64,000 bases of DNA from Cryobacterium frigoriphilum (GTDB taxonomy: Bacteria; Actinomycetota; Actinomycetes; Actinomycetales; Microbacteriaceae): NCBI RefSeq assembly GCF_004403305.1, contig NZ_SOHE01000060.1:125609-189608 (forward strand), read 5' to 3'. Of the stretch, positions 1 through 64,000 are shown in pieces (positions within the stretch are counted from its first letter, which is position 1; each line of letters opens with the position of its first letter). The translations under genes and the position numbers were made by a program. The notes under the pieces were generated by a model. The model worked only from the letters and a program-made list of their open reading frames with translations, was not told where the DNA came from and did not search any database.

Positions 1-746
1 TCGGCACCCTCGTGGTGCTGCGCCGCCGCACCTTCTTCGCCCAGGCCCTCACTCACGCGACCTTCCCGGGCGCCGTCGGCGCGGCGATGCTCGGCTGGAG
101 CATCCCTCTCGGCGCGGCGATCGCGAGCGTCGCGATCGTGGGCATCATGACCCTGATCGGCCGGGTGAAACGCCAGGGCAGCCAGGTTGCGTCGGGTATT
201 CTGCTGACCGCGGGGTTCGCGCTCGGCGTGACGGTGCAGTCGCTGAACCCGTCGCTGCCGGTGCACGTCGACTCCTACCTGGTCGGATCGATCCTCACCG
301 TCACGAGCGGCGACCTCGTGCTCGCGGTCTCTGTGCTCGGCGCCGCCGTGCTCGTGCTCGCGGTCTTCGGCAAGCAGATTCTGTTCTCGACCTTCGACGT
401 CAACGGCTACCGGGCCGCCGGCTACCGGGAATGGCCGATCGAGGTGCTGACGCTCGTGCTGATCACCGCGACCGTCGTGACGGCCATGCCCGCCGTCGGT
501 GCGATCCTCGCCATCGCCCTGATCGCGGCGCCGGCCGCCGCGGCCCGCCTCGTGACCCGCACCGCGAGCCACATCTTCATCGTGGCGCCGGTACTCGGGG
601 CCGTCTCCGGGGTTGCCGGAGTGCTGTTCTCTCGCAGTCTCGACGTGGCGGCCGGCCCTGCGATCGCCCTCTGCGCCGCGGCCCTCTTTGTGGTGGCCCT
701 GCTCGTTCGCTCGCTCGAACGAATGTGGCTACGGTTAAAGCTATGA
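1..746 (+). CDS. Zinc/manganese ABC transporter permease (ZnuB-like, ABC-3 family), 5' end cut off
   Basis: Membrane subunit of a metal-ion importer that would work with a binding lipoprotein and an ATPase encoded to the left of the window. The frame is open to the left edge (codons from base 3 read G-T-L before the GTG at 12), so that GTG is internal and the N terminus is missing. The visible 247 or so residues begin in the VLRRRTFFAQALTHATFPG region that precedes a permease helix in this family, and show roughly seven hydrophobic segments. The stop codon overlaps the zur start (ATGA), so the two are translationally coupled. Metal specificity (Zn versus Mn) is inferred from the zur partner. 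Confidence 0.85.
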   Translation, partial: GTLVVLRRRTFFAQALTHATFPGAVGAAMLGWSIPLGAAIASVAIVGIMTLIGRVKRQGSQVASGILLTAGFALGVTVQSLNPSLPVHVDSYLVGSILTVTSGDLVLAVSVLGAAVLVLAVFGKQILFSTFDVNGYRAAGYREWPIEVLTLVLITATVVTAMPAVGAILAIALIAAPAAAARLVTRTASHIFIVAPVLGAVSGVAGVLFSRSLDVAAGPAIALCAAALFVVALLVRSLERMWLRLKL

Positions 747-1147
747 AGCGAAATACCTGGCAGCGCGAAGCAGTGCGCGGCGCGCTCGACGCGAGCGGCG
801 GCTTCGTCAGCGCCCAGGGCCTGCACTCGGCGCTGCACGCGAGCGGCTCCCCCATCGGCCTCGCCACGGTCTATCGCGCTCTCGCCGACCTCGCCGTCGG
901 CGGCGACGCCGACTCCCTGCAGTCGCCCGACGGCGAAAGCCTCTACCGGGCCTGCAGTACCAACGAGCATCACCACCATCTCATCTGCCGCAATTGCGGG
1001 CTCACCGTCGAAATCGAAGCGGATGCCGTGGAGACCTGGGCGAAGAACGTCGCCTCCCAGAATGGCTTCACCGATGCCGCGCACGTTGTCGACGTCTTCG
1101 GGCTGTGCGCCGCCTGCACGGCGGCGGCCGCCGCATCCGCGGTCTGA
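743..1147 (+). CDS. zur: Fur-family regulator, probably Zur
   Basis: A 134-residue metalloregulator that should repress zinc uptake and zinc-sparing genes when zinc is plentiful. The N-terminal winged helix is seen at about residues 5-60 (the GLATVYRALADL recognition region is typical of Fur proteins). The C-terminal metal and dimerisation half carries a His run at 76-79 and two CxxC pairs (C82/C85 and C122/C125) that form the structural zinc site. The ATG at 743 overlaps the permease stop by 4 nt; an upstream in-frame extension to 431 lies inside the permease gene and is discarded. The assignment to Zur rather than Fur rests on the znuB-like neighbour and on cysteine-free ribosomal protein genes 3 kb downstream. 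Confidence 0.85.
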   Translation: MKRNTWQREAVRGALDASGGFVSAQGLHSALHASGSPIGLATVYRALADLAVGGDADSLQSPDGESLYRACSTNEHHHHLICRNCGLTVEIEADAVETWAKNVASQNGFTDAAHVVDVFGLCAACTAAAAASAV

Positions 1148-1183
1148 ATCGCGGTCTGATTCGCCACCCGAACGGGGCGCGCC

Positions 1184-1230
1184 TATTCTGTGTCACCATT
1201 GGTCCGTTCGGTGCAGGCGTGCAGTGCACG
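1184..1230 (+). promoter_or_regulatory. Putative promoter and 13-nt palindrome upstream of the GGDEF/EAL gene
   Basis: A TATTCT hexamer at 1184-1189 is a plausible -10. At 1218-1230 lies a perfect inverted repeat CGTGCA-G-TGCACG. The same half-sites with one central base occur at 4197-4209, also downstream of a -10-like hexamer. The protein that binds it is unknown. Confidence 0.4.
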
Positions 1231-1261
1231 GCAACTGAACGGTGAGTGCGGGTGGGCAACC

Positions 1262-4135
1262 ATGGATACTGAGCGGCGCGAGACGTCGAGTGCAACGATA
1301 ACGCTGCTGCTGCGCTATGTTCGGTCGCAGGGCGGGGATGCGGCCGTGCTCGAGGTTCTCGATCGTGCCGGAGTCAAACAAGACGCGAAGGCCCTGCAGG
1401 ACTCGTCGTCGTGGGTGAGCTACAAGTCCAAGATCCGCTTGTTTGAGGCCGCGACGATCGTTCTCGATGACTCGGGCACCATGTTCGCGGTGGGTGCCAG
1501 TGCGGTCGTCGGGGGCGTGCCGCTGGTGCTCGTGCAGTTGCTGAGCATGCTGGTCTCGCCCGGAGCGATCTATCGCCAGCTACCCCGAATGGTGCCGAAG
1601 TTCACCACGACGTCCACCATTGACAACGTTCAGGTGACCAAGAACACGGCGACGCTGCGGTTTCGCCTGCACGACGGTTACCTCCCCTCACGGCTGGACT
1701 GCCAGTATGCCCAGGGCCTGTTCTCGGCCGTGCCGGTCTTCTTCGGCCTTGCGCCGGCTCGGATCTCCCACCCGACGTGCCAGTCCGACGGCGCTCCAGC
1801 CTGCGAATTTCTGCTCACCTGGTCCAGTCGACCGAACTGGTGGCTGCGGCGCAAGCGGAGTCGAATCGTTGACGATTCGCTGTCGGTGCTGCGCGACAAG
1901 GTGCGTGACGTGCAGATCGCTGCCGCCGATCTGGTGAGCAGCGATAACGTCGACGAGGTTCTGGCGCGCATCGTCGATCACGCGGCCTCGGCCGTGATCG
2001 CGCCCGGCTACCTGCTCGTTCTGAGGTCCGACGACGGCCGGCCGCCGGTGGTGCGCGATCGCGGGCTCAGCAGCGAACGTGCCGCCCGGCTGGCCGAACG
2101 GTTGCTGGGCCACGATGATCTCGGCGCGCGCGCGTTGGTGGTGGAAGTCGTGTCGTCCCGCAAGTTGCACGGATACCTGGCTGCGGTGTTCGAGCAGGGG
2201 CACGCGGCCATGACCGGCGATCGGCTGCTGCTCGAGGCCTACGCCGGCCACGCGGCCGCCGCCCTCGACCTGGTGACGGCACTGGAGGAATCCCGACGGG
2301 AAGGGGCGCGAGCGGCCGCGCTGCTCGCACTCGCGCAGGAACTCGCGGGCAGCGACAGCATCGATGTCATCGGCGGTATCGTCGCGGAGGCTTTGCCCAC
2401 CATTGTCGGTTCTCAGGCGGCATCCGTGCTGCTCTGGGATGCCGAACGGGGCGAGCTGCGTCCGATCGCGGCCTCCGGGCTGGATCCTGCGGAACGAGAA
2501 CCGTACCTGCAATCGAGCGTGCCCGTGGCCCAGACCCCGGAGCTGATGGGACTGCTCACCAGACGGGAACGGGTCGTTGTCACGGCCCAGGGTGCCAGCC
2601 CGGCCCTCTCCCAACTCCTTCTCGCCACGAGTTCGCACACGCTCATGGGCGTGCCACTGCTCGCGGGCGACGTCTTCATGGGCGTGGCCACGGTCACCTG
2701 GGGCGCTGCGGTCACGGCCGAGACGCTCGCGGAGGCCGCAGCGCGGCTGGAGGGCGCGAGCCATCAGGCCGCCACGGCCATGCAGAAGGCCCGGCTGCTC
2801 GCCACGGTGCGGCATCAGTCGCTGCATGACGCCCTGACCGGTCTGCCCAACCGGCTCATGTTCGCTCAGAAGCTCGACGCCGCGCTGTCAGCCTGTGACG
2901 CTGCCACGATGACCGCGGTCGTGTTCTGCGACCTCGACGATTTCAAGGGGGTCAACGATCGACTGGGGCACGGCTCCGGCGATGAACTGCTGCGCCAGGT
3001 TGCGGCCCGGCTGCGCGGCGCGATCAGGCACACGGATACCGTCGGCCGTCTGGGTGGGGACGAGTTTGCCGTCGTCTTCAGCGAGGTTTCCGGCGAGCAG
3101 GAGGCCATCGACATGGCGAACCGACTCGTGGAGAGTCTGAACCGTGCGTTCAGGGTGGAAGGCCGTGACCTGCGGATCTCGGCCAGCGTGGGAGTGTCCG
3201 TGCATGTGGGTCGGGGCGGGTTGGGTGAGATTCTGCTCGACGCGGCGGATCGCGCAATGTATTCGGCCAAGAGAACGGGCCGAAATCAGGTCGCCGTTTC
3301 CGGGCGTCTGACGAGCCATGACCTGCGCGATTCACTGGCTGCCGAGCTGTCCTCGGCCTTGCAGGCGGGCCAGATGCGGCTCTTCTTCCAACCGGTTGTC
3401 GATGTCTCCACCCCGCACGGCGACCGGGTGGTGGGTGCGGAGGTACTCATCCGCTGGAATCATCCGAGGCTCGGAGTGTTGGTGCCGGCAGCCTTTCTGC
3501 CGCTTGCTCAGGAGATTGGCGAGATCGCCAACCTCGACCTGTGGGTCGTGGGGGCCGCCTGCGCTGCCGCCGCCGCGTGGCCCCAGCCCGGCGATTCGCC
3601 CCTCACCGTTGCGGTCAACCTCGATGCATCAACGCTCGTGGACGACAGGCTCTTCACGACCGTCCGAGCCGCGCTCAAGCTCAATGACCTGCTTCCCGAG
3701 CGATTGGTTCTCGAGATCGTCGAGAGCAGGGCTCTCATCGACCTGCCCGGGGTCGTGGAGCGGCTGACTGCGCTGCGACAGCTCGGGGTGCGCATCTCGC
3801 TCGATGACTTCGGTACCGGATTCTCGACGCTCACCTGGCTGAACACGCTGCCGGTCGACCAGATCAAGATCGATCGAAGCTTCACCATGAACCTTCCGCA
3901 GAAGCAATCCACGACCATGGTGCAGGGCATTCTCGCGCTCGCCGCCACGCTCCAGGTGGAAGTGATCGCCGAGGGCGTGGAGACCGTCGAACAGCTGGCC
4001 GTGCTGCGCGCGAGCGGATGCCGCCTGGTGCAGGGCTACCTGTTTGGTCGCCCGCAACCGATTCTGAAAACGGTACCCGGGCCCCTCGAGGCCGCGAGTC
4101 CTGGCCTTGCGGCTCACGGCAGCGATCGTCCCTGA
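1262..4135 (+). CDS. GAF-GGDEF-EAL cyclic-di-GMP turnover protein
   Basis: A 957-residue cytosolic protein expected to make and/or break cyclic di-GMP. The N-terminal 190 residues end in a pair of cysteines (HPTCQSDGAPACEF) resembling a V4R or heme-NO-associated sensor fold; this is tentative. Two GAF-like regions follow (about 210-350 and 360-510). The GGDEF domain has an intact RLGGDEF motif near residue 600. The EAL domain starts near 727 with EVL in place of EAL, and the later conserved motifs (DDFGTGF, IKIDRSF, EGVET) are intact, so phosphodiesterase activity is plausible. ATG 1262 is chosen because the alternative GTG at 1190 directly abuts a -10-like hexamer. It is separated from zur by 114 nt and is probably a separate transcript. 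Confidence 0.85.
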   Translation: MDTERRETSSATITLLLRYVRSQGGDAAVLEVLDRAGVKQDAKALQDSSSWVSYKSKIRLFEAATIVLDDSGTMFAVGASAVVGGVPLVLVQLLSMLVSPGAIYRQLPRMVPKFTTTSTIDNVQVTKNTATLRFRLHDGYLPSRLDCQYAQGLFSAVPVFFGLAPARISHPTCQSDGAPACEFLLTWSSRPNWWLRRKRSRIVDDSLSVLRDKVRDVQIAAADLVSSDNVDEVLARIVDHAASAVIAPGYLLVLRSDDGRPPVVRDRGLSSERAARLAERLLGHDDLGARALVVEVVSSRKLHGYLAAVFEQGHAAMTGDRLLLEAYAGHAAAALDLVTALEESRREGARAAALLALAQELAGSDSIDVIGGIVAEALPTIVGSQAASVLLWDAERGELRPIAASGLDPAEREPYLQSSVPVAQTPELMGLLTRRERVVVTAQGASPALSQLLLATSSHTLMGVPLLAGDVFMGVATVTWGAAVTAETLAEAAARLEGASHQAATAMQKARLLATVRHQSLHDALTGLPNRLMFAQKLDAALSACDAATMTAVVFCDLDDFKGVNDRLGHGSGDELLRQVAARLRGAIRHTDTVGRLGGDEFAVVFSEVSGEQEAIDMANRLVESLNRAFRVEGRDLRISASVGVSVHVGRGGLGEILLDAADRAMYSAKRTGRNQVAVSGRLTSHDLRDSLAAELSSALQAGQMRLFFQPVVDVSTPHGDRVVGAEVLIRWNHPRLGVLVPAAFLPLAQEIGEIANLDLWVVGAACAAAAAWPQPGDSPLTVAVNLDASTLVDDRLFTTVRAALKLNDLLPERLVLEIVESRALIDLPGVVERLTALRQLGVRISLDDFGTGFSTLTWLNTLPVDQIKIDRSFTMNLPQKQSTTMVQGILALAATLQVEVIAEGVETVEQLAVLRASGCRLVQGYLFGRPQPILKTVPGPLEAASPGLAAHGSDRP

Positions 4136-4144
4136 CGCGGCGGA

Positions 4145-4209
4145 TTTGCGGGCGGGGGCCGCGCCCTGTAGTGTGGGACGCTGCTACGCCTGTGTGCGTG
4201 CATTGCACG
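4145..4209 (+). promoter_or_regulatory. Putative rpmB promoter with 13-nt palindrome
   Basis: TTGCGG (4145-4150) and TAGTGT (4169-4174) are separated by 18 nt. A perfect inverted repeat CGTGCA-T-TGCACG lies at 4197-4209, in what would be the 5' leader. It matches the site at 1218-1230. I found no classical AT-rich actinobacterial Zur box here. Confidence 0.4.
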
Positions 4210-4282
4210 TCGTCCCTCGCGGATCGCGCGCCGACAAGAAATCTTGGGAAGGGCACTCGCCCTTCGGTAATGGAGGAAAACC

Positions 4283-4519
4283 ATGGCATCTGTATGCCAG
4301 GTGACTGGAGCCGTTCCCGGCTTCGGGCACAACATTTCGCACTCGCACCGACGCACCAAGCGTCGCTTCGACCCGAACGTTCAGAAGAAGACGTACTACG
4401 TGCCGTCGCTTCGTCGCAAGGTCACACTGACCCTGTCCGCAAAGGGCATCAAGGTAATTGATGCTCGTGGTATCGAGAGCGTCGTCAAGGACGTTCTCGC
4501 CCGTGGGGTGAAGATCTAA
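4283..4519 (+). CDS. rpmB: 50S ribosomal protein L28 (zinc-independent form)
   Basis: A 78-residue large-subunit protein matching actinobacterial L28 throughout ([19 protein letters not shown] start, [11 protein letters not shown] core). It has a single cysteine at position 5 and lacks the CxxC pairs of zinc-binding L28, so it is the C-minus form. The ATG follows a good ribosome binding site (TGGAGGAAAACC). The stop overlaps the rpmG start by one base (TAATG). It is the first gene of a three-gene unit rpmB-rpmG-rpsN. Such C-minus paralogues are often Zur-controlled in actinobacteria; control here is inferred only from the nearby zur. Confidence 0.95.
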
Positions 4520-4686
4520 TGGCTAAGGCTCATGACGTACGTCCGATCATCAAGCTGCGTTCCACGGCTGGAACCGGTTACACCTACGTAACCAAGAAGA
4601 ACCGCCGGAACAACCCCGACCGTCTGGTACTCAAGAAGTACGACCCCGTAGTGCGCAAGCACGTTGACTTCCGTGAGGAGCGCTAA
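4519..4686 (+). CDS. rpmG: 50S ribosomal protein L33 (cysteine-free form)
   Basis: A 55-residue ribosomal protein ([20 protein letters not shown] start, [16 protein letters not shown] core, ending FREER). It contains no cysteine, whereas zinc-binding L33 has two CxxC pairs, so this is the zinc-independent version. The ATG shares one base with the rpmB stop, and rpsN begins 2 nt after its own stop, so the three genes are almost certainly co-translated. Confidence 0.95.
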
Positions 4687-4688
4687 AA

Positions 4689-4994
4689 ATGGCGAAGAAG
4701 AGCATGATTGCCAAGAACAACCAGCGCAAGGTTATCGTCGAGCGCTACGCCGCGAAGCGCCTTGAGCTCAAGAAGGCCCTCGTTGACCCGGCCGGCACCG
4801 ACGAGTCCCGCGAAGAGGCTCGCAAGGGCCTGCAGAAGCTTCCGCGCAACGCGAGCCCGGTGCGCCTGCGCAACCGTGACGCCGTTGACGGTCGTCCCCG
4901 TGGACACCTCTCCAAGTTCGGCATCTCGCGCGTTCGTTTTCGCGACATGGCGCACCGCGGAGAGCTGCCCGGCATCACCAAGTCCAGCTGGTAA
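4689..4994 (+). CDS. rpsN: 30S ribosomal protein S14 (long, cysteine-free form)
   Basis: A 101-residue S14 with the conserved C-terminal [19 protein letters not shown] segment. This is the long C-minus type; the zinc-binding actinobacterial S14 is about 61 residues with CxxC pairs and normally sits in the spc operon outside this window. It is the last gene of the rpmB-rpmG-rpsN unit and is followed by a strong hairpin terminator. The collection of three zinc-free paralogues suggests a ribosome-remodelling set for zinc shortage. Confidence 0.95.
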
Positions 4995-5022
4995 CACCCT
5001 GCTGCCCACCGTCTAGACGGTC

Positions 5023-5063
5023 GGATGGGATGTCGACTTCGGTCGACATCCCATCCGTGTTTT
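5023..5063 (+). terminator. Rho-independent terminator after rpsN
   Basis: A perfect 15-bp stem (GGATGGGATGTCGAC at 5023-5037, its complement at 5042-5056) with a TTCG tetraloop, followed by GTGTTTT. It ends the ribosomal protein unit. Confidence 0.9.
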
Positions 5064-5145
5064 AAAGCCGGATGCCCTGCACGGTTTTCGCGCACAGCGA
5101 AAATGAGGGCGAATCCCCCGTGAAAAGTGCCCAAAAAGGGCGGAA

Positions 5146-5219
5146 ATCCGCGGAATCCCGCGGATGTCTGTTAGATTCAACGCGGTCGAACCGACCAACG
5201 GAGCGCCCGTAGCGGGCGC
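5146..5219 (+). promoter_or_regulatory. HU gene promoter and structured leader
   Basis: An 8-bp palindrome ATCCGCGG-aatc-CCGCGGAT (5146-5165) lies just upstream of a -10-like TAGATT (5172-5177). A 7-bp stem GCGCCCG-tag-CGGGCGC (5203-5219) falls in the predicted leader of about 95 nt before the HU start. The palindrome could be an operator; the leader stem could affect translation or stability. Confidence 0.4.
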
Positions 5220-5276
5220 GCCCGCTTCATGAATACTTTTCTGTTAATACAGACGAAGGTCCGAGGAGGACACTCA

Positions 5277-5564
5277 ATGGCTGACAAGTCGCTGAACAAG
5301 ACCGAGCTCGTTGCCAAGGTTGCCGCTGACTCCGGACAGAGCCAGGCCACCGTTGACGGCGTGCTGAACGCATTCTTCGCAACCCTGGCCGAGACCGTTG
5401 CCGCTGACGGCAAGGTCACCATCCCGGGTTGGTTGGGCGTTGAGCGCACCGCCACCGCCGCTCGCACCGGCCGCAACCCGCAGACCGGCGAAGAAATCGC
5501 CATCGCTGCCGGCCACCGCGTCAAGCTGACCGCCGGAAGCAAGCTGAAGGCTGCCGCAAAGTAG
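5277..5564 (+). CDS. HU-family nucleoid DNA-binding protein
   Basis: A 95-residue histone-like protein that bends and compacts DNA as a dimer. It shows the HU signature: an N-terminal NKTELVAKVA helix, the PGWLGVERTATAARTGRNPQTG beta-arm region (seen in segments), and a short C-terminal basic tail ending KLKAAAK. It is the short form without the long Lys/Ala-rich C-terminal extension of mycobacterial HupB. The ATG at 5277 follows CCGAGGAGGA at 5261-5270, an excellent ribosome binding site; an upstream in-frame ATG at 5229 has none. Monocistronic, with its own leader and terminator. Confidence 0.93.
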   Translation: MADKSLNKTELVAKVAADSGQSQATVDGVLNAFFATLAETVAADGKVTIPGWLGVERTATAARTGRNPQTGEEIAIAAGHRVKLTAGSKLKAAAK

Positions 5565-5577
5565 TCTTTTCTACCTG

Positions 5578-5609
5578 AAAGGGCGTCGACCGCGGTCGGC
5601 GCCCTTTTT
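5578..5609 (+). terminator. Rho-independent terminator after the HU gene
   Basis: An 11-bp stem (GGGCGTCGACC at 5581-5591 against GGTCGGCGCCC at 5594-5604, one G-T pair) is flanked by AAA on the left and a T5 run on the right. Confidence 0.9.
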
Positions 5610-5663
5610 CGCGCCCGAGCGGATGCTGCCCGTCGGCCGGGCGGGTGCGCAGGTGCCGACCGT

Positions 5664-5669
5664 TAAGAT
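5664..5669 (+). promoter_or_regulatory. Leaderless -10 of the CopD/CtaG gene
   Basis: TAAGAT lies exactly 6 nt before the GTG start at 5676, as expected for a leaderless actinobacterial transcript. Confidence 0.55.
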
Positions 5670-5675
5670 TGAGGC

Positions 5676-7664
5676 GTGCCTCGCCTCGTTCGCCTTCTCG
5701 CACCGGCAGCCCTGCTGCTGGTCGCTCTGCTCTCGACCCTTGCCGCCCTCGCCTACGGCGGAGGAGCCGCAGCCCAGCTGCTGGCCGATCCCGGTCCGGT
5801 CGTTCGCTACGGCCTGCCGCTTGCCAAGCTGCTCGTCAACATCAGCGCGGCCGGCACGATCGGCGCCCTCGTGCTGGCGCTCTTTGCGCTGAGCCCGAAG
5901 GAACGCGAGTTCAACACGGCCCTCGACTTCGCCGCCGGATCCGCAGCGGTCTTTGCCGTGGCATCCGCCGTGACCGGCTTCCTGACGTTCCTGCTCGTGA
6001 CCAACGTGTCGATCAGTTTTGACGATCGGTTCAGTGCCACCGCCGGTCAGTTCTTCGGTCAGATCGAGATCGGCCAGGCCTGGCTGGCCACCACCCTGAT
6101 CGCCGCCGGCGTGACCGTGCTGTGCTTCGCGGTGCGCAACCAGACCGCGCTCATCTTTGTCACGCTGCTCGCGCTCACCGCGCTGCTGCCCATGGCGCAG
6201 CAGGGACACTCGGCCGGCGCTGAGGGCCATGACGCCGCCATCACCGCCCTCGGGCTGCACCTCGTCTTTGCGGCCGTCTGGCTGGGCGGGCTGCTGACCA
6301 TCGTCGTGCTGCACCGTCAGCTGGGTTCCGACCGCCTGCGCAGCGTGCTCGGTCGCTACTCGACCCTGGCCCTCGTGAGCTTCATCGTCGTGGCGGCCTC
6401 CGGCTACGTCAGCGCCGAACTGCGGGTCGGCTCCCTCGACAACCTGCTGACGCCCTACGGCCTGTTGGTGCTCGTGAAGGTGGCCGCTCTCATCGTGCTC
6501 GGCGGCTTCGGGGTGCTGCAGCGCCGGTTCTTCCTGCGTAAAATCGCCGCCGCCCGCCCGGACGCCGCAGCCCCGGGGCGGTACTTCTGGTGGCTCGTTG
6601 TGGCCGAGCTCGGCTTCATGGGCCTCGCGAGCGGTGTCGCGGCCGCGCTGGCCCGTACCGCCACCCCGGTCGCCCAGATCGTCACGACCGAGCAGCTCAC
6701 GTCGACGCCGGCCCAGGTGCTCACTGGCCAGGTGCTTCCGCCCGAGCTGACCTTCGCCCGCTACTTCACCGAGTGGAACTTTGACATCGCCTGGGCGCTG
6801 TTCTGCGCCTTCGGCATATTCTTCTACCTGGCCGGCGTCTGGCGGCTGCATCGCCGCGGCGACCGGTGGCCGCTGCACCGCACCATCCTCTGGGTTGCCG
6901 GCCTGGTCGCACTGTTCTACATCACCAACGGCGGCGTGAACGTGTATGAAAAGTACCTGTTCTCGACCCACATGCTCGCCCACATGATGCTCACCATGCT
7001 CGTGCCGCTCTTGCTCGTTCCGGGCGCCCCGGTGACCCTCGCCGCTCGCGCCATCGCCAAGCGTCAGGACGGCAGCCGCGGTGCCCGCGAGTGGATCCTG
7101 CTGGCCGTGCACTCCCGTTACGCCGGCATCATCGCCAACCCGCTGGTGGCCGCCGGACTGTTCGCCGGATCGCTCTACGTGTTCTACTACTCCTCGATCT
7201 TCAGCTGGGCGACCACAGATCACCTCGGTCACATGTGGATGATCGTGCACTTTCTCATCACCGGGTACCTGTTCGTGCAGTCACTCATCGGCATCGACCC
7301 GGTTCCGTACCGGCTGTCCTACCCGTTCCGCCTGCTGCTGCTCATCGGCACGATGGTGTTCCACGCCTTCTTCGGCCTCACCCTGATGATGGGCACCGGA
7401 CTGCTGCTGGCTGACTGGTACGGGGCGATGGGCCGCACCTGGGGGCTCAGCGCGATCGGTGACCAGCAGTTCGGTGGCGGTATCGCCTGGGGCGTCGGAG
7501 AACTGCCGACGATCGCCCTCGCGATCGTGGTCGCGATTCAGTGGAGCCGCAACGACGAGAAGGTGACCAAGCGGCTCGACCGCAACGCGGACCGCACCGA
7601 AGACGCCGAGCTGATCGCCTACAACGAGCGTTTCGCCAAGCTCGCGGCGCACGACCAGAAGTAG
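5676..7664 (+). CDS. CopD / caa3-type cytochrome oxidase assembly (CtaG) fusion
   Basis: A 662-residue polytopic membrane protein. The N-terminal half (about 1-330) matches the CopD copper-transport family, with a WLGGLL segment after a histidine-containing helix. The C-terminal half (about 360-640) matches caa3_CtaG copper-delivery proteins, with conserved FSTHMLAHMMLTM and DHLGHMWMIVHF histidine-rich helices that probably bind copper. It should move copper across the membrane for cytochrome oxidase maturation. The GTG start is supported by a -10 hexamer 6 nt upstream. This fused architecture is common in actinobacteria. No copper chaperone or oxidase gene lies next to it in this window. Confidence 0.88.
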   Translation: MPRLVRLLAPAALLLVALLSTLAALAYGGGAAAQLLADPGPVVRYGLPLAKLLVNISAAGTIGALVLALFALSPKEREFNTALDFAAGSAAVFAVASAVTGFLTFLLVTNVSISFDDRFSATAGQFFGQIEIGQAWLATTLIAAGVTVLCFAVRNQTALIFVTLLALTALLPMAQQGHSAGAEGHDAAITALGLHLVFAAVWLGGLLTIVVLHRQLGSDRLRSVLGRYSTLALVSFIVVAASGYVSAELRVGSLDNLLTPYGLLVLVKVAALIVLGGFGVLQRRFFLRKIAAARPDAAAPGRYFWWLVVAELGFMGLASGVAAALARTATPVAQIVTTEQLTSTPAQVLTGQVLPPELTFARYFTEWNFDIAWALFCAFGIFFYLAGVWRLHRRGDRWPLHRTILWVAGLVALFYITNGGVNVYEKYLFSTHMLAHMMLTMLVPLLLVPGAPVTLAARAIAKRQDGSRGAREWILLAVHSRYAGIIANPLVAAGLFAGSLYVFYYSSIFSWATTDHLGHMWMIVHFLITGYLFVQSLIGIDPVPYRLSYPFRLLLLIGTMVFHAFFGLTLMMGTGLLLADWYGAMGRTWGLSAIGDQQFGGGIAWGVGELPTIALAIVVAIQWSRNDEKVTKRLDRNADRTEDAELIAYNERFAKLAAHDQK

Positions 7665-7670
7665 ACGCCC

Positions 7671-7697
7671 GGGCAGGTCGGGCAGGTCGGGCAGGCC
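7671..7697. repeat. 9-bp tandem repeat between convergent genes
   Basis: Three head-to-tail copies of GGGCAGGTC (the last reads GGGCAGGCC) fill most of the 43-nt gap between two convergent genes. No T-rich terminator is visible. Confidence 0.8.
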
Positions 7698-7707
7698 GGG
7701 CTGCGGG

Positions 7708-8775
7708 TCAGCGCAGCTGGATTGCCAGGTTACCGTCGGACTGGATCGTGACGCTCAAACCGATCACGAACGACACGTCCTCGTCGCGGGTGCTCTTGTC
7801 ACCATCGAAGAGTGACTGCACGTCGACCACGATGTGCGCGAGACCGGTGGTGGAGGCCATCTCGAACGAGGACTCGCCGGCCTCGAGCAGAACCGACGGG
7901 TACTGGGCGATCGACCAGACCGGCGCACTCAGCACCCGGTCGTTGATCGTGATGCCGAACGGGCAGTTCGAGGGCTGCAGCACCTGGTCGACGATGCACT
8001 TGTCGAGAAAACTGTTCAGTTCCGCCTGCACCTGGCCGGTGAAGGTCTCCGTCGGCATCGCGTTGATGGTCACGTCGGTGGCGCCCGAGGCGACCACCGG
8101 CACGCTCAGGGGCTCGGAGCTGAGCATGGTGGAGTCGTGCGCGAAGGAATACCGCATCGGAGCGAAGGCCAGGTAGGCGGCCTGCGTCGAGAAGGTGTCC
8201 GGGGCATCCGTCGCCGCGTGCGCCCGGGTATCGAGGTCGAGACCGTTCACCGTGAAGGCCCGTTCGTGCAGCACGGTCACCTGCAGCACGGCGAGCGGGC
8301 TGGTGGCGAACCGCCAGGCGGTGAAGACTCCGGCGAACGTTCCCGTGCTCTGCACCGTGAACTGCATGGTCGCGGCTTCACCGTCGAGAAGAAAATCGTA
8401 GACGACCGTGTGCAGGCCCGGTGACGTTTCGGTGTCGCTGATCTGTTCGAGATCGGTCAGGTCCCCGAGAACGGATGCGCGCAGCAGGGTCCGCGGAAGA
8501 TTCTGCGGCAGCGAGGCGGCTTCGAGGTCGTCGTTGCTCGGCACGACGCCGGGAAGCGCGAGCGCCCCCTCGGTGTCGTGGCGGGCGAGGGAGTCGAGGT
8601 ACCCGCCGACGAAACCGCCGGCGCTGTAGACGCCGCGGTTCAGGGCGGTGATGGCGGCCAGCAGCGCCCCGCCGAGCAGAACGGCGATGACGAAGACCGC
8701 GATCACGGTGCGCAGCGTGCGCGCACTGGTGCTGCGCAGAGCGCTCATTTGCGGTGGTCCGCCCCCGTTGGTCAC
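7708..8775 (-). CDS. Membrane-anchored protein of unknown function
   Basis: A 355-residue protein with one N-terminal membrane helix (about residues 22-45, TVIAVFVIAVLLGGALLAAI) and a long, presumably extracytoplasmic domain rich in Thr, Ser and Asp with two cysteines near residues 265-275. I do not recognise the family. The start is taken as the GTG at 8775 because TAAGCT lies exactly 6 nt upstream (leaderless pattern). An internal ATG at 8748 would remove nine residues. It is divergent from the helicase gene and convergent with CopD/CtaG. Confidence 0.75.
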   Translation of the reverse strand: MTNGGGPPQMSALRSTSARTLRTVIAVFVIAVLLGGALLAAITALNRGVYSAGGFVGGYLDSLARHDTEGALALPGVVPSNDDLEAASLPQNLPRTLLRASVLGDLTDLEQISDTETSPGLHTVVYDFLLDGEAATMQFTVQSTGTFAGVFTAWRFATSPLAVLQVTVLHERAFTVNGLDLDTRAHAATDAPDTFSTQAAYLAFAPMRYSFAHDSTMLSSEPLSVPVVASGATDVTINAMPTETFTGQVQAELNSFLDKCIVDQVLQPSNCPFGITINDRVLSAPVWSIAQYPSVLLEAGESSFEMASTTGLAHIVVDVQSLFDGDKSTRDEDVSFVIGLSVTIQSDGNLAIQLR

Positions 8776-8781
8776 TCCACC

Positions 8782-8787
8782 AGCTTA
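8782..8787 (-). promoter_or_regulatory. Leaderless -10 of the membrane-anchored protein gene
   Basis: On the minus strand TAAGCT lies 6 nt before the GTG at 8775. It faces TACAGT (8798-8803) on the plus strand, a possible -10 for the helicase side. Confidence 0.5.
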
Positions 8788-8812
8788 CGGGGGCGACTAC
8801 AGTGGGATATCC

Positions 8813-8863
8813 GTGCCGAGCCAAATCGCCCCCCACACCGTCCGAGTGAAAGTACCCCTGTGA
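8813..8863 (+). CDS. Possible 16-residue leader peptide upstream of the helicase
   Basis: A short open frame, GTG at 8813 to TGA at 8861-8863, encodes VPSQIAPHTVRVKVPL. Its stop overlaps the helicase GTG (GTGA), which would couple translation, and it begins 10 nt after a TACAGT -10-like hexamer. There is no ribosome binding site, and no homologue is known to me. It may be chance. Confidence 0.25.
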   Translation: MPSQIAPHTVRVKVPL

Positions 8864-10143
8864 CCGAGATTCCACTGTCGCGCGAGCAGGCCGAGGTCTA
8901 CGCGGCCATCGAGGGCACGAAACAGAACGTTTTCGTCACCGGGCGGGCCGGCACCGGCAAGTCCACGCTGCTGAACCACCTGTCGTGGAACACCAGCAAG
9001 CAGATCGTGATCGCCGCTCCGACCGGCGTCGCCGCCCTCAACGTGGGCGGGCAGACGATCCACTCCCTGTTCCGGCTGCCGATCGGGGTCATCGCCGACA
9101 GCCCGATCGTGCAGAACGATCAGGTACGCAAGCTGCTCAACACCATCGACACCCTCGTGATCGACGAGGTCTCCATGGTCAACGCCGATCTCATGGACGC
9201 GATCGATCGCAGCCTGCGGCAGGCCCGCCAGCGCCGGCACGAGGCGTTCGGCGGGGTGCAGATCGTGCTGTTCGGTGATCCGTACCAGCTGGCCCCGGTG
9301 CCGGGCGGCCCCGAGGAGCGCGCCTATTTTGCCGATCACTATCGGTCGATGTGGTTCTTCGACGCAACGGTCTGGCAGGGCGCCGACCTGCGTATTTTCG
9401 AGCTGACCGAAATTCACCGCCAGCGCGACAATGACTTCAAGGTGATGCTCAACGCCGTGCGGCACGGTCAGGTCACGCCGGAGATCGGCGGGGCACTCAA
9501 CGGCGCCGGCGCCCGCACCCCACCGACCGAGGGCGTGATCACGCTCGCGACCCGCAACGACTCGGTGAATCGTATTAACGCGGCGGCGCTGAAACGGCTG
9601 TCCGGCAAGTCCCTCACGGCCAAGGCCGAGGTCACCGGCGATTTCGGTGGACGCAACTTTCCGGCCGACGCGGAACTCGAGCTCAAGGTCGGCGCCCAGG
9701 TGATGTTTCTGCGCAACGACTCGCCGCTCGACGGGGGCCCGCGCTGGGTGAACGGCAGCGTGGGAACGGTCACCAAGGTCAAGGACACGGTGTTCGTCGA
9801 TATCGACGGGGACGAGCACGAGGTCGAGCCGGCGGTGTGGGAGAAGTACAAGTACACCTATAACGCGGCCACGAAGAAGCTCAGCCGCGATGTGGTGGCC
9901 GAATTCACCCAGTTTCCGCTGCGCCTCGCGTGGGCGGTCACGATTCACAAGTCGCAGGGGGCCACCTACGAGCGCGCGATCGTGGATCTCGGCACCCGGG
10001 TCTTCAGCCCCGGCCAGACCTATGTGGCGTTGAGCCGGCTGACCAGTCTCGAGGGTCTGTACCTGACGCGGCCGCTGCGGCCGAGCGACATCATCGTCGA
10101 CGAGAACGTCATCCGCTTCATGACGGTGCTGCCGACGGCGTAG
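8860..10143 (+). CDS. Pif1/RecD-like superfamily 1 DNA helicase
   Basis: A 427-residue SF1 ATP-dependent helicase. Visible motifs are Walker A VTGRAGTGKSTLL (about residues 24-36), Walker B LVIDEVSMVNADL (about 100-112), motif III FGDPYQLAPV, TEIHRQRDNDF (motif IV region), and C-terminal WAVTIHKSQGATYERA and TYVALSRLTSLEGLYL (motifs V and VI). This is the compact AAA_30/Pif1-like form without the RecD N-terminal region. The GTG at 8860 starts the conserved block; open frame further upstream lies antisense to the neighbouring gene. The role in DNA repair or recombination is inferred from the family. Confidence 0.85.
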   Translation: MTEIPLSREQAEVYAAIEGTKQNVFVTGRAGTGKSTLLNHLSWNTSKQIVIAAPTGVAALNVGGQTIHSLFRLPIGVIADSPIVQNDQVRKLLNTIDTLVIDEVSMVNADLMDAIDRSLRQARQRRHEAFGGVQIVLFGDPYQLAPVPGGPEERAYFADHYRSMWFFDATVWQGADLRIFELTEIHRQRDNDFKVMLNAVRHGQVTPEIGGALNGAGARTPPTEGVITLATRNDSVNRINAAALKRLSGKSLTAKAEVTGDFGGRNFPADAELELKVGAQVMFLRNDSPLDGGPRWVNGSVGTVTKVKDTVFVDIDGDEHEVEPAVWEKYKYTYNAATKKLSRDVVAEFTQFPLRLAWAVTIHKSQGATYERAIVDLGTRVFSPGQTYVALSRLTSLEGLYLTRPLRPSDIIVDENVIRFMTVLPTA

Positions 10144-10155
10144 AACGCTGCCCTT

Positions 10156-10218
10156 CCGCGAAAGCGGGTGAATCGTCGGTCTGGGGCACCCATACCGACG
10201 ATCCACCCGCTCTCGCGG
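10156..10218. repeat. 25-bp-arm inverted repeat between convergent genes
   Basis: Arms at 10156-10180 and 10194-10218 pair over 25 bp with two mismatches around a 13-nt loop (outer arm CCGCGAAAGCGGGTG, inner end ATCGTCGGT). It has no T run on either strand. It could be a bidirectional terminator or a small dispersed element; the CGAAA(G)CGGGTG core resembles the hairpin at 24594-24653. Confidence 0.75.
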
Positions 10219-10249
10219 ACGGGGTGGCTCTCGCAGAAGGGGTGGCGGG

Positions 10250-10804
10250 TCAGTGGCCGCTGTGGGAGGTGCCGTGAGGCACGGCGAGTTGGCCGGCATC
10301 CGTCGCCGCCAGGGCCGGGGTGGTCAGTCCGGAGAAGAGCACGCCACCGAGCGTGAGGGCGGTGAGAAAGCGCCAGCCGCCCGCTGCAGCCGGAGTGCTG
10401 CGGGTGCTGACAGCGGATGCCCCGCCCGCGTCGGCGGCTGCGGCCTCGGCCGAGCGGTGGCGCTGGTGCACCGCCATGACCACGGCGAGGAACAGATTGA
10501 ACAGTGAGGCTACGGCCATCGAGTAGAGCGGCAATCCGGTCGCCTCCGCAGAGACTCCGAGGCCCGATCCGAGGGCGGCGGTGGCGCCCCAGACGAAGAC
10601 GGGAATGAGGGCGGCGCCGGTCACGGCGCGCGGGGCCGGTAGCCGCCCGAGAGACAGGGTTGCGACGCCCCAGGCGAGCTCGGCGATGCCGAACCCGACC
10701 AGGAGAACCGCCAGCGGAAATGGAGCGCTCGCTCCGACCGCGACGTGGATCAGGCCGGCGCCGAGTGCGGCGAAGGCGAGCCAGAGGCGAGTGACGGCGC
10801 TCAT
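10250..10804 (-). CDS. Small multi-pass membrane protein of unknown function
   Basis: A 184-residue protein with about four to five hydrophobic helices (FAALGAGLIHVAVG, AVLLVGFGIAELAWGVA, LIPVFVWGATAAL, LYSMAVASLFNLFLAVVMAV, and a C-terminal one), then a Ser/Ala-rich loop. The start at 10804 follows GGAG with good spacing; an in-frame ATG at 10852 is less likely. The C terminus has three histidines (HGTSHSGH). No function can be given from sequence. Confidence 0.7.
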   Translation of the reverse strand: MSAVTRLWLAFAALGAGLIHVAVGASAPFPLAVLLVGFGIAELAWGVATLSLGRLPAPRAVTGAALIPVFVWGATAALGSGLGVSAEATGLPLYSMAVASLFNLFLAVVMAVHQRHRSAEAAAADAGGASAVSTRSTPAAAGGWRFLTALTLGGVLFSGLTTPALAATDAGQLAVPHGTSHSGH

Positions 10805-10845
10805 GAGCGCTCCATTTCCGTGGGGTATTACGTGGGGTGGTGCGT

Positions 10846-10871
10846 GGGTCACGCGGTGAGGGCCGTGACCC
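10846..10871 (-). terminator. Possible terminator hairpin after the DUF4383 gene
   Basis: An 8-bp perfect stem GGGTCACG / CGTGACCC with a 10-nt loop lies between two minus-strand genes. No U-tract follows, so termination is uncertain. Confidence 0.4.
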
Positions 10872-10912
10872 GGGTGATTGCGGTGCGTGTTGGTGCGGGC
10901 AGTGCCAGGCGA

Positions 10913-11323
10913 TTAGACGCTGGCTTTGGCGTTCACGTTCTTGTCTGCGGTCAGGCCGACTCCGAGCAGCACGATGGCGCTGGCCAGGTGCAGGAAGTGG
11001 TCCGCCGTGTTCAGGGCAAGGATGTTCAGGGCCGAGTCCGCGATGAAGAAACCGAGGAGTCCGAGGAGCAGGTAAACCGCTCCGACGGTGGTATTGACGG
11101 CCTTCGCAGCGGATGCGCTGGAGAGTCCGGCAATCAGCAGGGCCGCACCGATGAGCAGGTGGGCGACGTTGTGCAGCGGGTTGACCTCGAAGATTCCGAG
11201 TAGCAGTCCGCCCTCGGTGGCGATGAAGCCGACTCCGCCGGTGACGGCGAATCCGAGCAGTCCGACGAGCACGTACACGGCGCCGAAGACGGTGCCGATC
11301 AGACGGTTGGGTGAAGTGCGCAT
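10913..11323 (-). CDS. DUF4383-like membrane protein
   Basis: A 136-residue protein with four hydrophobic helices. It matches the DUF4383 pattern: an N-terminal ...SPNRLIGTVFGAVYVLVG helix, a central NPLHNVAHLLIGAALLIAG segment with the family's conserved Asn/His pairs, and a repeated ADHFLHLASAIVLLG. Function unknown; members often sit with stress genes, as here. The ATG at 11323 follows ACAGGAGGCACCAGCA, a strong ribosome binding site. It is downstream of, and separated by 274 nt from, the GlsB gene. Confidence 0.8.
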   Translation of the reverse strand: MRTSPNRLIGTVFGAVYVLVGLLGFAVTGGVGFIATEGGLLLGIFEVNPLHNVAHLLIGAALLIAGLSSASAAKAVNTTVGAVYLLLGLLGFFIADSALNILALNTADHFLHLASAIVLLGVGLTADKNVNAKASV

Positions 11324-11545
11324 TGCTGGTGCCTCCTGTAGTTGTCCACGGTTGACCCGTGCTGGCGAGTCTTTCGACTACACGTACTTATTCGTTTCTC
11401 CCGCTGATTTGGATTGGAACTCGTTGATTGGCTGTTTTGTCGAATTGGCGCGCCGCGTCTCGGCGCCTTCGCAGGAGCTTCCTAGCGAATAATTTTAGCC
11501 AAAGTGGGAGGTGACCGAAAGGTGTGCGTGATCTTACTGAGAAGA

Positions 11546-11579
11546 GCCCCGGAGCGCGCGCAGGGCGTCACTCCGGGGC
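11546..11579 (-). terminator. Hairpin downstream of the GlsB gene
   Basis: A 9-bp stem (GCCCCGGAG / CTCCGGGGC) with a 16-nt GC-rich loop lies just past the end of the stress operon on the minus strand. There is no clear U run. Confidence 0.5.
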
Positions 11580-11597
11580 GGACCCATGCGGGTCGTC

Positions 11598-11861
11598 TCA
11601 GGCCGTCTTGCGTCGGCTGACCGCGCCGTAGATGAGCAGCACGATCAGTGATCCGGCGATGGCAAGCAACCACGTCGAGATCGAGAAGAACTCATTGAGG
11701 TTGACGTTGAAGAGCAGACCGCCGAGAAAGCCGCCGAGCAGCGCGCCAACGACGCCGAGCAGCAGCGTGATGAACCAGCCGCCGCCCTGTTTGCCGGGCA
11801 GAATCGCCTTTGCAATGGCTCCTGCGATCAGGCCGAGAAGAAGAAATCCGAAAAAGCCCAT
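11598..11861 (-). CDS. GlsB/YeaQ/YmgE-family stress membrane protein
   Basis: An 87-residue protein with three hydrophobic helices and the family's glycine-rich pattern (LLLGLIAGAIAKAILPGKQG, then GVVGALLGGFLGGLLF), typical of transglycosylase-associated/GlsB stress proteins. The ATG at 11861 follows AAAGGAACACCCC; longer frames upstream run into csbD and are not used. It sits 58 nt after csbD at the distal end of the Asp23 operon, which fits the known grouping of Gls24 and GlsB. Confidence 0.85.
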   Translation of the reverse strand: MGFFGFLLLGLIAGAIAKAILPGKQGGGWFITLLLGVVGALLGGFLGGLLFNVNLNEFFSISTWLLAIAGSLIVLLIYGAVSRRKTA

Positions 11862-11919
11862 GGGGTGTTCCTTTCTGTGGGGGACAAAGCGGTGCTGGTG
11901 CAGAGCGAGAGTGACCGCG

Positions 11920-12105
11920 CTACTCCTTGAAGGTGTCCTTGGCGGCATCCTTCACGTTCTCGCCGGCCTTCTTGACGTGGGCGCCGGCCTGATCGCCCTT
12001 GCCCTCAGCGACCAACGAATCGTCATTGGTGGTCTTGCCCAGCGCTTCCTTGGCCTTGCCGGTGAGGTCCTGCGCGGCGTTGCGAATCTTGTCTGATGCA
12101 CTCAT
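11920..12105 (-). CDS. CsbD-family stress protein
   Basis: A 61-residue hydrophilic protein with the CsbD pattern (DKIRNAAQDLTGKAKEALGK, then LVAEGKGDQAG). It is presumably cytosolic and largely helical or disordered. The ATG overlaps the AmaP-like gene's stop by 4 nt (ATGA) and has AAGGAG upstream inside that gene, so it is translationally coupled to the Asp23 operon. CsbD proteins are induced by general stress in other bacteria; the biochemical role is unknown. Confidence 0.85.
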   Translation of the reverse strand: MSASDKIRNAAQDLTGKAKEALGKTTNDDSLVAEGKGDQAGAHVKKAGENVKDAAKDTFKE

Positions 12106-12719
12106 GCGGTTGTTCTCCTTATGTGGGTTGGCCCTGCGAGGCGGCTGCGGAAGCCGCCGCCGATGTGCAGGAGCACGGGGATCTCAGTGCCGAGGACCCG
12201 GTCGAGGCCTCGAACGGATTGGTGCACTGCATCGATGACGTCACGCGGTGCCGTGCCGCGCCTCGCCACCACCGATACTTTGAGCATTGAAGCGCCATTT
12301 ACGCGATATGTCGAGGTGTGCAGGCCCAGAAAATCGCTCTGACCGGCCAGAGATTGTTCGAGTGCCTGTTCGGCGAAGGCCGCGTCGATGCGGGTGCGTC
12401 CCTGGTCGGTCTGCGGTGTGTTCACCAGCGTCCGGGTGCGCCCGCGCCCCTGCCGCACGGTGAAAGCCACCAGCGCCCCGATGAGCGCGGCCATGAGCGC
12501 CACGACTGCGACCCCGGCCCAGCTGTCGCCGGTCGCGGCCACGGGGATCGCTGACAGCAGTGTCTCGGTTTCGACGATCGCGAACGCCGCGCCCGACCGC
12601 CAGAGCTGCAGTGCGGCCGGAACGCTTGCGACGAGCGTTGCGCTCGATCCCGCGAGAAGCAACAGCAGTCCGCTGAACGCGAGCAGCAGCCGATTCAGGG
12701 CTCGGTTCGTGGTGGTCAC
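12102..12719 (-). CDS. AmaP-like alkaline-shock membrane anchor protein
   Basis: A 205-residue protein with two N-terminal membrane helices (about 10-35 and 65-90) followed by a cytoplasmic beta-alpha domain ending HIGGGFRSRL. In other Gram-positive bacteria AmaP anchors Asp23 to the membrane; the same layout and its place in an Asp23 operon support the call. The GTG start overlaps the preceding stop (GTGA) and its own stop overlaps csbD. Confidence 0.7.
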   Translation of the reverse strand: MTTTNRALNRLLLAFSGLLLLLAGSSATLVASVPAALQLWRSGAAFAIVETETLLSAIPVAATGDSWAGVAVVALMAALIGALVAFTVRQGRGRTRTLVNTPQTDQGRTRIDAAFAEQALEQSLAGQSDFLGLHTSTYRVNGASMLKVSVVARRGTAPRDVIDAVHQSVRGLDRVLGTEIPVLLHIGGGFRSRLAGPTHIRRTTA

Positions 12720-13321
12720 GAGCCGACTCGGCCCGTTGGGGCGACGAGGAGGCGGGGGCGGATGCTGGGCCGCGGCCCCACGCGTTCAAGCGCCGAGACG
12801 GCGGCCTCGGTGACCCGAGCCTCGTCGACGCGAATTCCCGAGGTTGGCGTCAGTCGAACCTGCGCGGATCGCCGACCGACCGTGACGCGCACCGCGTCGG
12901 GCGCGACGCCGGCGGCGATCGCTGCGCTGCGGGCGAGAGCGGATGCGATCACCTCGTCGTCGACCACCACGGCCAGCCGGTCGGTGGACAGGCCGTGCCT
13001 GGTGCGACGGCCGGGCAGCACCGCGGCGAGCAGCAGGAGCAGTCCGACAAGGGCCACCCCGATGCCAAGCGGGACCATGACCCGGCGCAGGTCGCTGGCC
13101 GGGGCTGCCGCCGTGCGTGCGGCATCCGTCGGCGAGAACAGCAGCGGGGCGCGGCCGAGGAGCTGCAGCACCATCTCGGTTCCCACGATCAGGCACACCA
13201 CGATGATGAGTAACGCGACCGTGATGGCGAGGCCGGATCGCGACGAGTGGGTTTCGCGCCGCAGCACCCGGCGGTCGCGCGCGGCCGGAGTCATGGCAGG
13301 TGTTGCGGGGGCGGTCTTCAC
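12716..13321 (-). CDS. DUF6286-like membrane protein of the Asp23 operon
   Basis: A 201-residue protein: a basic N terminus, one membrane helix near 33-55 (AITVALLIIVVCLIVGTEMV), a second near 85-105, then a C-terminal domain (about 115-190) that resembles the Asp23-like fold of the neighbouring proteins. It begins with GTG overlapping the previous stop. The role is inferred from its position only: a membrane component of the Asp23 complex. Confidence 0.65.
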   Translation of the reverse strand: MKTAPATPAMTPAARDRRVLRRETHSSRSGLAITVALLIIVVCLIVGTEMVLQLLGRAPLLFSPTDAARTAAAPASDLRRVMVPLGIGVALVGLLLLLAAVLPGRRTRHGLSTDRLAVVVDDEVIASALARSAAIAAGVAPDAVRVTVGRRSAQVRLTPTSGIRVDEARVTEAAVSALERVGPRPSIRPRLLVAPTGRVGS

Positions 13322-13683
13322 AGCAGTCTCCGCCCCTCGGGGTTGATGGTGGCGCCGCTGACCTGGACGATGACGTGGGCAACGTCGGTGCCGGTGAGGC
13401 GGCCGGTTTCGAGTCGGATGTGTTGCCGGGCGCGTTCGGTGCGCTGCAGAACCGTGCCGTCGGAGTGCGGGTCAGGCCACGATCGCGTCGCGGACAGCGA
13501 GGTGATGCCGATCGGGGCCCGCACGTGCACGGCCAGCCGGCCGGCGGCATCCGTCAGCCCGACCGTCACCTGGTCGGCCGAGACCGTCAGGGCCTCGGCG
13601 CTCAGCACCCTGATGAGCCGGGTCAGGGCTCGCGACGTGATGTGGGTGCGGCCGCGCAGGTCGCTCGCGGTCACGGCGGTCAC
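13318..13683 (-). CDS. Small Asp23-operon protein, unknown
   Basis: A 121-residue protein beginning VTAVTASDLRGRTHITSRAL. It has no membrane helix and predominantly beta/alpha character. The phrase HITSRALTRLIRVLSAEAL followed by VTVGLTDAAGRLAVHVRAPI resembles a degenerate Asp23-type domain. The GTG at 13683 is chosen because it overlaps the upstream stop by 4 nt, like every other junction in this operon; longer frames upstream are excluded by the neighbouring gene. No specific function recognised. Confidence 0.6.
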   Translation of the reverse strand: MTAVTASDLRGRTHITSRALTRLIRVLSAEALTVSADQVTVGLTDAAGRLAVHVRAPIGITSLSATRSWPDPHSDGTVLQRTERARQHIRLETGRLTGTDVAHVIVQVSGATINPEGRRLL

Positions 13684-13883
13684 GATGAACTGCGCTTGCC
13701 TCGAAATGCGTCGACGAGCGCCGTGACATCCAGGCGTCCGTCGACGACGCGTCCGACGAGGCCGCCGATGAGCATGAAGAGGGCAACGAAGGCGCACGCC
13801 CAGAACCCCAGCACGGCCCAGGTCAGCGCCAGGGTGCCGCCGATCACGATGCCGAGCACCGTCATGGTGTGCGGCGGCGTCAT
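13680..13883 (-). CDS. DUF2273-like small membrane protein
   Basis: A 67-residue protein with two hydrophobic helices (IVIGGTLALTWAVLGFWACA and FVALFMLIGGLVGRVVDG) and a basic C-terminal tail. This is the size and layout of the DUF2273 small integral membrane proteins that accompany Asp23 genes. It overlaps the genes on both sides by 4 nt. Confidence 0.7.
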   Translation of the reverse strand: MTPPHTMTVLGIVIGGTLALTWAVLGFWACAFVALFMLIGGLVGRVVDGRLDVTALVDAFRGKRSSS

Positions 13884-14317
13884 TGGACCCGTGCCTCTGC
13901 GGGGTCGGTGCTGTCGTCGTCGCTCGGGATGTGCACATCGTTCACGGTCACGTTGACCTCGGTGACCTGCATGCCGACGAGGCTTTCGATCGCGGTGATG
14001 ACGGCGAAGCGCACGTCGTCGGCGACCTTTTGCAGCTCGATCGGGTATTCGGCGACCAGGGAGATGTCGACGGCCACCTGGGTTTCACCGACCTCGACGC
14101 TGACGCCCTGAGACAGATCGGTTGAGCTGATCGCATTGCGGATGGCACCGAGGGCCCGAGCGGCGCCCCCGCCGAGCGCGTAGACGCCGGTGACTTCGCG
14201 CGCCGCGATGCCGGCGATCTTGGAGACCACGCTGTCGTGGATGACGGTCTTTCCGGTGCCCGCCCCGATCTCGGAGGTGGTGCTTGAAGCGAGGGCGGTG
14301 GGCTCGGTGCTGGCCAT
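13880..14317 (-). CDS. Asp23/Gls24 family envelope stress protein
   Basis: A 145-residue protein with a full Asp23 domain (about residues 25-130): TVIHDSVVSKIAGIAAREV, GVYALGGG, QVAVDISLVAEYPIELQKVA and VTEVNVTVNDVHIP are the family's hallmark segments. It is thought to act at the inner face of the membrane in cell-envelope stress. It is the first gene of a coupled minus-strand chain reaching csbD. The ATG at 14317 has AAGGAG 8 nt upstream; a longer frame to 14368 lacks one. It is divergent from the ECF sigma gene across 126 nt. Confidence 0.88.
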   Translation of the reverse strand: MASTEPTALASSTTSEIGAGTGKTVIHDSVVSKIAGIAAREVTGVYALGGGAARALGAIRNAISSTDLSQGVSVEVGETQVAVDISLVAEYPIELQKVADDVRFAVITAIESLVGMQVTEVNVTVNDVHIPSDDDSTDPAEARVQ

Positions 14318-14443
14318 GAGGGCTCCTTGGGTCGGTCGTGGCGTGGCTGGCAAATCGGAAGGGACCATGGCATAGTCACTTCGGATGGTTACAAGTGAGA
14401 CGTGTCGTCACCCTGATTCGTCACGCAACTGGGTCAACAATTA
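14318..14443. promoter_or_regulatory. Divergent promoter region of the Asp23 / ECF sigma locus
   Basis: This 126-nt gap must hold promoters for both directions. It contains two direct CGTCAC copies (14406-14411 and 14419-14424, 13 nt apart) and a GGTTAC-like element. No clear housekeeping -10 pair is seen, which would fit control by the locus's own sigma factor, but no promoter can be assigned from sequence alone. Confidence 0.35.
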
Positions 14444-15061
14444 GTGAACGGCACCCGAATGTCCCTGTCTGATCGCTCCGTTCCGCGGCCGCTCGACCCC
14501 CCGGGATCCCTGCCGCGCTCGCTCGACAACGCACCCGACGGGATCCTCGCCAGTCGGGCGGCGGATGGCGATCCGCGCGCCTTCGAAGTGCTGGTGCGGC
14601 GCCATGGCCCGTTGATGCGCGCCTACGCCACCCGCATGATGGGCGGCACGAGCGAGTCGGATGACATCGTGCAGGAGAGCTTCATCGTCGCGTGGGAACA
14701 ATTGCCCACGCTGAAAGACGGCAATTCCGTTCGAGCCTGGCTGATGCGCATTGCGAGCCGCAAGGCGATTGACCGCATCCGCTTGCGTAAGAACGACGAG
14801 CCCCTGCACGACTGGGATGCGGAGGCCCCGACATCGCAGTCTCCGGCGCACCGCGTGGAGGTCGCGTCGCAGCGAGAGCGGCTCACCCAGGCGTTGGCCG
14901 GTTTGACGCCGACGCAGCGACAGAGTTGGCTGTTGCGTGAGGTTGGCGGGCACAGCTACGAGGAGATCGGTGAGCAGCTGAGCATTCCGCCGTCGACGGT
15001 TCGTGGGCTCTTGGCCCGGGCCAGGCGCAAACTGGTAGAGGAAATGGAGGGCTGGCGATGA
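14444..15061 (+). CDS. ECF-type sigma-70 family RNA polymerase sigma factor
   Basis: A 205-residue alternative sigma factor. Region 2 is at about 40-110 (FEVLVRRHGPLMRAYATRMM, DDIVQESFIVAWEQLP, IASRKAIDRIR) and region 4 at about 150-200 (LAGLTPTQRQSWLLREVGG, SYEEIGEQLSIPPSTVRGLL helix-turn-helix). The start is uncertain: GTG 14444 or ATG 14459; neither has a clear ribosome binding site. Its stop overlaps the next gene (ATGA), an arrangement usual for a sigma factor and its regulator. It faces the Asp23 operon, which it may transcribe; this is inference. Confidence 0.9.
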   Translation: MNGTRMSLSDRSVPRPLDPPGSLPRSLDNAPDGILASRAADGDPRAFEVLVRRHGPLMRAYATRMMGGTSESDDIVQESFIVAWEQLPTLKDGNSVRAWLMRIASRKAIDRIRLRKNDEPLHDWDAEAPTSQSPAHRVEVASQRERLTQALAGLTPTQRQSWLLREVGGHSYEEIGEQLSIPPSTVRGLLARARRKLVEEMEGWR

Positions 15062-15690
15062 CGAGCTCAGACGACACTCCCGACCGCTCCGTTGACCGCT
15101 CCGGCTCCGAACCCGAGGTGACCAACGATTCGGGTGACCTCATCGAGGTGCTCAACGACTATCTTGACCGCGGTGAAGATCCGCCTCGGGAACTGCTCGA
15201 CGGTTCGCCGGATCATCAGCTGACCCTCGACGCGCTGGTGCGGTTTCGTCGGTTGACGAGGGAGCTGCTGGCCGACGACGTGGCCGCAGAACCCGCTCGC
15301 GATGACGGATGGGTCGCCACGATTCTCGCGAATATCCACAGTGAGTCGCGGGCCGGGCGATCGATTCCGTTGGCGCATCCGTCATCGATCGCCGATTTGA
15401 GCATCTCGGAGGGGGCCGTTCGCGGCCTCGTGCGGGCGGCCGGCGACGCGGTCTCGGGAACCCTGATCGGCGCCTGCCGGCTCGAGGGTGACGTGACGGA
15501 GCCGGGCTCGCCGATCACCGTGGCCGTCGAGGCGAGCGTGTTCTGGGGCGAACGCATCCGAGCGACCGCTGATCACATTCGAACGGCGATCGAGTCGGCG
15601 CTGCTGTTGCACACGGAACTCAACATTGTGGCCGTTGATGTGACCGTCACCGACGTGCACCTGCGGCGCACGGGACAGGAGAACAGCTGA
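15058..15690 (+). CDS. Asp23-like domain protein with N-terminal extension, candidate sigma regulator
   Basis: A 210-residue soluble protein. The N-terminal 85 residues (DLIEVLNDYLDRGEDPPREL, then a helical VRFRRLTRELLADDV) look like the cytosolic part of an anti-sigma or zinc-less HC2-type protein. The C-terminal half (about 110-205) resembles Asp23: ISEGAVRGLVRAAGDAVSG, PITVAVEASVFWGERI, LNIVAVDVTVTDVHL. It has no membrane helix. It occupies the anti-sigma position, overlapping the sigma gene by 4 nt, and shares one base with the next start. The proposed role of sensing Asp23 status and restraining the sigma factor is inference. Confidence 0.65.
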   Translation: MTSSDDTPDRSVDRSGSEPEVTNDSGDLIEVLNDYLDRGEDPPRELLDGSPDHQLTLDALVRFRRLTRELLADDVAAEPARDDGWVATILANIHSESRAGRSIPLAHPSSIADLSISEGAVRGLVRAAGDAVSGTLIGACRLEGDVTEPGSPITVAVEASVFWGERIRATADHIRTAIESALLLHTELNIVAVDVTVTDVHLRRTGQENS

Positions 15691-16028
15691 TGCCCGGCGA
15701 ATCGGTGCCGCAGGAACTCGTAGAGAATCTCGGCCGGATCGTGCGCGAGATCGACGGGGTCACCGACCTGTATGACGCGCGGCCGACGCCGGTCGCTGCG
15801 GTGACGAGCGTCGCGATGCGGCTCACCGGGCGTGGCGCCCCTGAACCGGTGGTGGTCTCGTCGTCGGGTGACGGCCTGACCATCTGGGTGAGCCTCGCCG
15901 TGAGTGAGAATCACCCGGCCGCGGACACCTGTCGACGGGTGTTTGACGTGGTTCACGACTTCGTGGCCGCGCACGTGCCGGAGGACACGCTGCGCACGGT
16001 GAGGATCCGTGTCAGTCGCATCGGGTAG
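15690..16028 (+). CDS. Small Asp23-like protein
   Basis: A 112-residue soluble protein with a pattern of alternating beta and helix (TSVAMRLTGRG, LTIWVSLAVSENHPAADTCR, LRTVRIRVSRIG) like the Asp23 fold. It starts one base inside the preceding stop (TGATG), so it is the third gene of the sigma operon. No specific function recognised. Confidence 0.6.
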   Translation: MPGESVPQELVENLGRIVREIDGVTDLYDARPTPVAAVTSVAMRLTGRGAPEPVVVSSSGDGLTIWVSLAVSENHPAADTCRRVFDVVHDFVAAHVPEDTLRTVRIRVSRIG

Positions 16029-16073
16029 CTTGGGGGCGAGCCGGTGCCGACGCCGGTAGCTGGAAGAGAAGAC

Positions 16074-16787
16074 ATGACAACCGCCGTCAACCTGAACGCG
16101 TCGACCCTGATCGCCGACGTTCCCTCCCTGTGCGTCTTCGACCTCGAAACCACCGGAGTCGACACCGACGAAGACCGCATCGTCACCTCGTTCATTGGCC
16201 GCATCATGCGCGACGGCCAGGTGAACGGCTCGTACAGCTGGCTCGTCAATCCCGGCGTGCCCATTCCAGAAGGGGCCTCGGCCATTCACGGCATCACCGA
16301 TGAGGTGGCGCAGCGCGACGGCACAGACCCCGCAGCGGCGATTGCCGAGATGCTCGTGGTGCTGCGTCGCAGCATCGCGGCCGGTCGGCCGATCGTGGCG
16401 TACAACGCGAGCTTCGACCTGTCGATGCTCAACGCGGAGGCCCGCCGCTACGGGCTCGAACCGATTGAGGACTTCGGTCCGGTTCTTGACCCCTACGTGA
16501 TCGACAAGGCCATCGACAAGTACCGCAAGGGCAAGCGCACCCTCATCGTGACGAGTGAGTTCTACGGCGTCACGCTCGAGGGCGCCCACGATGCCGAAGC
16601 GGATGCCGTGGCCACCGGCCGGGTCTGCTGGGCCGTGCTGGCGAAGTCCGAGGAGCTCGAGCTGCAGGCGCTGCACGCCCGTCAGGTGGTCTGGGCGGCC
16701 GAGCAGGCCGCGAGCCTGCAGTCCTACCTGCGCCGCTCGAAGGCCGACGACCAGATCGTGATCGACGGTACCTGGCCGGTGCGGTAA
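16074..16787 (+). CDS. DEDDh-family 3'-5' exonuclease (DnaQ-like)
   Basis: A 237-residue nuclease of the DNA polymerase III epsilon superfamily. The catalytic pattern is complete: ExoI VFDLETTGVDTDEDRIV (D and E), IHGITDEVA, ExoII IVAYNASFDLSML (D), and ExoIII GAHDAEADAVATGRV (H-x4-D). The ATG at 16074 follows TGGAAGAGAAGAC. No polymerase subunit is nearby, so it is probably a stand-alone proofreading or repair/RNA-processing exonuclease. Its stop is 7 nt from the stop of a convergent gene. Confidence 0.85.
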   Translation: MTTAVNLNASTLIADVPSLCVFDLETTGVDTDEDRIVTSFIGRIMRDGQVNGSYSWLVNPGVPIPEGASAIHGITDEVAQRDGTDPAAAIAEMLVVLRRSIAAGRPIVAYNASFDLSMLNAEARRYGLEPIEDFGPVLDPYVIDKAIDKYRKGKRTLIVTSEFYGVTLEGAHDAEADAVATGRVCWAVLAKSEELELQALHARQVVWAAEQAASLQSYLRRSKADDQIVIDGTWPVR

Positions 16788-16793
16788 AGCGCG

Positions 16794-17546
16794 CTAGCTC
16801 AGGCCGCCGATGCGTTCGAGTACCTTCTGCATGATCTGCTCCTCTGGGCTCAGCGAGGAGTGGTGGTTCTCGTAGAACGCCTCGAACCAGTGCAGCACCT
16901 CGGCGGCCTCGAGGCCGACGGCCGCCCAGTCGACCCCGGCCGACGCGGTGACGAGAATCGCTCCGGTCTCGAGGTCTTCTGAGGCGGTGGCGATGATGCG
17001 GTCTTCTTCGGGGCCGTCGGGGTTCCACAGCAGGGCGATACTGTGATTTTCGTCATCGCCGTGGGCGTGCTCGATCTCGCCGGATCCCAGCCACGGCAGG
17101 GTCATCAGTTCACCGGTGATGAGTACCTCGATGAGTTCGAGGGCGACCGGTTCGGTCTCCGGCACGAAGATCAGCAGTCCGCTGTCGTACCAGTCGGCGG
17201 CGTCGTCGACGGTGTCCTCGAGGTCTTCCAGCTCGCGCACCAGGGCGGTGAGGCGCATCGCCCAGGCGACGATCGCGGCGGTGTCGCTCGTGCCCCAGGG
17301 GGAATCGGCCTCGTCGCCCGGGCCGTGAAAATGAAACGTCGGCTCCCCGTCTTCGATGATGACGTGCAGCTCGCCGCTGTCGAAGCCCACGGTGATGCCC
17401 AGGGCGTGGTCTTCGTCCCAGTCGGCCATGAGGCTCGGGTTCTCGAAACCGCGGGGCAGCGCGCGCGGGGGGAGCGCGGTGATGTTACCGAGGTCGAACA
17501 CCGCGCGAAACAGCACCGACGGCATCCGCAGGCTCTCATCGGCCAT
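16794..17546 (-). CDS. Acidic protein of unknown function
   Basis: A 250-residue soluble, strongly acidic protein. Features include LPPRALPRGFENPSLMADWD near the N terminus, a central Asp/Glu-rich region and a C-terminal EVLHWFEAFYENHHSSLSPE segment. No signal peptide or membrane helix. I do not recognise a family. The ATG at 17546 has GGAG about 8 nt upstream. It is convergent with the exonuclease and upstream of an inverted-repeat element. Confidence 0.7.
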   Translation of the reverse strand: MADESLRMPSVLFRAVFDLGNITALPPRALPRGFENPSLMADWDEDHALGITVGFDSGELHVIIEDGEPTFHFHGPGDEADSPWGTSDTAAIVAWAMRLTALVRELEDLEDTVDDAADWYDSGLLIFVPETEPVALELIEVLITGELMTLPWLGSGEIEHAHGDDENHSIALLWNPDGPEEDRIIATASEDLETGAILVTASAGVDWAAVGLEAAEVLHWFEAFYENHHSSLSPEEQIMQKVLERIGGLS

Positions 17547-17667
17547 TGAGAACGCTCCGTTCGCAAATCGCGGTGGTGCGGTGGGTGTGGCAGCGGCGTG
17601 TGGACATGTCGAAAGTTTACTGGGAGCCTCGGACCCGCTGGGCGCGGCTCCGGGGGGCGCCGCCCCT

Positions 17668-17752
17668 GTACCATTCGACGGAGAGTGGGCTCGACAGCAT
17701 CCGTTTCGGGCGACCTGCCGCGAAAAGTGGGCTCAACACCGTCGAATGGTAC
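17668..17752. repeat. Inverted-repeat element with internal direct repeats
   Basis: Perfect 14-bp arms GTACCATTCGACGG (17668-17681) and CCGTCGAATGGTAC (17739-17752) enclose 57 nt. Inside, AGTGGGCTC(G/A)ACA occurs twice (starting near 17685 and 17726). The flanks extend the pairing with a bulge. It has no coding content and may be a miniature mobile element or a terminator for the peroxiredoxin gene, whose end is 35 nt away. Confidence 0.75.
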
Positions 17753-17786
17753 GGGGCAGGTCGGGGGCCGGGCGCGGCGCGGCTGG

Positions 17787-18557
17787 TCAGGCCGAGGCGA
17801 GCGAGGCCGTGGTGAGGGTGACCCGCAGAGTCTCCTCGATCTCGGCCGCACTGATCGGTTTGGTGCAGAAGAACCAGTCCTGGCAGTCGATGTCGGAGGT
17901 GTCGTCGGTGGAGTCCTGCATCCGCTCCTTGGCGGTGCCGCAGGAACCGGGCAGGGGAACGATGACGGGTTCGCCGGGAACCCAGTCGGCGGGCGTGGCC
18001 ACGTCGAAGGCGTCTGCGGTCTGCAGCGCCTTGATGACGCGCAGCAGTTCGGCAAAGTTGCGGCCGGTGCTGAGCGGGTAGTAGATGATGGTGCGAATCG
18101 TGCCGGTCGGGTCGATGATGAACACCGCGCGCACGGCGGATGAGGCGTGCTCGCCCGGCATGATCATGCCGTACTGCATGGCAATGCTCATGGTGTGGTC
18201 GTCGATGAGCGGGAAGGTGACCTGCACGCCGCTGTGGCCGCGAAAGGTGATCTTCTCTTCGATCGTGCGCAGCCAGGCGATGTGGCTGTACAGTCCGTCG
18301 ACCGACAATCCGACGAGATCGGTGTTGTATTCGGCGAACTCGGGCTGCATGACGGCGAAGGTCATGAACTCGCTCGTGCACACCGGGGTGAAGTCGGAGG
18401 GGTGGCTGAACAGAATCACCCAGCGGCCCGCGTAGTCGCCGGGAAAGCTGATCTCGCCCTGCGTCGTGACGGCGGTGAAGTGTGGGGCCGGGTCGCCCAG
18501 GCGGGGCATCGCGTACGGGGCGGTCGGCAGTGATGTGGTTGGGGTGATGTCGGGCAT
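17787..18557 (-). CDS. Peroxiredoxin (AhpC/Prx6-like) with extra C-terminal cysteines
   Basis: A 256-residue thiol peroxidase that should reduce peroxides in the cytosol. The peroxidatic motif SHPSDFTPVCTSEF puts the active cysteine at residue 60, and the catalytic Thr and Arg are in place. Three more cysteines, at 206, 225 and 231, lie in the long C-terminal domain. The C-x5-C spacing recalls archaeal Prx6-like enzymes, where C-terminal cysteines take part in the catalytic disulfide. Its 5' region carries an ATACCCC-TT-GGGGTAT palindrome, suggesting control by a CsoR/CstR-type regulator, which is not encoded in this window. Confidence 0.88.
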   Translation of the reverse strand: MPDITPTTSLPTAPYAMPRLGDPAPHFTAVTTQGEISFPGDYAGRWVILFSHPSDFTPVCTSEFMTFAVMQPEFAEYNTDLVGLSVDGLYSHIAWLRTIEEKITFRGHSGVQVTFPLIDDHTMSIAMQYGMIMPGEHASSAVRAVFIIDPTGTIRTIIYYPLSTGRNFAELLRVIKALQTADAFDVATPADWVPGEPVIVPLPGSCGTAKERMQDSTDDTSDIDCQDWFFCTKPISAAEIEETLRVTLTTASLASA

Positions 18558-18875
18558 AGCGGCTCTTCTCTTGTCGATGAGTCGACGCGAGAATCCGTGG
18601 ACTCGAGCCCCAGTATACCCCTTGGGGTATCTTTCTGTTATGCCACAAGCTGCCTATCGACGAATGCCGGAGACAGATGCTCAGTCGTTGAGGTGGAATG
18701 GTGCCTGGAGGTGGAGTGCGGATTTGCTCTGCAGGTGAATTGGTCGCTGTGCGGGGTCGGCTGTGGCTGGTGGGGTGATCCAGTATTCGCACCCACCGAC
18801 ATTCTCAGAAGAAAACTCACGTATGAGTAAACCCCACACTTGCAGCGCCCTGTGGAGGGATTATGCGGTCGTTGA
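18558..18875. other. 318-nt region without a gene, upstream of the peroxiredoxin
   Basis: Apart from the palindrome at 18615-18630, this stretch holds no supported gene. Short open frames have no ribosome binding site and no recognisable product. Base composition is lower in GC than its neighbours between about 18640 and 18840, and a minor inverted repeat ACTCA-CGTA-TGAGT sits at 18815-18828. A transferred fragment or decayed gene is possible. Confidence 0.5.
18615..18630 (-). promoter_or_regulatory. CsoR/CstR-like operator upstream of the peroxiredoxin gene
   Basis: A perfect palindrome ATACCCC-TT-GGGGTAT lies 58 nt upstream of the peroxiredoxin ATG. The ATACCC...GGGTAT form matches operators of copper-sensing CsoR and persulfide-sensing CstR repressors. 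Which ligand applies here cannot be told from the site. Confidence 0.6.
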
Positions 18876-19724
18876 TCACCGGTGTCGGGTGCCGACGCCG
18901 GCGAGCAGGGCGCGGTAGCCCTCCACGTAGCTGGGGTAGGTGAACTCAAAGCCGGTGCTGCGCAGCAGGGCATTGCTCAAGCGTTTGTCGCCGCCGCGCT
19001 GGCTCTCCGCGCCGGTCAGCCGCGGTGCCGGAAGGCCGAGTTCTGCGGCCACGAACGTGAGCACCTCGGCGCTCACGACGGGAGCGTTGTCGACCCCGAG
19101 GTAGACCGGTGCGGGCGCCTCACGTCGCAGCAGCAGGTGCACGATCGCGGCCGCCGCGTCATCACGGTGGATGCGGTTCGTGTGTCGGGACTGGGCGGAT
19201 ACCGTCGCGGTGCCCTCGCGTACCTGTCGGATCAGTCGTTCCCGGCCAGGACCGTAAATGCCGCCCAGACGCAGAACGGTGGCGGCCGGCTGGCGGGAGT
19301 GCAGCATCCGCTCGGCCTCGAGCAGAAGCTCGTCTGTGCTGCCGGGCCGCGGATTGGCGGGGGTCTGCTCGTCGACCCAGCTGCCGTCGTTCACGTCGTA
19401 GACGGCGGTGGAGGAGACCAGCACGAACCGTCGCGGGGTCACGCCGGCCGCGTCGAGGGCATCGAGCAGGTTGCGCAGGCCGTCGATGTACGCCGCCCGG
19501 TAGGCGACCGGCGTGGGGGCGGCAGCGGCGATCGCCATCATCACGAGGTCGGTACCGGCCGGAACGGTGGGTTGCTCGAGGCTGAGGTCGACGGACTGGC
19601 CGGTGATCGCCGCGGGCAGCACGCTGGCGTCGCGGCGCAGTCCGACGACGGTGTGGCCGAGCGCGGCCAGGCGCAGCCCGACCTCGGTGCCGAGGTCGCC
19701 GCATCCCGCAATCAAAACCGTCAT
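18876..19724 (-). CDS. NAD(P)-dependent epimerase/dehydratase-like (extended SDR) protein
   Basis: A 282-residue Rossmann-fold protein. The N-terminal MTVLIAGCGDLGTEVGLRLA is a GxGxxG dinucleotide-binding motif. The middle region has RFVLVSSTAVYD and RLGGIYGPGRERLIR, as in the YeeZ/epimerase branch, but the usual YxxxK active-site pair is not obvious, so it may be an atypical oxidoreductase. The ATG at 19724 follows AGAGGAGACAG, a strong ribosome binding site; the longer frame to 19757 is not needed. Substrate unknown. Confidence 0.75.
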   Translation of the reverse strand: MTVLIAGCGDLGTEVGLRLAALGHTVVGLRRDASVLPAAITGQSVDLSLEQPTVPAGTDLVMMAIAAAAPTPVAYRAAYIDGLRNLLDALDAAGVTPRRFVLVSSTAVYDVNDGSWVDEQTPANPRPGSTDELLLEAERMLHSRQPAATVLRLGGIYGPGRERLIRQVREGTATVSAQSRHTNRIHRDDAAAAIVHLLLRREAPAPVYLGVDNAPVVSAEVLTFVAAELGLPAPRLTGAESQRGGDKRLSNALLRSTGFEFTYPSYVEGYRALLAGVGTRHR

Positions 19725-19790
19725 CTGTCTCCTCTTTCCGCCCCCTGCTGCTTTCAACGGTATGCGCCCGAAGCGCGGTTACCTGACAGT

Positions 19791-19796
19791 TAGCAT
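19791..19796 (+). promoter_or_regulatory. Leaderless -10 of the DinB-like gene
   Basis: TAGCAT lies exactly 6 nt before the ATG at 19803. Confidence 0.5.
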
Positions 19797-19802
19797 GGGG
19801 CC

Positions 19803-20324
19803 ATGGCTATCGTTCCCGACACTTCTGACTGGACCTGGGTGCTCGAACGCCCCTGCGGAGCGTGCGGATTGCGTGCAGGTGCGGTCGCTTTCGATGAGCT
19901 TCCGGGGCTCATCAGGGGGAACGCCGCCGCATGGCTTCCGGTGCTCGGTCGAGCGGATGCCGCGGTGCGCCCGAACGATCACACCTGGTCGCCCCTGGAA
20001 TACGCGGCCCACGTGCGTGACTGCTGTCGCCTGTTCGACGAGCGACTGAGCCGCGCGCTGCACGAGAACGACCCACAGTTGGCCGACTGGGACCAGGACG
20101 CCACGGCGATCGCGGCTCGCTACGACCTGCAAGACCCCGAGACCGTGGGCCGAGAGCTCGAAGCGGCCGCGGCATCCGTCGCCGAGGCCTTCGCGGCGGT
20201 ACCGGTCGGCGCCCAGGGCCGCACTGCCCGCCGCAGCGACGGGGCGTCGTTCACCGTGACGACCCTCGGGCAGTACTTTCTGCACGACATCGTGCACCAC
20301 CTGCACGACGTGGCCGGCGACTGA
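19803..20324 (+). CDS. DinB-like four-helix metalloprotein
   Basis: A 173-residue protein with the DinB/YfiT pattern: TWSPLEYAAHVRDCC (first His), a central Asp-rich DWDQDATAIAARYDL, and a C-terminal FLHDIVHHLHDVAGD that supplies the other metal-binding histidines. Some relatives are mycothiol- or bacillithiol-dependent transferases, but the substrate here is unknown. The N-terminal CGACGLRAG cysteine pair is unusual for the family. Probably leaderless. Confidence 0.78.
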   Translation: MAIVPDTSDWTWVLERPCGACGLRAGAVAFDELPGLIRGNAAAWLPVLGRADAAVRPNDHTWSPLEYAAHVRDCCRLFDERLSRALHENDPQLADWDQDATAIAARYDLQDPETVGRELEAAAASVAEAFAAVPVGAQGRTARRSDGASFTVTTLGQYFLHDIVHHLHDVAGD

Positions 20325-20419
20325 CCGGCCGCCGGGCGCAGGTTAAAGACGCCGGCGCAGTGTAGAAACTGCGCCGGCGTGAACAGGGTGCGCCACGAGT
20401 CGCGCACCGGGGGAAGTGG

Positions 20420-20490
20420 AGCGGATGACGGGAATCGAACCCGCGCTATCAGCTTGGGAAGCTGAAGTTCTGCCATTGAACTACATCCGC
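20420..20490 (-). tRNA. tRNA-Gly (anticodon CCC)
   Basis: On the minus strand a complete cloverleaf is seen: acceptor GCGGATG / CATCCGC, D arm with AGTTCAATGGCAGA, anticodon stem TCAGC/GCTGA with loop TTCCCAA (anticodon CCC), and a T loop GGTTCGATTCC. It is 71 nt including the discriminator base, and no CCA is encoded. Confidence 0.95.
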
Positions 20491-20552
20491 ATGCCCGCAG
20501 GCGCCGCAGAGCGGCAACTGCGAACCGTGCCAGCATACCAAGCTCGCGGCGA

Positions 20553-20558
20553 TAGGCT
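20553..20558 (+). promoter_or_regulatory. Leaderless -10 of dcd
   Basis: TAGGCT lies exactly 6 nt before the GTG at 20565. The divergent tRNA-Gly promoter must share this 74-nt gap. Confidence 0.5.
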
Positions 20559-20564
20559 GGCACC

Positions 20565-21170
20565 GTGCTGCTCTCCGATCGCGATATCAAGGCCGAACTC
20601 CAGCGTGACCGCATTCGGATGGAGCCGTTCCTGCCGGAGATGATCCAGCCCTCGAGCATCGATGTGCGTCTCGACCGCTATTTTCGGCTGTTCGACAACC
20701 ACAAATACGCCTATATCGACCCGGCCGAGGACCAGCCCGAGCTGACCCACCTGATCGAGACCAAGGCCGGCGAACCCTTCATTCTGCACCCGGGCGAGTT
20801 CGTGCTCGGCTCCACCTACGAGCAGATCACCCTGCCAGACGACATTGCCGCCCGGCTCGAGGGCAAGAGCTCGCTCGGCCGCCTCGGCCTGCTCACCCAC
20901 TCGACGGCCGGTTTCGTCGACCCGGGTTTCAGCGGCCACGTCACCCTCGAGCTCAGCAACGTGGCGACGCTGCCGATCAAGCTGTGGCCCGGCATGAAGA
21001 TCGGCCAGATGTGCTTCTTCCGCCTGAGCTCACCGGCCGAGCGCCCGTATGGTTCGGCCGAATACAGCTCGCGCTATCAGAACCAGCGCGGCCCGACCGC
21101 TTCGCGCTCGTTCCAAAACTTTCACCAGACGGATGTCTCGGTCACCGAAGCGGGCCACGCCGGTACCTGA
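20565..21170 (+). CDS. dcd: dCTP deaminase (possibly bifunctional with dUTPase)
   Basis: A 201-residue enzyme converting dCTP to dUTP (and perhaps on to dUMP) for dTTP synthesis; it acts as a cytosolic trimer. Hallmarks are [48 protein letters not shown] and [14 protein letters not shown], which contains the catalytic Glu, and the C-terminal [11 protein letters not shown] lid. The length fits actinobacterial Dcd, some of which also act as dUTPase. The GTG start is supported by a leaderless -10. Confidence 0.95.
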
Positions 21171-21212
21171 CGCCCCGCTACAGGGTTCACACGATTGAAA
21201 CGCGCGGGCCGG

Positions 21213-21218
21213 TAAAAT
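21213..21218 (+). promoter_or_regulatory. Leaderless -10 of the DUF1579-like gene
   Basis: TAAAAT lies exactly 6 nt before the ATG at 21225. The intervening CGGAGG also looks like a ribosome binding site, but it is too close to the ATG to act as one. Confidence 0.45.
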
Positions 21219-21224
21219 CGGAGG

Positions 21225-21749
21225 ATGACCGACGCCGCGCGCCCCCGATTCGCCGAGGCGCTCGTCGCGCCGTCCGCCACCCCCGACTATCCCGGCCGCA
21301 TGCGGCGCTTCGGCCAGCTCGTCGGAACCTGGGCCGCCAAGGGCCACCGCCTCAACGAGGAAACCGGCGAATGGGTCGAACGCGACTTCACCTGGCTCGT
21401 CGAGTTCATTCTGGAGGGGCGTGCGGTGCAGGACGTGGAGATCGTGCCGAGCGAGACGCATCCGTCGGGCTATGAAACGGTCGCAACCGCGCTGCGGGTG
21501 TACGACCCCTATGCCGGGCTCTGGCGCGTGAGCTATGTCGCGCCGACGATGGGGGAGTACTGCCACCTCGTGGCCACCCCGTACCGTAACGGGCTGCGCC
21601 AGGACGGAACCCGCACCGACGGGCGCCCGATCCGCTGGAACTTCACGTCGATCACGCCCGACGGCTACACCTGGGAGGGCTGGATGAGCGCCGACGACGG
21701 CGCCACCTGGGTGATGGTCGAGCACAACGAGGCCACGCGCCTTCGCTGA
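21225..21749 (+). CDS. DUF1579-like protein of unknown function
   Basis: A 174-residue soluble protein. The GTWAAKGHRLNEETGEWVER and WTSADDG-type repeats (here WEGWMSADDGATWVMVEHNE) resemble DUF1579/lipocalin-like beta-barrel proteins. No catalytic motif is seen. It is a single-gene unit with a leaderless promoter and a downstream hairpin. Confidence 0.6.
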   Translation: MTDAARPRFAEALVAPSATPDYPGRMRRFGQLVGTWAAKGHRLNEETGEWVERDFTWLVEFILEGRAVQDVEIVPSETHPSGYETVATALRVYDPYAGLWRVSYVAPTMGEYCHLVATPYRNGLRQDGTRTDGRPIRWNFTSITPDGYTWEGWMSADDGATWVMVEHNEATRLR

Positions 21750-21778
21750 CCTGACCCGGTTCGAACCGGCCCAGGTCA
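21747..21778 (+). terminator. Hairpin overlapping the end of the DUF1579-like gene
   Basis: Nested arms TGACCTG / CAGGTCA and CCGGTT / AACCGG around a CG centre start at the stop codon itself. A T6 run follows about 14 nt later. Confidence 0.55.
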
Positions 21779-21863
21779 AAAATTCGTGAAACTTTTTTCG
21801 TGACGATGTGCCTGCTTTGTGCGTCTTAGTGGAATCCAGAGAAAATTTCACGAAGGGAGCACC

Positions 21864-22604
21864 ATGTCCAACACCTACACCCCCCACTCTGCGCCTCCCG
21901 GGGACAGCGCGGATACCTCGCCTCGCGAGCAGGCGGCCCGTGTCGGCGGTGAGGCCGCAGCTGCCGGTCACCACGTCGCCGATGTCTCGAAAGACGAAGC
22001 GCATCGGGTGGCCTCCGAGGCTAAGAAACAGGCCTCCGATGTGCTCGCCGAGGCCCGCACCCAGCTCAGCGACCAGGCCGCCCAGCAACAGGCCCGCGTG
22101 GCCTCCGGCCTGCGCTCGATCAGCGACGAGCTGACCGGCATGGTCCGCTCGTCCGCCGACAACGGGGAGAGCGGCGTCGCCAGCGACCTCGTGCAGCAGG
22201 CCGCCCGGCGAGCCGGCACCGCCGCCAGCTGGCTCGATGCCCGCGACCCGGGTTCTTTGTTGCAGGAAGTGCGCACGTTCGCCCGACGCAAACCAGGAAC
22301 GTTCATTGCCCTCGCAGCAGCCGCAGGCGTGCTCGCCGGTCGTCTGACCCGCTCGGTCGTGAGCAGCAACGACGCCGGCGACTCCGGCAGTGCGGGGGCG
22401 CATCACGACACGACGCGTGACGCTGTGCGCTCGGCGCAGCAGCCGGCCGGCACCCTCGGTGCGGCAGGCCTTGGCACCAGCGGCCTTGGCACCAGCGGGC
22501 GCGGCGCCGACGACCTCAGCGCTGATCCCGACTTTCAGCGCGGCGACGGCCAGAGCACCGGCACCGCTTATCGCGGTGTCGATGGCCTGGGCAGCGACCG
22601 ATGA
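21864..22604 (+). CDS. Ala/Ser-rich helical protein with a membrane segment (envelope cluster)
   Basis: A 246-residue low-complexity protein. The N-terminal 120 residues are Ala/Gln/Glu-rich helix (SDQAAQQQARVASGLRSISD), a weak hydrophobic segment (TFIALAAAAGVLAGRLTRSV) lies near 150-170, and the C terminus has a GLGTSGLGTSGRG repeat. It resembles the unnamed first protein that precedes holin-like and DUF3618 proteins in actinobacteria. The ATG at 21864 has AAGGGAG upstream. It overlaps the next gene by 4 nt. A 9-bp inverted repeat (TTCGTGAAA at 21783-21791, TTTCACGAA at 21846-21854) spans its leader and touches the ribosome binding site. Confidence 0.65.
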   Translation: MSNTYTPHSAPPGDSADTSPREQAARVGGEAAAAGHHVADVSKDEAHRVASEAKKQASDVLAEARTQLSDQAAQQQARVASGLRSISDELTGMVRSSADNGESGVASDLVQQAARRAGTAASWLDARDPGSLLQEVRTFARRKPGTFIALAAAAGVLAGRLTRSVVSSNDAGDSGSAGAHHDTTRDAVRSAQQPAGTLGAAGLGTSGLGTSGRGADDLSADPDFQRGDGQSTGTAYRGVDGLGSDR

Positions 22605-23086
22605 GCGGCGAACACGCCACCTCCGCACGCGCTACGTCTGAACACCGCGCACCCGCCGAACACCAGGCGACATCAGAGCAACGGGCCGCCGACACCTCTC
22701 TCGGCGACCTGCTGGGGGAAGTCAGCCGCGACCTGTCGACCCTGATGCGCCAGGAACTCGAGCTGGCCAAGGCCGAACTGACCCAGTCCGCGACGCGCGC
22801 CGGCAAGGGCGCCGGGTTTCTCGGCGGTGCCGGGTATGCCGGATTGATGGCCGTGCTGTTCCTGTCGATCGCCCTCTGGTGGGGGCTCGGCTACCTGGTC
22901 GGCAATGGCTGGTCCGCGGTGATTGTGGCCGTGCTGTGGGCGGCGATCGGCGGCATCCTCTATGCCAGCGGACGCCGCGAGCTGAAGGCCGTCCGCGGAG
23001 TACCGCAGACGGCTGAATCACTGAAAAAGATCCCCGAAACACTGACCCGTTCTGACAACCCGAGCCGAAATGAGGACACCCAATGA
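22601..23086 (+). CDS. Holin-like DUF1469 membrane protein (Phage_holin_3_6 family)
   Basis: A 161-residue protein: an N-terminal Ala/Glu-rich cytosolic part, the conserved amphipathic LMRQELELAKAELTQSATRA helix, then two membrane helices (about 80-105 and 110-130). Despite the family name this is not a sign of prophage; these proteins are chromosomal and envelope-associated in actinobacteria. ATGA overlaps on both sides make it the middle gene of a three-gene unit. Confidence 0.8.
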   Translation: MSGEHATSARATSEHRAPAEHQATSEQRAADTSLGDLLGEVSRDLSTLMRQELELAKAELTQSATRAGKGAGFLGGAGYAGLMAVLFLSIALWWGLGYLVGNGWSAVIVAVLWAAIGGILYASGRRELKAVRGVPQTAESLKKIPETLTRSDNPSRNEDTQ

Positions 23087-23784
23087 CTGACCGCGCCGAT
23101 TTCACGGACCCCGCCTACCCGGCAGCCCCGCGCCCCGCGCGCACGGCCCACGACGACTACCGCGACCTGAGCAGCGACGACCTCGAGGCCATGGCGGTTG
23201 CCGGCACCAACAGCGAATCCGGCACCGGCTCGAAGGATCCTGACCAGATTCGTCGGGAGATCGAACGCACCCGCCGCGAACTCGGCTCCGACGTCGACGC
23301 TCTGGCCGACAAGGTCACCCCGTCGAAGATCATCCAGCGTCAGACGGGCAAGATCCGGTCCGCGCTCGGCTCCGTGTCCGACCGTGTGATGGGCTCGGCG
23401 TCCGACGCGTCCGACGCGTCCGACGCCTCCGACGCCGTGGGCGAGCTGCCGCACACGGCGGTGCAGCAGGCCAAGGGCAACCCGATGGCGGTGGGCTTGA
23501 TTGCTTTTGGAATCGGCTGGCTCGCGGCGTCCCTGGTTCCGGCCAGCGCCTCGGAACAGCGGATGGCGGCCCAGATCAAGGATGCCGCCGCGCCCCTCGT
23601 CGATGAGGCCGTGGGGGCAGCCAAGTCGGTGGGGGACTCCCTGCGGGAGCCCGCTCAGAACGCGGCCGCGGCAGTGAAGGATGCCGCCGCTGACGCGGTC
23701 GACACCGTCACGAGCGAGGCGACGGATGCGTCCGACGCCGTGAAGGCCCAGGCCCACCGCTCGGCGAATGACGTGCAGCTCTAA
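23083..23784 (+). CDS. DUF3618 membrane-associated protein
   Basis: A 233-residue protein with the DUF3618 core DPDQIRREIERTRRELGSDV followed by DALADKVTPS, then a hydrophobic segment (AVGLIAFGIGWLAASLVPAS) and an Ala/Asp-rich helical tail. Between them a 9-bp tandem repeat encodes four SDA triplets. It follows the holin-like gene with an ATGA overlap. Function unknown; these clusters are thought to act in envelope maintenance. Confidence 0.75.
   Translation: MTDRADFTDPAYPAAPRPARTAHDDYRDLSSDDLEAMAVAGTNSESGTGSKDPDQIRREIERTRRELGSDVDALADKVTPSKIIQRQTGKIRSALGSVSDRVMGSASDASDASDASDAVGELPHTAVQQAKGNPMAVGLIAFGIGWLAASLVPASASEQRMAAQIKDAAAPLVDEAVGAAKSVGDSLREPAQNAAAAVKDAAADAVDTVTSEATDASDAVKAQAHRSANDVQL
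23401..23436 (+). repeat. 9-bp tandem repeat inside the DUF3618 gene
   Basis: Four copies of TCCGACGC(G/C) in a row encode (Ser-Asp-Ala)4. Copy-number change would keep the frame and alter linker length. Confidence 0.85.
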
Positions 23785-23801
23785 GTCAGCACGCCGACTG
23801 T

Positions 23802-23841
23802 TGTGCCCCGCTGATCCGTGAATTCGGGTTGGCGGGGCACA
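23802..23841 (+). terminator. Hairpin after the DUF3618 gene
   Basis: A perfect 10-bp stem TGTGCCCCGC / GCGGGGCACA with a 20-nt loop lies between the DUF3618 and YihY genes. No T run follows. Confidence 0.5.
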
Positions 23842-23884
23842 TGCGCCCGATGCGCCCCCCGAATACCCAGACAAGGAGAGCCCG

Positions 23885-24568
23885 ATGGCCGACTCCGGAA
23901 CGAGCCAGAACCTCGTCTCTGCTCCCGCCCCTGACGACCCTCGCAAGCCGGACTCGCCGACCGAGGTCTCACCCACCTCATGGAAATACGTGCTGCGCAA
24001 GACCGTGCACGAATTCACCTCTGACCAGTGCACCGACCTCGCGGCCGCCCTCACCTATTTCGCGGTGCTGTCGATCTTTCCGGCCCTCATCGCGCTCGTC
24101 TCGCTGCTCGGCGTGATCGGGCAGGGGCCGGCATCCGTCGACGCGCTGCTGTCGATTGTGCAGTCCGTGGCCCCCGGATCGACCGTCGACCTCATTCGCG
24201 GACCACTCGAACAGTTCAGTGACTCGCCCGCGGCCGGAGTCGCGCTCGTCATGGGTGTTCTCGTGGCGATCTGGTCGGCATCCGGATATGTGGGTGCCTT
24301 CAGCCGGGCCATGAACCGCATCTACGAGATCGACGAGGGCCGCCCGTTTCTGAAGCTGCGCGCGACGCAGCTGGGGGTGACCGTCATCACGATTCTGCTG
24401 CTGCTCGTGATGGTGTTGATTCTGGTGGTCTCCGGTCCGGTGACGGATGCCGTCGGCAGCGCCCTCGGCATCGGTCAGACCGCGCAGCTGGTCTGGTCGA
24501 TCGTGAAGTGGCCCGTGCTCGCCGCGGCCGTCGTACTTCTCATCGCGATCCTCTACGACGACGACTGA
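23885..24568 (+). CDS. YihY/BrkB-family membrane protein, C-terminally truncated
   Basis: A 227-residue protein with the family's opening (DQCTDLAAALTYFAVLSIFP) and IWSASGYVGAFSRAMNRIYE segments and four or five membrane helices. Homologues continue past LLIAILYYATPN for about 80-120 residues containing two more helices and the KTYGSLAGVIVFL motif. Here the protein stops at LLIAILYDDD. The missing part is not found downstream, where only 100 nt separate it from a convergent gene, most of it a large hairpin. It is probably a deletion product and may be non-functional. The ATG follows AAGGAGAGCCCG. Confidence 0.75.
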   Translation: MADSGTSQNLVSAPAPDDPRKPDSPTEVSPTSWKYVLRKTVHEFTSDQCTDLAAALTYFAVLSIFPALIALVSLLGVIGQGPASVDALLSIVQSVAPGSTVDLIRGPLEQFSDSPAAGVALVMGVLVAIWSASGYVGAFSRAMNRIYEIDEGRPFLKLRATQLGVTVITILLLLVMVLILVVSGPVTDAVGSALGIGQTAQLVWSIVKWPVLAAAVVLLIAILYDDD

Positions 24569-24593
24569 CGTTCCGACCCGCAACGGCGATGAG

Positions 24594-24653
24594 CGCGCCC
24601 GAAACGGGTGGCCGCTACGGTAATAACGGTAGCGGCCACCCGTTTCGGGCGCG
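24594..24653. repeat. Perfect 25-bp stem inverted repeat between convergent genes
   Basis: Arms 24594-24618 and 24629-24653 are perfect complements (outer part CGCGCCCGAAACGGGTGG) around a 10-nt loop GGTAATAACG. No T tract occurs on either strand. It begins 25 nt after the truncated YihY gene. The GTTTCGGGCGC sequence also occurs in the array at 32515-32574. Confidence 0.85.
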
Positions 24654-24668
24654 GTCAAGGCAGAAAGG

Positions 24669-25469
24669 CTAGAGCTTGAAGGGAAAGCCCAGCTCGTCGG
24701 GGTAGTCGCCGAGGGCGGTCAGGTTCGTGGCGGCCTTCTGCAGGGCCGCGAGGGTGAGGCCGAGTGTCCCGGGGCCGAAGCTCACGCGGCTGATGCCGAG
24801 CTCGGCGAGGCGCTTCAGTGGCACGAGTCCGGGGGCGCCGATCACGGAGAGGCGGCCGTGCACCTGCTCGATCGCGCGGGAGACCTTGTCTTCGTCACCG
24901 AGACCGAGGAAGAAGACCACGTCGGCTCCCGCGCCGAGGTAGGCGTTGGCTCGAGCGACGGCTTCGTCCCAGTCGCCGCCGCCGGCGAGCGTGTCGACGC
25001 GTGCATTGATGACGAGCGGGATGCCGCTCTGGTCGGCGCCGGCGCGGGCGGCGGCGATGCGGGCCGCGGCGGTCTCGATGTCGAATTGCGGGGCCTTGGC
25101 GGCGCCGACGGAGTCCTCGATGTTGATGCCGACGATGCCGGCCTCCTCGATGAGGCGACGGACATTGCGGGTGATCCCCGCGGCATCCGAGGCGTAGCCC
25201 TTTTCAAAGTCGGCGGAAACCGGCAGCGGGGTGGCGGCGGCGATGATGGTCGCCGCCCGGATGGCCTCGTCGAGGCTCAGCCCTTCGCCGTCTTCGATGC
25301 CGCGCACGTTCGAGATCGAGTGGCTCGCGGTGGCGAGGGCCTTGACGCCGGGGGCCTCGGAGACGATCTTCGCGGTGATGGCGTCCCACACGTTCGTGAC
25401 GATGAGCGGCTCACCGGGAACGTGGAGTGCGTTGAACAGTTCGGCCTTCTGCAGCTGGGAGAGTGTCAT
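24669..25469 (-). CDS. Isocitrate lyase/PEP mutase-family enzyme
   Basis: A 266-residue TIM-barrel enzyme of the PEP mutase/ICL superfamily. It shows LIVTNVWDAITAKIV, LPVSADFEKGYASD (metal-binding Asp), GIVGINIEDSV and VINARVDTLAGGG. It lacks the KKCGH catalytic cysteine loop of isocitrate and methylisocitrate lyases, so it is more likely an oxaloacetate hydrolase or PEP mutase-like enzyme of unknown substrate. The start is uncertain between ATG 25469 and an in-frame ATG at 25493; neither has a strong ribosome binding site. Confidence 0.82.
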   Translation of the reverse strand: MTLSQLQKAELFNALHVPGEPLIVTNVWDAITAKIVSEAPGVKALATASHSISNVRGIEDGEGLSLDEAIRAATIIAAATPLPVSADFEKGYASDAAGITRNVRRLIEEAGIVGINIEDSVGAAKAPQFDIETAAARIAAARAGADQSGIPLVINARVDTLAGGGDWDEAVARANAYLGAGADVVFFLGLGDEDKVSRAIEQVHGRLSVIGAPGLVPLKRLAELGISRVSFGPGTLGLTLAALQKAATNLTALGDYPDELGFPFKL

Positions 25470-25539
25470 GGCCCCAGTCTGACCGGCGGCCATCGCCCTG
25501 GCTAGACCGGCAGAGCGAGAGTGCAGCAGATACTCAGTA

Positions 25540-26859
25540 CTAGTTGATCTGTTGCTGGTGGGCCTTCACCGGGATCAGCAGGAGCAATCCGACGAGCAGC
25601 ACGAGCATGATGCCGAGAATTCCCCAGTAGGTTTCGCCGAAGACGGTGACCATGATGGCGAAGGCGGTGGGCGCGAGAAAGCTGACCGCGCGCCCGGTCG
25701 TGGCGTATAGGCCGAAGACCTCGCCCTCCCGGCCGGCCGGAATCAGTCGGGCCAGAAACGTGCGGCTCGCCGACTGGGCCGGCCCCACGAAGAGGCAGAG
25801 CGCGAGGCCGGCGGTCCAGAACACGATTTGCCCGCCGTCGTGCAGAAAAAACACGACGAGACCGCTCACGAGCAGGCCCACGAGGGCGGTGACGATCACG
25901 GGTTTCGCCCCGAGCCGGTCATCGAGCGCCCCGACCGCGATGGTCGCGACGCCCGCGACGACGTTGGCCGCGATCGCAAAGATGATCACCTCGCCCGCCG
26001 AGAATCCGAAGACGGATGCCGCGAGCACGCCCCCGAAGGTGAACACGCCGGCGAGACCGTCGCGGAACACGGCGCTCGCAACGAGGAAATACACCGTCTG
26101 CCGGCTGGTCTTCCAGAGCCGGGCGACGTCATGGCCGAGCACCCGGTACGACGCGAAAAAGCCGACCGTGGCTTGACGCTGTGACTGTGGAGCGCGATAC
26201 TCCGGAACGCGCAGCAGCACCGGCAGGGCCGACAGCCCGAACCAGGCGGCCGCGATGAGCATCGACACCCGCACCGCGAGGCCGTTCTCACTCGTGACCC
26301 CGAACAGCCCCACCTCGGGCGCGATGAAGCCGAAGTACACGATGAGCAGCAGCACGATACCGCCGAGGTAGCCCATGCCCCAGCCGAAGCCACTGACCCG
26401 ACCGATCGTGGCGGGCGTGGAGACCTGGGCGAGCATGGCGTTGTAGTTGACCGAGGCGAACTCGAAGAACACGTTGCCGGCCGCGACGAGGAACAGCCCA
26501 AGCACGAGGTAGCTGGGGCTCGCCTGCACGAAGAACATCGCGATGGTGATGGCGACCACGATGAAGGTGTTCACGCCCAGCCAGAACTTGCGCCGCCCGG
26601 ACGAGTCGGAGCGTTGCCCGGTGATCGGGGCGAGCAGGGCGATCAGCAGCCCGGCGATCGCGAGGGCCCAGCCGAGCTGGGCCGAGATGACGTCTTCGTC
26701 ACCGAACGAGGAACCGGTGATGTAGACGGTGAAGACAAAGGTCGTGACGACCGCGTTGAACGCGGCCGAACCCCAGTCCCAGAAGGCCCAGGCCACGACG
26801 CTGCCGCGCGTCGGGGTCGGCGTGGCAACGGCGTCGGAGCTGACAGCGGGCTCGATCAT
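25540..26859 (-). CDS. UMF1-family MFS transporter
   Basis: A 439-residue transporter with 11-12 membrane helices. The start region VAWAFWDWGSAAFNAVVTTF is the UMF1/Atg22-like signature, followed by the GQRSDSSGRRKFWL loop between helices 2 and 3 typical of the MFS. The substrate is unknown; Atg22 relatives export amino acids from vacuoles. The ATG at 26859 has a leaderless -10. It is divergent from dnaK, sharing a 174-nt region with HAIR-like sites. Confidence 0.85.
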   Translation of the reverse strand: MIEPAVSSDAVATPTPTRGSVVAWAFWDWGSAAFNAVVTTFVFTVYITGSSFGDEDVISAQLGWALAIAGLLIALLAPITGQRSDSSGRRKFWLGVNTFIVVAITIAMFFVQASPSYLVLGLFLVAAGNVFFEFASVNYNAMLAQVSTPATIGRVSGFGWGMGYLGGIVLLLIVYFGFIAPEVGLFGVTSENGLAVRVSMLIAAAWFGLSALPVLLRVPEYRAPQSQRQATVGFFASYRVLGHDVARLWKTSRQTVYFLVASAVFRDGLAGVFTFGGVLAASVFGFSAGEVIIFAIAANVVAGVATIAVGALDDRLGAKPVIVTALVGLLVSGLVVFFLHDGGQIVFWTAGLALCLFVGPAQSASRTFLARLIPAGREGEVFGLYATTGRAVSFLAPTAFAIMVTVFGETYWGILGIMLVLLVGLLLLIPVKAHQQQIN

Positions 26860-26865
26860 GCGCTT

Positions 26866-26871
26866 ACCCTA
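26866..26871 (-). promoter_or_regulatory. Leaderless -10 of the MFS gene
   Basis: On the minus strand TAGGGT lies exactly 6 nt before the ATG at 26859. Confidence 0.55.
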
Positions 26872-26905
26872 GTCGTCGCCGGTAACCGGCGGGCATTTTC
26901 GCAGA

Positions 26906-26926
26906 GTTGAGTCACTCACACTCAAC
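26906..26926 (+). promoter_or_regulatory. Upstream HAIR-like operator of dnaK
   Basis: A perfect inverted repeat GTTGAGT-N7-ACTCAAC has the spacing of the HspR-binding HAIR (CTTGAGT-N7-ACTCAAG), with one base changed in each arm. It lies upstream of the -35. Confidence 0.7.
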
Positions 26927-26941
26927 TTTCAGGCACAGAAG

Positions 26942-26990
26942 TTGACAAGGGTTTTCACGACCTGCAACACTTGAGTCAACAAGGCTCAAG
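26942..26990 (+). promoter_or_regulatory. dnaK promoter with HAIR operator
   Basis: TTGACA at 26942-26947 is a consensus -35; AACACT at 26966-26971 is the best-placed -10 (18-nt spacer). CTTGAGT-N7-GCTCAAG at 26970-26990 is a HAIR with one mismatch, overlapping the expected transcription start, so HspR bound there should block initiation. Confidence 0.8.
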
Positions 26991-27033
26991 TCTGCAAGAC
27001 CTGAGATTTACACTTTGAAGGAGAACCCCCCAC

Positions 27034-28913
<1,880 letters not shown>

Positions 28914-28914
<1 letters not shown>

Positions 28915-29582
28915 TGGCAGACAAAAACAAGAAGAAGCGCCCAGAGGACGCCGCGGGGGAGCCCACTCAGGGCGCCCCCGCGGCGGGCACGCCCGTGCCC
29001 GCCGAGTCCGTTCCCGCTGCGCCAGAGTCGGCTGAGGCCGCCGAGGCTCCAGCGGCTGGCGCCCCGAGCGCGGACCCGGCCGCGGCATCCGCGGATGGCA
29101 TCGAAGAGGACGAACTGACGGTTCAGGACATCCTCGACGCTGCCGCGCGCGAGGTAGCCGAACCCACCAGCGAGCACCTCGCCGACCTCAAGCGGGTGAC
29201 CGCCGAGTACGCGAACTATCGCAAGCGCACCGAGGCCAACCGTGCCATCGAGAAGGAGCGCGTGACCGGCGACGTCGTCAAGCTGCTCATTCCCGTGCTC
29301 GACGACATCTACCGGGCCGAAAAGCACGGCGACCTCGTTCCCGACAGCGCGTTCGCGGCCATCGCGGCCAAGCTGCGGGCGAGCGTGGAACGGCTCGGCC
29401 TGACCTCGTTCGGTGAGGTCGGCGAGGTCTTCGACCCCACGATGCACGAAGCCATCTTCCAGCAGCCCTCCAGCGCCGTCGACGTGGACACCGTCGGCGA
29501 CGTGGCAGAAACCGGCTATCGCCTTGGCTCGACCCTGCTCCGCGCGGCCAAGGTCGTCGTTCAGGTTCCGAGCGATGGCTAG
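28914..29582 (+). CDS. grpE: Nucleotide exchange factor GrpE
   Basis: A 222-residue partner of DnaK that speeds ADP release. The first 65 or so residues are a Pro/Ala/Glu-rich disordered extension, followed by the long dimer helix (LADLKRVTAEYANYRKRTEA), and the C-terminal beta domain with VGEVFDPTMHEAIFQQPSSA and GYRLGSTLLRAAKVVV. The ATG shares one base with the dnaK stop and the 3' end overlaps dnaJ by 8 nt. Confidence 0.96.
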
Positions 29583-30585
29583 TCAGGACTGGTTCGATAA
29601 GGACTTCTACCGCGTTCTCGGTGTCTCGAAAGACGTCACCCCGGCGGAACTGAAGAAGGCGTACCGCAAGCTGGCACGCAAGTATCACCCGGATTCCAAC
29701 CCGGGCAACGCGAGCGCCGAAGCCAAGTTCAAGGAATTGAGCGAGGCCAACTCGGTGCTCGCCGACCCCGCGCAGCGCAAGGAGTACGACGCCGTGCGCG
29801 CGATGGGCAGTGGAGCACGCTTCACTGCCCCCGGGGGCGGCGGCCAGAACGGCGGCTTTGAAGACGTCTTCGGTGGAATGTTCGGCGGCCAGGGGCGACC
29901 TCAGCAGCAGAACTATTCCTTCGAACAGGGCGGCTTCGACGATATCCTCGGAGGGATGTTCGGTAGAGGTGGCGGTGGCGGTGGCGGCGGTTTCGGTAAC
30001 TCCAGTGGGGGATATCGGGGCACCGGCGCGCCCACGCGTGGCCGCGACGTCGTCGCGTCGACGACCGTGGACTTTCTGACCGCGACGCAGGGCGACCAGA
30101 TCACCCTGCAGACGCAGGACGGCCGCCCCCTCAAGGTGCGGATTCCGGCCGGCGTCAGCGACGGGCAGAAAATCCGCCTGCGCGGCAAGGGGCAGGCCAG
30201 CCCCGACGGCGGCGAAACCGGAGACATCGTGCTCACCATCACCGTGCGCAAGCACCCGGTGTTCGAGCGCGAAGGCCTGAACCTGCGCGTGAACGTTCCC
30301 GTCACGTTCGTTGAAGCGACCCTCGGCGCCACCATCGAGGTGCCCACCCTGGGCGGCTCTCCGGTGCGGCTGCGCGTTGCCCCCGGCACCCCGAGCGGGC
30401 GCGTTCTGCGCGTTAAGGGTCGCGGCGTGGTCACCCCCAAGGGCACCGGTGACCTGCTCGCCGTGGTTCAGGTGGCGGTTCCCTCGCACCTGTCCAAGGA
30501 CGCGACCGAGAAGCTCGCGGCTTTTGCCGAATCGCTGCCCAAGGAAAACCCGCGCGACGACCTGATCGCGCGGGCCCAGGGCTAG
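29575..30585 (+). CDS. dnaJ: J-domain co-chaperone, DnaJ type without zinc finger
   Basis: A 336-residue co-chaperone that stimulates DnaK. The J domain (about 5-70) has the HPD motif in KLARKYHPDSN. A Gly/Phe-rich stretch (about 80-150, including a run of nine glycines with one serine break) leads straight to the C-terminal substrate-binding domains. There is no cysteine in the protein, so the CxxCxGxG zinc finger of classical DnaJ1 is absent; this is the CbpA-like architecture. The ATG at 29575 lies inside the grpE end; open frame further upstream overlaps grpE. Confidence 0.92.
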   Translation: MASQDWFDKDFYRVLGVSKDVTPAELKKAYRKLARKYHPDSNPGNASAEAKFKELSEANSVLADPAQRKEYDAVRAMGSGARFTAPGGGGQNGGFEDVFGGMFGGQGRPQQQNYSFEQGGFDDILGGMFGRGGGGGGGGFGNSSGGYRGTGAPTRGRDVVASTTVDFLTATQGDQITLQTQDGRPLKVRIPAGVSDGQKIRLRGKGQASPDGGETGDIVLTITVRKHPVFEREGLNLRVNVPVTFVEATLGATIEVPTLGGSPVRLRVAPGTPSGRVLRVKGRGVVTPKGTGDLLAVVQVAVPSHLSKDATEKLAAFAESLPKENPRDDLIARAQG

Positions 30586-30601
30586 CGGCCCGGGGTTGAC
30601 G

Positions 30602-31018
30602 ATGGACGAGAACACACCCGTGTTTGTCATTTCGATGGCGGCCGAACTGTCAGGGATGCACCCGCAAACCCTGCGCCAGTACGACCGCCTCGGCCTCGTC
30701 AGCCCCGAGCGCACCCCCGGCAAGAGCCGCCGTTACACGATGCGCGACATCGTGAAGCTGCGGGAGATCGCGGAACTCGGCACCGAGGGGGTCAGCCTCG
30801 AGGGCATCCGTCGCATTCTGGAGCTCGAAGATCACGTGCGGCGCCTGGAATCGCGCCTGCGTGACCTGGAAACGACCCTCGCGGACGAGATGCTGCAGCG
30901 CCCCGGACGCCGCGTTTTCGCCGCCGGTGCGGCGGGCGATGTGATCTCGATGAAGGCCGGAACCCGCACACGCCGGTCGAATCAAGTCGTGATTTGGCGT
31001 CCGTTAGACCACACTTAG
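30602..31018 (+). CDS. hspR: MerR-family heat-shock repressor HspR
   Basis: A 138-residue repressor of the dnaK operon. The MerR-type helix-turn-helix is at about 8-75 (VFVISMAAELSGMHPQTLRQ, YDRLGLVSPERTPGKSRRY), followed by a coiled coil (LEDHVRRLESRLRDLE) and a basic tail. HspR binds HAIR sequences, with DnaK as co-repressor in Streptomyces. HAIR sites are present before dnaK and before clpB in this window. The ATG at 30602 is preferred to a TTG at 30596. Confidence 0.94.
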   Translation: MDENTPVFVISMAAELSGMHPQTLRQYDRLGLVSPERTPGKSRRYTMRDIVKLREIAELGTEGVSLEGIRRILELEDHVRRLESRLRDLETTLADEMLQRPGRRVFAAGAAGDVISMKAGTRTRRSNQVVIWRPLDHT

Positions 31019-31116
31019 GTCAGAGCGGCACACGACACACCCAGCTTCACGGCCCATAGTCGTGAGGCAACTCATTTAATACCAGACACGCATCACCATC
31101 ACCAGCAGTTTCTACC

Positions 31117-31136
31117 TGTGCGGGTTTACCCGCACA
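31117..31136 (+). promoter_or_regulatory. Palindrome in the leader of the methyltransferase gene
   Basis: TGTGCGGGT-TT-ACCCGCACA (9-bp arms) ends 27 nt before the ATG at 31164. It is not followed by a T run, so it is more likely an operator or leader stem than an hspR terminator. Confidence 0.4.
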
Positions 31137-31163
31137 ACTGCACCACACTCTTCAGGGGGAACG

Positions 31164-32339
31164 ATGTCCGATCAGGGCACACAAGCACGCACAACCGTCG
31201 CCACGCCGCAGGGTTTCGACTTCGACAAGCTGCGCCGCCGGCCCGATGTGGAAGCGGACAACCTCTTCGCCGTCGACGCGAGCGACCGCCTGATTCTCGA
31301 CGAAGCGGCCGGCGCGCTCGCGGTCGCCGGCCCCGGCGAGGTCGTCGTGCTCGGCGACCGTTACGGCGCACTCACCCTCGGTGCGGCCGCCCTGCACGAT
31401 GTGCGGGCAATTCGCGTCTACCAGGACGCCCTCTCGGGCGAGCAGGCCCTCGACAGCAACGCCGTCGCCTTCAAGCTGACCAACGCGTATCGCTCCCACG
31501 ACCTCGGCTCCGAGCTGCTCACCGGCGCCCGCGTCGTGCTGCTGCAGCTGCCCCGCGGCCTCGACGAGCTCGACGAGATCGCCGCCGCGATCGCCCGCTA
31601 CGCCGCCCCCGACGTGCTGATCTTCGCCGGTGGCCGCATCAAGCACATGACCGTGACCATGAATGAGGTGCTGCGCCGCCACTTCGGCGCCCTCAACATC
31701 GCCCCGGCCCGCCAGAAGTCCCGCGTGCTCATCGTCTCCACCCCGCTCGCGGCCGCTGCGAGTGCAGCGCAGGCCTGGCCGCGCTCCGAGGTGCACGAGG
31801 ACCTGGGCCTGACCGTGCTCGCCCACGGAGCCGCCTTCGCCGGAACCGGCGTGGACATCGGCACGCGCGCCCTGCTCGACGTGCTCGATCGCATGAAACC
31901 GGATGCCGAAACCGCCATCGACCTCGGCTGCGGCACCGGGGTACTCGCCGTGGCCCTCGCGCAGCAGCGCCCGCGCCTGCGCGTGCTCGCGACCGACCAG
32001 TCCTCGGCGGCCGTCGCCTCGGCCCGAGCAACAATCGACGCCAACGCGGTGGCCGAGCGGGTCACCGTGGCACGCGACGACGCCCTGACCGGGCGACCGG
32101 ACGCATCCGCTGAACTGATCGTGCTGAACCCGCCGTTCCACATCGGCTCCTCGGTGCACGCCGGGATCGCCCTGAAGCTCTTCGAAGACGCAGCCCGGGT
32201 GCTGCAGCCCGGTGGCGAACTCTGGACCGTGTGGAACACCCACCTCGGCTACCGCCCCGAGCTCAGCCGCCTCGTCGGCCCGACCCGGCAGGTGGGCCGC
32301 AACACGAAGTTCACCGTGACGGTCTCCACCCGCCGCTAG
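31164..32339 (+). CDS. RsmC/RlmG-like rRNA guanine methyltransferase
   Basis: A 391-residue SAM-dependent methyltransferase with the two-domain layout of RlmG/RsmC. The N-terminal domain is a degenerate methyltransferase fold (about 1-200). The catalytic C-terminal domain has motif I AIDLGCGTGVLAVALAQQ near residue 250 and motif IV VLNPPFHIGSS near 325, which marks N2-guanine enzymes of the 16S/23S rRNA type. The exact target base cannot be read from the sequence. The ATG has GGGGGAA upstream. Convergent with the APC permease across the repeat array. Confidence 0.82.
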   Translation: MSDQGTQARTTVATPQGFDFDKLRRRPDVEADNLFAVDASDRLILDEAAGALAVAGPGEVVVLGDRYGALTLGAAALHDVRAIRVYQDALSGEQALDSNAVAFKLTNAYRSHDLGSELLTGARVVLLQLPRGLDELDEIAAAIARYAAPDVLIFAGGRIKHMTVTMNEVLRRHFGALNIAPARQKSRVLIVSTPLAAAASAAQAWPRSEVHEDLGLTVLAHGAAFAGTGVDIGTRALLDVLDRMKPDAETAIDLGCGTGVLAVALAQQRPRLRVLATDQSSAAVASARATIDANAVAERVTVARDDALTGRPDASAELIVLNPPFHIGSSVHAGIALKLFEDAARVLQPGGELWTVWNTHLGYRPELSRLVGPTRQVGRNTKFTVTVSTRR

Positions 32340-32883
32340 GTTGACGCGGCCGCAGCGTTCGGCTGGCAGGGCTAGGACCGGTGAAAAGCGTGCTCAATAT
32401 TGGTGGGCACGCGGCGAGCGGATGGTGCGGCTCGCGCTGCTGAGACTGGTCGCCGGGCCGCTGATGCGGCCAGACAACTGCGCGTGCGCCCAGAAGAGGC
32501 TCGGCAGGCGATTGTGCGCCCGAAACCTGCTCATGCGCCCGCGATCGCGGGCGCATGAGCAGGTTTCGGGCGCATGACGGCTGGGGCGTGCAGGTTTTGG
32601 GCGCAGGTGCAGCTTGGGGCTGCGCGACGAGGCGCGCGCTTGGGGCGCGCGTGCAGGTTTCGGGCGCAGGTGCAGCTTTAACGCGGGTGATGCTGAGCGA
32701 ATTCTGGGTGCGTGAGCAGGTTCTCGGCGCACAAGCACCCGACGGGCGCCCAGACGACCGCCGGCCCGATCCCGTATACCCGCGCCGGCGCATCCCCAGC
32801 GCTTTCTGGAGCGAGAGCGGGTGAGATGAAGGTTCGAGCAGCTCAAAGCTCGCAGCTCGCGGCGACTTGCTGGGACATGCCGA
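32340..32883. repeat. Intergenic array of outward-facing degenerate repeats (array A)
   Basis: This 544-nt gap between convergent genes has no supported gene. From about 32475 to 32755 it is filled by copies of a unit near GGGCGCANGNGCAGGTTTC (about 19 nt; some copies 15-30). Reading on the plus strand to the right of 32545 and on the minus strand to the left of 32544, the copies point away from a GCGATCGC centre. Examples start at 32549, 32568, 32598, 32663 and 32706. The 19-nt unit is not a multiple of three, and open frames in all phases are incidental. A related array lies at 47940-48294. Confidence 0.8.
32515..32574. repeat. Perfect 60-bp palindrome at the centre of array A
   Basis: Bases 32515-32544 are the exact reverse complement of 32545-32574, with no loop (centre GCGA|TCGC). 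Each arm reads, outward, TCGC, then GGGCGCATGAGCAGGTTTC, then GGGCGCA. Confidence 0.95.
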
Positions 32884-34431
32884 CTAGAGGTCCTTCGAGC
32901 TGCCCTTCGTGAGGGTCTTGCCCTGGAAGAACGCCGGGTTGGCGCGGCGCTGCAGCAGCATCAGCACCACTCCGGCGATGAAGAGCACCATCGCGAGCAC
33001 GAACACGAGGCCCAGACCGCCGATGTTCGAGCCGCTGCCGTACTCCGGGTTCATGCTGTCGATCAGTGTCGTGACGAAGATGACACTGAGGATCACCCCG
33101 CCGACCAGCGGCGCGAGGAACTTGAGCAAGAACGACCGCGCGCTCCTGAAGGCTTCGGCGCGGAAATACCAGACGCAGGCGAACGCCGTGACTCCGTAGT
33201 AGAAGCAGATCATCATGCCGAGGGTCAGGATCGTGTCGGTGAGAACGTCGGTGCTCAGCACCCGCAGCACCGCATAGAACCCCCAGGCGACGATGGCGGC
33301 CATGATGGTCGCGAACCCCGGGGACTTGAAGCGCGGGCTGATGGTGGCGAACCGGTTCGGGAAGGCCTTGTAGTGGCCCATGGCGAGCATCGTGCGCGCC
33401 GGGCCGACGAAGGTCGACTGCAGTGACGCCGCCGAGCTGGAGAGTACGGCGAGGGAGAGCAGAATCGCAAACGGCCCCATCACCGGGCCCGCCAGGGCCG
33501 CGAAGACGTTGCCCTGAATCTCCTCGTTGCCGAGGCCGAGCTCGCCGGTGCCGATGCCCGAGAACATCAGCGCCGAGATCGCGACCAGAATGTACAGCGC
33601 GAAGATGATGACCACGGTGAGGGTCGCCGCGCGGCCGGGCGTGGTCTTGGGATTCTTGGTCTCCTCGTTCATGGTGAGGGTCACGTCCCAGCCCCAGAAG
33701 ATGAAGATTGACAGCGACACCCCGGCGGCGAAGGCCGAGAAGTCCGGCACCAGGAACGGGTTGAACCAGTTCGGGCTGAAGGCGAGCTCGTCGAAGGCCG
33801 AGCCGTTGCCGAACGCGACGAGGGCGGCGACGCTGAACCAGACCAGCACCAGGAGCTGGAACGCGACGAGCACGTACTGCACGGCCTTGGTCGTCTCCAT
33901 GCCGCGGTACGACACGTAACAGGCCAGTGCCATGAAGACCAGACAGGTGACCACGTTGATGACGACGTTGTTGGTGAGGTCGGCGAGACCAGGATTGTTG
34001 AACAGCTGCGCGAGCGCGAGGTACAAGAAGTCGACGGCGACCCCGGCCAGGTTGGAGAGCACCACGACGGTCGCGACGATGAGCCCCCAGCCGCCCATCC
34101 AGCCGATCCACGGTCCGAAGGCCCGGGTCGCCCAGGTGAACGACGTGCCGCTGTCGGGCATCGCGTTGTTCAGCTCCCGGTAACCGAGGGCCACGAGCAG
34201 CATCGGGATGAACCCGACCAGGAAGATGCCCGGCATCTGCGTGCCGACCGCGGCGACCGTGGGGCCGAGCGAGGCCGTGAGCGTGTACGCGGGGGCAATG
34301 CAGGAGATGCCGATGACCGTGGCGCCGAGCAGCCCGATGGACCCGGCGCGCAGGCCCTTGGCGGAGAGACCGCCGGCAGCCGGAAGAGAGGACGTATCGG
34401 GCGTGGAGCCCGGTGAGGGGGTGTGTGCCAT
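32884..34431 (-). CDS. APC-superfamily amino acid/amine permease
   Basis: A 515-residue transporter with about 12-14 membrane helices. The N-terminal GATVIGISCIAPAYTLTASL helix and the PDSGTSFTWATRAFGPWIGW loop are typical of actinobacterial APC permeases. The gene lies at the 3' end of an operon after a copper amine oxidase and a universal stress protein, so its substrate is probably a primary amine or its amino-acid precursor. A gap of 31 nt separates it from the stress protein gene. Confidence 0.85.
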   Translation of the reverse strand: MAHTPSPGSTPDTSSLPAAGGLSAKGLRAGSIGLLGATVIGISCIAPAYTLTASLGPTVAAVGTQMPGIFLVGFIPMLLVALGYRELNNAMPDSGTSFTWATRAFGPWIGWMGGWGLIVATVVVLSNLAGVAVDFLYLALAQLFNNPGLADLTNNVVINVVTCLVFMALACYVSYRGMETTKAVQYVLVAFQLLVLVWFSVAALVAFGNGSAFDELAFSPNWFNPFLVPDFSAFAAGVSLSIFIFWGWDVTLTMNEETKNPKTTPGRAATLTVVIIFALYILVAISALMFSGIGTGELGLGNEEIQGNVFAALAGPVMGPFAILLSLAVLSSSAASLQSTFVGPARTMLAMGHYKAFPNRFATISPRFKSPGFATIMAAIVAWGFYAVLRVLSTDVLTDTILTLGMMICFYYGVTAFACVWYFRAEAFRSARSFLLKFLAPLVGGVILSVIFVTTLIDSMNPEYGSGSNIGGLGLVFVLAMVLFIAGVVLMLLQRRANPAFFQGKTLTKGSSKDL

Positions 34432-34462
34432 GGTCCTGGTCCTTGGGTTCGGCGGACTCGGG

Positions 34463-35434
34463 TCAGTGAGTCCGGGCTGGCGGAGCGGGGGTGGGGGGAA
34501 TGCGGGTGGGCGGAGCGGGGTGCGGATGCGTGTTGGGCACGACGACCAGGGGAACCGGCAGAGCGTGCAGCATCCGGTTGGCGGTGATACCGAGAAAGAT
34601 CGTGCTGGGGCGGGCCAGCCGGCTCGACCCGACGAAGACGACCTCGCTCGGGTCCCAGCCCAGAGCCTCGACCGCGGCCTCGACGCTCGATCCGGTGGCG
34701 ACCTCGGTCTTCACGGTGCCACGTGCGGTGGACTTCGCGCGGAAATAGTCGAGCACGGCCACGAGGTGCGCGGCGCTGCCGGCGTGGGCGCTGCCGGCAT
34801 GGTCGTGCCCGGCCTGGGGCGGATGCGGCTTGGGGTGCGCCGGGCGGCCGTGCGCGGCATCCACTTCGACGAGTGTGACAAAACGCAGGTCGACACTGAG
34901 GCCATTGGACAGGGCGATCATCGAGTCGAGCAGGGCCTCCCAGCCTGGTCGGGTGCCGATGGCGCACGTGATGCGGGTCAGCGCGGCCGGCGCACGATAC
35001 CCGTGCGGGGCGAGCGCGACCGGCACCGGCGAGGCGTGCAGCAACGCGTTGGCGACGCTGCCGATCGAAAAACGATTCAGGATGCCGCCGCGCGCCGCCC
35101 CGACGACGATGCGGTCGGCATCGAAGTTTTTGGCGGCCTCGATCAGGCCCTCCGAGGTGGAATCGGCCCACAGCAGGTGGGTGCTGGCGGTGACATCGGC
35201 GGGTACGCGCGCGGCCGCACCGGCCAGCCACTCACGCCCCTGTTCCTCGAGCAGGGAATCAAAGTCGGCGGTCGACGACGGCACCTTGGCCGGCACGGCC
35301 GAGGACCGCGGCAGAATCAGGCACAACCGCAGCTCGGCGGCGGTGAGTCGGGCGAGAGCGACCCCGAGTTCGATCGCCTCGTTGCCGCGTTCGGTCGCCT
35401 CGTAGGCGACGACATAGTTGGCGACTCGGGTCAT
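34463..35434 (-). CDS. Tandem universal stress protein with His-rich linker
   Basis: A 323-residue protein with two UspA domains (about 1-155 and 160-305). Each has an ATP-loop-like end: FDADRIVVGAARGGILNRFS-IGSV and WDPSEVVFVGSSRLARPSTI. The second domain is interrupted near 225-250 by a His/Pro/Gly-rich segment (PAHPKPHPPQAGHDHAGSAH), and the C terminus repeats a His/Pro-rich tail. It may bind copper or nickel. The ATG overlaps the amine oxidase stop (ATGA) and has GAGGAGGT upstream. The role in amine metabolism is inferred from the operon only. Confidence 0.8.
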   Translation of the reverse strand: MTRVANYVVAYEATERGNEAIELGVALARLTAAELRLCLILPRSSAVPAKVPSSTADFDSLLEEQGREWLAGAAARVPADVTASTHLLWADSTSEGLIEAAKNFDADRIVVGAARGGILNRFSIGSVANALLHASPVPVALAPHGYRAPAALTRITCAIGTRPGWEALLDSMIALSNGLSVDLRFVTLVEVDAAHGRPAHPKPHPPQAGHDHAGSAHAGSAAHLVAVLDYFRAKSTARGTVKTEVATGSSVEAAVEALGWDPSEVVFVGSSRLARPSTIFLGITANRMLHALPVPLVVVPNTHPHPAPPTRIPPTPAPPARTH

Positions 35435-37455
35435 TCCACTACCTCCTCGTGGTGGGTGTGCGGGGCGTGGTCGTGCCCGGCCTTCTCGTGCGCGGTGTGG
35501 TCCTGACCGGGGGCGCAGTGCGCGGCGGGGCTCGGCGCGACGTCGAGCGAGGGGTTGCGGTCGAAGAACCCGACCGGCTTGAGCCAGAACGCGACCGTGT
35601 CGCTCGGCATGATCGGCCAGTCCTCCGGCCGGGTGACGTGGTGGATACCGAACGTGTACCAGAGCACCAGGTCGGTGCCGCGCACCGGACGCTGCGCCCG
35701 GATCCACTCGGGCAGGCCATGGTCGATGCTGCTCTGGTTCACGAATTCGCCGCATGGCCAGCGCTCCGACTCGTCGTTCGGCGTCACCCAGACGGTGTGG
35801 CCGATGACCTGCGCCCGCTGCAAGACCGGTGAGCCTGAGTCGAAGAACGACGGGATCGCGCCGCTCGGCACGAGCTTGTACGACACCGGGGTGCCGAGCC
35901 CGTTGAGGGAATTCTCGTTCACGACCTTCCAGGCCCGCTGGGTGTTCCAGTCGAAGTCGTCGAAGCCCTCGGTCTCGATCGGGGTGTTCAGCTGGGTGAG
36001 GGCCAGGCCGTGCGGGTTGTCGGGGCCGGTCGGCACGATGTGGGTCTCGGAGCGGAACACGGTGTTCTCGGTACCGTCGACGTCGAGGTCGAGCCGGGCG
36101 ACGATGAAGTGTTGGTGGATGGGCGCGTAGGTGCGGGTGTCGACGAGGGTGCCGTTCGGGTGCGGCGCTCCGGCGTCGAGGTGGGTGACGACCATGATGC
36201 CGGTGGCGCGCACCTCGCACTCGATGTTGCCGTCCTGATAGAAGCGCCAATAGACCAGGTACTCGTAGTTCGCGACGGTGACGTGGAAGGACACGACGAG
36301 GCGGCGCATCCGTCTCACCTCGGCGCCCGCGTCGTGGTCGACGTGCTTCCAGAGCACGGCGTTGTCTTCTTCGTGCACGCAGAACGCGTTGGGGATCTCG
36401 TAGGGCTCGCCCTTGCTGTTGTGCAGCACGGCGTCGATGTAGCGGATCTCGCCGAGGCAGTCACAGCCGAGCTCGAGCGAGGTGGTCATGAACCCGAGGC
36501 CCCACTCGCCGATGTCGAACGCGGTGCGGCGAAAGTGGTCGACGCTCGGGTCGCGGTACGGCACGACCATTTCACTGAACGAGAGCCGGTTGGCGATCGG
36601 CCGGTCGCGCTCGCCGCCGACGGCGTGGCCGTCGCGGTAGCTGACCCGGTGCAGGGTCATGCCCTCGCGGTAGTTGAAGCCGACCCGCATCGACCAGCCC
36701 TGCCACTGGATCAGGTGGCCGTCGACCGAAAATCCGGGGCCCTCGGTCTGCACGATGTCGAGCGGGGTGAGCGGCGGGCGCACGCTCTGGGCGCGGATGC
36801 GCTCGGGCACCAGGTGCGGAACGTACTCGCCCATGATCTTCGGGGCCTCGACGGTGAAGGAGTCCTCGATCTCGAGCAGTTCCATGGTGTTCACGTCGAT
36901 CACGAAGTGCAGGCCGTTCACCGGGCCCGCATAGGGGTTGGCGCCGGCGGAGGCTCGCACCCAGATATCCGCCCAGCCGAGACGGCGGCCGCGGAACTTG
37001 TCGGGGATGACGGCGTCGCCGTAGGTCCAGGTGTCGATGAAGACGAGGCTGAGGTCGGTGATGCCGCGCCCGGCGAGCACCGCGATCACGTCGGGGTGCG
37101 AGCGCAGGGCGGCATCGGCCTCTTCCCACTCGTCGACGGTGAAGTTGGCCTGCACGCCGGGAACGTGGGTCCAGTCGAGGGTGCGGTCGTCGCTCAGCGA
37201 GACGACAGCCGTGAAGGTCTCGTTGGCGGCGCGGTTGAGCACGACGAGCCGGGCGAGGCGGGCGGGAACCGTGCCCTCGGTCTCGAAGGCGGCGATCGCG
37301 GCGCGCGGCGGCTCGACGAGCTCAATCGAGGCGAAGCGCCAGCCGTCGGCGACGCCGTGGTCCCGGCCGAGGATCGCACTCGCGTGGCTGAACTCCGCGG
37401 CCCTCAGCGGATCTAGCGGATGCGAGCCGGTCGAGTGGGTACGGATAGGCGTCAC
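35431..37455 (-). CDS. Copper-containing primary amine oxidase
   Basis: An oxidase of about 674 residues that converts primary amines to aldehydes, ammonia and hydrogen peroxide, using copper and topaquinone. The catalytic Asp lies in AFDIGEWGLGFM (near residue 314) and the Tyr that becomes topaquinone is the first Tyr of VANYEYLVYW (near 397). The copper ligands are HQH in APIHQHFIVARL and the His of GIHHVTRPEDWP. The C terminus is a His-rich tail (HEKAGHDHAPHTHH) not needed for catalysis. GTG 37455 has AGAGG at good spacing; ATG 37464 is an alternative three codons longer. Confidence 0.92.
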   Translation of the reverse strand: MTPIRTHSTGSHPLDPLRAAEFSHASAILGRDHGVADGWRFASIELVEPPRAAIAAFETEGTVPARLARLVVLNRAANETFTAVVSLSDDRTLDWTHVPGVQANFTVDEWEEADAALRSHPDVIAVLAGRGITDLSLVFIDTWTYGDAVIPDKFRGRRLGWADIWVRASAGANPYAGPVNGLHFVIDVNTMELLEIEDSFTVEAPKIMGEYVPHLVPERIRAQSVRPPLTPLDIVQTEGPGFSVDGHLIQWQGWSMRVGFNYREGMTLHRVSYRDGHAVGGERDRPIANRLSFSEMVVPYRDPSVDHFRRTAFDIGEWGLGFMTTSLELGCDCLGEIRYIDAVLHNSKGEPYEIPNAFCVHEEDNAVLWKHVDHDAGAEVRRMRRLVVSFHVTVANYEYLVYWRFYQDGNIECEVRATGIMVVTHLDAGAPHPNGTLVDTRTYAPIHQHFIVARLDLDVDGTENTVFRSETHIVPTGPDNPHGLALTQLNTPIETEGFDDFDWNTQRAWKVVNENSLNGLGTPVSYKLVPSGAIPSFFDSGSPVLQRAQVIGHTVWVTPNDESERWPCGEFVNQSSIDHGLPEWIRAQRPVRGTDLVLWYTFGIHHVTRPEDWPIMPSDTVAFWLKPVGFFDRNPSLDVAPSPAAHCAPGQDHTAHEKAGHDHAPHTHHEEVVE

Positions 37456-37589
37456 AGATCTCATCCTCTGCAGTGGGCGAGGCACGGCGGTGTGCCCCTG
37501 TTGCGTGCACCGAAGTGCGGTAATGCGCAAGTATGGCACGGGCGTGGTCCCCGCGGAGGATTATTATGCTGGCGAGCGGGCTATTCGGG

Positions 37590-38930
37590 TCAGAAGCTGC
37601 CGGACAGGGTGCGCGGGGCGCGAGCGGGGGCATCCGTCGCCGCCTGCAGCCCGGACACGAGCGGCGCCAAAGTGCCGGGTGTGCGCACGAGCGCGACGAG
37701 GGCGAGCACCGCCCAGCCGAGCAGAACGACGAGCAGACCGTTACGCAGGGTCAGCAGCACGAGCGAGAACGGGTCGCCGGCGACCAGCGGCAGGTAGAAG
37801 ACCGGAAAGACCAGCGTCGTCAGGCCCGCGATGACGAGCATGAGATAGGCCGGAACTCGCCAGCGATGCCAGCCGTGCAGCATCCCGGCGGCCACGACGG
37901 GCGCGATCCAGAGCATGTACTGCGGGGAGCCGACCTTGTTGAACACGACGAAGGCGGTGACGAGGGCGAGCGCGCCGATTAGCAACAACTGCGTGGCATC
38001 GTGCCCGCGGCGCCGGGCGAGAAGCATCAGCACGAAGATCAGGCCCAGAGCCGCGAACATCAGCGGCGTCATGGCGGCCGCGACGACCTCGGCGCCCGGC
38101 CCGCGAATCTCCCTGGTCGCGATGGCATAGTTCTGGTAGATCGAGGTCTGCGGCTGCCCCAGCATGGCGAGCCAGACCCACGGCGTCGACACGGGAGCTT
38201 CGAGCTGCAGGGCCCGATCCGACTGCATTGTGACGAAGCCGGTGAGGTATTTCAGGCCGCCGAGCAGCCAGACGGATGCCGCGATCGCCGCCGTCACGGC
38301 GGCCCCCGTCAGCACCATGGTCACCCTGCGCCTCGACGCGACGACGACCGCGAGCACGACCGCGGCGGGCCAGACCTTGATCCAGGTGGCGACGGTGAGC
38401 AGCACCGCCGCGACCACGGGCTGGCGAGCGAGCAGCACGAGGCCCACGATCACGAGCGGTGCGGTGAGGCCCTCGAGGCGCAGCAGACCGACCGGGCTGA
38501 GCAGAAAACTCACGGCGAGAAACCACCAGGCGGCCTTGTAGCCGCTGCGGCGGCGGCCGAAGTTGGTGAGGGCGGCCACGGCGGCGGCGTTCATCAGCAC
38601 CGTCATCAAAAACCACATGAACTGGTAGAGGTAGGGGCCGCCGATGTTGGCCAGCACGACGGGGCCGAGGGCACCGATCGGGTAGACCCACTCCGTGTCG
38701 ATGCCCTGCCAGACGCCGTGGTCGAAGCCCAGTTCGGCCCACCGCCGGTAGAGCGGCAGGTCGCCGAGTACCTGGCCGGTGAGCATCATCGGCGCGAGGG
38801 CAGTGAAGAACACGACGTGCAGCGCGAGAAAGGCGAGGATGAGGGTGCGGGGGCGTTGCAGCCGCAGGCGCCGTTCGGGCGTCAGAAACCGGGCCACGCG
38901 GGTATCGATGCGGTCGACCAGTTGGGACAT
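37590..38930 (-). CDS. GT87-like (DUF2029) polyprenol-phosphate mannosyltransferase-type membrane protein
   Basis: A 446-residue multi-pass protein with about 10-11 helices. An acidic loop after the first helix (LPLYRRWAELGFDHGVWQGI, then DTEWVYPIG) and the VATWIKVWPAAVVLA helix match GT87 family glycosyltransferases that extend lipomannan using polyprenyl-phosphate mannose in actinobacteria. The ATG at 38930 has GAGGTGAG upstream; a longer frame to 38960 is not needed. The acceptor is not known. Confidence 0.75.
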   Translation of the reverse strand: MSQLVDRIDTRVARFLTPERRLRLQRPRTLILAFLALHVVFFTALAPMMLTGQVLGDLPLYRRWAELGFDHGVWQGIDTEWVYPIGALGPVVLANIGGPYLYQFMWFLMTVLMNAAAVAALTNFGRRRSGYKAAWWFLAVSFLLSPVGLLRLEGLTAPLVIVGLVLLARQPVVAAVLLTVATWIKVWPAAVVLAVVVASRRRVTMVLTGAAVTAAIAASVWLLGGLKYLTGFVTMQSDRALQLEAPVSTPWVWLAMLGQPQTSIYQNYAIATREIRGPGAEVVAAAMTPLMFAALGLIFVLMLLARRRGHDATQLLLIGALALVTAFVVFNKVGSPQYMLWIAPVVAAGMLHGWHRWRVPAYLMLVIAGLTTLVFPVFYLPLVAGDPFSLVLLTLRNGLLVVLLGWAVLALVALVRTPGTLAPLVSGLQAATDAPARAPRTLSGSF

Positions 38931-39064
38931 GACACTCACCTCGGCAGAATCAGCACGCACCCGGGGCGGGCACTCTCGTGGAGCCTAGGGTCGCTGCATG
39001 GCTGGCGGGCGTCGCAGAGGTGAACGGTGGGTGTATCTGGCGTGCCGACCCGGAACGGTGCGAG

Positions 39065-39676
39065 CTAGGCCGGGACCAGCGCGCCATTCAGAACGTCGAG
39101 AGTCCAGTCATCCGCTGCCTCGGGCTCACCCGATGGTGCGGGCGTGAGTCGCACGAGCGTGAGCGCCGCGTTGTCGATGCTCGGGATGTCGCGCCCGAGG
39201 GCCTCGATCAGGCACAGGCGAATGAGGGTGCCGTGTGCGACGACCACGATGCGCGCGCCGGGCCAGGTGCGGGCGAGCTCGCGCAGGGCGTTGAGGCCGC
39301 GGGCGGCGACGGATGTCTCACTCTCGGCTCCGCGGAAACCGCCGTAGCCGCCGTCGGGGGTGCGCAGGGCGTCAAGCTCGGGGCCGGCGCCGAGGCCCTC
39401 GGCGGGTCCGTAGTCGCGTTCGGCGAGCTGCGGCATGCGCTCGGTCACGGTGAGGGACAGGTCGGCGGCGATGATGTCGGCGGTTTCGGCGGCCCGGGAC
39501 AGCGGACTCGAGACCACGAAATCCCAGGCGTACGGCGAGAGGGCGGCTTCGGCATCCGTCGCCTGGCCCCGACCGACCGCGTTGAGCGGAATGTCGGTGG
39601 ACCCTTGAATGCGCATCTGCGCGTTCCAATCGGTCTGGCCGTGGCGGATGAGGGCGAAAGTCGTCGTCGTAGTCAC
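39065..39676 (-). CDS. Histidine phosphatase superfamily protein (phosphoglycerate mutase-like)
   Basis: A 203-residue protein with the RHG motif (FALIRHGQTDWNAQMR), the second arginine in SSPLSRAAETADII, the acid Glu in MPQLAERDYGPAEG and the late VVAHGTLIRL histidine: a complete active site. Substrate unknown. GTG 39676 is chosen because the conserved domain starts 5 residues later and CAGAAT lies exactly 6 nt upstream (leaderless-like); an in-frame ATG at 39754 adds a non-conserved extension. Confidence 0.85.
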   Translation of the reverse strand: MTTTTTFALIRHGQTDWNAQMRIQGSTDIPLNAVGRGQATDAEAALSPYAWDFVVSSPLSRAAETADIIAADLSLTVTERMPQLAERDYGPAEGLGAGPELDALRTPDGGYGGFRGAESETSVAARGLNALRELARTWPGARIVVVAHGTLIRLCLIEALGRDIPSIDNAALTLVRLTPAPSGEPEAADDWTLDVLNGALVPA

Positions 39677-39760
39677 CCGTCTATTCTGCCTCAGGCGGCT
39701 GAGACCCGCGCTCGGCTGCGCCATAGAGAAGTTTTTTTGCTGGTCAAGTGCCATGGTCGC

Positions 39761-39766
39761 TAGGGT
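39761..39766 (+). promoter_or_regulatory. Leaderless -10 of the lipoprotein gene
   Basis: TAGGGT lies exactly 6 nt before the ATG at 39773; TTGCTG at 39737-39742 is a possible -35 (18-nt spacer). Confidence 0.55.
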
Positions 39767-39772
39767 CGAGGT

Positions 39773-40249
39773 ATGAAACTCTCAGGAATGTTTCGCACAT
39801 CACTCGCCATCGGCGTCGTGGGGTTGGCAGCAATCGGCCTGACGGGGTGCGCGGGCGACGACGCTCGGGACGCAGCCCCGGAACCACGGGCCTCGCAGGA
39901 CGCCGTCACCGAGCCCGAGGATGCGCTCGCCGTCTTCACCCAGCCACAGGCCGCGCAGGATCTGCTCCCCGACTCTCTGCCGGCCACAGCCTTCGAGGAC
40001 ATTGACCGGGACACGACCCGCCTGCTCTGGGCCGACGGCGACACGAGCTACTACGCCGCGACGTCGCCCGAATGGGGGACCTGCCTGCTCGTCTACGGCG
40101 GCGAGATGCCCACGAGCTCGTGCACCGAGGACCTGCCGGTGCAATCGAGCACCAATGAGGGTCAGAAGACGACCATGTTCGCCGACAGCCTGCCCGATTA
40201 CTACAGCGACTGGGACAAGGTCGCCGACCACCTCTGGCGCCAGCCGTAG
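39773..40249 (+). CDS. Small lipoprotein of unknown function
   Basis: A 158-residue protein with a lipoprotein signal peptide: a basic start, a hydrophobic core (SLAIGVVGLAAIG) and the lipobox LTGC with the lipidated Cys at 26. The mature part is acidic with two further cysteines (WGTCLLVYGG and TSSCTEDL) that could form a disulfide. Function unknown. It ends 10 nt from the end of the convergent helicase gene. Confidence 0.75.
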   Translation: MKLSGMFRTSLAIGVVGLAAIGLTGCAGDDARDAAPEPRASQDAVTEPEDALAVFTQPQAAQDLLPDSLPATAFEDIDRDTTRLLWADGDTSYYAATSPEWGTCLLVYGGEMPTSSCTEDLPVQSSTNEGQKTTMFADSLPDYYSDWDKVADHLWRQP

Positions 40250-40258
40250 CCGGCGAAC

Positions 40259-43200
40259 TCAGCCGAGCAGTTCGCGGATGTCGGCGGCCGTGAGCGCGCT
40301 GCCGGCCGCGGCTCCGTCGGTCATCACGCTCTCGAACAGCTTGGCCTTGGTGGCCTTCAGGGCCATCACCTTCTCCTCGATCGTGTCCTTGGACACGAGC
40401 CGGTAGACCATGACGTTCTTGGTCTGGCCGATGCGGTGCACGCGGTCAACGGCCTGGGCCTCGGTCGCCGGGTTCCACCACGGGTCGAGCAGCACGACGT
40501 AGTCGGCCTCGGTGAGGTTGAGGCCGAAGCCGCCGGCCTTGAGGCTGATCAAAAACACCGAGCTCGACCCGGTCTTGAAGTCGTTGATGGCGCGCGCCCG
40601 GTTGCGGGTCTTGCCGTCGAGGTAGGAGTACGAGATGCCCGCCGCGTCCAGCCGGTCCCTGGCCTTGCCGAGATACTGCGTGAACTGGCTGAAGATCAGG
40701 GTGCGGTGCCCCTCGGCGACGGTGTCCTCGAGCAGTTCGAGCAGGGCGTCGAGCTTGGTCGACGGCACAGCCGCATACTTCTCGTCGTAGAGGCTCGCGT
40801 CGAGGCTGAGCTGGCGCAGCATCGTCAGCGAACGGAAGATCTCGAACCGGTTCGCGTTCATGTCGTCGATCAGGCCGAGCACCTTCTGCCGTTCGCGGGC
40901 GAGATGGGTGTCGTAAACCTTGCGGTGCTTGGGGTGCAGCTCGAGTTCGAGCACCTGCTCCTGCTTGGCGGGCAGGTCGCTCGCCACCTCATCCTTGGTG
41001 CGTCGCAGCATGAAGGGGCGGATGCGTCGGCGCAGCTGCGCGAGCCGCTCGCTGTCACCGTCGGTCTCGATGGGCTTGCGGTAGTAGTCCGTGAAGCGGC
41101 TCGGGCTCGGGAACAGGCCCGGCGCGGTGATGGAGAGCAGCGACCACAGCTCCATCAGGTTGTTCTCCATCGGCGTGCCGGTGATGGCGAGCTTGAACGG
41201 GGTCTTCAAGCGGCGGGCGCAGACGTGCGCGCGGGACTGGTGGTTCTTCACGAACTGCGCCTCGTCGAGCAGCAGGCCGGCCCAGCCGGAGCCCTCATGC
41301 CCGGCAAAGTCGTTGTACTCGTCGAAGTCCAACCGGAACAGCGTGTACGAGGTGATCACGACGTCCGCCCCCGCGGCGATGTCGGCGAGGCTGCCGCCGC
41401 GTTTGCGGCTGGTCTCGGTGATCGCGGCGACGACCAGGTCGGGCGCGAAGCGGGCGCACTCGGCGGCCCAGTTGCTGACGACACTCGTGGGGGCCACGAC
41501 CAGGAACGGTGCGCGGCCGCTGCCGCCGGCCGTATCGCGGGCGTGGGTGATGAGGGCGATCGCCTGCAGGGTCTTGCCGAGGCCCATGTCGTCGGCGAGG
41601 ATTCCGCCGAGCCGATGGTCGAAGAGAAAGCTCAGCCAGTCGAACCCGGTCTGCTGGTAGCCGCGCAGCGTGGCGTGCACGGAGGGTGAGAGCGGGCGCT
41701 CGTCGATGCGGGTGGCATCCGTCAGCCCCTCGATGGCGCTGCGCCAGCTTTTCGCCTGCGCGGCGACGACGCCGAGCATCTGCAGTTCCTCCCAGAGGTC
41801 GCTCTGGAACCGGCTGATACCGAGGGAGTCGCTGCCGGATTCCTGCAGGCCGCGGGCCTCGTCGATCAGGCGCCGCAGGTCGTGCAGCTCGGGGCGGTCG
41901 AGGCTGAAGTAGGTTCCGCTCTCGAGGATCATCAGTTCTTGTTCGGTGGCGAGGGCCCGGAACAGTTCGTCGAAGGGGATCTCTTCGCCGTCGATGCTGA
42001 TCGTGACGGCGAGGTCGAACCAGTCGCGGTCGTCGGCGCGTTCGGTCGTCGCGAGGCGGATGACCGGGGCCTCGTCGGCGGGCCGGTACTGCGGGGCGTC
42101 GGCGGAGACGCTCACGCGCACGTCGCCCGTGGCCTCGAGGGCGGGAACGGTATCGCCGAGGAAGGCGATCATGCCCGCACCATCGAGGGTGACGCGCTCG
42201 GGCAGCGGCGTCAGGCCGGGAAACGGCGCCAGTAGGGGGCTGAGCTCGCGCAGAATCTGGGCCTCGCGCGGGTCGTCGCGAAAGTCGGTGTCACGAGCGG
42301 ATGCCCGCAACGTGTGGCGATACAGCGCGGGAGCCGGCCGCGGGGCCAGCGCGACGGTGTCGACGGGCTCCTCAGTCAGGGGAGCGCAGTACTGCCAGTC
42401 CCAGGCCAGCTCGATGCGGGCATCCGTCAGGTGCGTGACCGCGACCGAGAGTACGGGGCGCGGGGTCTGCGGCAGATCGAAACTGCCGTCGGAGCTCGTG
42501 AGGGTGAGCTGCTGGCGCAGGAACGGGTAGTAGTCGGAGAGGAACGCGGGCTCGTCGGCCGCCGGAATGACGAGCGGCTCGGCGGCGGTGGCGAGGGCGC
42601 GCATCTGCGCGCTCACCGGGTGGGCGAGGGGCGCGAGGGTCAGGTGCAGCTCGCTCGAACTTGACGTGGAGCCGGCGCCCCGTGCCGGGTCACCGCCGCC
42701 GGTCCAGGTGAAGATGCCGTGCGCGGGTTCTCCGATGAAGCCGATGCGGCTGCGGTTGAGGCGTTGTTCATTCACCGTCAGGGTGGGGGTGAGCACGAGG
42801 CCGCCGGCGTCGGCTTCGCGCGCGCGGTGAATGTCGAGTTCGAGCGCTGCGGGGGTCTCCGAGATGGTCACCGGCAGTTGGTTCGCGGTCGCACTCACGA
42901 GCGGCAGGCCGATCGACTGGGCCTCGTTCAGCAGCTCCCAGAGCGCTCGGTTGCCGAAGGTGTCGAGGTGGATCCAGTGCTCGGTGTAGGTGTAATACCG
43001 CTGGCCGGCCGAGTACAGCGCATAGAGCGCGTTCAGCACTCGGCGGTGTTCGGGCGCGAACGAGCCGGGGGTCCAGGCCAGGTTGTCCCAGGTCACGGTG
43101 CCGCGAATCCACTTGCCCTTCTTGCCCATCAGCATCGGGCGGGCGCCGAGCCGGCTGGGTTCGGGCGGGCGGCTGGCGTTCAGGCGGGCGCTGCGCGGAG

Positions 43201-43711
43201 CGGGCGGCAGCACATCGAACTGCAGCGCGAGGGCGGTGCCGACGGGCGCATTCGGGTCGGCGGGGCGGGCGAGCGGGCCGAGCGCGGCCTGCCAGGCGGC
43301 AACCGGCGGGGCCGCGGGGGGTTCGGCGGCGGTGGGCCGGTCCGTGGGTTCGAAGGTCGGCATCCGCCGCTCGCCGAGAGAGCGTGTGCCCGAAGGAGTC
43401 AGCGCCGACGGTTTTGCCGGGTTCGTGGCGCTCGCGATGAGCAGGGCCGCGACGTGCTTGCAGTTGTTCTTCATCGGGCAGGTGCAGACCCCGGATGCCC
43501 GCACCGGCAGCCCGACGGAGTTGACCGTGAACGACACGGTCACCGAATACGGCTGTGAGCTGGTGCCCTCCACGGTGCCAAACAGCTGGGTGCCGTCGCC
43601 GAACCAGGACTGTTCGGTGACGTGACCATTGCGCGCGTACCGCTCACCACGAGAGAATGCCTGGCTGCCGACCATGCGGGCAATCTCGTGGGTGCTGAGG
43701 GTATGGGCCAT
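40259..43711 (-). CDS. SWIM-domain SNF2-family DEAD/DEAH helicase
   Basis: A 1150-residue ATPase likely to remodel nucleic acid-protein complexes. An N-terminal SWIM zinc finger (C76, C78, C84, H86 in GVCTCPMKNNCKHVAALL) is followed by a long middle region of about 500 residues. The SNF2 core has Walker A ILADDMGLGKTLQAIAL (near 705), LLLDEAQFVKN (DEAQ box, near 815) and the helicase C domain with LIFSQFTQYL, and IGQTKNVMVYRLVSKDTIEE (about 960-1110). This architecture is common in actinobacteria. It is divergent from clpB across 183 nt that include a HAIR site. Confidence 0.9.
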   Translation of the reverse strand: MAHTLSTHEIARMVGSQAFSRGERYARNGHVTEQSWFGDGTQLFGTVEGTSSQPYSVTVSFTVNSVGLPVRASGVCTCPMKNNCKHVAALLIASATNPAKPSALTPSGTRSLGERRMPTFEPTDRPTAAEPPAAPPVAAWQAALGPLARPADPNAPVGTALALQFDVLPPAPRSARLNASRPPEPSRLGARPMLMGKKGKWIRGTVTWDNLAWTPGSFAPEHRRVLNALYALYSAGQRYYTYTEHWIHLDTFGNRALWELLNEAQSIGLPLVSATANQLPVTISETPAALELDIHRAREADAGGLVLTPTLTVNEQRLNRSRIGFIGEPAHGIFTWTGGGDPARGAGSTSSSSELHLTLAPLAHPVSAQMRALATAAEPLVIPAADEPAFLSDYYPFLRQQLTLTSSDGSFDLPQTPRPVLSVAVTHLTDARIELAWDWQYCAPLTEEPVDTVALAPRPAPALYRHTLRASARDTDFRDDPREAQILRELSPLLAPFPGLTPLPERVTLDGAGMIAFLGDTVPALEATGDVRVSVSADAPQYRPADEAPVIRLATTERADDRDWFDLAVTISIDGEEIPFDELFRALATEQELMILESGTYFSLDRPELHDLRRLIDEARGLQESGSDSLGISRFQSDLWEELQMLGVVAAQAKSWRSAIEGLTDATRIDERPLSPSVHATLRGYQQTGFDWLSFLFDHRLGGILADDMGLGKTLQAIALITHARDTAGGSGRAPFLVVAPTSVVSNWAAECARFAPDLVVAAITETSRKRGGSLADIAAGADVVITSYTLFRLDFDEYNDFAGHEGSGWAGLLLDEAQFVKNHQSRAHVCARRLKTPFKLAITGTPMENNLMELWSLLSITAPGLFPSPSRFTDYYRKPIETDGDSERLAQLRRRIRPFMLRRTKDEVASDLPAKQEQVLELELHPKHRKVYDTHLARERQKVLGLIDDMNANRFEIFRSLTMLRQLSLDASLYDEKYAAVPSTKLDALLELLEDTVAEGHRTLIFSQFTQYLGKARDRLDAAGISYSYLDGKTRNRARAINDFKTGSSSVFLISLKAGGFGLNLTEADYVVLLDPWWNPATEAQAVDRVHRIGQTKNVMVYRLVSKDTIEEKVMALKATKAKLFESVMTDGAAAGSALTAADIRELLG

Positions 43712-43828
43712 AGGTGAGTGTGTCCGTCATGAGTCGTCGAAGCCAGGGAAAAACCAACCTCTATTGTCGCACCTTTCGCTGGTGTGCTCGCCCAGAGGTG
43801 CGGGTGCACACGGGGTGCGTGGTCGGTC

Positions 43829-43877
43829 TCGACACCGGGAGCGAGCAGTCGCTAAACTTGAGCCACGGTGACTCAGG
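43829..43877 (+). promoter_or_regulatory. clpB promoter with HAIR operator
   Basis: TCGACA (43829-43834) and TAAACT (43853-43858) form a promoter with an 18-nt spacer. CTTGAGC-N7-ACTCAGG at 43857-43877 is a HAIR with two mismatches, directly overlapping the -10. It implies HspR control of clpB. Confidence 0.75.
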
Positions 43878-43894
43878 TTTGAAGGAGAGCAACC

Positions 43895-46084
<2,190 letters not shown>

Positions 46085-46111
46085 CGCGGGGAGCGCTCAG
46101 GGTTCGCGGGT

Positions 46112-46117
46112 TAGAGT
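46112..46117 (+). promoter_or_regulatory. Leaderless -10 of the alcohol dehydrogenase gene
   Basis: TAGAGT lies exactly 6 nt before the ATG at 46124. Confidence 0.55.
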
Positions 46118-46123
46118 CGGATC

Positions 46124-47173
46124 ATGCTTGCAACTGTGATTTATGGCGAACGCGACATTCGACTCGACGAGGTTCCCGAACCCGTGCTCAGCAGCGGCGG
46201 CGACGCCATCGTGCGCGTCGTCGCGGCCTGCGTCTGCGGATCCGACCTCTGGCCCTACCGCGGCGTGACCGAGACGAAGGAGCCGCACCGCATCGGCCAC
46301 GAATTCGTCGGCATCGTCGAGGCCATCGGAACGGATGTCTCCACTGTGAAGGTCGGCGACTTCGTCATCGCCCCGTTCTACGACTGCGACAACACCTGCG
46401 CCAACTGCCGCAACGGTGTGAGCACGAGCTGCCTGAACGGCGGCTGGTGGGGTGCGAACGACCGCGAAGGCGGCTTCGCCGACGGCGCCCAGGGCGAGAA
46501 GGTGCGGGTTCCGCACGCTGACGGCTCGCTCGTGGCCACCCCGACCGTGCCGGACGACGCTCTCGTTCCTGGCCTGCTGACCCTCGCCGACGTCATGGGC
46601 ACCGGACACCACGCGGCCGTCTCGGCCGGCGTCACACCCGGCAGCACCGTCGTCGTTGTCGGCGACGGCGCAGTGGGACTCTGCGCGGTCATCGCCGCGA
46701 AGCGCCTCGGCGCGAGCCGGATCGTGGCCATGAGCCGCCACGCCGATCGCCAGGCCGTGGCCCGCGAGTTCGGCGCGACCGACGTGATCGAGCTGCGCGG
46801 CGATGAGGGCGTCGCCGCCGTCAAGGCCCTCTTCGATGGCATCGGCGCGGACTTCGTGCTTGAGTGCGTCGGCACCCAGGAATCCATGGACCAGGCCATC
46901 CGCTCGGCCCGCCCGGGCGGCATGGTCGGCTACGTCGGCGTGCCCAACGGCGGCGCCGAACTGCCCATCCGCACCCTGTTCGGAACGAACGTGGGCGTGA
47001 ACGGCGGCGTCGCCTCCGTTCGCGGCTACATCGACGAGTTGCTGCCCGAGGTGCTGAGCGGAGCAATCAACCCCGGCCGGGTCTTCGATCTGCAGTTGCC
47101 GCTGGCCGAAGTGGCCGAGGCCTACGCCGCCATGGACGAGCGCCGCGCCATCAAGGTGCTGCTGCGCCCGTAG
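46124..47173 (+). CDS. Zinc-dependent medium-chain alcohol dehydrogenase
   Basis: A 349-residue MDR oxidoreductase. Catalytic zinc ligands are in ACVCGSDLWPYRG and IGHEFVGIVE; the structural zinc loop DCDNTCANCRNGVSTSC has all its cysteines; the cofactor site is VVVVGDGAVGLCAVIAAKRL. The layout is that of the threonine dehydrogenase/sorbitol dehydrogenase branch, with the substrate unknown. A downstream membrane protein gene starts 10 nt after its stop and may be co-transcribed. Confidence 0.88.
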   Translation: MLATVIYGERDIRLDEVPEPVLSSGGDAIVRVVAACVCGSDLWPYRGVTETKEPHRIGHEFVGIVEAIGTDVSTVKVGDFVIAPFYDCDNTCANCRNGVSTSCLNGGWWGANDREGGFADGAQGEKVRVPHADGSLVATPTVPDDALVPGLLTLADVMGTGHHAAVSAGVTPGSTVVVVGDGAVGLCAVIAAKRLGASRIVAMSRHADRQAVAREFGATDVIELRGDEGVAAVKALFDGIGADFVLECVGTQESMDQAIRSARPGGMVGYVGVPNGGAELPIRTLFGTNVGVNGGVASVRGYIDELLPEVLSGAINPGRVFDLQLPLAEVAEAYAAMDERRAIKVLLRP

Positions 47174-47182
47174 GGCTCGCTC

Positions 47183-47671
47183 GTGAACCAGCCATTTCTC
47201 TGGGGAGGACTGCTCGCCTTCGCGATCACCGCTGGTGTCGTGCGCGCGGTGCGCGGGCGGCCGTTTCTGCCCGGGCGGGCGGTGGCTCTCGGGCCGGTCG
47301 AGCACACGGTCGCGGTGCTCAGCACGGTGGCGTTGATCTTCCACTGTTCGGCCATGTTCTTCGGGCCGTGGGTGAACGTGGTCGCGTTTCTGCGCCCGCT
47401 CGCGGCGGAGGTCAACAACATGGGAATCGCCAGCCAGATCGCCTACTGGGTTCCGGCGGCGCTGCTGCTGCTGGCCTGGCGCCGGGTCTGGTGGCCCGGG
47501 CTCGCGCTCCTGGCGCTGACCCTGGTCGGTGTGGGCGTGACGATGTACTGGCCGTACCCGCTCGGAGTGCATCTGTGGTGGCTCGCCGCGGTGATCGTTG
47601 CCGGCGTATTCGTGGGGTCCGCGCTCACCGGGCCGCGCGCTCGCCGTGCCGTGACGGCGGACGAAGCCTGA
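47183..47671 (+). CDS. Five-helix membrane protein of unknown function
   Basis: A 162-residue protein with about five hydrophobic helices and conserved-looking HCSAMFFGPW and GVHLWWLAAVIVAG segments. It begins with GTG at 47183 and has no clear ribosome binding site. It probably follows the dehydrogenase in the same transcript. Family not recognised. Confidence 0.6.
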   Translation: MNQPFLWGGLLAFAITAGVVRAVRGRPFLPGRAVALGPVEHTVAVLSTVALIFHCSAMFFGPWVNVVAFLRPLAAEVNNMGIASQIAYWVPAALLLLAWRRVWWPGLALLALTLVGVGVTMYWPYPLGVHLWWLAAVIVAGVFVGSALTGPRARRAVTADEA

Positions 47672-47675
47672 CACC

Positions 47676-47691
47676 CTGTTTGAACAAACAG
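47676..47691. promoter_or_regulatory. Palindrome CTGTTTG-AA-CAAACAG
   Basis: Perfect 7-bp arms with a 2-nt centre lie 17 nt before the ATG at 47709, just after the preceding gene's stop. Flanking ACAC/GTGT bases add to the symmetry. It resembles a TetR-type operator; no T run follows, so a terminator is less likely. Confidence 0.5.
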
Positions 47692-47708
47692 TGTGGTTGG
47701 ATTGTTTC

Positions 47709-47939
47709 ATGGCAGAGATGAATCACACACCCGATCGACGTCCGCGCCGTCAGCTGAGCGACTCGTTCTACTTGGTGCTGGCGGCTATGAGCCTCATGCA
47801 GGTGCCGGGCGGCATCGAAGCGACGGGACCTTGGCCCGCAGCGCTGATCGGCGTCGTGACCGTGACGTTCGCCGTGTTGATCGCGTTGGGCAATCGCGGG
47901 CGGTTCCTGCCGATGTTCGACAACCGCCGCAAGCGGTAG
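47709..47939 (+). CDS. Small two-helix membrane protein
   Basis: A 76-residue protein: a basic N terminus, two hydrophobic helices (SFYLVLAAMSLMQVPGG and WPAALIGVVTVTFAVLIALG) and a basic C-terminal FDNRRKR. The ATG at 47709 is preferred over an upstream in-frame GTG inside the palindrome. No family recognised. Confidence 0.55.
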   Translation: MAEMNHTPDRRPRRQLSDSFYLVLAAMSLMQVPGGIEATGPWPAALIGVVTVTFAVLIALGNRGRFLPMFDNRRKR

Positions 47940-48294
47940 GCGCCGACTCGGAACGAGCCCACCGGCCGGATGCTGGCACGCCCAGACTCCTGCGCCCATA
48001 ACCCGCACCCTCAGCTGCTTGTGCGCCCCGAAGCTGCACGTGCGCTTGTAATCGCGGGCGCATGAGCAGGTCTTGGGCGCACGATGACGTGCGGGTGCGG
48101 GTTTCGGGCGCACAAGCAGCTTCTCGGCGCGTGATCACGTGCAAATTAGAGGTGCGGGTGCAGCTCGCGGGCGCAGAAGTTTCTACCGGCACGACGGCCG
48201 CCTTCTGAGCGTACGACGGTGACAACTCACCTGTACCGGTGGGCTTAACGAGCGGATCGGCGCGCTCGGGCACGCGGTGGGTGCCCGGAGAGGC
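47940..48294. repeat. Intergenic array of outward-facing degenerate repeats (array B)
   Basis: This 355-nt gap between convergent genes contains no supported gene. From about 47978 to 48180 it carries the same unit as array A. To the right of a TTGTAATCGC centre near 48050, plus-strand copies begin at 48056 (GGGCGCATGAGCAGGTCTT), 48075, 48106 (GGGCGCACAAGCAGCTTCT) and 48169. To the left, copies read on the minus strand. The unit shared with array A is GGGCGCA, then 2-4 nt, then GCAGGT or GCAGCT. From 48181 to 48294 nothing is recognised. Confidence 0.78.
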
Positions 48295-48906
48295 TCAGTC
48301 GTTGACGAGCAGCAGCTCGTCGAGCGGCTTGCGCACGCGGGGCGCGATCTCGCGCTCGCGCAGCTCGGGAGTGAGATCGTCGAGCTCGCCCAGCACACCG
48401 AGGGCCGTCACGGTGACGACCGTCTGGTCGGCGGCGAGGCCGAAGGCCGCGGCGATCGCGGCACCGTCGAAGCCGCCGAGCTGGTGGGTGTGCAGGCCCT
48501 CATGCTGCGCCTGAATGGTGAGGTGCGCCACGGCCTGGCCGAGGTCGTAGCGTGACCAGGGGTTCTCGGCAGTGTCGGCGTCGGGTTTTGCGGGCAGGTT
48601 CAGCTGGGCGACGTTGGCGATCAAAACGGATGCCGTGTCGGCCCACGCCTGGTTGAACCCCATCAGGGCATCGTTGATCGTGGCAAAGCTCGCGGAGCCA
48701 CGACGAGCGACGATGAACCGGGCCGGCTGCATGTTGCTGGCCGACGGCGCCCAGCGGGCGGCCTCGAGCACGGTCGTAAGAGTGGCCTCGTCGATGACGG
48801 CGGTCTTGCTGTAGCCGCGCGGGCTCCACCGCTCGGCGAGCGGGGAGAGCAGCGGGGCATCCGTCACCGCGTGGCGGTTGGGGGAGGTGGTGAGGTTCAC
48901 GGTCAT
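48295..48906 (-). CDS. Nitroreductase-family flavoprotein
   Basis: A 203-residue FMN-dependent oxidoreductase. The FMN-binding start RWSPRGYSKTAVIDEATL and the AARWAPSASNMQPARFIVAR segment are characteristic. The substrate cannot be assigned. The ATG at 48906 has AAAGG immediately before it, which is too close; the GTG two codons later (48900) has better spacing and may be the true start. Confidence 0.85.
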   Translation of the reverse strand: MTVNLTTSPNRHAVTDAPLLSPLAERWSPRGYSKTAVIDEATLTTVLEAARWAPSASNMQPARFIVARRGSASFATINDALMGFNQAWADTASVLIANVAQLNLPAKPDADTAENPWSRYDLGQAVAHLTIQAQHEGLHTHQLGGFDGAAIAAAFGLAADQTVVTVTALGVLGELDDLTPELREREIAPRVRKPLDELLLVND

Positions 48907-49221
48907 CCTTTGGTGCGGCCGAACACGAGTGGGTTCGGGGAAACACTGACCCACCGGAAACAACCGGGACCCGCGGGAGGATATTCCGACGTGTGGCCGC
49001 CCCTTTCGCGGCACTTCTTGGGTCAGCCGGCACGTGTTGCACGGAGTGCCGGTTGGCGTAACGAGTGCCGCGACGCCCGGGAGCGCGCCACGAGCCTCGC
49101 TGGTTGAGCCTGCGCGCGAAGCGCGCTGGTCGAAACCTGGCGAGCCGAGCCTCGGACGTGGCCCGCCTCGGTTTCGACCGCTCGCAAGCTCGCGGCTCAA
49201 CCGGCGCCGTGCCGGGCGCGG
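48907..49221. other. 315-nt region without a gene, upstream of the nitroreductase
   Basis: It holds the nitroreductase promoter region and the inverted-repeat element at 49102-49202. Short open frames here have no ribosome binding site and are not supported. Confidence 0.6.
49102..49202. repeat. REP-like inverted repeat element
   Basis: Two arms of about 35 nt are inverted copies at their ends: GGTTGAGCC...GGTCGAAACC (49102-49137) and GGTTTCGACC...GGCTCAACC (49170-49202). Between the matching ends each arm has its own small GC-rich palindrome (GCGCGC-gaa-GCGCGC; GCTCGC-aa-GCTCGC is a direct repeat). GGTTGAG...CGAAACC repeats are frequent in Microbacteriaceae genomes (from general knowledge). 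Confidence 0.8.
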
Positions 49222-50970
49222 CTAGTTGCCCTGCAGGCGGTTGCGCACCTCGCGGCGCAGCACCTTGCCGATGAGCGAGCGGGGCAGGTCGTCGACCTCC
49301 ACGATGCGCTTCGGAATCTTGTACGCCGAGAGCCGAGTGCGACAGTAGTCCCGTAGCAGGTCGACGTCGAGCTTGGCGCCGGCCGTCATCACCACGACCG
49401 CGACGACATCCTCACCGCCGGTCTTGCTCGCCAGGCCGACGGCGGCGGCATCCGCGACATCGGGGTGGGAGAGCAGGGCCTCTTCCACCTCGGACGGAGA
49501 CACATTGAAGCCTCCGGTGACGATGAGCTCTTTCATGCGGTCGACGATGGTGATGAAACCGTCATCACTGACCCTGGCGATATCGCCGGTGCGCAACCAG
49601 CCGCCGGGCAGCAGCACCTGAGCGGTCTCGCTCGGGCGGTCCCAGTAGCCGCTGAAGACCTGCGGGCCGCGGATCAGCAGCTCGCCCTCCTCATTGAAGC
49701 CGCGCAGCGTGGTCGGGTTCGCGGGGTCGACGACGCGGATGTCCGTGCTCGGAAACGGCACGCCGACCGTGCCGGGGCGCCGGCTCGGTCCGATCGGGTT
49801 GCCGGCGGCGATCGGGGAGGCCTCCGTCATGCCGTAGCCCTCGACGAGCAGGCCGCCGGTTGCGTCTTCCCAGCGGGCCACGATCGACACCGGCAGGTTC
49901 ATCGCGCCGGAGATCGCGAAGCGGGTGCCGCGCAGGCTGACCTTGCGCGCGGCGGCCGCGGTCACGAGCTTGTCGTAGATCGGGGGCACGGCGGGCAGGA
50001 ACGTGGGCGGGGTGTGCTTGGCGGCGTCGAGCACGAGATCCACGTCGAACTTCGGAAACAGCACAAGGCGGGCGCCCATGCTCATCGCGAAGGTGAGGCA
50101 CAGTGTGAGGCCGTAGGCGTGGAACATCGGCAGTACGGCGTAGACGGTTTCGCCGCCCGGTCGCAGGCCGACGACCCAGGCCGAGCCCTGCGCGGCGTTG
50201 GCCCGCAGGTTGTAGTGACTGAGAATGGCGCCCTTGGGGGTGCCCGTCGTACCGCTCGTGTACTGCAGCACGGCCGTGTCGGTGAGGGCAGGCCGGGGAT
50301 GCGTCGAGCGCAGCTTGCGGGCGCCGGTCAGCGAGCTCCACTCGATGGCGCCCTTCTGCGGCCCGGAGGTGAGGGCGTCGCGTGAGGTGCGGGCCTTCGC
50401 AATCGGCAACTTCAACAGCAGCCGTTTGGAGAGCGGCATGGCGCGCGTGAGGTCGATGGTGACGACATCGCTCACCCCCATGTCCTTCGGAAACGCACGC
50501 ACGGTGTCGTAAACCTTGTCCCAGACGATCGCGACGCGGGCGCCGTGGTCTTCGAACTGGTGACGCAGCTCGCGGTCGGTGTAGAGCGGGTTGTGTTCGA
50601 CGACGATGGCGCCGAGGCGCAACACCGCGTAGAACGCCACGACGTGCTGCGGGCAGTTCGGCAGCACGAGCGCGACCCGGTCGCCCTTGTGCACGCCGAG
50701 TTTGCGCAGGCCGTTCGCGACCCGGCAGATCTGCTCGCCGAGGGAGTCATACGTGGTGGTAGCGCCGAAGAAATCGAGGGCGACGGATGCCCCGAAACGG
50801 GCCACCGAGGCATCCATCATGTCGGTCAAGGTCTGGGTGGTCTCGGCGATGGCGTCGGGAACACCGTCGGCGTAGGCGGCAAGCCAGGGCCGGTCGGCAA
50901 ACGTCACGGAGTGCCCGGCGGGGAGCGCGTCGGGGGTTTGGTCGTCGGCGAAGACGGGGTCGGGGCTCAT
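49222..50970 (-). CDS. AMP-forming long-chain acyl-CoA ligase
   Basis: A 582-residue adenylate-forming enzyme that activates fatty acids as CoA thioesters. Visible motifs are the ATP loop LQYTSGTTGTPKGAILSH (A3), VEGYGMTEASP (A5), GWLRTGDIARVSDDG (A7) and the C-terminal LPRSLIGKVLRREVRNR with the catalytic lysine (A10). The ATG at 50970 overlaps the threonine aldolase stop (ATGA), so longer upstream frames are excluded. Confidence 0.9.
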   Translation of the reverse strand: MSPDPVFADDQTPDALPAGHSVTFADRPWLAAYADGVPDAIAETTQTLTDMMDASVARFGASVALDFFGATTTYDSLGEQICRVANGLRKLGVHKGDRVALVLPNCPQHVVAFYAVLRLGAIVVEHNPLYTDRELRHQFEDHGARVAIVWDKVYDTVRAFPKDMGVSDVVTIDLTRAMPLSKRLLLKLPIAKARTSRDALTSGPQKGAIEWSSLTGARKLRSTHPRPALTDTAVLQYTSGTTGTPKGAILSHYNLRANAAQGSAWVVGLRPGGETVYAVLPMFHAYGLTLCLTFAMSMGARLVLFPKFDVDLVLDAAKHTPPTFLPAVPPIYDKLVTAAAARKVSLRGTRFAISGAMNLPVSIVARWEDATGGLLVEGYGMTEASPIAAGNPIGPSRRPGTVGVPFPSTDIRVVDPANPTTLRGFNEEGELLIRGPQVFSGYWDRPSETAQVLLPGGWLRTGDIARVSDDGFITIVDRMKELIVTGGFNVSPSEVEEALLSHPDVADAAAVGLASKTGGEDVVAVVVMTAGAKLDVDLLRDYCRTRLSAYKIPKRIVEVDDLPRSLIGKVLRREVRNRLQGN

Positions 50971-52037
50971 GCGGACACCAGTTCCTGGCTGAGGGCGGCG
51001 ACGAAGGCGTCGATGTCGTCTTCGGTGGTATCGAACCCGCACATCCAGCGCACCTCGCCGGTCGCCGGGTTCCAGTCGTAGAAGCGGAAGGACTCACGCA
51101 GCCGGTCGGCCACTCCGGGCGGCAGCACGGCGAAGATCGCGTTGGCCTGGGTGGCCTGGGTGAAGCTGATTCCGGTGAGGGCGCCATCCGCTTGCCCGCG
51201 TTCGACGGCGCCGCGCAGGCGCGCGGCCATCTTGTTGGCGTGGCTCGCGTTGCGCAGCCACAGGTCGCCGTCGAGCAGCGCAATCAGCTGCGCCGAGATA
51301 AAGCGCATCTTGCTCGCGAGCTGCATGTTGGATTTGCGCAGGTATTTCAGGCCGACGGATGCGGCGGGGTTCAGCACCACGATGCACTCACCGAGCATCA
51401 TGCCGTTCTTGGTGCCGCCGAAACTCAGCACGTCGACGCCGGCTTCGCTGGTGAAGGCGGCGAGCGGTACGCCGAGGCTCGCGGCGGCGTTGCTGATGCG
51501 GGCGCCGTCCATGTGCAGGGTCATGCCGTGGCTGTGGGCGTGGTCGGCGATGGCCCGCACCTCGTCGACGGTGTAGACGGTGCCGAGTTCGGTGCTCTGG
51601 GTGATCGAGACGACGAGCGGCTGGGCGCGGTGTTCGTCGCCCCAGCCCCAGGCCTCCTGGTCGATCAGGGCGGGGGTGAGCTTGCCGTCGGGGGTGACGA
51701 TCGGCAGCAACTTGAAGCCGCCGACGCCCTCTGGCGCGCCGCCCTCGTCGTTGTGGATGTGGGCGGTGGCCGCGCAGATCACGGCGCCCCAGCGGGGGAG
51801 CATCGACTGCAGGCCGGTCACGTTCGCGCCGGTGCCGTTGAACACGGGGAAGGCGAGGGTGCCCTCGCCGAAGTGTCGGGCGAAGACCTGCTGCAGGCGG
51901 GCGGTGTAGACGTCGTCGCCGTAGGCGATCTGGTGCGCGCCGTTCGCGGCCGTGATCGCGGCGAGGATCTCCGGATGAATGCCGGAGTAGTTGTCGGAGG
52001 CGAAACCACGCTGGTGCAGATCATGTAGTTGGGTCAC
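50967..52037 (-). CDS. Low-specificity threonine aldolase family PLP enzyme
   Basis: A 356-residue PLP-dependent beta-eliminating lyase, expected to cleave threonine or allo-threonine to glycine and acetaldehyde. The PLP-binding lysine lies in VLSFGGTKNGMMLGE (near residue 207) and the Asp/Arg pocket in MTLHMDGARISNAAA. GTG at 52037; CAGACT exactly 6 nt upstream resembles a leaderless -10. It is translationally coupled to the acyl-CoA ligase gene, an unexplained pairing. Confidence 0.88.
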   Translation of the reverse strand: MTQLHDLHQRGFASDNYSGIHPEILAAITAANGAHQIAYGDDVYTARLQQVFARHFGEGTLAFPVFNGTGANVTGLQSMLPRWGAVICAATAHIHNDEGGAPEGVGGFKLLPIVTPDGKLTPALIDQEAWGWGDEHRAQPLVVSITQSTELGTVYTVDEVRAIADHAHSHGMTLHMDGARISNAAASLGVPLAAFTSEAGVDVLSFGGTKNGMMLGECIVVLNPAASVGLKYLRKSNMQLASKMRFISAQLIALLDGDLWLRNASHANKMAARLRGAVERGQADGALTGISFTQATQANAIFAVLPPGVADRLRESFRFYDWNPATGEVRWMCGFDTTEDDIDAFVAALSQELVSA

Positions 52038-52080
52038 GCGTCTAGTCTGCTACACGGGACTGCGCCGCGTCTGTGCGCGT

Positions 52081-53247
52081 TCAGCGCTTGAGGGCTTCGC
52101 GCAGGGGCACCCGGGCGCCCATTCGCAGCAGGGAGTTGGCGTAGATGCGGGCGCCGAGCAGAATGACGATGCCGGTCGCGGCCAGCAGAATCGCCAGCGA
52201 CACGAGCGGTTCCCACCACAGTGCCGAGTCAAGAAAGATGCGCATCGGCATGCCGACCGGCGCCGAGAACGGAATGTAGGACATGACGGCGAGCACGGCC
52301 GGGTTGTCGTTGAAGAAGATCACCAGAAAATAGGGGATCATCACGAGCACCATCACCGGGGCGGTCGCCGAACCGACATCCTCCTGCCGGGAGACCATCG
52401 ACGCCGTTGCCGCGTACAGGGCGGCGAGCAGCACGAATCCGAACGCAAAGAAGACCGCGAACCAGACGATGGCCGGACCGACGTCGGCGAGCAGTGTCTG
52501 CTGCCCCGTCACGGCCATGCCGAGGGACACGAGCAGGCCTATCGCCACGATCTGCCCGAAGGCCATGATGCTGTTGCCGAGCACCTTGCCGGCCAGCAGG
52601 GCGCGCACCGAGATGGTCGACATGAGAATCTCCACGACCCGGGTCTGCTTCTCTTCCACGACACTCTGCGCGATCGTCGAGCCGAAGGTGACCGCGGACA
52701 TCAGAAAGACCAGGCCGAAACCGATCGCGACGAGGTAGACGAGGCCGCCGTTTGGTGCGCCCTGTTCGAGCAGTGTGAGGGCGGGGCTCACGCTCAGGGC
52801 CGTGAGTACCGCGGTCGGCGGGGTGTCGAGGGCGATGACGGTGACGTCGAGCAGCGAGCCCTCGCCCTCGGCCGGCACGACTGCGGCCGTGACCGTGCCG
52901 TCGCGCACGAGGGCCTCGGCGGCGGCCTGGGTGTCGACCGAGATCGTGTCGAAGGCCTGGGTCTGTTCGACGACCATGGCCGCATTGCCGACCACGGCCA
53001 CCTGGGGCAGCGTGGCGTTCTGGCCCGCGATGCCGCCGACGATGACGGATGCGACGGAGATCAGCAACAGGATTCCGGTCGAGATGAGAAACGCCTTGCT
53101 GCGCAGCCGCACGATGATTTCTCGGCACGCGACGAGCCAGACGCTCTGGCCGACGGTCGGCGCGGTGTGCACCCGGCGGCCGACATGGTGTGCGGATGCG
53201 TGCAGCTCGGTGCTGATGCTGCCGGTGTTGGTGTGCTTGTCGGTCAT
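52081..53247 (-). CDS. ABC exporter permease, NatB-like (copy 1)
   Basis: A 388-residue membrane subunit of an ABC-2 type exporter. There is one helix near 60-80, a long extracytoplasmic domain, then about five helices. The conserved cytoplasmic VVEEKQTRVVEILMSTISVR followed by ALLAGKVLGN is the NatB/DUF3526-type signature. It overlaps the ATPase gene by 4 nt. It is a close paralogue of the protein at 54219-55361, differing mostly in the extracytoplasmic part and the N terminus. Substrate unknown (Na+ or a drug or peptide). Confidence 0.88.
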   Translation of the reverse strand: MTDKHTNTGSISTELHASAHHVGRRVHTAPTVGQSVWLVACREIIVRLRSKAFLISTGILLLISVASVIVGGIAGQNATLPQVAVVGNAAMVVEQTQAFDTISVDTQAAAEALVRDGTVTAAVVPAEGEGSLLDVTVIALDTPPTAVLTALSVSPALTLLEQGAPNGGLVYLVAIGFGLVFLMSAVTFGSTIAQSVVEEKQTRVVEILMSTISVRALLAGKVLGNSIMAFGQIVAIGLLVSLGMAVTGQQTLLADVGPAIVWFAVFFAFGFVLLAALYAATASMVSRQEDVGSATAPVMVLVMIPYFLVIFFNDNPAVLAVMSYIPFSAPVGMPMRIFLDSALWWEPLVSLAILLAATGIVILLGARIYANSLLRMGARVPLREALKR

Positions 53248-54140
53248 TGCACGACCTCCTTGAAGATGCTGGCGAGTGACGGGCGCTGGTGGTTGAAGGC
53301 CGAAACCGGACCACGCGCGATCGCCTGCTGCAGAACGAGCTGGCTCGCGGCATCCGTCTCGGCTTCAAAGACCACGTGGCCACCGGCTGCGTCGAGGGTG
53401 AGGTCGACGATGCGGATGCCGGGAAGGTCGCGAATCCAGCTCGCGTCGCCGTGGGTGCGAATCTCGAAGCGGGGGCTGCTGTATTCGTCGCGCAGGGTTT
53501 CGCGGGCGCCCTGGGCTCGGATTTCGCCGTCGCCGATGATGACGAGGTCGTCGCAGAGCCGTTCGACGATGTCGAGCTGGTGTGAGGAGAACAGCACGGG
53601 GGCGCCGCCGGCGGCGTATTCGGCCAGTACCCCCATCACGACCTCGACCGCGATCGGGTCAAGGCCCGAGAAGGGCTCGTCGAGCACCAGAAATTCGGGG
53701 TCGTGCACGAGGGCGGCGGCGATCTGGGCGCGTTGCTGGTTGCCGAGTGAGAGCGATTCGACGAGGGCGTTGCTGCGGTCGGTCAGTCCCAGGCGTTCGA
53801 GCAGGTCGGTTGTGTTGCGAAGCGCCGCGTGCGGGGTGAGGCCGTGCAGGCGGGCCAGGTAGATGAGCTGTTCGGCGACCTTCATTTTGGGGTACAGGCC
53901 GCGCTCTTCGGGCATGTAGCCGAAACGGCGGCGGTCACTCGCGGTAACCGGTGCTCCGTCGATGAGTACCGTGCCGGCATCGGCCGTGAGCACGCCGAGG
54001 ATGATGCGCATGGTGGTGGTCTTGCCGGCGCCATTGGCGCCGACGAAGCCCGTCATGCGGCCGTTGCCCACGGTGAAACTCACGTCGGTGAGCACCTGCC
54101 TGGTGCCGTATCGCTTGGTGATGCCCCTGATGTCGAGCAT
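53244..54140 (-). CDS. ABC exporter ATPase, NatA-like (copy 1)
   Basis: A 298-residue ATPase. Walker A is GANGAGKTTTMRIIL (near 35-48), the signature is LSLGNQQRAQIAAAL, Walker B is FLVLDEPFSGLDP and the switch histidine is in LFSSHQLDIVERL. The C-terminal 80 residues form a DUF4162-like domain ending SLASIFKEVVQ. It pairs with the permease gene it overlaps. It is paralogous to the ATPase at 55358-56242. Confidence 0.92.
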   Translation of the reverse strand: MLDIRGITKRYGTRQVLTDVSFTVGNGRMTGFVGANGAGKTTTMRIILGVLTADAGTVLIDGAPVTASDRRRFGYMPEERGLYPKMKVAEQLIYLARLHGLTPHAALRNTTDLLERLGLTDRSNALVESLSLGNQQRAQIAAALVHDPEFLVLDEPFSGLDPIAVEVVMGVLAEYAAGGAPVLFSSHQLDIVERLCDDLVIIGDGEIRAQGARETLRDEYSSPRFEIRTHGDASWIRDLPGIRIVDLTLDAAGGHVVFEAETDAASQLVLQQAIARGPVSAFNHQRPSLASIFKEVVQ

Positions 54141-54218
54141 GCCCCGCCCCTTCGTCGCCGTGATGACAACGCTAGCGCGACCGGCGCGGCGGCGGCAGGG
54201 GTCGTTCGCGCGGTGCGG

Positions 54219-55361
54219 TTATCGCTTCAGAGCGTCACGCAGGCTGACCCGGGCGCCCATGCGCAGCAGCGAGTTCGAGTAGATGCGGGAGCCGAGCAGG
54301 ATCACGACCACGGTGGAGGCGACCAGAACCACGAGCGCGAGCAGCGGTTCCCACCACTCGGCGGTGCCGAGGAAGATGCGCAGCGGCATGCTGACCGGGG
54401 CGGAGAACGGGACATAGGACATGATCGCGACGACGAGGGGGTTGTCGTTGAAGAAGACCACGAGGAAATACGGGATCATCGTGAGGAACAGCACCGGGCT
54501 GGTGACCGAACCCACGTCTTCCTGCCGGGAGACCATCGACGCGGTCGCCGCGTAAAGTGCCGCGAGCAGCACGAAGCCGAAAGCGAAGAACACCACGAAC
54601 CAGCCGATCGCCGGCCCGACGTCGGCGAGGAGCACCCGTTGCCCGGTGACGGCCATGCCGCCCGCGGCCAACAGGCCGATGGCCACGATCTGCCCGAAGG
54701 CCATGATGCTGTTGCCGAGGACCTTGCCGGCCAGCAGGGCGCGCACCGAGATCGTGGACATCAGGATCTCGACGATGCGGGTCTGCTTTTCTTCGACGAC
54801 GCTCTGCGCGATGGTGCCGCCGAAGGTGGTCGCGCTCATCAGGAAGACGATGCCGAACGCGAGCGCCACAAGGTAGGCGATGCCGCCGCCCTGCTCGGCC
54901 GGGTCGAGCAGCTGCACCTCGGGGCTGACGCTCAGGGCACCGGTCACATCCAGCGGAGCGGAATCGAGGGCGATCACGGTGACGGGAAGGACGGCATCCG
55001 CGCTGTCGCTCGGAACAATCGCCGCCTTGACCGTGCCGTCCCGCACGAGGGCTTCGGCGTCGGCGACGGTATCGACCGCCATGATCTCGAAAGCGCCGGT
55101 GCTCTCGACGACGGCTTCGGCCGAGCCGACCACGGCGACGGTGTCGAGGCTCGTGTCCTGGCTGGCGATGCCGCCGGCGACGACGGCTCCGACGGAGATC
55201 AGCAGCAGGATTCCGGTCGAGATGAGGAAGGCCTTGCTACGCAGCCGCACCAGGATCTCGCGGGTGGCGACCAGCCAGACGCTCTGGGCGACGCTCGGCG
55301 CCGTGGAGCGTTGCGGCGAGGTCGGTGTGCCCCGGGTGCTCGCTTTTTCCGTGACGCTCAC
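54219..55361 (-). CDS. ABC exporter permease, NatB-like (copy 2)
   Basis: A 380-residue permease with the same helices and the same VVEEKQTRIVEILMSTISVR core as copy 1. It overlaps its own ATPase gene by 4 nt and is 78 nt upstream of the copy-1 ATPase. The extracytoplasmic loop (about 90-180) is the most divergent part, suggesting a different ligand or partner. Confidence 0.88.
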   Translation of the reverse strand: MSVTEKASTRGTPTSPQRSTAPSVAQSVWLVATREILVRLRSKAFLISTGILLLISVGAVVAGGIASQDTSLDTVAVVGSAEAVVESTGAFEIMAVDTVADAEALVRDGTVKAAIVPSDSADAVLPVTVIALDSAPLDVTGALSVSPEVQLLDPAEQGGGIAYLVALAFGIVFLMSATTFGGTIAQSVVEEKQTRIVEILMSTISVRALLAGKVLGNSIMAFGQIVAIGLLAAGGMAVTGQRVLLADVGPAIGWFVVFFAFGFVLLAALYAATASMVSRQEDVGSVTSPVLFLTMIPYFLVVFFNDNPLVVAIMSYVPFSAPVSMPLRIFLGTAEWWEPLLALVVLVASTVVVILLGSRIYSNSLLRMGARVSLRDALKR

Positions 55362-56242
55362 TGCACGACCTCCTTGAAGATGCTGGCCAGGCTCGGCCGT
55401 TGACGGGTGAAAGCGGTGACCGGGCCGCGGGACACGGCCTCACTGAGCACGTGCTGGCTGGCAGCATCCGTCTCGGCCTCGAAGACGGCCCAACCGCCGT
55501 CGAAGTCGACGACGTCGATGCCGGGCAGGTCGCGCATCCAACCGGCATCGCCGAGGGTCTGGATTTCGAAGCGAGCGCTGGTGTGGTCCTCGCGCAGTTG
55601 CTCGCGGGATCCGGCGGCGCGGATGCTGCCGTCGCCGATGATCACGAGGTCGTCGCAGAGCCGTTCGACGATGTCGAGCTGGTGCGAGGAGAAGAGCACC
55701 GGAGTGCCGCCGGCGGCGTAGCCGGCCAGCACGGTCATCACCGTTTCGACGGCAATCGGGTCGAGACCCGAGAACGGCTCGTCGAGCACCAGGAATTCAG
55801 GGTCGTGCACGAGGGCGGCGGCGATCTGCGCGCGCTGCTGATTGCCGAGCGAGAGGGCTTCGACGAGGTCGTCACGGCGCTCGCCGAGGCCGAGCTGCTC
55901 GAGCAGGCTGGTGGTGTTGCGCTGAGCGGATGCCGGCGACAGGCCGTGCAGGCGCGCCAGGTAAACGAGCTGCTCGGCGACCTTCATCTTTGGGTACAAG
56001 CCGCGTTCTTCCGGCATGTAGCCGAAGCGTCGTCGGTCGCTCGCCGTGACGGCGGTTCCGTCGATGAATACGGTTCCCTCATCGGGCGCGAGCACGCCGA
56101 GGATGATGCGCATGGTGGTGGTCTTGCCGGCACCGTTCGCGCCGACGAAGCCGGTCATGCGGCCGTCGGCGACGGTGAAGTTCACGTCGCTGAGTACCTG
56201 CCGGGCCCCGTAGCTCTTGCTGACGCCCCTGATGTCGAGCAT
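55358..56242 (-). CDS. ABC exporter ATPase, NatA-like (copy 2)
   Basis: A 294-residue ATPase with GANGAGKTTTMRIIL, LSLGNQQRAQIAAAL and FLVLDEPFSGLDP identical to copy 1. The C-terminal DUF4162-like domain is more diverged. It is the first gene of the four-gene unit. The ATG at 56242 has GAGAGGG 6 nt upstream; the long frame to 56383 is excluded as leader. A CATATA (minus strand, near 56272) is a possible -10. Confidence 0.9.
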   Translation of the reverse strand: MLDIRGVSKSYGARQVLSDVNFTVADGRMTGFVGANGAGKTTTMRIILGVLAPDEGTVFIDGTAVTASDRRRFGYMPEERGLYPKMKVAEQLVYLARLHGLSPASAQRNTTSLLEQLGLGERRDDLVEALSLGNQQRAQIAAALVHDPEFLVLDEPFSGLDPIAVETVMTVLAGYAAGGTPVLFSSHQLDIVERLCDDLVIIGDGSIRAAGSREQLREDHTSARFEIQTLGDAGWMRDLPGIDVVDFDGGWAVFEAETDAASQHVLSEAVSRGPVTAFTRQRPSLASIFKEVVQ

Positions 56243-56391
56243 GTGCACCCTCTCGTTCTGTGTACCGCGTCTATATGTACTCTTCACGGTACGCAGAGGG
56301 CGGCGGGGGCGCATCCGTCGCTGGGGGGAGAGGCAGATTGGTTGCGTGTGGTCAAGACCCCGCTGCCCGACCAGGATCTGCAAAACTATGC

Positions 56392-56460
56392 AGTTTGATG
56401 ACGCAAAACAGTAAAGTATGGCTGTACGAAACGGTGCAGTATGGATCGACGAAATGGTAA
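56392..56460 (+). repeat. Three tandem 23-bp direct repeats upstream of the DUF4143 ATPase gene
   Basis: Units begin at exactly 23-nt intervals: 56392 (AGTTTGATGACGCAAAACAG...), 56415 (AGTATGGCTGTACGAAACGG...) and 56438 (AGTATGGATCGACGAAATGG...). Units 2 and 3 match at about 18 of 23 positions. A weaker fourth copy may precede at 56369 (GCAAAAC in the same phase). The tract is AT-richer than its surroundings. It ends 8 nt before the gene's ATG at 56469, so it overlaps the promoter or leader. Confidence 0.75.
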
Positions 56461-56468
56461 GGTCAGTT

Positions 56469-57740
56469 ATGGACTACGCGCCCCGAATCGTAGATGCAGA
56501 GCTGACAGCGATGCTCGCGGGACTGCCCGCGATCGCCATAGACGGACCGAAAGCTGTCGGTAAGACGGCGACGGCCTCGCGACGAGCTGCCTCTGTCATT
56601 GAACTCGACGATCCCGACCAGCTCATCCTGCTGCAGGCGGACCGGGAGCGGCTGGCTCGGTTGCCTAAACCTGTCCTGCTCGACGAATGGCAGCTGTACC
56701 CGACCGTCTGGGACACCGTTCGACGAAATGTAGACCACGATTCGCGGCCCGGCCAGTACCTGCTTGCAGGCAGCGCGACCCCGACGAAAGCGCCGACCCA
56801 TTCCGGAGCCGGTCGCATCGTGCACCTGCGCATGAGGCCGATGGCATTCTCCGAACGAGGAATCACTCCCCCAACCGTGTCGCTGGGACAACTCTTGTCA
56901 GGCTCGTCCCCAATTGTGACAGGGGAAAGCGCGGTGACGCTCGTGGACTACGCATCCGAGATCACGCGCTCCGGGTTCCCCGCGATCCGGCTTCAGCCGG
57001 AGAGCTACCGATCGGAGACGCTCGATGGCTATCTCGCTGCTATCGTCGAGCACGACTTTCCAGACGCCGGCTACACGGTCCGGCGACCAGCCTCTCTTCG
57101 CGCTTGGCTGGCGGCGTACGCTGCCGCGAGCTCCACCACGGCAAGCTATGACAGCATCATCCGCGCGGCCACCCCGGGGGACTCGGCGAAGCCGTCGCGC
57201 TCCACTGCGCAGGACTACCGAGAAGTGCTCGCGAAGCTGTGGGTGCTGGATCAGGTTCCTGGCTGGCTCCCGAGCAGAAATCGTCTCAGCGGGCTTGGAC
57301 AGGCTCCGAAACACCAGCTCGCGGATCCGGCACTGGCCGCTCGACTCTTGCGCGTGTCAGCGGATGCGCTCATCAGTCAGGCCGACATCGGCCCGCCCGA
57401 GCTGCGAGATGGTCCATTGCTGGGGGCGCTGTTCGAGTCACTCGTGACTCTGAGCGTGCGTGCCTACGCGCAGGCATCCGGGGCGTCTGTGCACCACTTG
57501 CGGACCCACAGAGGCGACCATGAAGTGGACCTCATTGTTGAGCGACCCGATGGCCGTGTGCTTGCGCTCGAAGTCAAACTTTCGGGAACCGTGGACGACA
57601 AGGACACTCGTCACCTGCGCTGGCTGGCCAAAGAGATCGGCCCAGATCTCGTGGATTCGGCCGTCATCACGACCGGAAAGGTCGCGTACCGGCGGCCCGA
57701 CGGCATCGCCGTGATTCCACTCGCGCTGCTTGGACCGTGA
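56469..57740 (+). CDS. AAA-family ATPase with DUF4143 domain
   Basis: A 423-residue protein. The N-terminal ATPase domain has Walker A AIDGPKAVGKTATASRRA (near 25-42) and Walker B KPVLLDEWQ (near 80). The DUF4143 C-terminal domain follows and ends in a nuclease-like HEVDLIVERPD...LALEVKLS pattern (D-x(n)-E-x-K), as in PD-(D/E)XK folds. ATG 56469 has TAAGGTCAGTT upstream; an earlier ATG at 56418 lies inside the 23-bp repeats. The family is widespread and mobile-like with no settled function; no partner gene is nearby. It lies opposite in direction to both flanking operons. Confidence 0.8.
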   Translation: MDYAPRIVDAELTAMLAGLPAIAIDGPKAVGKTATASRRAASVIELDDPDQLILLQADRERLARLPKPVLLDEWQLYPTVWDTVRRNVDHDSRPGQYLLAGSATPTKAPTHSGAGRIVHLRMRPMAFSERGITPPTVSLGQLLSGSSPIVTGESAVTLVDYASEITRSGFPAIRLQPESYRSETLDGYLAAIVEHDFPDAGYTVRRPASLRAWLAAYAAASSTTASYDSIIRAATPGDSAKPSRSTAQDYREVLAKLWVLDQVPGWLPSRNRLSGLGQAPKHQLADPALAARLLRVSADALISQADIGPPELRDGPLLGALFESLVTLSVRAYAQASGASVHHLRTHRGDHEVDLIVERPDGRVLALEVKLSGTVDDKDTRHLRWLAKEIGPDLVDSAVITTGKVAYRRPDGIAVIPLALLGP

Positions 57741-57758
57741 GGTGCCGGTGAGCAGACC

Positions 57759-58457
57759 TCAGACGAGCTGGTGCTCGTAGGCGAAGACGACGGCCTGGAC
57801 CCGGTCGCGCAGCACGAGCTTGAGCAGCACCTTGGAGACGTGGGATTTCACGGTGGCGTCGCCCACGTAGAGGGTGTGGGCGATCTCCTGGTTGCTGAGG
57901 CCGCGGGCGAGGAGCAGGAAAACCTCGCGCTCGCGGTCGGTGAGGTCGGCGAGCGGTGCCAGGTTGGCCGCCGCAGGCACGGCGACGGATGCCGCGGGTC
58001 GGCCCACGAAACGCTCGATCACCCGCCGCGTGACATCGGTGGACAGCAGCGCGTCGCCCCGGGCGAGCACCTGCACGGCGTCGATGAGGGCCTCGGGGCT
58101 GGAGTTCTTCAGCAGGAAACCGCTCGCCCCATGCTGAAGCGCGGTGAACAGGTAGTCCTCGCGGTCGAAGGTGGTCAGCATCAGCACGGCCGAGCGGATG
58201 GCGGGATCCGCCACGATCGTGCGGGTCGCGGTGAGTCCGTCGAGGCCGGGCATTTCGACGTCCATGCAGATCACGTCGGGGGTCAGCCGGCGTGCCTGGG
58301 TGATGGCCGCGAGGCCGTCGGCGGCCTCGCCGACGACGACGATGCCGGACTCGGATTCGAGGATGGTGCGAAAGCCCGCGCGCACGATGGCGTGGTCGTC
58401 GACGAGCAGCACCCGGATCGGTGCGGCCCGCTCGGTCAGCGAGAGCGGCGCACTCAC
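57759..58457 (-). CDS. NarL/LuxR-family response regulator
   Basis: A 232-residue regulator. The receiver domain is at about 14-130, with acidic pair VDDH, phospho-acceptor Asp in ICMDVEMPG (near 65), Thr in LMLTTFD and Lys in GFLLKNSSPEA. The C-terminal LuxR-type helix-turn-helix is LTDREREVFLLLARGLSNQE, then IAHTLYVGDATVKSHVSKVL. It overlaps the kinase gene by 4 nt. A regulatory link to the nearby ABC exporters is possible but not shown. Confidence 0.94.
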   Translation of the reverse strand: MSAPLSLTERAAPIRVLLVDDHAIVRAGFRTILESESGIVVVGEAADGLAAITQARRLTPDVICMDVEMPGLDGLTATRTIVADPAIRSAVLMLTTFDREDYLFTALQHGASGFLLKNSSPEALIDAVQVLARGDALLSTDVTRRVIERFVGRPAASVAVPAAANLAPLADLTDREREVFLLLARGLSNQEIAHTLYVGDATVKSHVSKVLLKLVLRDRVQAVVFAYEHQLV

Positions 58458-59827
58458 GCGGCGGGCTCCGGTTCGGGGGCGGTCGCGCCGAGCGGCTGCG
58501 GGAGGGGCTGGGTCGACAGCAGCGGGAACCGGGCGCGCACGATGTAGCCGCCGCGCGGACGGGCTCCGAGGTGAAGCTGACCGTTGACGGCGAGCACCCG
58601 TTCCCGCATGCCGCGCTGGCCGAGCCCGCAGCCGCTCGCCGCGTGTGTGGGCACGGCGCTGCTCGCGGTGACCCGCGGTCCGCTGCCGGTGTCGGTGATC
58701 TCGACCTCCACGGCATCCGTCTCGTAGCGCAGCCGTACCTCGGCGCTCGCTCCGCGACCGGCGTGTTTGCGGGTGTTGGTGAGGGCTTCCTGCACGACCC
58801 GGTAGATGCTCTGGCCGATGGTGCCCGGCACGGGCCGGGGATCGCCGATGATGCTGAGCGCGGTGGGCACGCCGCCGGCCCGGCTCTCCTCGGCGAGGTC
58901 AGGCAGATGGTCGACGGTGTGGGTGCTGGGGCTCTGGCTGGCCGGGCGGGCCCCGGCCGGGTCGTCGTCGGCGCGCAGGGTGCCGAGCATCGTCTGCAGC
59001 TCGTCGATGGCGCTGCGGGCGCTGTGTTCGATGACTCCGAGAGCGTCGGCGGCGGCTATCGGGTCACGGTCGAGGATGCGGCGGGCGGCTCCGGCCTGCA
59101 CGCCCATCACGGAGACGTGGTGGGCGACCACGTCGTGCAGCTCGCGGGCGATGCGCACGCGCTCGAGGGTCACGGCCTGGGCGGCGGTACGCTCGCGTTC
59201 GGCGGCGAGCTCGCGAGTGCGCTCGGCGAGGACGGCGGCCCGCTGGGCGGACTGCCAAGCCGTGTCGCCGAAGTAATATGCCGCCCAGAAGTAGAGGAGG
59301 TTGATCAGTACCTGAAGCATGCCGAAAGCGGCATATGGGGAAAAAATGCCGTCACGCGACAGATCCGGCATCGCGGTGGCCTGGTTGGCCTGCACGATGA
59401 GCTGCCAGAAGAGCCAGATGAACATGCCGGCGATGATGCAGAGGCGCACCCAGCGGGACAGCACCGGGTTCTGGCTCCAGGCGCCCACGGCGTAGATCGC
59501 CAGGTAGAGGCAGATGCTGGCGAAGAAACCGTCACCGACGCCGAACATGGCGCCGACCCCGAAGACGAGGGCGATCACGAGCGCGACGAGCTCGGGAAGG
59601 CGACGGCGCAGGGCCAGGGGGCCGGCCATCAGCACCACCCAGATCGCGGCCTGCCACCAGGGCGACTCGCTCATCACCCCGGCGGCGCGGGTGAGCGTCA
59701 CGCTCAGTGCGGTGCCGCCGAGCATGGCCAGGGCGAGCACGCTGTCGCGCCGGTAGCCCCGGGCGCTGGGCCGGGGTCGACGCCACGCGGCGTCGAGGGG
59801 TTCGGCAGAACGGGCCACGGGGGTCAT
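58454..59827 (-). CDS. NarL-type sensor histidine kinase
   Basis: A 457-residue membrane kinase. There are about six hydrophobic helices in residues 25-190 without a large external loop, suggesting an intramembrane sensor. The HisKA_3 domain has the phospho-accepting His in RIARELHDVVAHHVSVM (near 248), and the HATPase region has VVQEALTNTRKHAG and the G boxes DTGSGPRV and GCGLGQRGMRERV. ATG 59827 has TACCCT exactly 6 nt upstream (leaderless-like). Confidence 0.92.
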   Translation of the reverse strand: MTPVARSAEPLDAAWRRPRPSARGYRRDSVLALAMLGGTALSVTLTRAAGVMSESPWWQAAIWVVLMAGPLALRRRLPELVALVIALVFGVGAMFGVGDGFFASICLYLAIYAVGAWSQNPVLSRWVRLCIIAGMFIWLFWQLIVQANQATAMPDLSRDGIFSPYAAFGMLQVLINLLYFWAAYYFGDTAWQSAQRAAVLAERTRELAAERERTAAQAVTLERVRIARELHDVVAHHVSVMGVQAGAARRILDRDPIAAADALGVIEHSARSAIDELQTMLGTLRADDDPAGARPASQSPSTHTVDHLPDLAEESRAGGVPTALSIIGDPRPVPGTIGQSIYRVVQEALTNTRKHAGRGASAEVRLRYETDAVEVEITDTGSGPRVTASSAVPTHAASGCGLGQRGMRERVLAVNGQLHLGARPRGGYIVRARFPLLSTQPLPQPLGATAPEPEPAA

Positions 59828-59833
59828 CTGTCA

Positions 59834-59839
59834 AGGGTA
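59834..59839 (-). promoter_or_regulatory. Leaderless -10 of the histidine kinase gene
   Basis: On the minus strand TACCCT lies exactly 6 nt before the ATG at 59827. Confidence 0.45.
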
Positions 59840-59858
59840 GACCCTGTGTCTAGCCCTA

Positions 59859-59882
59859 CGCCTCCGCCGAGCGGCGGAGGCG
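59859..59882 (-). terminator. Hairpin after the SDR gene
   Basis: A perfect 10-bp stem CGCCTCCGCC / GGCGGAGGCG with a GAGC loop lies between the SDR stop and the kinase start. No U run follows. Confidence 0.65.
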
Positions 59883-59893
59883 CGGGCGCACCG

Positions 59894-60559
59894 CTACGGC
59901 GCCGCCAGGGTGACGCGGGTGTTGTTGACGGCTGCCGCGGGCTCGGCCCAGAGTCCCACCACCCGGGTCGCCAGTTCGGCCTCGAGCCCCTCGAGGGAGC
60001 GCACGACGAAAATGGCCGTCGCAGCGGCGTCCCCGGCCTTCGCGAAGCCCTGGCCGATCGCCCGCACCCAGGTCTCGGCGGCGGCCTTTGCCGCGGCATA
60101 GTTCGCACCGCCCGGGGTGGGCTTGTCGACCGAGACGCTCGACACGATCGCGAGCCGGCCGGCCGACGACGCCAGCAGGTCGGCGTTGAAGACCCGGGTG
60201 GTATTGCGCAGGGTGGTCAGCACGTGGTCGTGCAGAAAATCCCAGTCCTCATCGGTCTGGCCGGCGAGGCCGCCGCCGCCGCGCCATCCGCCGACAAGGT
60301 GAATGAGGCCATCTACGGGTCCGTGCTCGGCGTGCACCCGGTCGGCAAGGGCAGTCACCGCTTCGAAGTTGGCGAGATCGCACTCGTAGCGGGCCGCGGC
60401 GGCGACCGGTGCCAGGCGGGCGGCGTTGGAGCCGACGGCGATGACGCGGGCGCCGGCATCCGTCAGCGCGCTCGCGACGGCCCGCCCGGCGGCGCTGCTC
60501 GCCCCGGCGATCAGCACGAGACGACCAGCGACGCCCGCAACTGCGCCCGGGTCAGTCAT
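59894..60559 (-). CDS. Short-chain dehydrogenase/reductase
   Basis: A 221-residue Rossmann enzyme. The cofactor motif is LVLIAGASSAAGRAVASAL (GxxxxxG), the structural motif is LIHLVGGWRGG, and the active site has SSVSVDKPTPGGANYAAAKA (Ser, then YxxxK). Substrate unknown. It overlaps the upstream DUF6421 gene by 8 nt and probably works with it. Confidence 0.85.
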   Translation of the reverse strand: MTDPGAVAGVAGRLVLIAGASSAAGRAVASALTDAGARVIAVGSNAARLAPVAAAARYECDLANFEAVTALADRVHAEHGPVDGLIHLVGGWRGGGGLAGQTDEDWDFLHDHVLTTLRNTTRVFNADLLASSAGRLAIVSSVSVDKPTPGGANYAAAKAAAETWVRAIGQGFAKAGDAAATAIFVVRSLEGLEAELATRVVGLWAEPAAAVNNTRVTLAAP

Positions 60560-62000
60560 GCGCCGTGATGCCGACGGTCGAGGCGATGACGACCTTCATC
60601 TTCTTCTCGAGGGCCTCGAAGAACATCGACAGCGGAAACTCGTCGTCGAGCACCTCGTCGGTGTAGCCCTTCGGCGCTCCGGCCAGTACCTCGTAGCTCA
60701 GCCCGCGGGCCCAGCGCGAGGCCGGATTCGGGGTGAGGGTCTCGGCGATCATCGCGTAGGCGGCGAGCCAGTGCGCCTTCTTCGGCCGGTCGATCGAGGC
60801 CCAGTAGAGCTCATCGATGCGGGCGCCGAGGGCGATGACGCACTCGGGAACGGCGTCCCAATCGACGGTGAGGCGGGTGTCGGTCCAGTGCAGCACGTGG
60901 TGCTGATGCATCCACGCGAACAGTAGCTGCCCGCCGAGGCCGTCGTAGTTGCGCACCCGGCTGCCGGTGATCGCGAAGCGAAAGATGCGGTCGAAAATAA
61001 CCGCATACTGCACGAGTTTCGCGTGCTGGCGCGCCTCGGGGCTCGCCTCATCGTCGCGTTCGATGCTCACCGACTCACGAAAGGCCGTGAGATCGCAGCG
61101 CAGTTCCTCGAGCGAGTACAGGAAGAACGGCATCCGCTGCTTGATCATGAACGGATCAAAGGGCAGGTCACCGCGCATATGCGTGCGGTCGTGGATGAGA
61201 TCCCACATCACGAAGGTTTCTTCGGTGAGGTGCTGATCGTGCAGCAGTACCGCGGCATCCGCCGGCAGCTGCAGGCGCGTGATCTGGGCGGCCGCGCCGA
61301 CCACCCGGCGAAAGCGGGCGGCCTCGCGGTCGGCGAAAATGGCGCCCCACGTGAACGTGGGTATCTCGCGCATCGCGACGGTCTCGGGAAACAGCACGGC
61401 GGAGTTGGTGTCGTAACCCGCGGTGAAGTCGAGAAACCGAATCGGTACGAACAGCGCGTTGGTGTACTGCTGTTCGAGCTCGGCGATGAACTCGGGCCAG
61501 ATGACCTCGATCAGCACCGCCTCGACGAGCCGGCTGGTGCTGCCGTTCTGGGTGTACATCGGAAACACCACGAGGTGTCGCAGCCCGTTCACCCGATGCT
61601 TTTGCGGCTGGAATGCCTGCAGCGCATCGAAGAAGTCGGGCACGCCGAAACCGGCCGCCACCCACTTCTCGAAGTCCACGACGACGGCCGCCAGGTAGGC
61701 GGCGTCGTGGGCGAACAGCGGAGTGAGTTCATCGATCGCGGCGACGATGATGGCGACGGATGCCGCGGCCTCCGCGCGCGAGTCGGCGTCGGGAACGCTG
61801 CCGTCTTGCACCTGCAGGCCCTGCAGCGCGGTGGCCGCGGCCTTGAGCGCGAGCCAGGCCGGCTGCTCGGCGAGGTTCGCGTCGGCGGCTCGTGCGGCAT
61901 CCGTGGTGAGGGCTTCGTCTTCGAGAACCTCGGGCTCACCGACCAGAGCGTCTGCGCTGAGCGCAGCCGCAACGTTTGTTCTTTCAACAGAAATCGACAT
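60552..62000 (-). CDS. DUF6421 family protein
   Basis: A 482-residue soluble protein of the DUF6421 family, which is restricted to actinobacteria and has no known activity. Recognisable segments are NGLRHLVVFPMYTQNGS, LPFDPFMIKQRMPFFLYSLE and WDLIHDRTHMRGDLPF. The many His and Trp/Phe residues and the HDRTH motif suggest an enzyme, but nothing more can be claimed. ATG 62000 follows GGGAGG. It is co-transcribed with the SDR, which supports a joint metabolic role. Confidence 0.7.
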   Translation of the reverse strand: MSISVERTNVAAALSADALVGEPEVLEDEALTTDAARAADANLAEQPAWLALKAAATALQGLQVQDGSVPDADSRAEAAASVAIIVAAIDELTPLFAHDAAYLAAVVVDFEKWVAAGFGVPDFFDALQAFQPQKHRVNGLRHLVVFPMYTQNGSTSRLVEAVLIEVIWPEFIAELEQQYTNALFVPIRFLDFTAGYDTNSAVLFPETVAMREIPTFTWGAIFADREAARFRRVVGAAAQITRLQLPADAAVLLHDQHLTEETFVMWDLIHDRTHMRGDLPFDPFMIKQRMPFFLYSLEELRCDLTAFRESVSIERDDEASPEARQHAKLVQYAVIFDRIFRFAITGSRVRNYDGLGGQLLFAWMHQHHVLHWTDTRLTVDWDAVPECVIALGARIDELYWASIDRPKKAHWLAAYAMIAETLTPNPASRWARGLSYEVLAGAPKGYTDEVLDDEFPLSMFFEALEKKMKVVIASTVGITAHD

Positions 62001-62316
62001 GGAAACCTCCCGTCCTCGTGGATGCCGCGGGTGCGGCGGGGTGGCCGCAGGGGCCACCTTCAGGCTATCCGGGCAGGCCCGGCGTTTTCTTGTGCAACCG
62101 TGCGGGTAATCGTGCGCCGGGCGCGGTGATCGCGCCGTTTTTCGCCGTCACTTGCCGATTTGTGTCGCCGCCCTCCGAGAGCTGCCCGCACCGCCGCCGG
62201 AAAGTTTTCCACGGGTGAGTTATCCACAGATTGTGTCGGCATCGGTTTCGTGGCCCCCGAACATGGCACGATCACATCGGCCAGCCGTTCTCGTGACCGA
62301 AAACCTTGGAGGTACC
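62001..62316. other. 316-nt divergent intergenic region
   Basis: It holds the promoters of the DUF6421 operon and of the beta-propeller lipoprotein. A perfect DnaA-box match TTATCCACA is at 62220-62228, with a weaker TTTTCCACG 15 nt upstream (62205). No gene is supported. Confidence 0.6.
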
Positions 62317-63855
62317 GTGCCCACACTCACCCCCCTCGCGCGCGCGGCGACGCTCATCGCCGTCACCCTGTTGGCCAGTCTCGCCCTGAGCGGCTGTACC
62401 GATACGGCGGCCGAGGCCGAGAAGGCCGCCGTCGCTGCCGAGAAGGCCGCCGTGCTGGCCCTCGCGGTCGAATACAGCACGCCGATCGACCCCGTGTGGA
62501 GCGTCACGGCCGACCTGGTTGGCACTCCGGCGGTCAGAAGCGAGGTCGTGGTCTCGTACGTTCGCAGCGCGACGGGCCTGCAGATCGCGGCGTGGGATGC
62601 CGCGTCGGGCGCCGAGCTGTGGCGGCACGCTGCGGTTCCCGGGGTGCAATCGCACGCAGTCGAGCTCAAGGCCACGACCGTGCTGGTGGGCGACACTCTT
62701 CTCGTGCCGTACCTGCGCGATGAGGCCGGCAGTCACTTTGGCTGGCAGGAATTGGTGATCGCAGACGCTCTGACCGGAGTAGCACTGGCTCACGACTGGG
62801 GAGCGCTGTGGGTCTCCGATCGGCCCGGCGCGTGTTCGGGCGCGCAGGGGATCTGCTTTACCGGGTGGACCTGGGCCGAGATCGACGCCGACCAACGATC
62901 GTTTCGCGTTGATGTCGCAACCGGTGGACTCAGTGTCGACACCGAAGTGCCCGCCCCTGTCTCGGGAGAAATCCTGTCCGATGGGGTCTTTGTCACCGCG
63001 CCGGACGGGACCGAACTGCTCGGCTACAGCGCAGACGGTGCCATTGCCTGGCAGAGACCGTATCGGGACTACTTTGGACCGAACTCCAGCTCGGATCAGG
63101 GCTGGGCATGGGGATGGGGGCGTTCGGCCGACATCGTGATCGGTCACGGATTCAACCGGGGCAGTGAGGACGCGGCGGATTACCTTCGCGATCTCACTGC
63201 GGTACGCACGGTCGGCGTTCGCCGGGATTCCGGTGACATTGCGTGGTCGCTCGACGGCGTTCAGCTCGGCTGTCCCGCGGCCGAGTATCCCTTCGTGCTT
63301 GACGAAAAGATCGTTCCGATGTGCCGCATCAACTCCGGCACCCTGCATGTCATCGACGGGAACGATGATGCGTCGACCTACGACGACCTCGATGTTGACC
63401 TCATCGGGGTCGACGAGAAGACCGGCAAGACTCGCTGGACCGTTCCGCTGGGCGCCGATGAGGGGAGCCTCACCTCCCGCAACAACACGTTCTTCAGCAA
63501 TGCGGCCCAGCGGGTGCTCATGATCGGCACGGTGCCGATGATTGTTGACCTGACGACCGGCGATAGCCTGCCGGCGCCGAGTGAGGGCGTCTACGCCTGT
63601 GCCGTCGATCGCGGCACCCTCGACGCGAACACCTTCGAAGTCGAAAGAACGCATGGCGGATCCGTCAATCCGTACCGGACCGGCCAGAATCTCTTCGCCT
63701 GCGACGCCCAACGGGCTCCCGTCGCGGGTACCTTCTCCCGGGGCAGCGTACTGATGGCCGGGTCACACGCCGATGACGGCATCTACGTCGTCGGGGGTGC
63801 CGCCGGGCTGAGCGCCTTCCAGCTGCCGGATGACGAACCGGTCGAGAAGAGCTGA
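62317..63855 (+). CDS. PQQ-like beta-propeller lipoprotein
   Basis: A 512-residue exported protein. The lipoprotein signal has the core AATLIAVTLLASLALSGC with the lipidated Cys near 27. A short Ala/Glu/Lys-rich linker follows (EAEKAAVAAEKAAVLALAVE), then repeated beta-blades with WDAASGAELWRHA, YSADGAIAWQRP, RRDSGDIAWSLDG and DEKTGKTRWTVP, as in PQQ-like or BamB-type propellers. It has paired cysteines that may form disulfides. GTG 62317 has TTGGAGGTACC upstream; the long upstream frame is leader. The role is probably scaffold or substrate binding. Confidence 0.78.
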   Translation: MPTLTPLARAATLIAVTLLASLALSGCTDTAAEAEKAAVAAEKAAVLALAVEYSTPIDPVWSVTADLVGTPAVRSEVVVSYVRSATGLQIAAWDAASGAELWRHAAVPGVQSHAVELKATTVLVGDTLLVPYLRDEAGSHFGWQELVIADALTGVALAHDWGALWVSDRPGACSGAQGICFTGWTWAEIDADQRSFRVDVATGGLSVDTEVPAPVSGEILSDGVFVTAPDGTELLGYSADGAIAWQRPYRDYFGPNSSSDQGWAWGWGRSADIVIGHGFNRGSEDAADYLRDLTAVRTVGVRRDSGDIAWSLDGVQLGCPAAEYPFVLDEKIVPMCRINSGTLHVIDGNDDASTYDDLDVDLIGVDEKTGKTRWTVPLGADEGSLTSRNNTFFSNAAQRVLMIGTVPMIVDLTTGDSLPAPSEGVYACAVDRGTLDANTFEVERTHGGSVNPYRTGQNLFACDAQRAPVAGTFSRGSVLMAGSHADDGIYVVGGAAGLSAFQLPDDEPVEKS

Positions 63856-63870
63856 GCGGCCTGGGCGGGT

Positions 63871-63876
63871 TAGAGT
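63871..63876 (+). promoter_or_regulatory. Leaderless -10 of the last gene
   Basis: TAGAGT lies exactly 6 nt before the ATG at 63883, as at 46112-46117. Confidence 0.5.
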
Positions 63877-63882
63877 GCCCAG

Positions 63883-64000
63883 ATGACGGATGCCGCGCCC
63901 GCCCGCCCGACCAGACCCGCGGCATCCGCCGCCCCGAGGGGGGCAGAGCCGACCGCGGCGGGCCTGCGGGCGGCGCTTGCCGCCCGCGCCGACCCGGAGC
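63883..64000 (+). CDS. Start of a gene cut by the window end, possibly AlkD-like DNA alkylation repair protein
   Basis: 39 codons are visible. After a Pro/Ala-rich start, the sequence LRAALAARADPE resembles the beginning of actinobacterial DNA alkylation repair (AlkD) proteins, where ADPERA is followed by a QxxYMKS segment. The resemblance is short, so the call is tentative. The leaderless -10 supports the ATG. Confidence 0.4.
   Translation, partial: MTDAAPARPTRPAASAAPRGAEPTAAGLRAALAARADPE

Follow-up and report, generated by a model that had tools for sequence, protein, structure and literature searches.

The window, a 64,000-nucleotide stretch of the Cryobacterium frigoriphilum genome, contains two divergent gene clusters that share Asp23-domain proteins. 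On the minus strand, six genes between 11920 and 14317 are joined by five 4-nt overlaps between neighbours, with a GlsB gene (11598-11861) lying 58 nt beyond the last of them. On the plus strand, an ECF sigma factor gene overlaps the gene for a protein that we call AspB by 4 nt, and AspB in turn overlaps a third gene, AspC, by 1 nt. The original prediction had described both arrangements, and the coordinates bear it out. The features are as follows.

11598-11861, minus strand: GlsB / transglycosylase-associated membrane protein (PF04226, Transgly_assoc, 2.2e-9, passing the cut-off)
11920-12105, minus strand: CsbD-like protein (PF05532, 1.3e-14)
12102-12719, minus strand: membrane protein, kin of the DUF6286 protein, candidate AmaP analogue (hhalign to the DUF6286 protein, E 9.7e-5)
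12716-13321, minus strand: DUF6286 membrane protein (PF19803, 2.5e-10, over the cut-off)
13318-13683, minus strand: the operon's second protein with an Asp23 domain (Asp23 by profile-profile comparison, E 2.4e-7)
13680-13883, minus strand: DUF2273 small membrane protein (PF10031, 9.4e-7, over the cut-off)
13880-14317, minus strand: Asp23, first gene of the operon (PF03780, 1e-24)
14399-14424, minus strand: predicted promoter for the sigma factor, before the Asp23 operon, GTGAC-N17-CGTC (one conserved spacing before Asp23; own-genome match)
14444-15061, plus strand: ECF sigma factor (Sigma70_r2, 8.7e-17; Sigma70_r4_2, 1e-14)
15058-15690, plus strand: AspB, predicted soluble anti-sigma factor (PF13490 profile match; Asp23 homology, E 3.6e-11)
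15690-16028, plus strand: AspC, small protein with an Asp23 domain, last of the three sigma-operon genes (Asp23 by profile-profile comparison, E 1.6e-6)
21800-21825, plus strand: possible second target promoter, GTGACG-16 nt-CGTC (pattern match before the operon starting at 21864)

The Asp23 gene starts at an ATG at 14317, which is preceded by AAGGAG, although it may extend further, to a start at 14368; the gene at 13318-13683 uses a GTG start codon. The sigma factor has regions 2 (residues 50-115) and 4 (residues 144-197) above the Pfam cut-off and no region 3 model among the matches listed, which is the domain composition of an ECF sigma factor, and its nearest solved relatives are ECF sigma factors (best CnrH, 6.1e-17). 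The names Asp23, DUF2273, DUF6286, CsbD and GlsB, which had been assigned from the sequence alone, all pass Pfam cut-offs, GlsB through the Transgly_assoc family.

The first operon gene product, scanned from the longer start, scores 87.5 bits against PF03780, for which the cut-off is 28. AspB falls below it at 24.8 bits, and four of ten AspB orthologues scanned pass it. The products of 13318-13683 and 15690-16028 have no Pfam family match, and the former has none in NCBIfam either. Profile-profile comparison with Asp23 nevertheless recognizes all three: the AspB C-terminus at E 3.6e-11 (score 62.1), the 13318-13683 protein at E 2.4e-7 (score 42.3) and AspC at E 1.6e-6 (score 37.3), with a top score of 17.6 among controls of ten permutations each. 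All three are thus Asp23-domain proteins, and the predicted count of four Asp23-like proteins was right. The label ‘AmaP-like’ for 12102-12719 fared less well: this protein has no Pfam or NCBIfam match under E 0.09 and no match to the NCBIfam AmaP model NF033218, for which the neighbouring DUF6286 protein reaches 21.4 bits against a cut-off of 55 and which none of the ten locus proteins scanned passes. What the 12102-12719 protein does resemble, by hhalign, is the DUF6286 protein. Both were considered as further Asp23 homologues and rejected, as neither aligned significantly with Asp23.

The arrangement recurs well beyond this genome. We compared three sets of loci, all found through AspB: 61 from the family (the window plus 60 of the 67 other places where AspB was found), the best 80 of 165 named loci, a set that overlaps the first, and 20 picked from the class. 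All family loci (61/61) have the sigma gene directly upstream of AspB, as do all of the best 80 named loci and 19 of the 20 class loci; in the twentieth it lies 420 bp from AspB. AspC follows AspB in 58/61, 73/80 (best 80 of 165) and 9/20 loci, respectively. A layout repeated in so many genomes is not a product of chance. GlsB, present in only 5/61, 20/80 (best 80 of 165) and 2/20 loci, is a loose member of the module. Among 150 family genomes, 54 carry AspB and 52 carry Asp23, with a best E of 2.5e-22 or lower in each one; both occur in 52 and neither in 96, so that no Asp23-positive genome in this sample lacks AspB (Fisher 1.9e-38, uncorrected for kinship). Conservation of the two halves together, the check proposed with the original prediction, is therefore found both as synteny and as joint presence. 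In 15 of the 61 family loci, no Asp23 gene lies inside the fetched stretch and the sigma-AspB pair is still kept.

A candidate promoter links the two halves. GTGAC-N17-CGTC occurs upstream of Asp23 in 93 of 139 distinct regions, whereas other spacings between 8 and 29 gave 0 to 8 matches in the same regions. The strict motif is also found at 15 of 30 Asp23 genes distant from the sigma locus, the spacing control applying to the 139-region count. In a group of 14 more distantly related regions, the strict form occurs once, and a sister form, GT[GC]A[CG]-N16-[TG]GTC, is present in seven, compared with a maximum of three in shuffled sequences; this form was picked by eye in the very regions where it was then counted, which makes its control less stringent than the one for the main motif. 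Enumeration of 4+4-letter words in the distant loci gave nothing over shuffles. The shuffles in these searches and in the search upstream of the sigma genes preserved base content only, and the latter used a single shuffle. The idea that the sigma operon regulates itself through this motif was rejected as a general rule, with a forward match in only 5 of 161 sigma-upstream regions; the signal seen upstream of sigma genes is the divergent Asp23 promoter read in reverse. A consensus search for sigma-70 promoters found none within 11300-16500.

In the C. frigoriphilum genome itself, 19 sites fit the tighter pattern GTGACGWWN14CGTC, and the downstream genes were inspected for 18 of them. At six of them, a start accompanied by a sequence resembling a ribosome site lies 26-260 nt downstream, and four of these candidates were judged spurious, lying against or within long GC-rich frames. 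This leaves 2 of 18 sites, one before the Asp23 operon and one before the operon that starts at 21864, and a wide regulon was rejected. The 21864 operon contains Holin-X (PF07332), DUF3618 and BrkB genes. Of 17 other loci from the genus, one (G443) has the site at the same place, and in another, G441, where AspB is missing, a match at -251 is unrelated; the other 15 have no strict match before this operon, and one of them, G452, has a one-base-off sequence at -898. Orientation was possible for 23 of 29 family loci, and none of the 23 has the site; of the other six, three were unoriented and three antisense. The 21800-21825 sequence is a possible local target of the sigma factor.

These observations bear on whether the sigma factor encoded here is the one that reads the motif. 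The sigma/anti-sigma pair could be real with targets elsewhere in the genome, another sigma factor recognizing GTGAC-N17-CGTC. In this sample the motif is never seen apart from AspB, as every genome with Asp23 also has AspB, and of the 18 own-genome sites examined out of 19, only two precede a recognizable gene, one of which is not in the Asp23 operon; both points speak for such a scenario. On the other hand, the motif accompanies linked Asp23 genes and about half of the unlinked ones, and the site at 21800 is kept in one close relative at most. We regard a different sigma factor as improbable. Dedicated transcription of the operon, as originally proposed, is well supported by the synteny, the common presence and absence and the fixed-spacing motif at both linked and unlinked Asp23 genes, and the concern that the sigma factor might control unrelated genes is not borne out by the motif evidence.

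The part of the locus that the original prediction missed is the N-terminus of AspB. AspB consists of a zinc-less ZAS-type domain at about residues 23-98 and an Asp23 domain at about residues 114-200 (also seen in model m6a3003ffdcb9). An alignment of all AspB rows matches 30 local zf-HC2 (PF13490) domains with an hhalign score of 31.1 (E 4.4e-5), whereas 30 permuted controls peaked at 15.1 and the reversed profile scored 12.8; with a narrower alignment of close rows alone the match is weak (E 0.027). The HxxxCxxC zinc set is present in 18 of 161 AspB rows, including 16 of the 20 class loci, and also in locus L222, while AspB of the window has none of these ligands. In the AspB tree, rows that carry HxxxCxxC are split from those that lack it by a single branch (99/84; 98% of 200 bootstrap trees). 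General searches were less informative. Pfam and NCBIfam detected no anti-sigma domain in the window protein, and among zinc-type orthologues the matches were sub-threshold: one of ten scanned matched zf-HC2 (E 0.077), and two of seven matched NCBIfam antisigma models (E 0.0072 and 0.025). A PDB profile search matched only a designed repeat protein (E 0.035). With a model of the N-terminus, Foldseek gave no match better than E 5.5, and the anti-sigma factor RseA (1or7_C) ranked second in a fold search at Z 3.2, too low to be meaningful. The Asp23 domain dominates the fold search with the whole AspB model, whose best rows are MamM C-terminal domains (Z 10.9); these say nothing about function.

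The presence of an anti-sigma N-terminus argues that AspB is probably a regulator, and not one more stress protein; judged from its sequence, it is very probably the soluble anti-sigma factor of the adjoining ECF sigma factor. AspB might instead be another structural Asp23 protein, with AspC and itself as co-expressed cargo and the sigma factor set by its own expression level. Its Asp23 domain, the annotation of two of three plasmid-borne relatives as ‘Asp23/Gls24 family envelope stress response protein’ (the third being hypothetical) and the silence of the family libraries about an anti-sigma domain in the window protein would fit such a role. However, the N-terminus is kept in relatives together with the Asp23 part and aligns with zf-HC2 far above permuted controls, distant orthologues carry HxxxCxxC, and the gene overlaps that of the sigma factor, with the pair persisting in the 15 of 61 loci that have no Asp23 gene nearby. 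A purely structural AspB therefore seems unlikely to us.

Domains of the ZAS type are found in RsrA, ChrR and related anti-sigma factors. Like these, AspB is encoded behind an ECF gene and has a helical domain at its N-terminus, with HxxxCxxC in its distant orthologues; unlike them, the window protein lacks the ligands and has an Asp23 domain at its C-terminus instead of a cupin or a membrane span. We found no description of a ZAS-Asp23 fusion in the literature searched. The nearest precedents are ECF286 and ECF292, in which neighbouring soluble Asp23-family proteins are predicted to be anti-sigma factors (PMC8999054); within the literature searched, this source alone was seen to connect ECF sigma factors to anti-sigma factors of the Asp23 family. 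The likeness, a soluble Asp23-family protein adjoining an ECF sigma factor, was compared by gene neighbourhood. Set against the literature searched, what the present locus appears to add is an N-terminus that derives from the zinc type but has lost its zinc, a promoter motif and an Asp23 operon as the probable target.

In Staphylococcus aureus, asp23-amaP is a SigB operon. There too Asp23 is encoded alongside a small membrane protein, AmaP, which anchors it at the membrane (PMC6954212). The locus described here differs in its adjoining ECF sigma factor and its four Asp23-domain proteins, and a scan of ten proteins against the AmaP model gave no hit above the cut-off.

Overall, the ECF sigma factor and its predicted brake very probably turn on the adjoining Asp23 operon, and we consider it likely that the locus is a sigma/anti-sigma regulated Asp23 module working roughly as follows. 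The sigma factor would transcribe the divergent asp23-DUF2273-asp23-like-DUF6286-membrane protein-csbD operon from GTGAC-N17-CGTC. AspB, produced from the overlapping frame, would hold the sigma factor through its helical anti-sigma domain, a presumed descendant of the ZAS family whose zinc ligands were lost in this lineage. Its Asp23 domain would serve as the input, most likely docking onto the Asp23 layer at the membrane or onto the proteins that anchor it; a change in the layer would then alter the grip of AspB on the sigma factor. The computation itself establishes the gene layout and how widely it is kept, the common Asp23 domain, the kinship with ZAS domains and the promoter motif. We infer sigma binding, release, the signal itself and the role of AspC, and envelope stress is suggested as that signal by what the Asp23 family is associated with.

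Two elaborations can be considered. AspC, and not AspB, might carry the signal, acting as an anti-anti-sigma or co-anti-sigma factor through Asp23-Asp23 pairing with AspB, which would be compatible with the module as proposed. AspC is an Asp23-domain protein and follows AspB in most family and named loci, but its presence in just 9 of the 20 class loci makes this rather doubtful, even if the profile, being built from the family, may recognize AspC weakly there and so account for some of the deficit. Also less likely than not is the idea that AspB is itself part of the Asp23 layer, co-assembling with or capped by a membrane-anchored Asp23 polymer, such that the sigma factor reports the amount and intactness of the layer; zinc sensing would have been dropped once, in the line leading to the Microbacteriaceae form, and the Asp23 domain would be the only input left. 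AspB would then read out the Asp23 layer much as flagellar FlgM serves as a structural checkpoint. A further observation counts against the sigma/anti-sigma Asp23 module: an Asp23/Gls24 gene of Streptomyces venezuelae is reported to go down, not up, upon ethanol shock (PMC9769785).

The molecular function of Asp23 was still called unclear as of 2020 (PMC6954212). A predicted brake that carries an Asp23 domain, with an Asp23 operon as the main target, would amount to a reporter for what the Asp23 domain binds or senses, and the promoter at 14399-14424 together with the sigma-AspB pair may offer a testable handle on the role of this domain.

The minus-strand genes from Asp23 to CsbD are chained by five 4-nt overlaps, with GlsB a further 58 nt on, and all are open frames, bearing out the layout of the original prediction. 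The plus-strand genes opposite them, and the predicted promoter of the Asp23 operon, are as follows.

14399-14424, minus strand: predicted sigma promoter of the Asp23 operon (GTGAC-N17-CGTC motif; some 80 nt ahead of the start of Asp23)
14444-15061, plus strand: ECF sigma gene, an open frame with a 4-nt overlap with AspB
15058-15690, plus strand: AspB, an open frame with a 1-nt overlap with AspC
15690-16028, plus strand: AspC, an open frame and the third gene of the sigma operon

Family scans named Asp23, DUF2273, DUF6286, CsbD, Transgly_assoc and the ECF sigma factor. Three proteins with no passing family match were tied to Asp23 by profile-profile comparison: the 13318-13683 product (E 2.4e-7, score 42.3), the C-terminus of AspB (E 3.6e-11, score 62.1) and AspC (E 1.6e-6, score 37.3), against a top score of 17.6 in ten permutations of each. 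With Asp23 itself, these make up the four Asp23-like proteins that had been claimed. The same type of comparison showed the DUF6286 protein and the 12102-12719 membrane protein to be kin (E 9.7e-5) and detected no Asp23 kinship of either. Downstream of GlsB, and in its orientation, sits a DUF4383 membrane protein (10913-11323, minus strand), and a PIF1-like helicase (8578-10143, plus strand) lies near the module.

An AlphaFold model of AspB has four N-terminal helices (24-38, 44-47, 51-77 and 84-98), recovered when the N-terminus was modelled alone, and an alpha-beta C-terminal domain. Neither family libraries nor fold searches gave the window's N-terminus a name, so the anti-sigma link comes from distant orthologues. 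The HxxxCxxC zinc ligands of ZAS-type anti-sigma domains occur in 18 of 161 AspB rows (16 of the 20 class loci and the family loci L069 and L077), preceded by a cysteine in every row printed; L222, also among the 161 rows but read there in a wrong frame, carries them as well in its correct one. The three class loci that lack the motif (L218-L220) belong to genomes in the same family as the window, and AspB of L057 and L083 keeps CxxC alone; it is possible that L069 and L077, from the same family, together with L057 and L083, represent intermediates of zinc loss.

The 161-row alignment matched 30 zf-HC2 (PF13490) domains, one per genome from 30 family genomes, with a score of 31.1 (E 4.4e-5); permuting its columns 30 times gave at most 15.1, and reversing it gave 12.8. 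The zf-HC2 family is that of the zinc-type anti-sigma domains, a role presumed for the 30 used here. When the alignment was restricted to the 57 close rows, the match was only E 0.027, as drift in the window's clade would predict. A tree was built from 151 different AspB rows, without L222 and with no fixed root; in it one branch, with support of 99/84 and present in 98% of 200 bootstrap trees, parts the 133 rows without HxxxCxxC from the 18 with it, and none of 500 shuffles was as low. The simplest reading of this unrooted tree would be a single loss of the zinc motif.

When two-part words were enumerated in 142 regions upstream of Asp23, GTGAC-N17-CGTC occurred in 99 of them; in a single shuffled set no word did better than 8. 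The spacing of 17 occurred in 93 of 139 distinct 250-bp regions, and each other spacing between 8 and 29 in at most 8. Among the 46 regions lacking the strict motif were 14 distant ones and 32 others; 25 of the latter differ by one base with the spacing kept, 16 of them with CGAC for CGTC (both uncontrolled counts). A sister form, GT[GC]A[CG]-N16-[TG]GTC, derived by reading the same 14 distant regions on which it was scored, fits 7 of them, versus at most 3 in 200 shuffles. The strict motif, at spacing 17 only, also lies within 400 bp of 15 of 30 hand-picked Asp23 genes that sit elsewhere than the fetched sigma loci, at a distance of roughly 7 kb or greater; two of the 15 are near-copies. In the window's own genome a loose motif occurs at 101 places versus 26 for the reversed pattern, and a tighter one at 19 versus 1, with a recognisable gene behind 2 of 18 tighter sites examined. 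A motif copy also stands before a second operon, recurring there in one close relative only:

21800-24568, plus strand: genes for a protein with no Pfam match, a Holin-X family protein, a DUF3618 protein and a BrkB-type membrane protein

In four sampled genomes (G078, G453, G457 and G475), roughly 4 kb separates the Holin-X gene from the AspB locus.

The closest named relatives of AspB are from Cryobacterium, by tree and by match (C. melibiosiphilum, 80% over AspB). We compared a family set of 61 loci (the window and 60 of 67 other AspB places, the seven weakest left out), a named set of the 80 best-matching of 165 relatives, drawn from Microbacteriaceae genera, Promicromonospora and a few Actinomycetales bins of no firm placement, and a class set of 20 stretches selected from the stronger hits when the whole class was searched; the first two share some contigs. 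The sigma gene is directly 5' of AspB (profile gap below 400 bp) in 61/61 family, 80/80 named and 19/20 class loci, and 420 bp away in the remaining one. AspC follows AspB in 58/61, 73/80 and 9/20, respectively, and Asp23 lies inside the fetched stretch in 46/61 (37 divergent, 9 co-directional), 76/80 (39 and 37) and 18/20 (11 and 7). In seven Cryobacterium loci (L094-L099 and L101), where Asp23, sigma and AspB are present, profiles for DUF2273, the AmaP-like protein and AspC found no match, suggesting reduced or diverged modules.

All three sets were found through AspB and cannot show that sigma needs it, which makes presence or absence across genomes the fairer test. A single draw of 150 family genomes yielded AspB in 54 and Asp23 in 52 (each of the 52 with a match at E 2.5e-22 or lower); all 52 Asp23 genomes also have AspB, and 96 have neither gene. 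The two AspB-only genomes are G066, a weak match with stops, and G084, a clear match. In each of three genera (g6, g17 and g22), one genome carries the two genes and another lacks them both, which argues against mere shared descent of the co-occurrence. AspB was present in 35 of 41 genomes of the genus sample. Three AspB relatives are plasmid-borne (NZ_CP012477.1, Arthrobacter; NZ_CP043651.1, Frigoribacterium; NZ_CP121273.1, Microbacterium), the Arthrobacter one adjoining an annotated sigma factor.

According to a review, ECF286 and ECF292 sigma genes adjoin soluble Asp23-family proteins predicted as anti-sigma factors, pairs set aside there for want of experimental data (PMC8999054). Judged by that description, the sigma-AspB pair in the window very probably represents the same type. 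Should the ECF classification paper, which lies outside the literature searched, already describe a ZAS-Asp23 fusion, the novelty of the pair would be reduced; within that literature, the zinc-type origin and loss in AspB, the promoter motif with its occurrence before Asp23 genes not linked to sigma, and the entire module are new.

With the motif upstream of it in just 5 of 161 loci, the sigma gene as a rule lacks a copy for itself; sigma in divergent loci is therefore probably produced at a steady level and restrained by AspB. Where the two operons point the same way, transcription running on from the Asp23 operon might provide positive feedback. A Streptomyces venezuelae study reports that ethanol shock lowers an Asp23/Gls24 gene (PMC9769785), so that a plain reading in which stress turns the module on is not secured. 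In Staphylococcus, AmaP puts Asp23 on the membrane, Asp23 filaments form, and the cell-wall stress response is induced when either asp23 or amaP is deleted (PMC6954212). The Asp23 domain of AspB, by analogy, likely senses or joins a membrane Asp23 layer, which when intact would either strengthen or loosen AspB's grip on sigma, the sequence fitting both directions.
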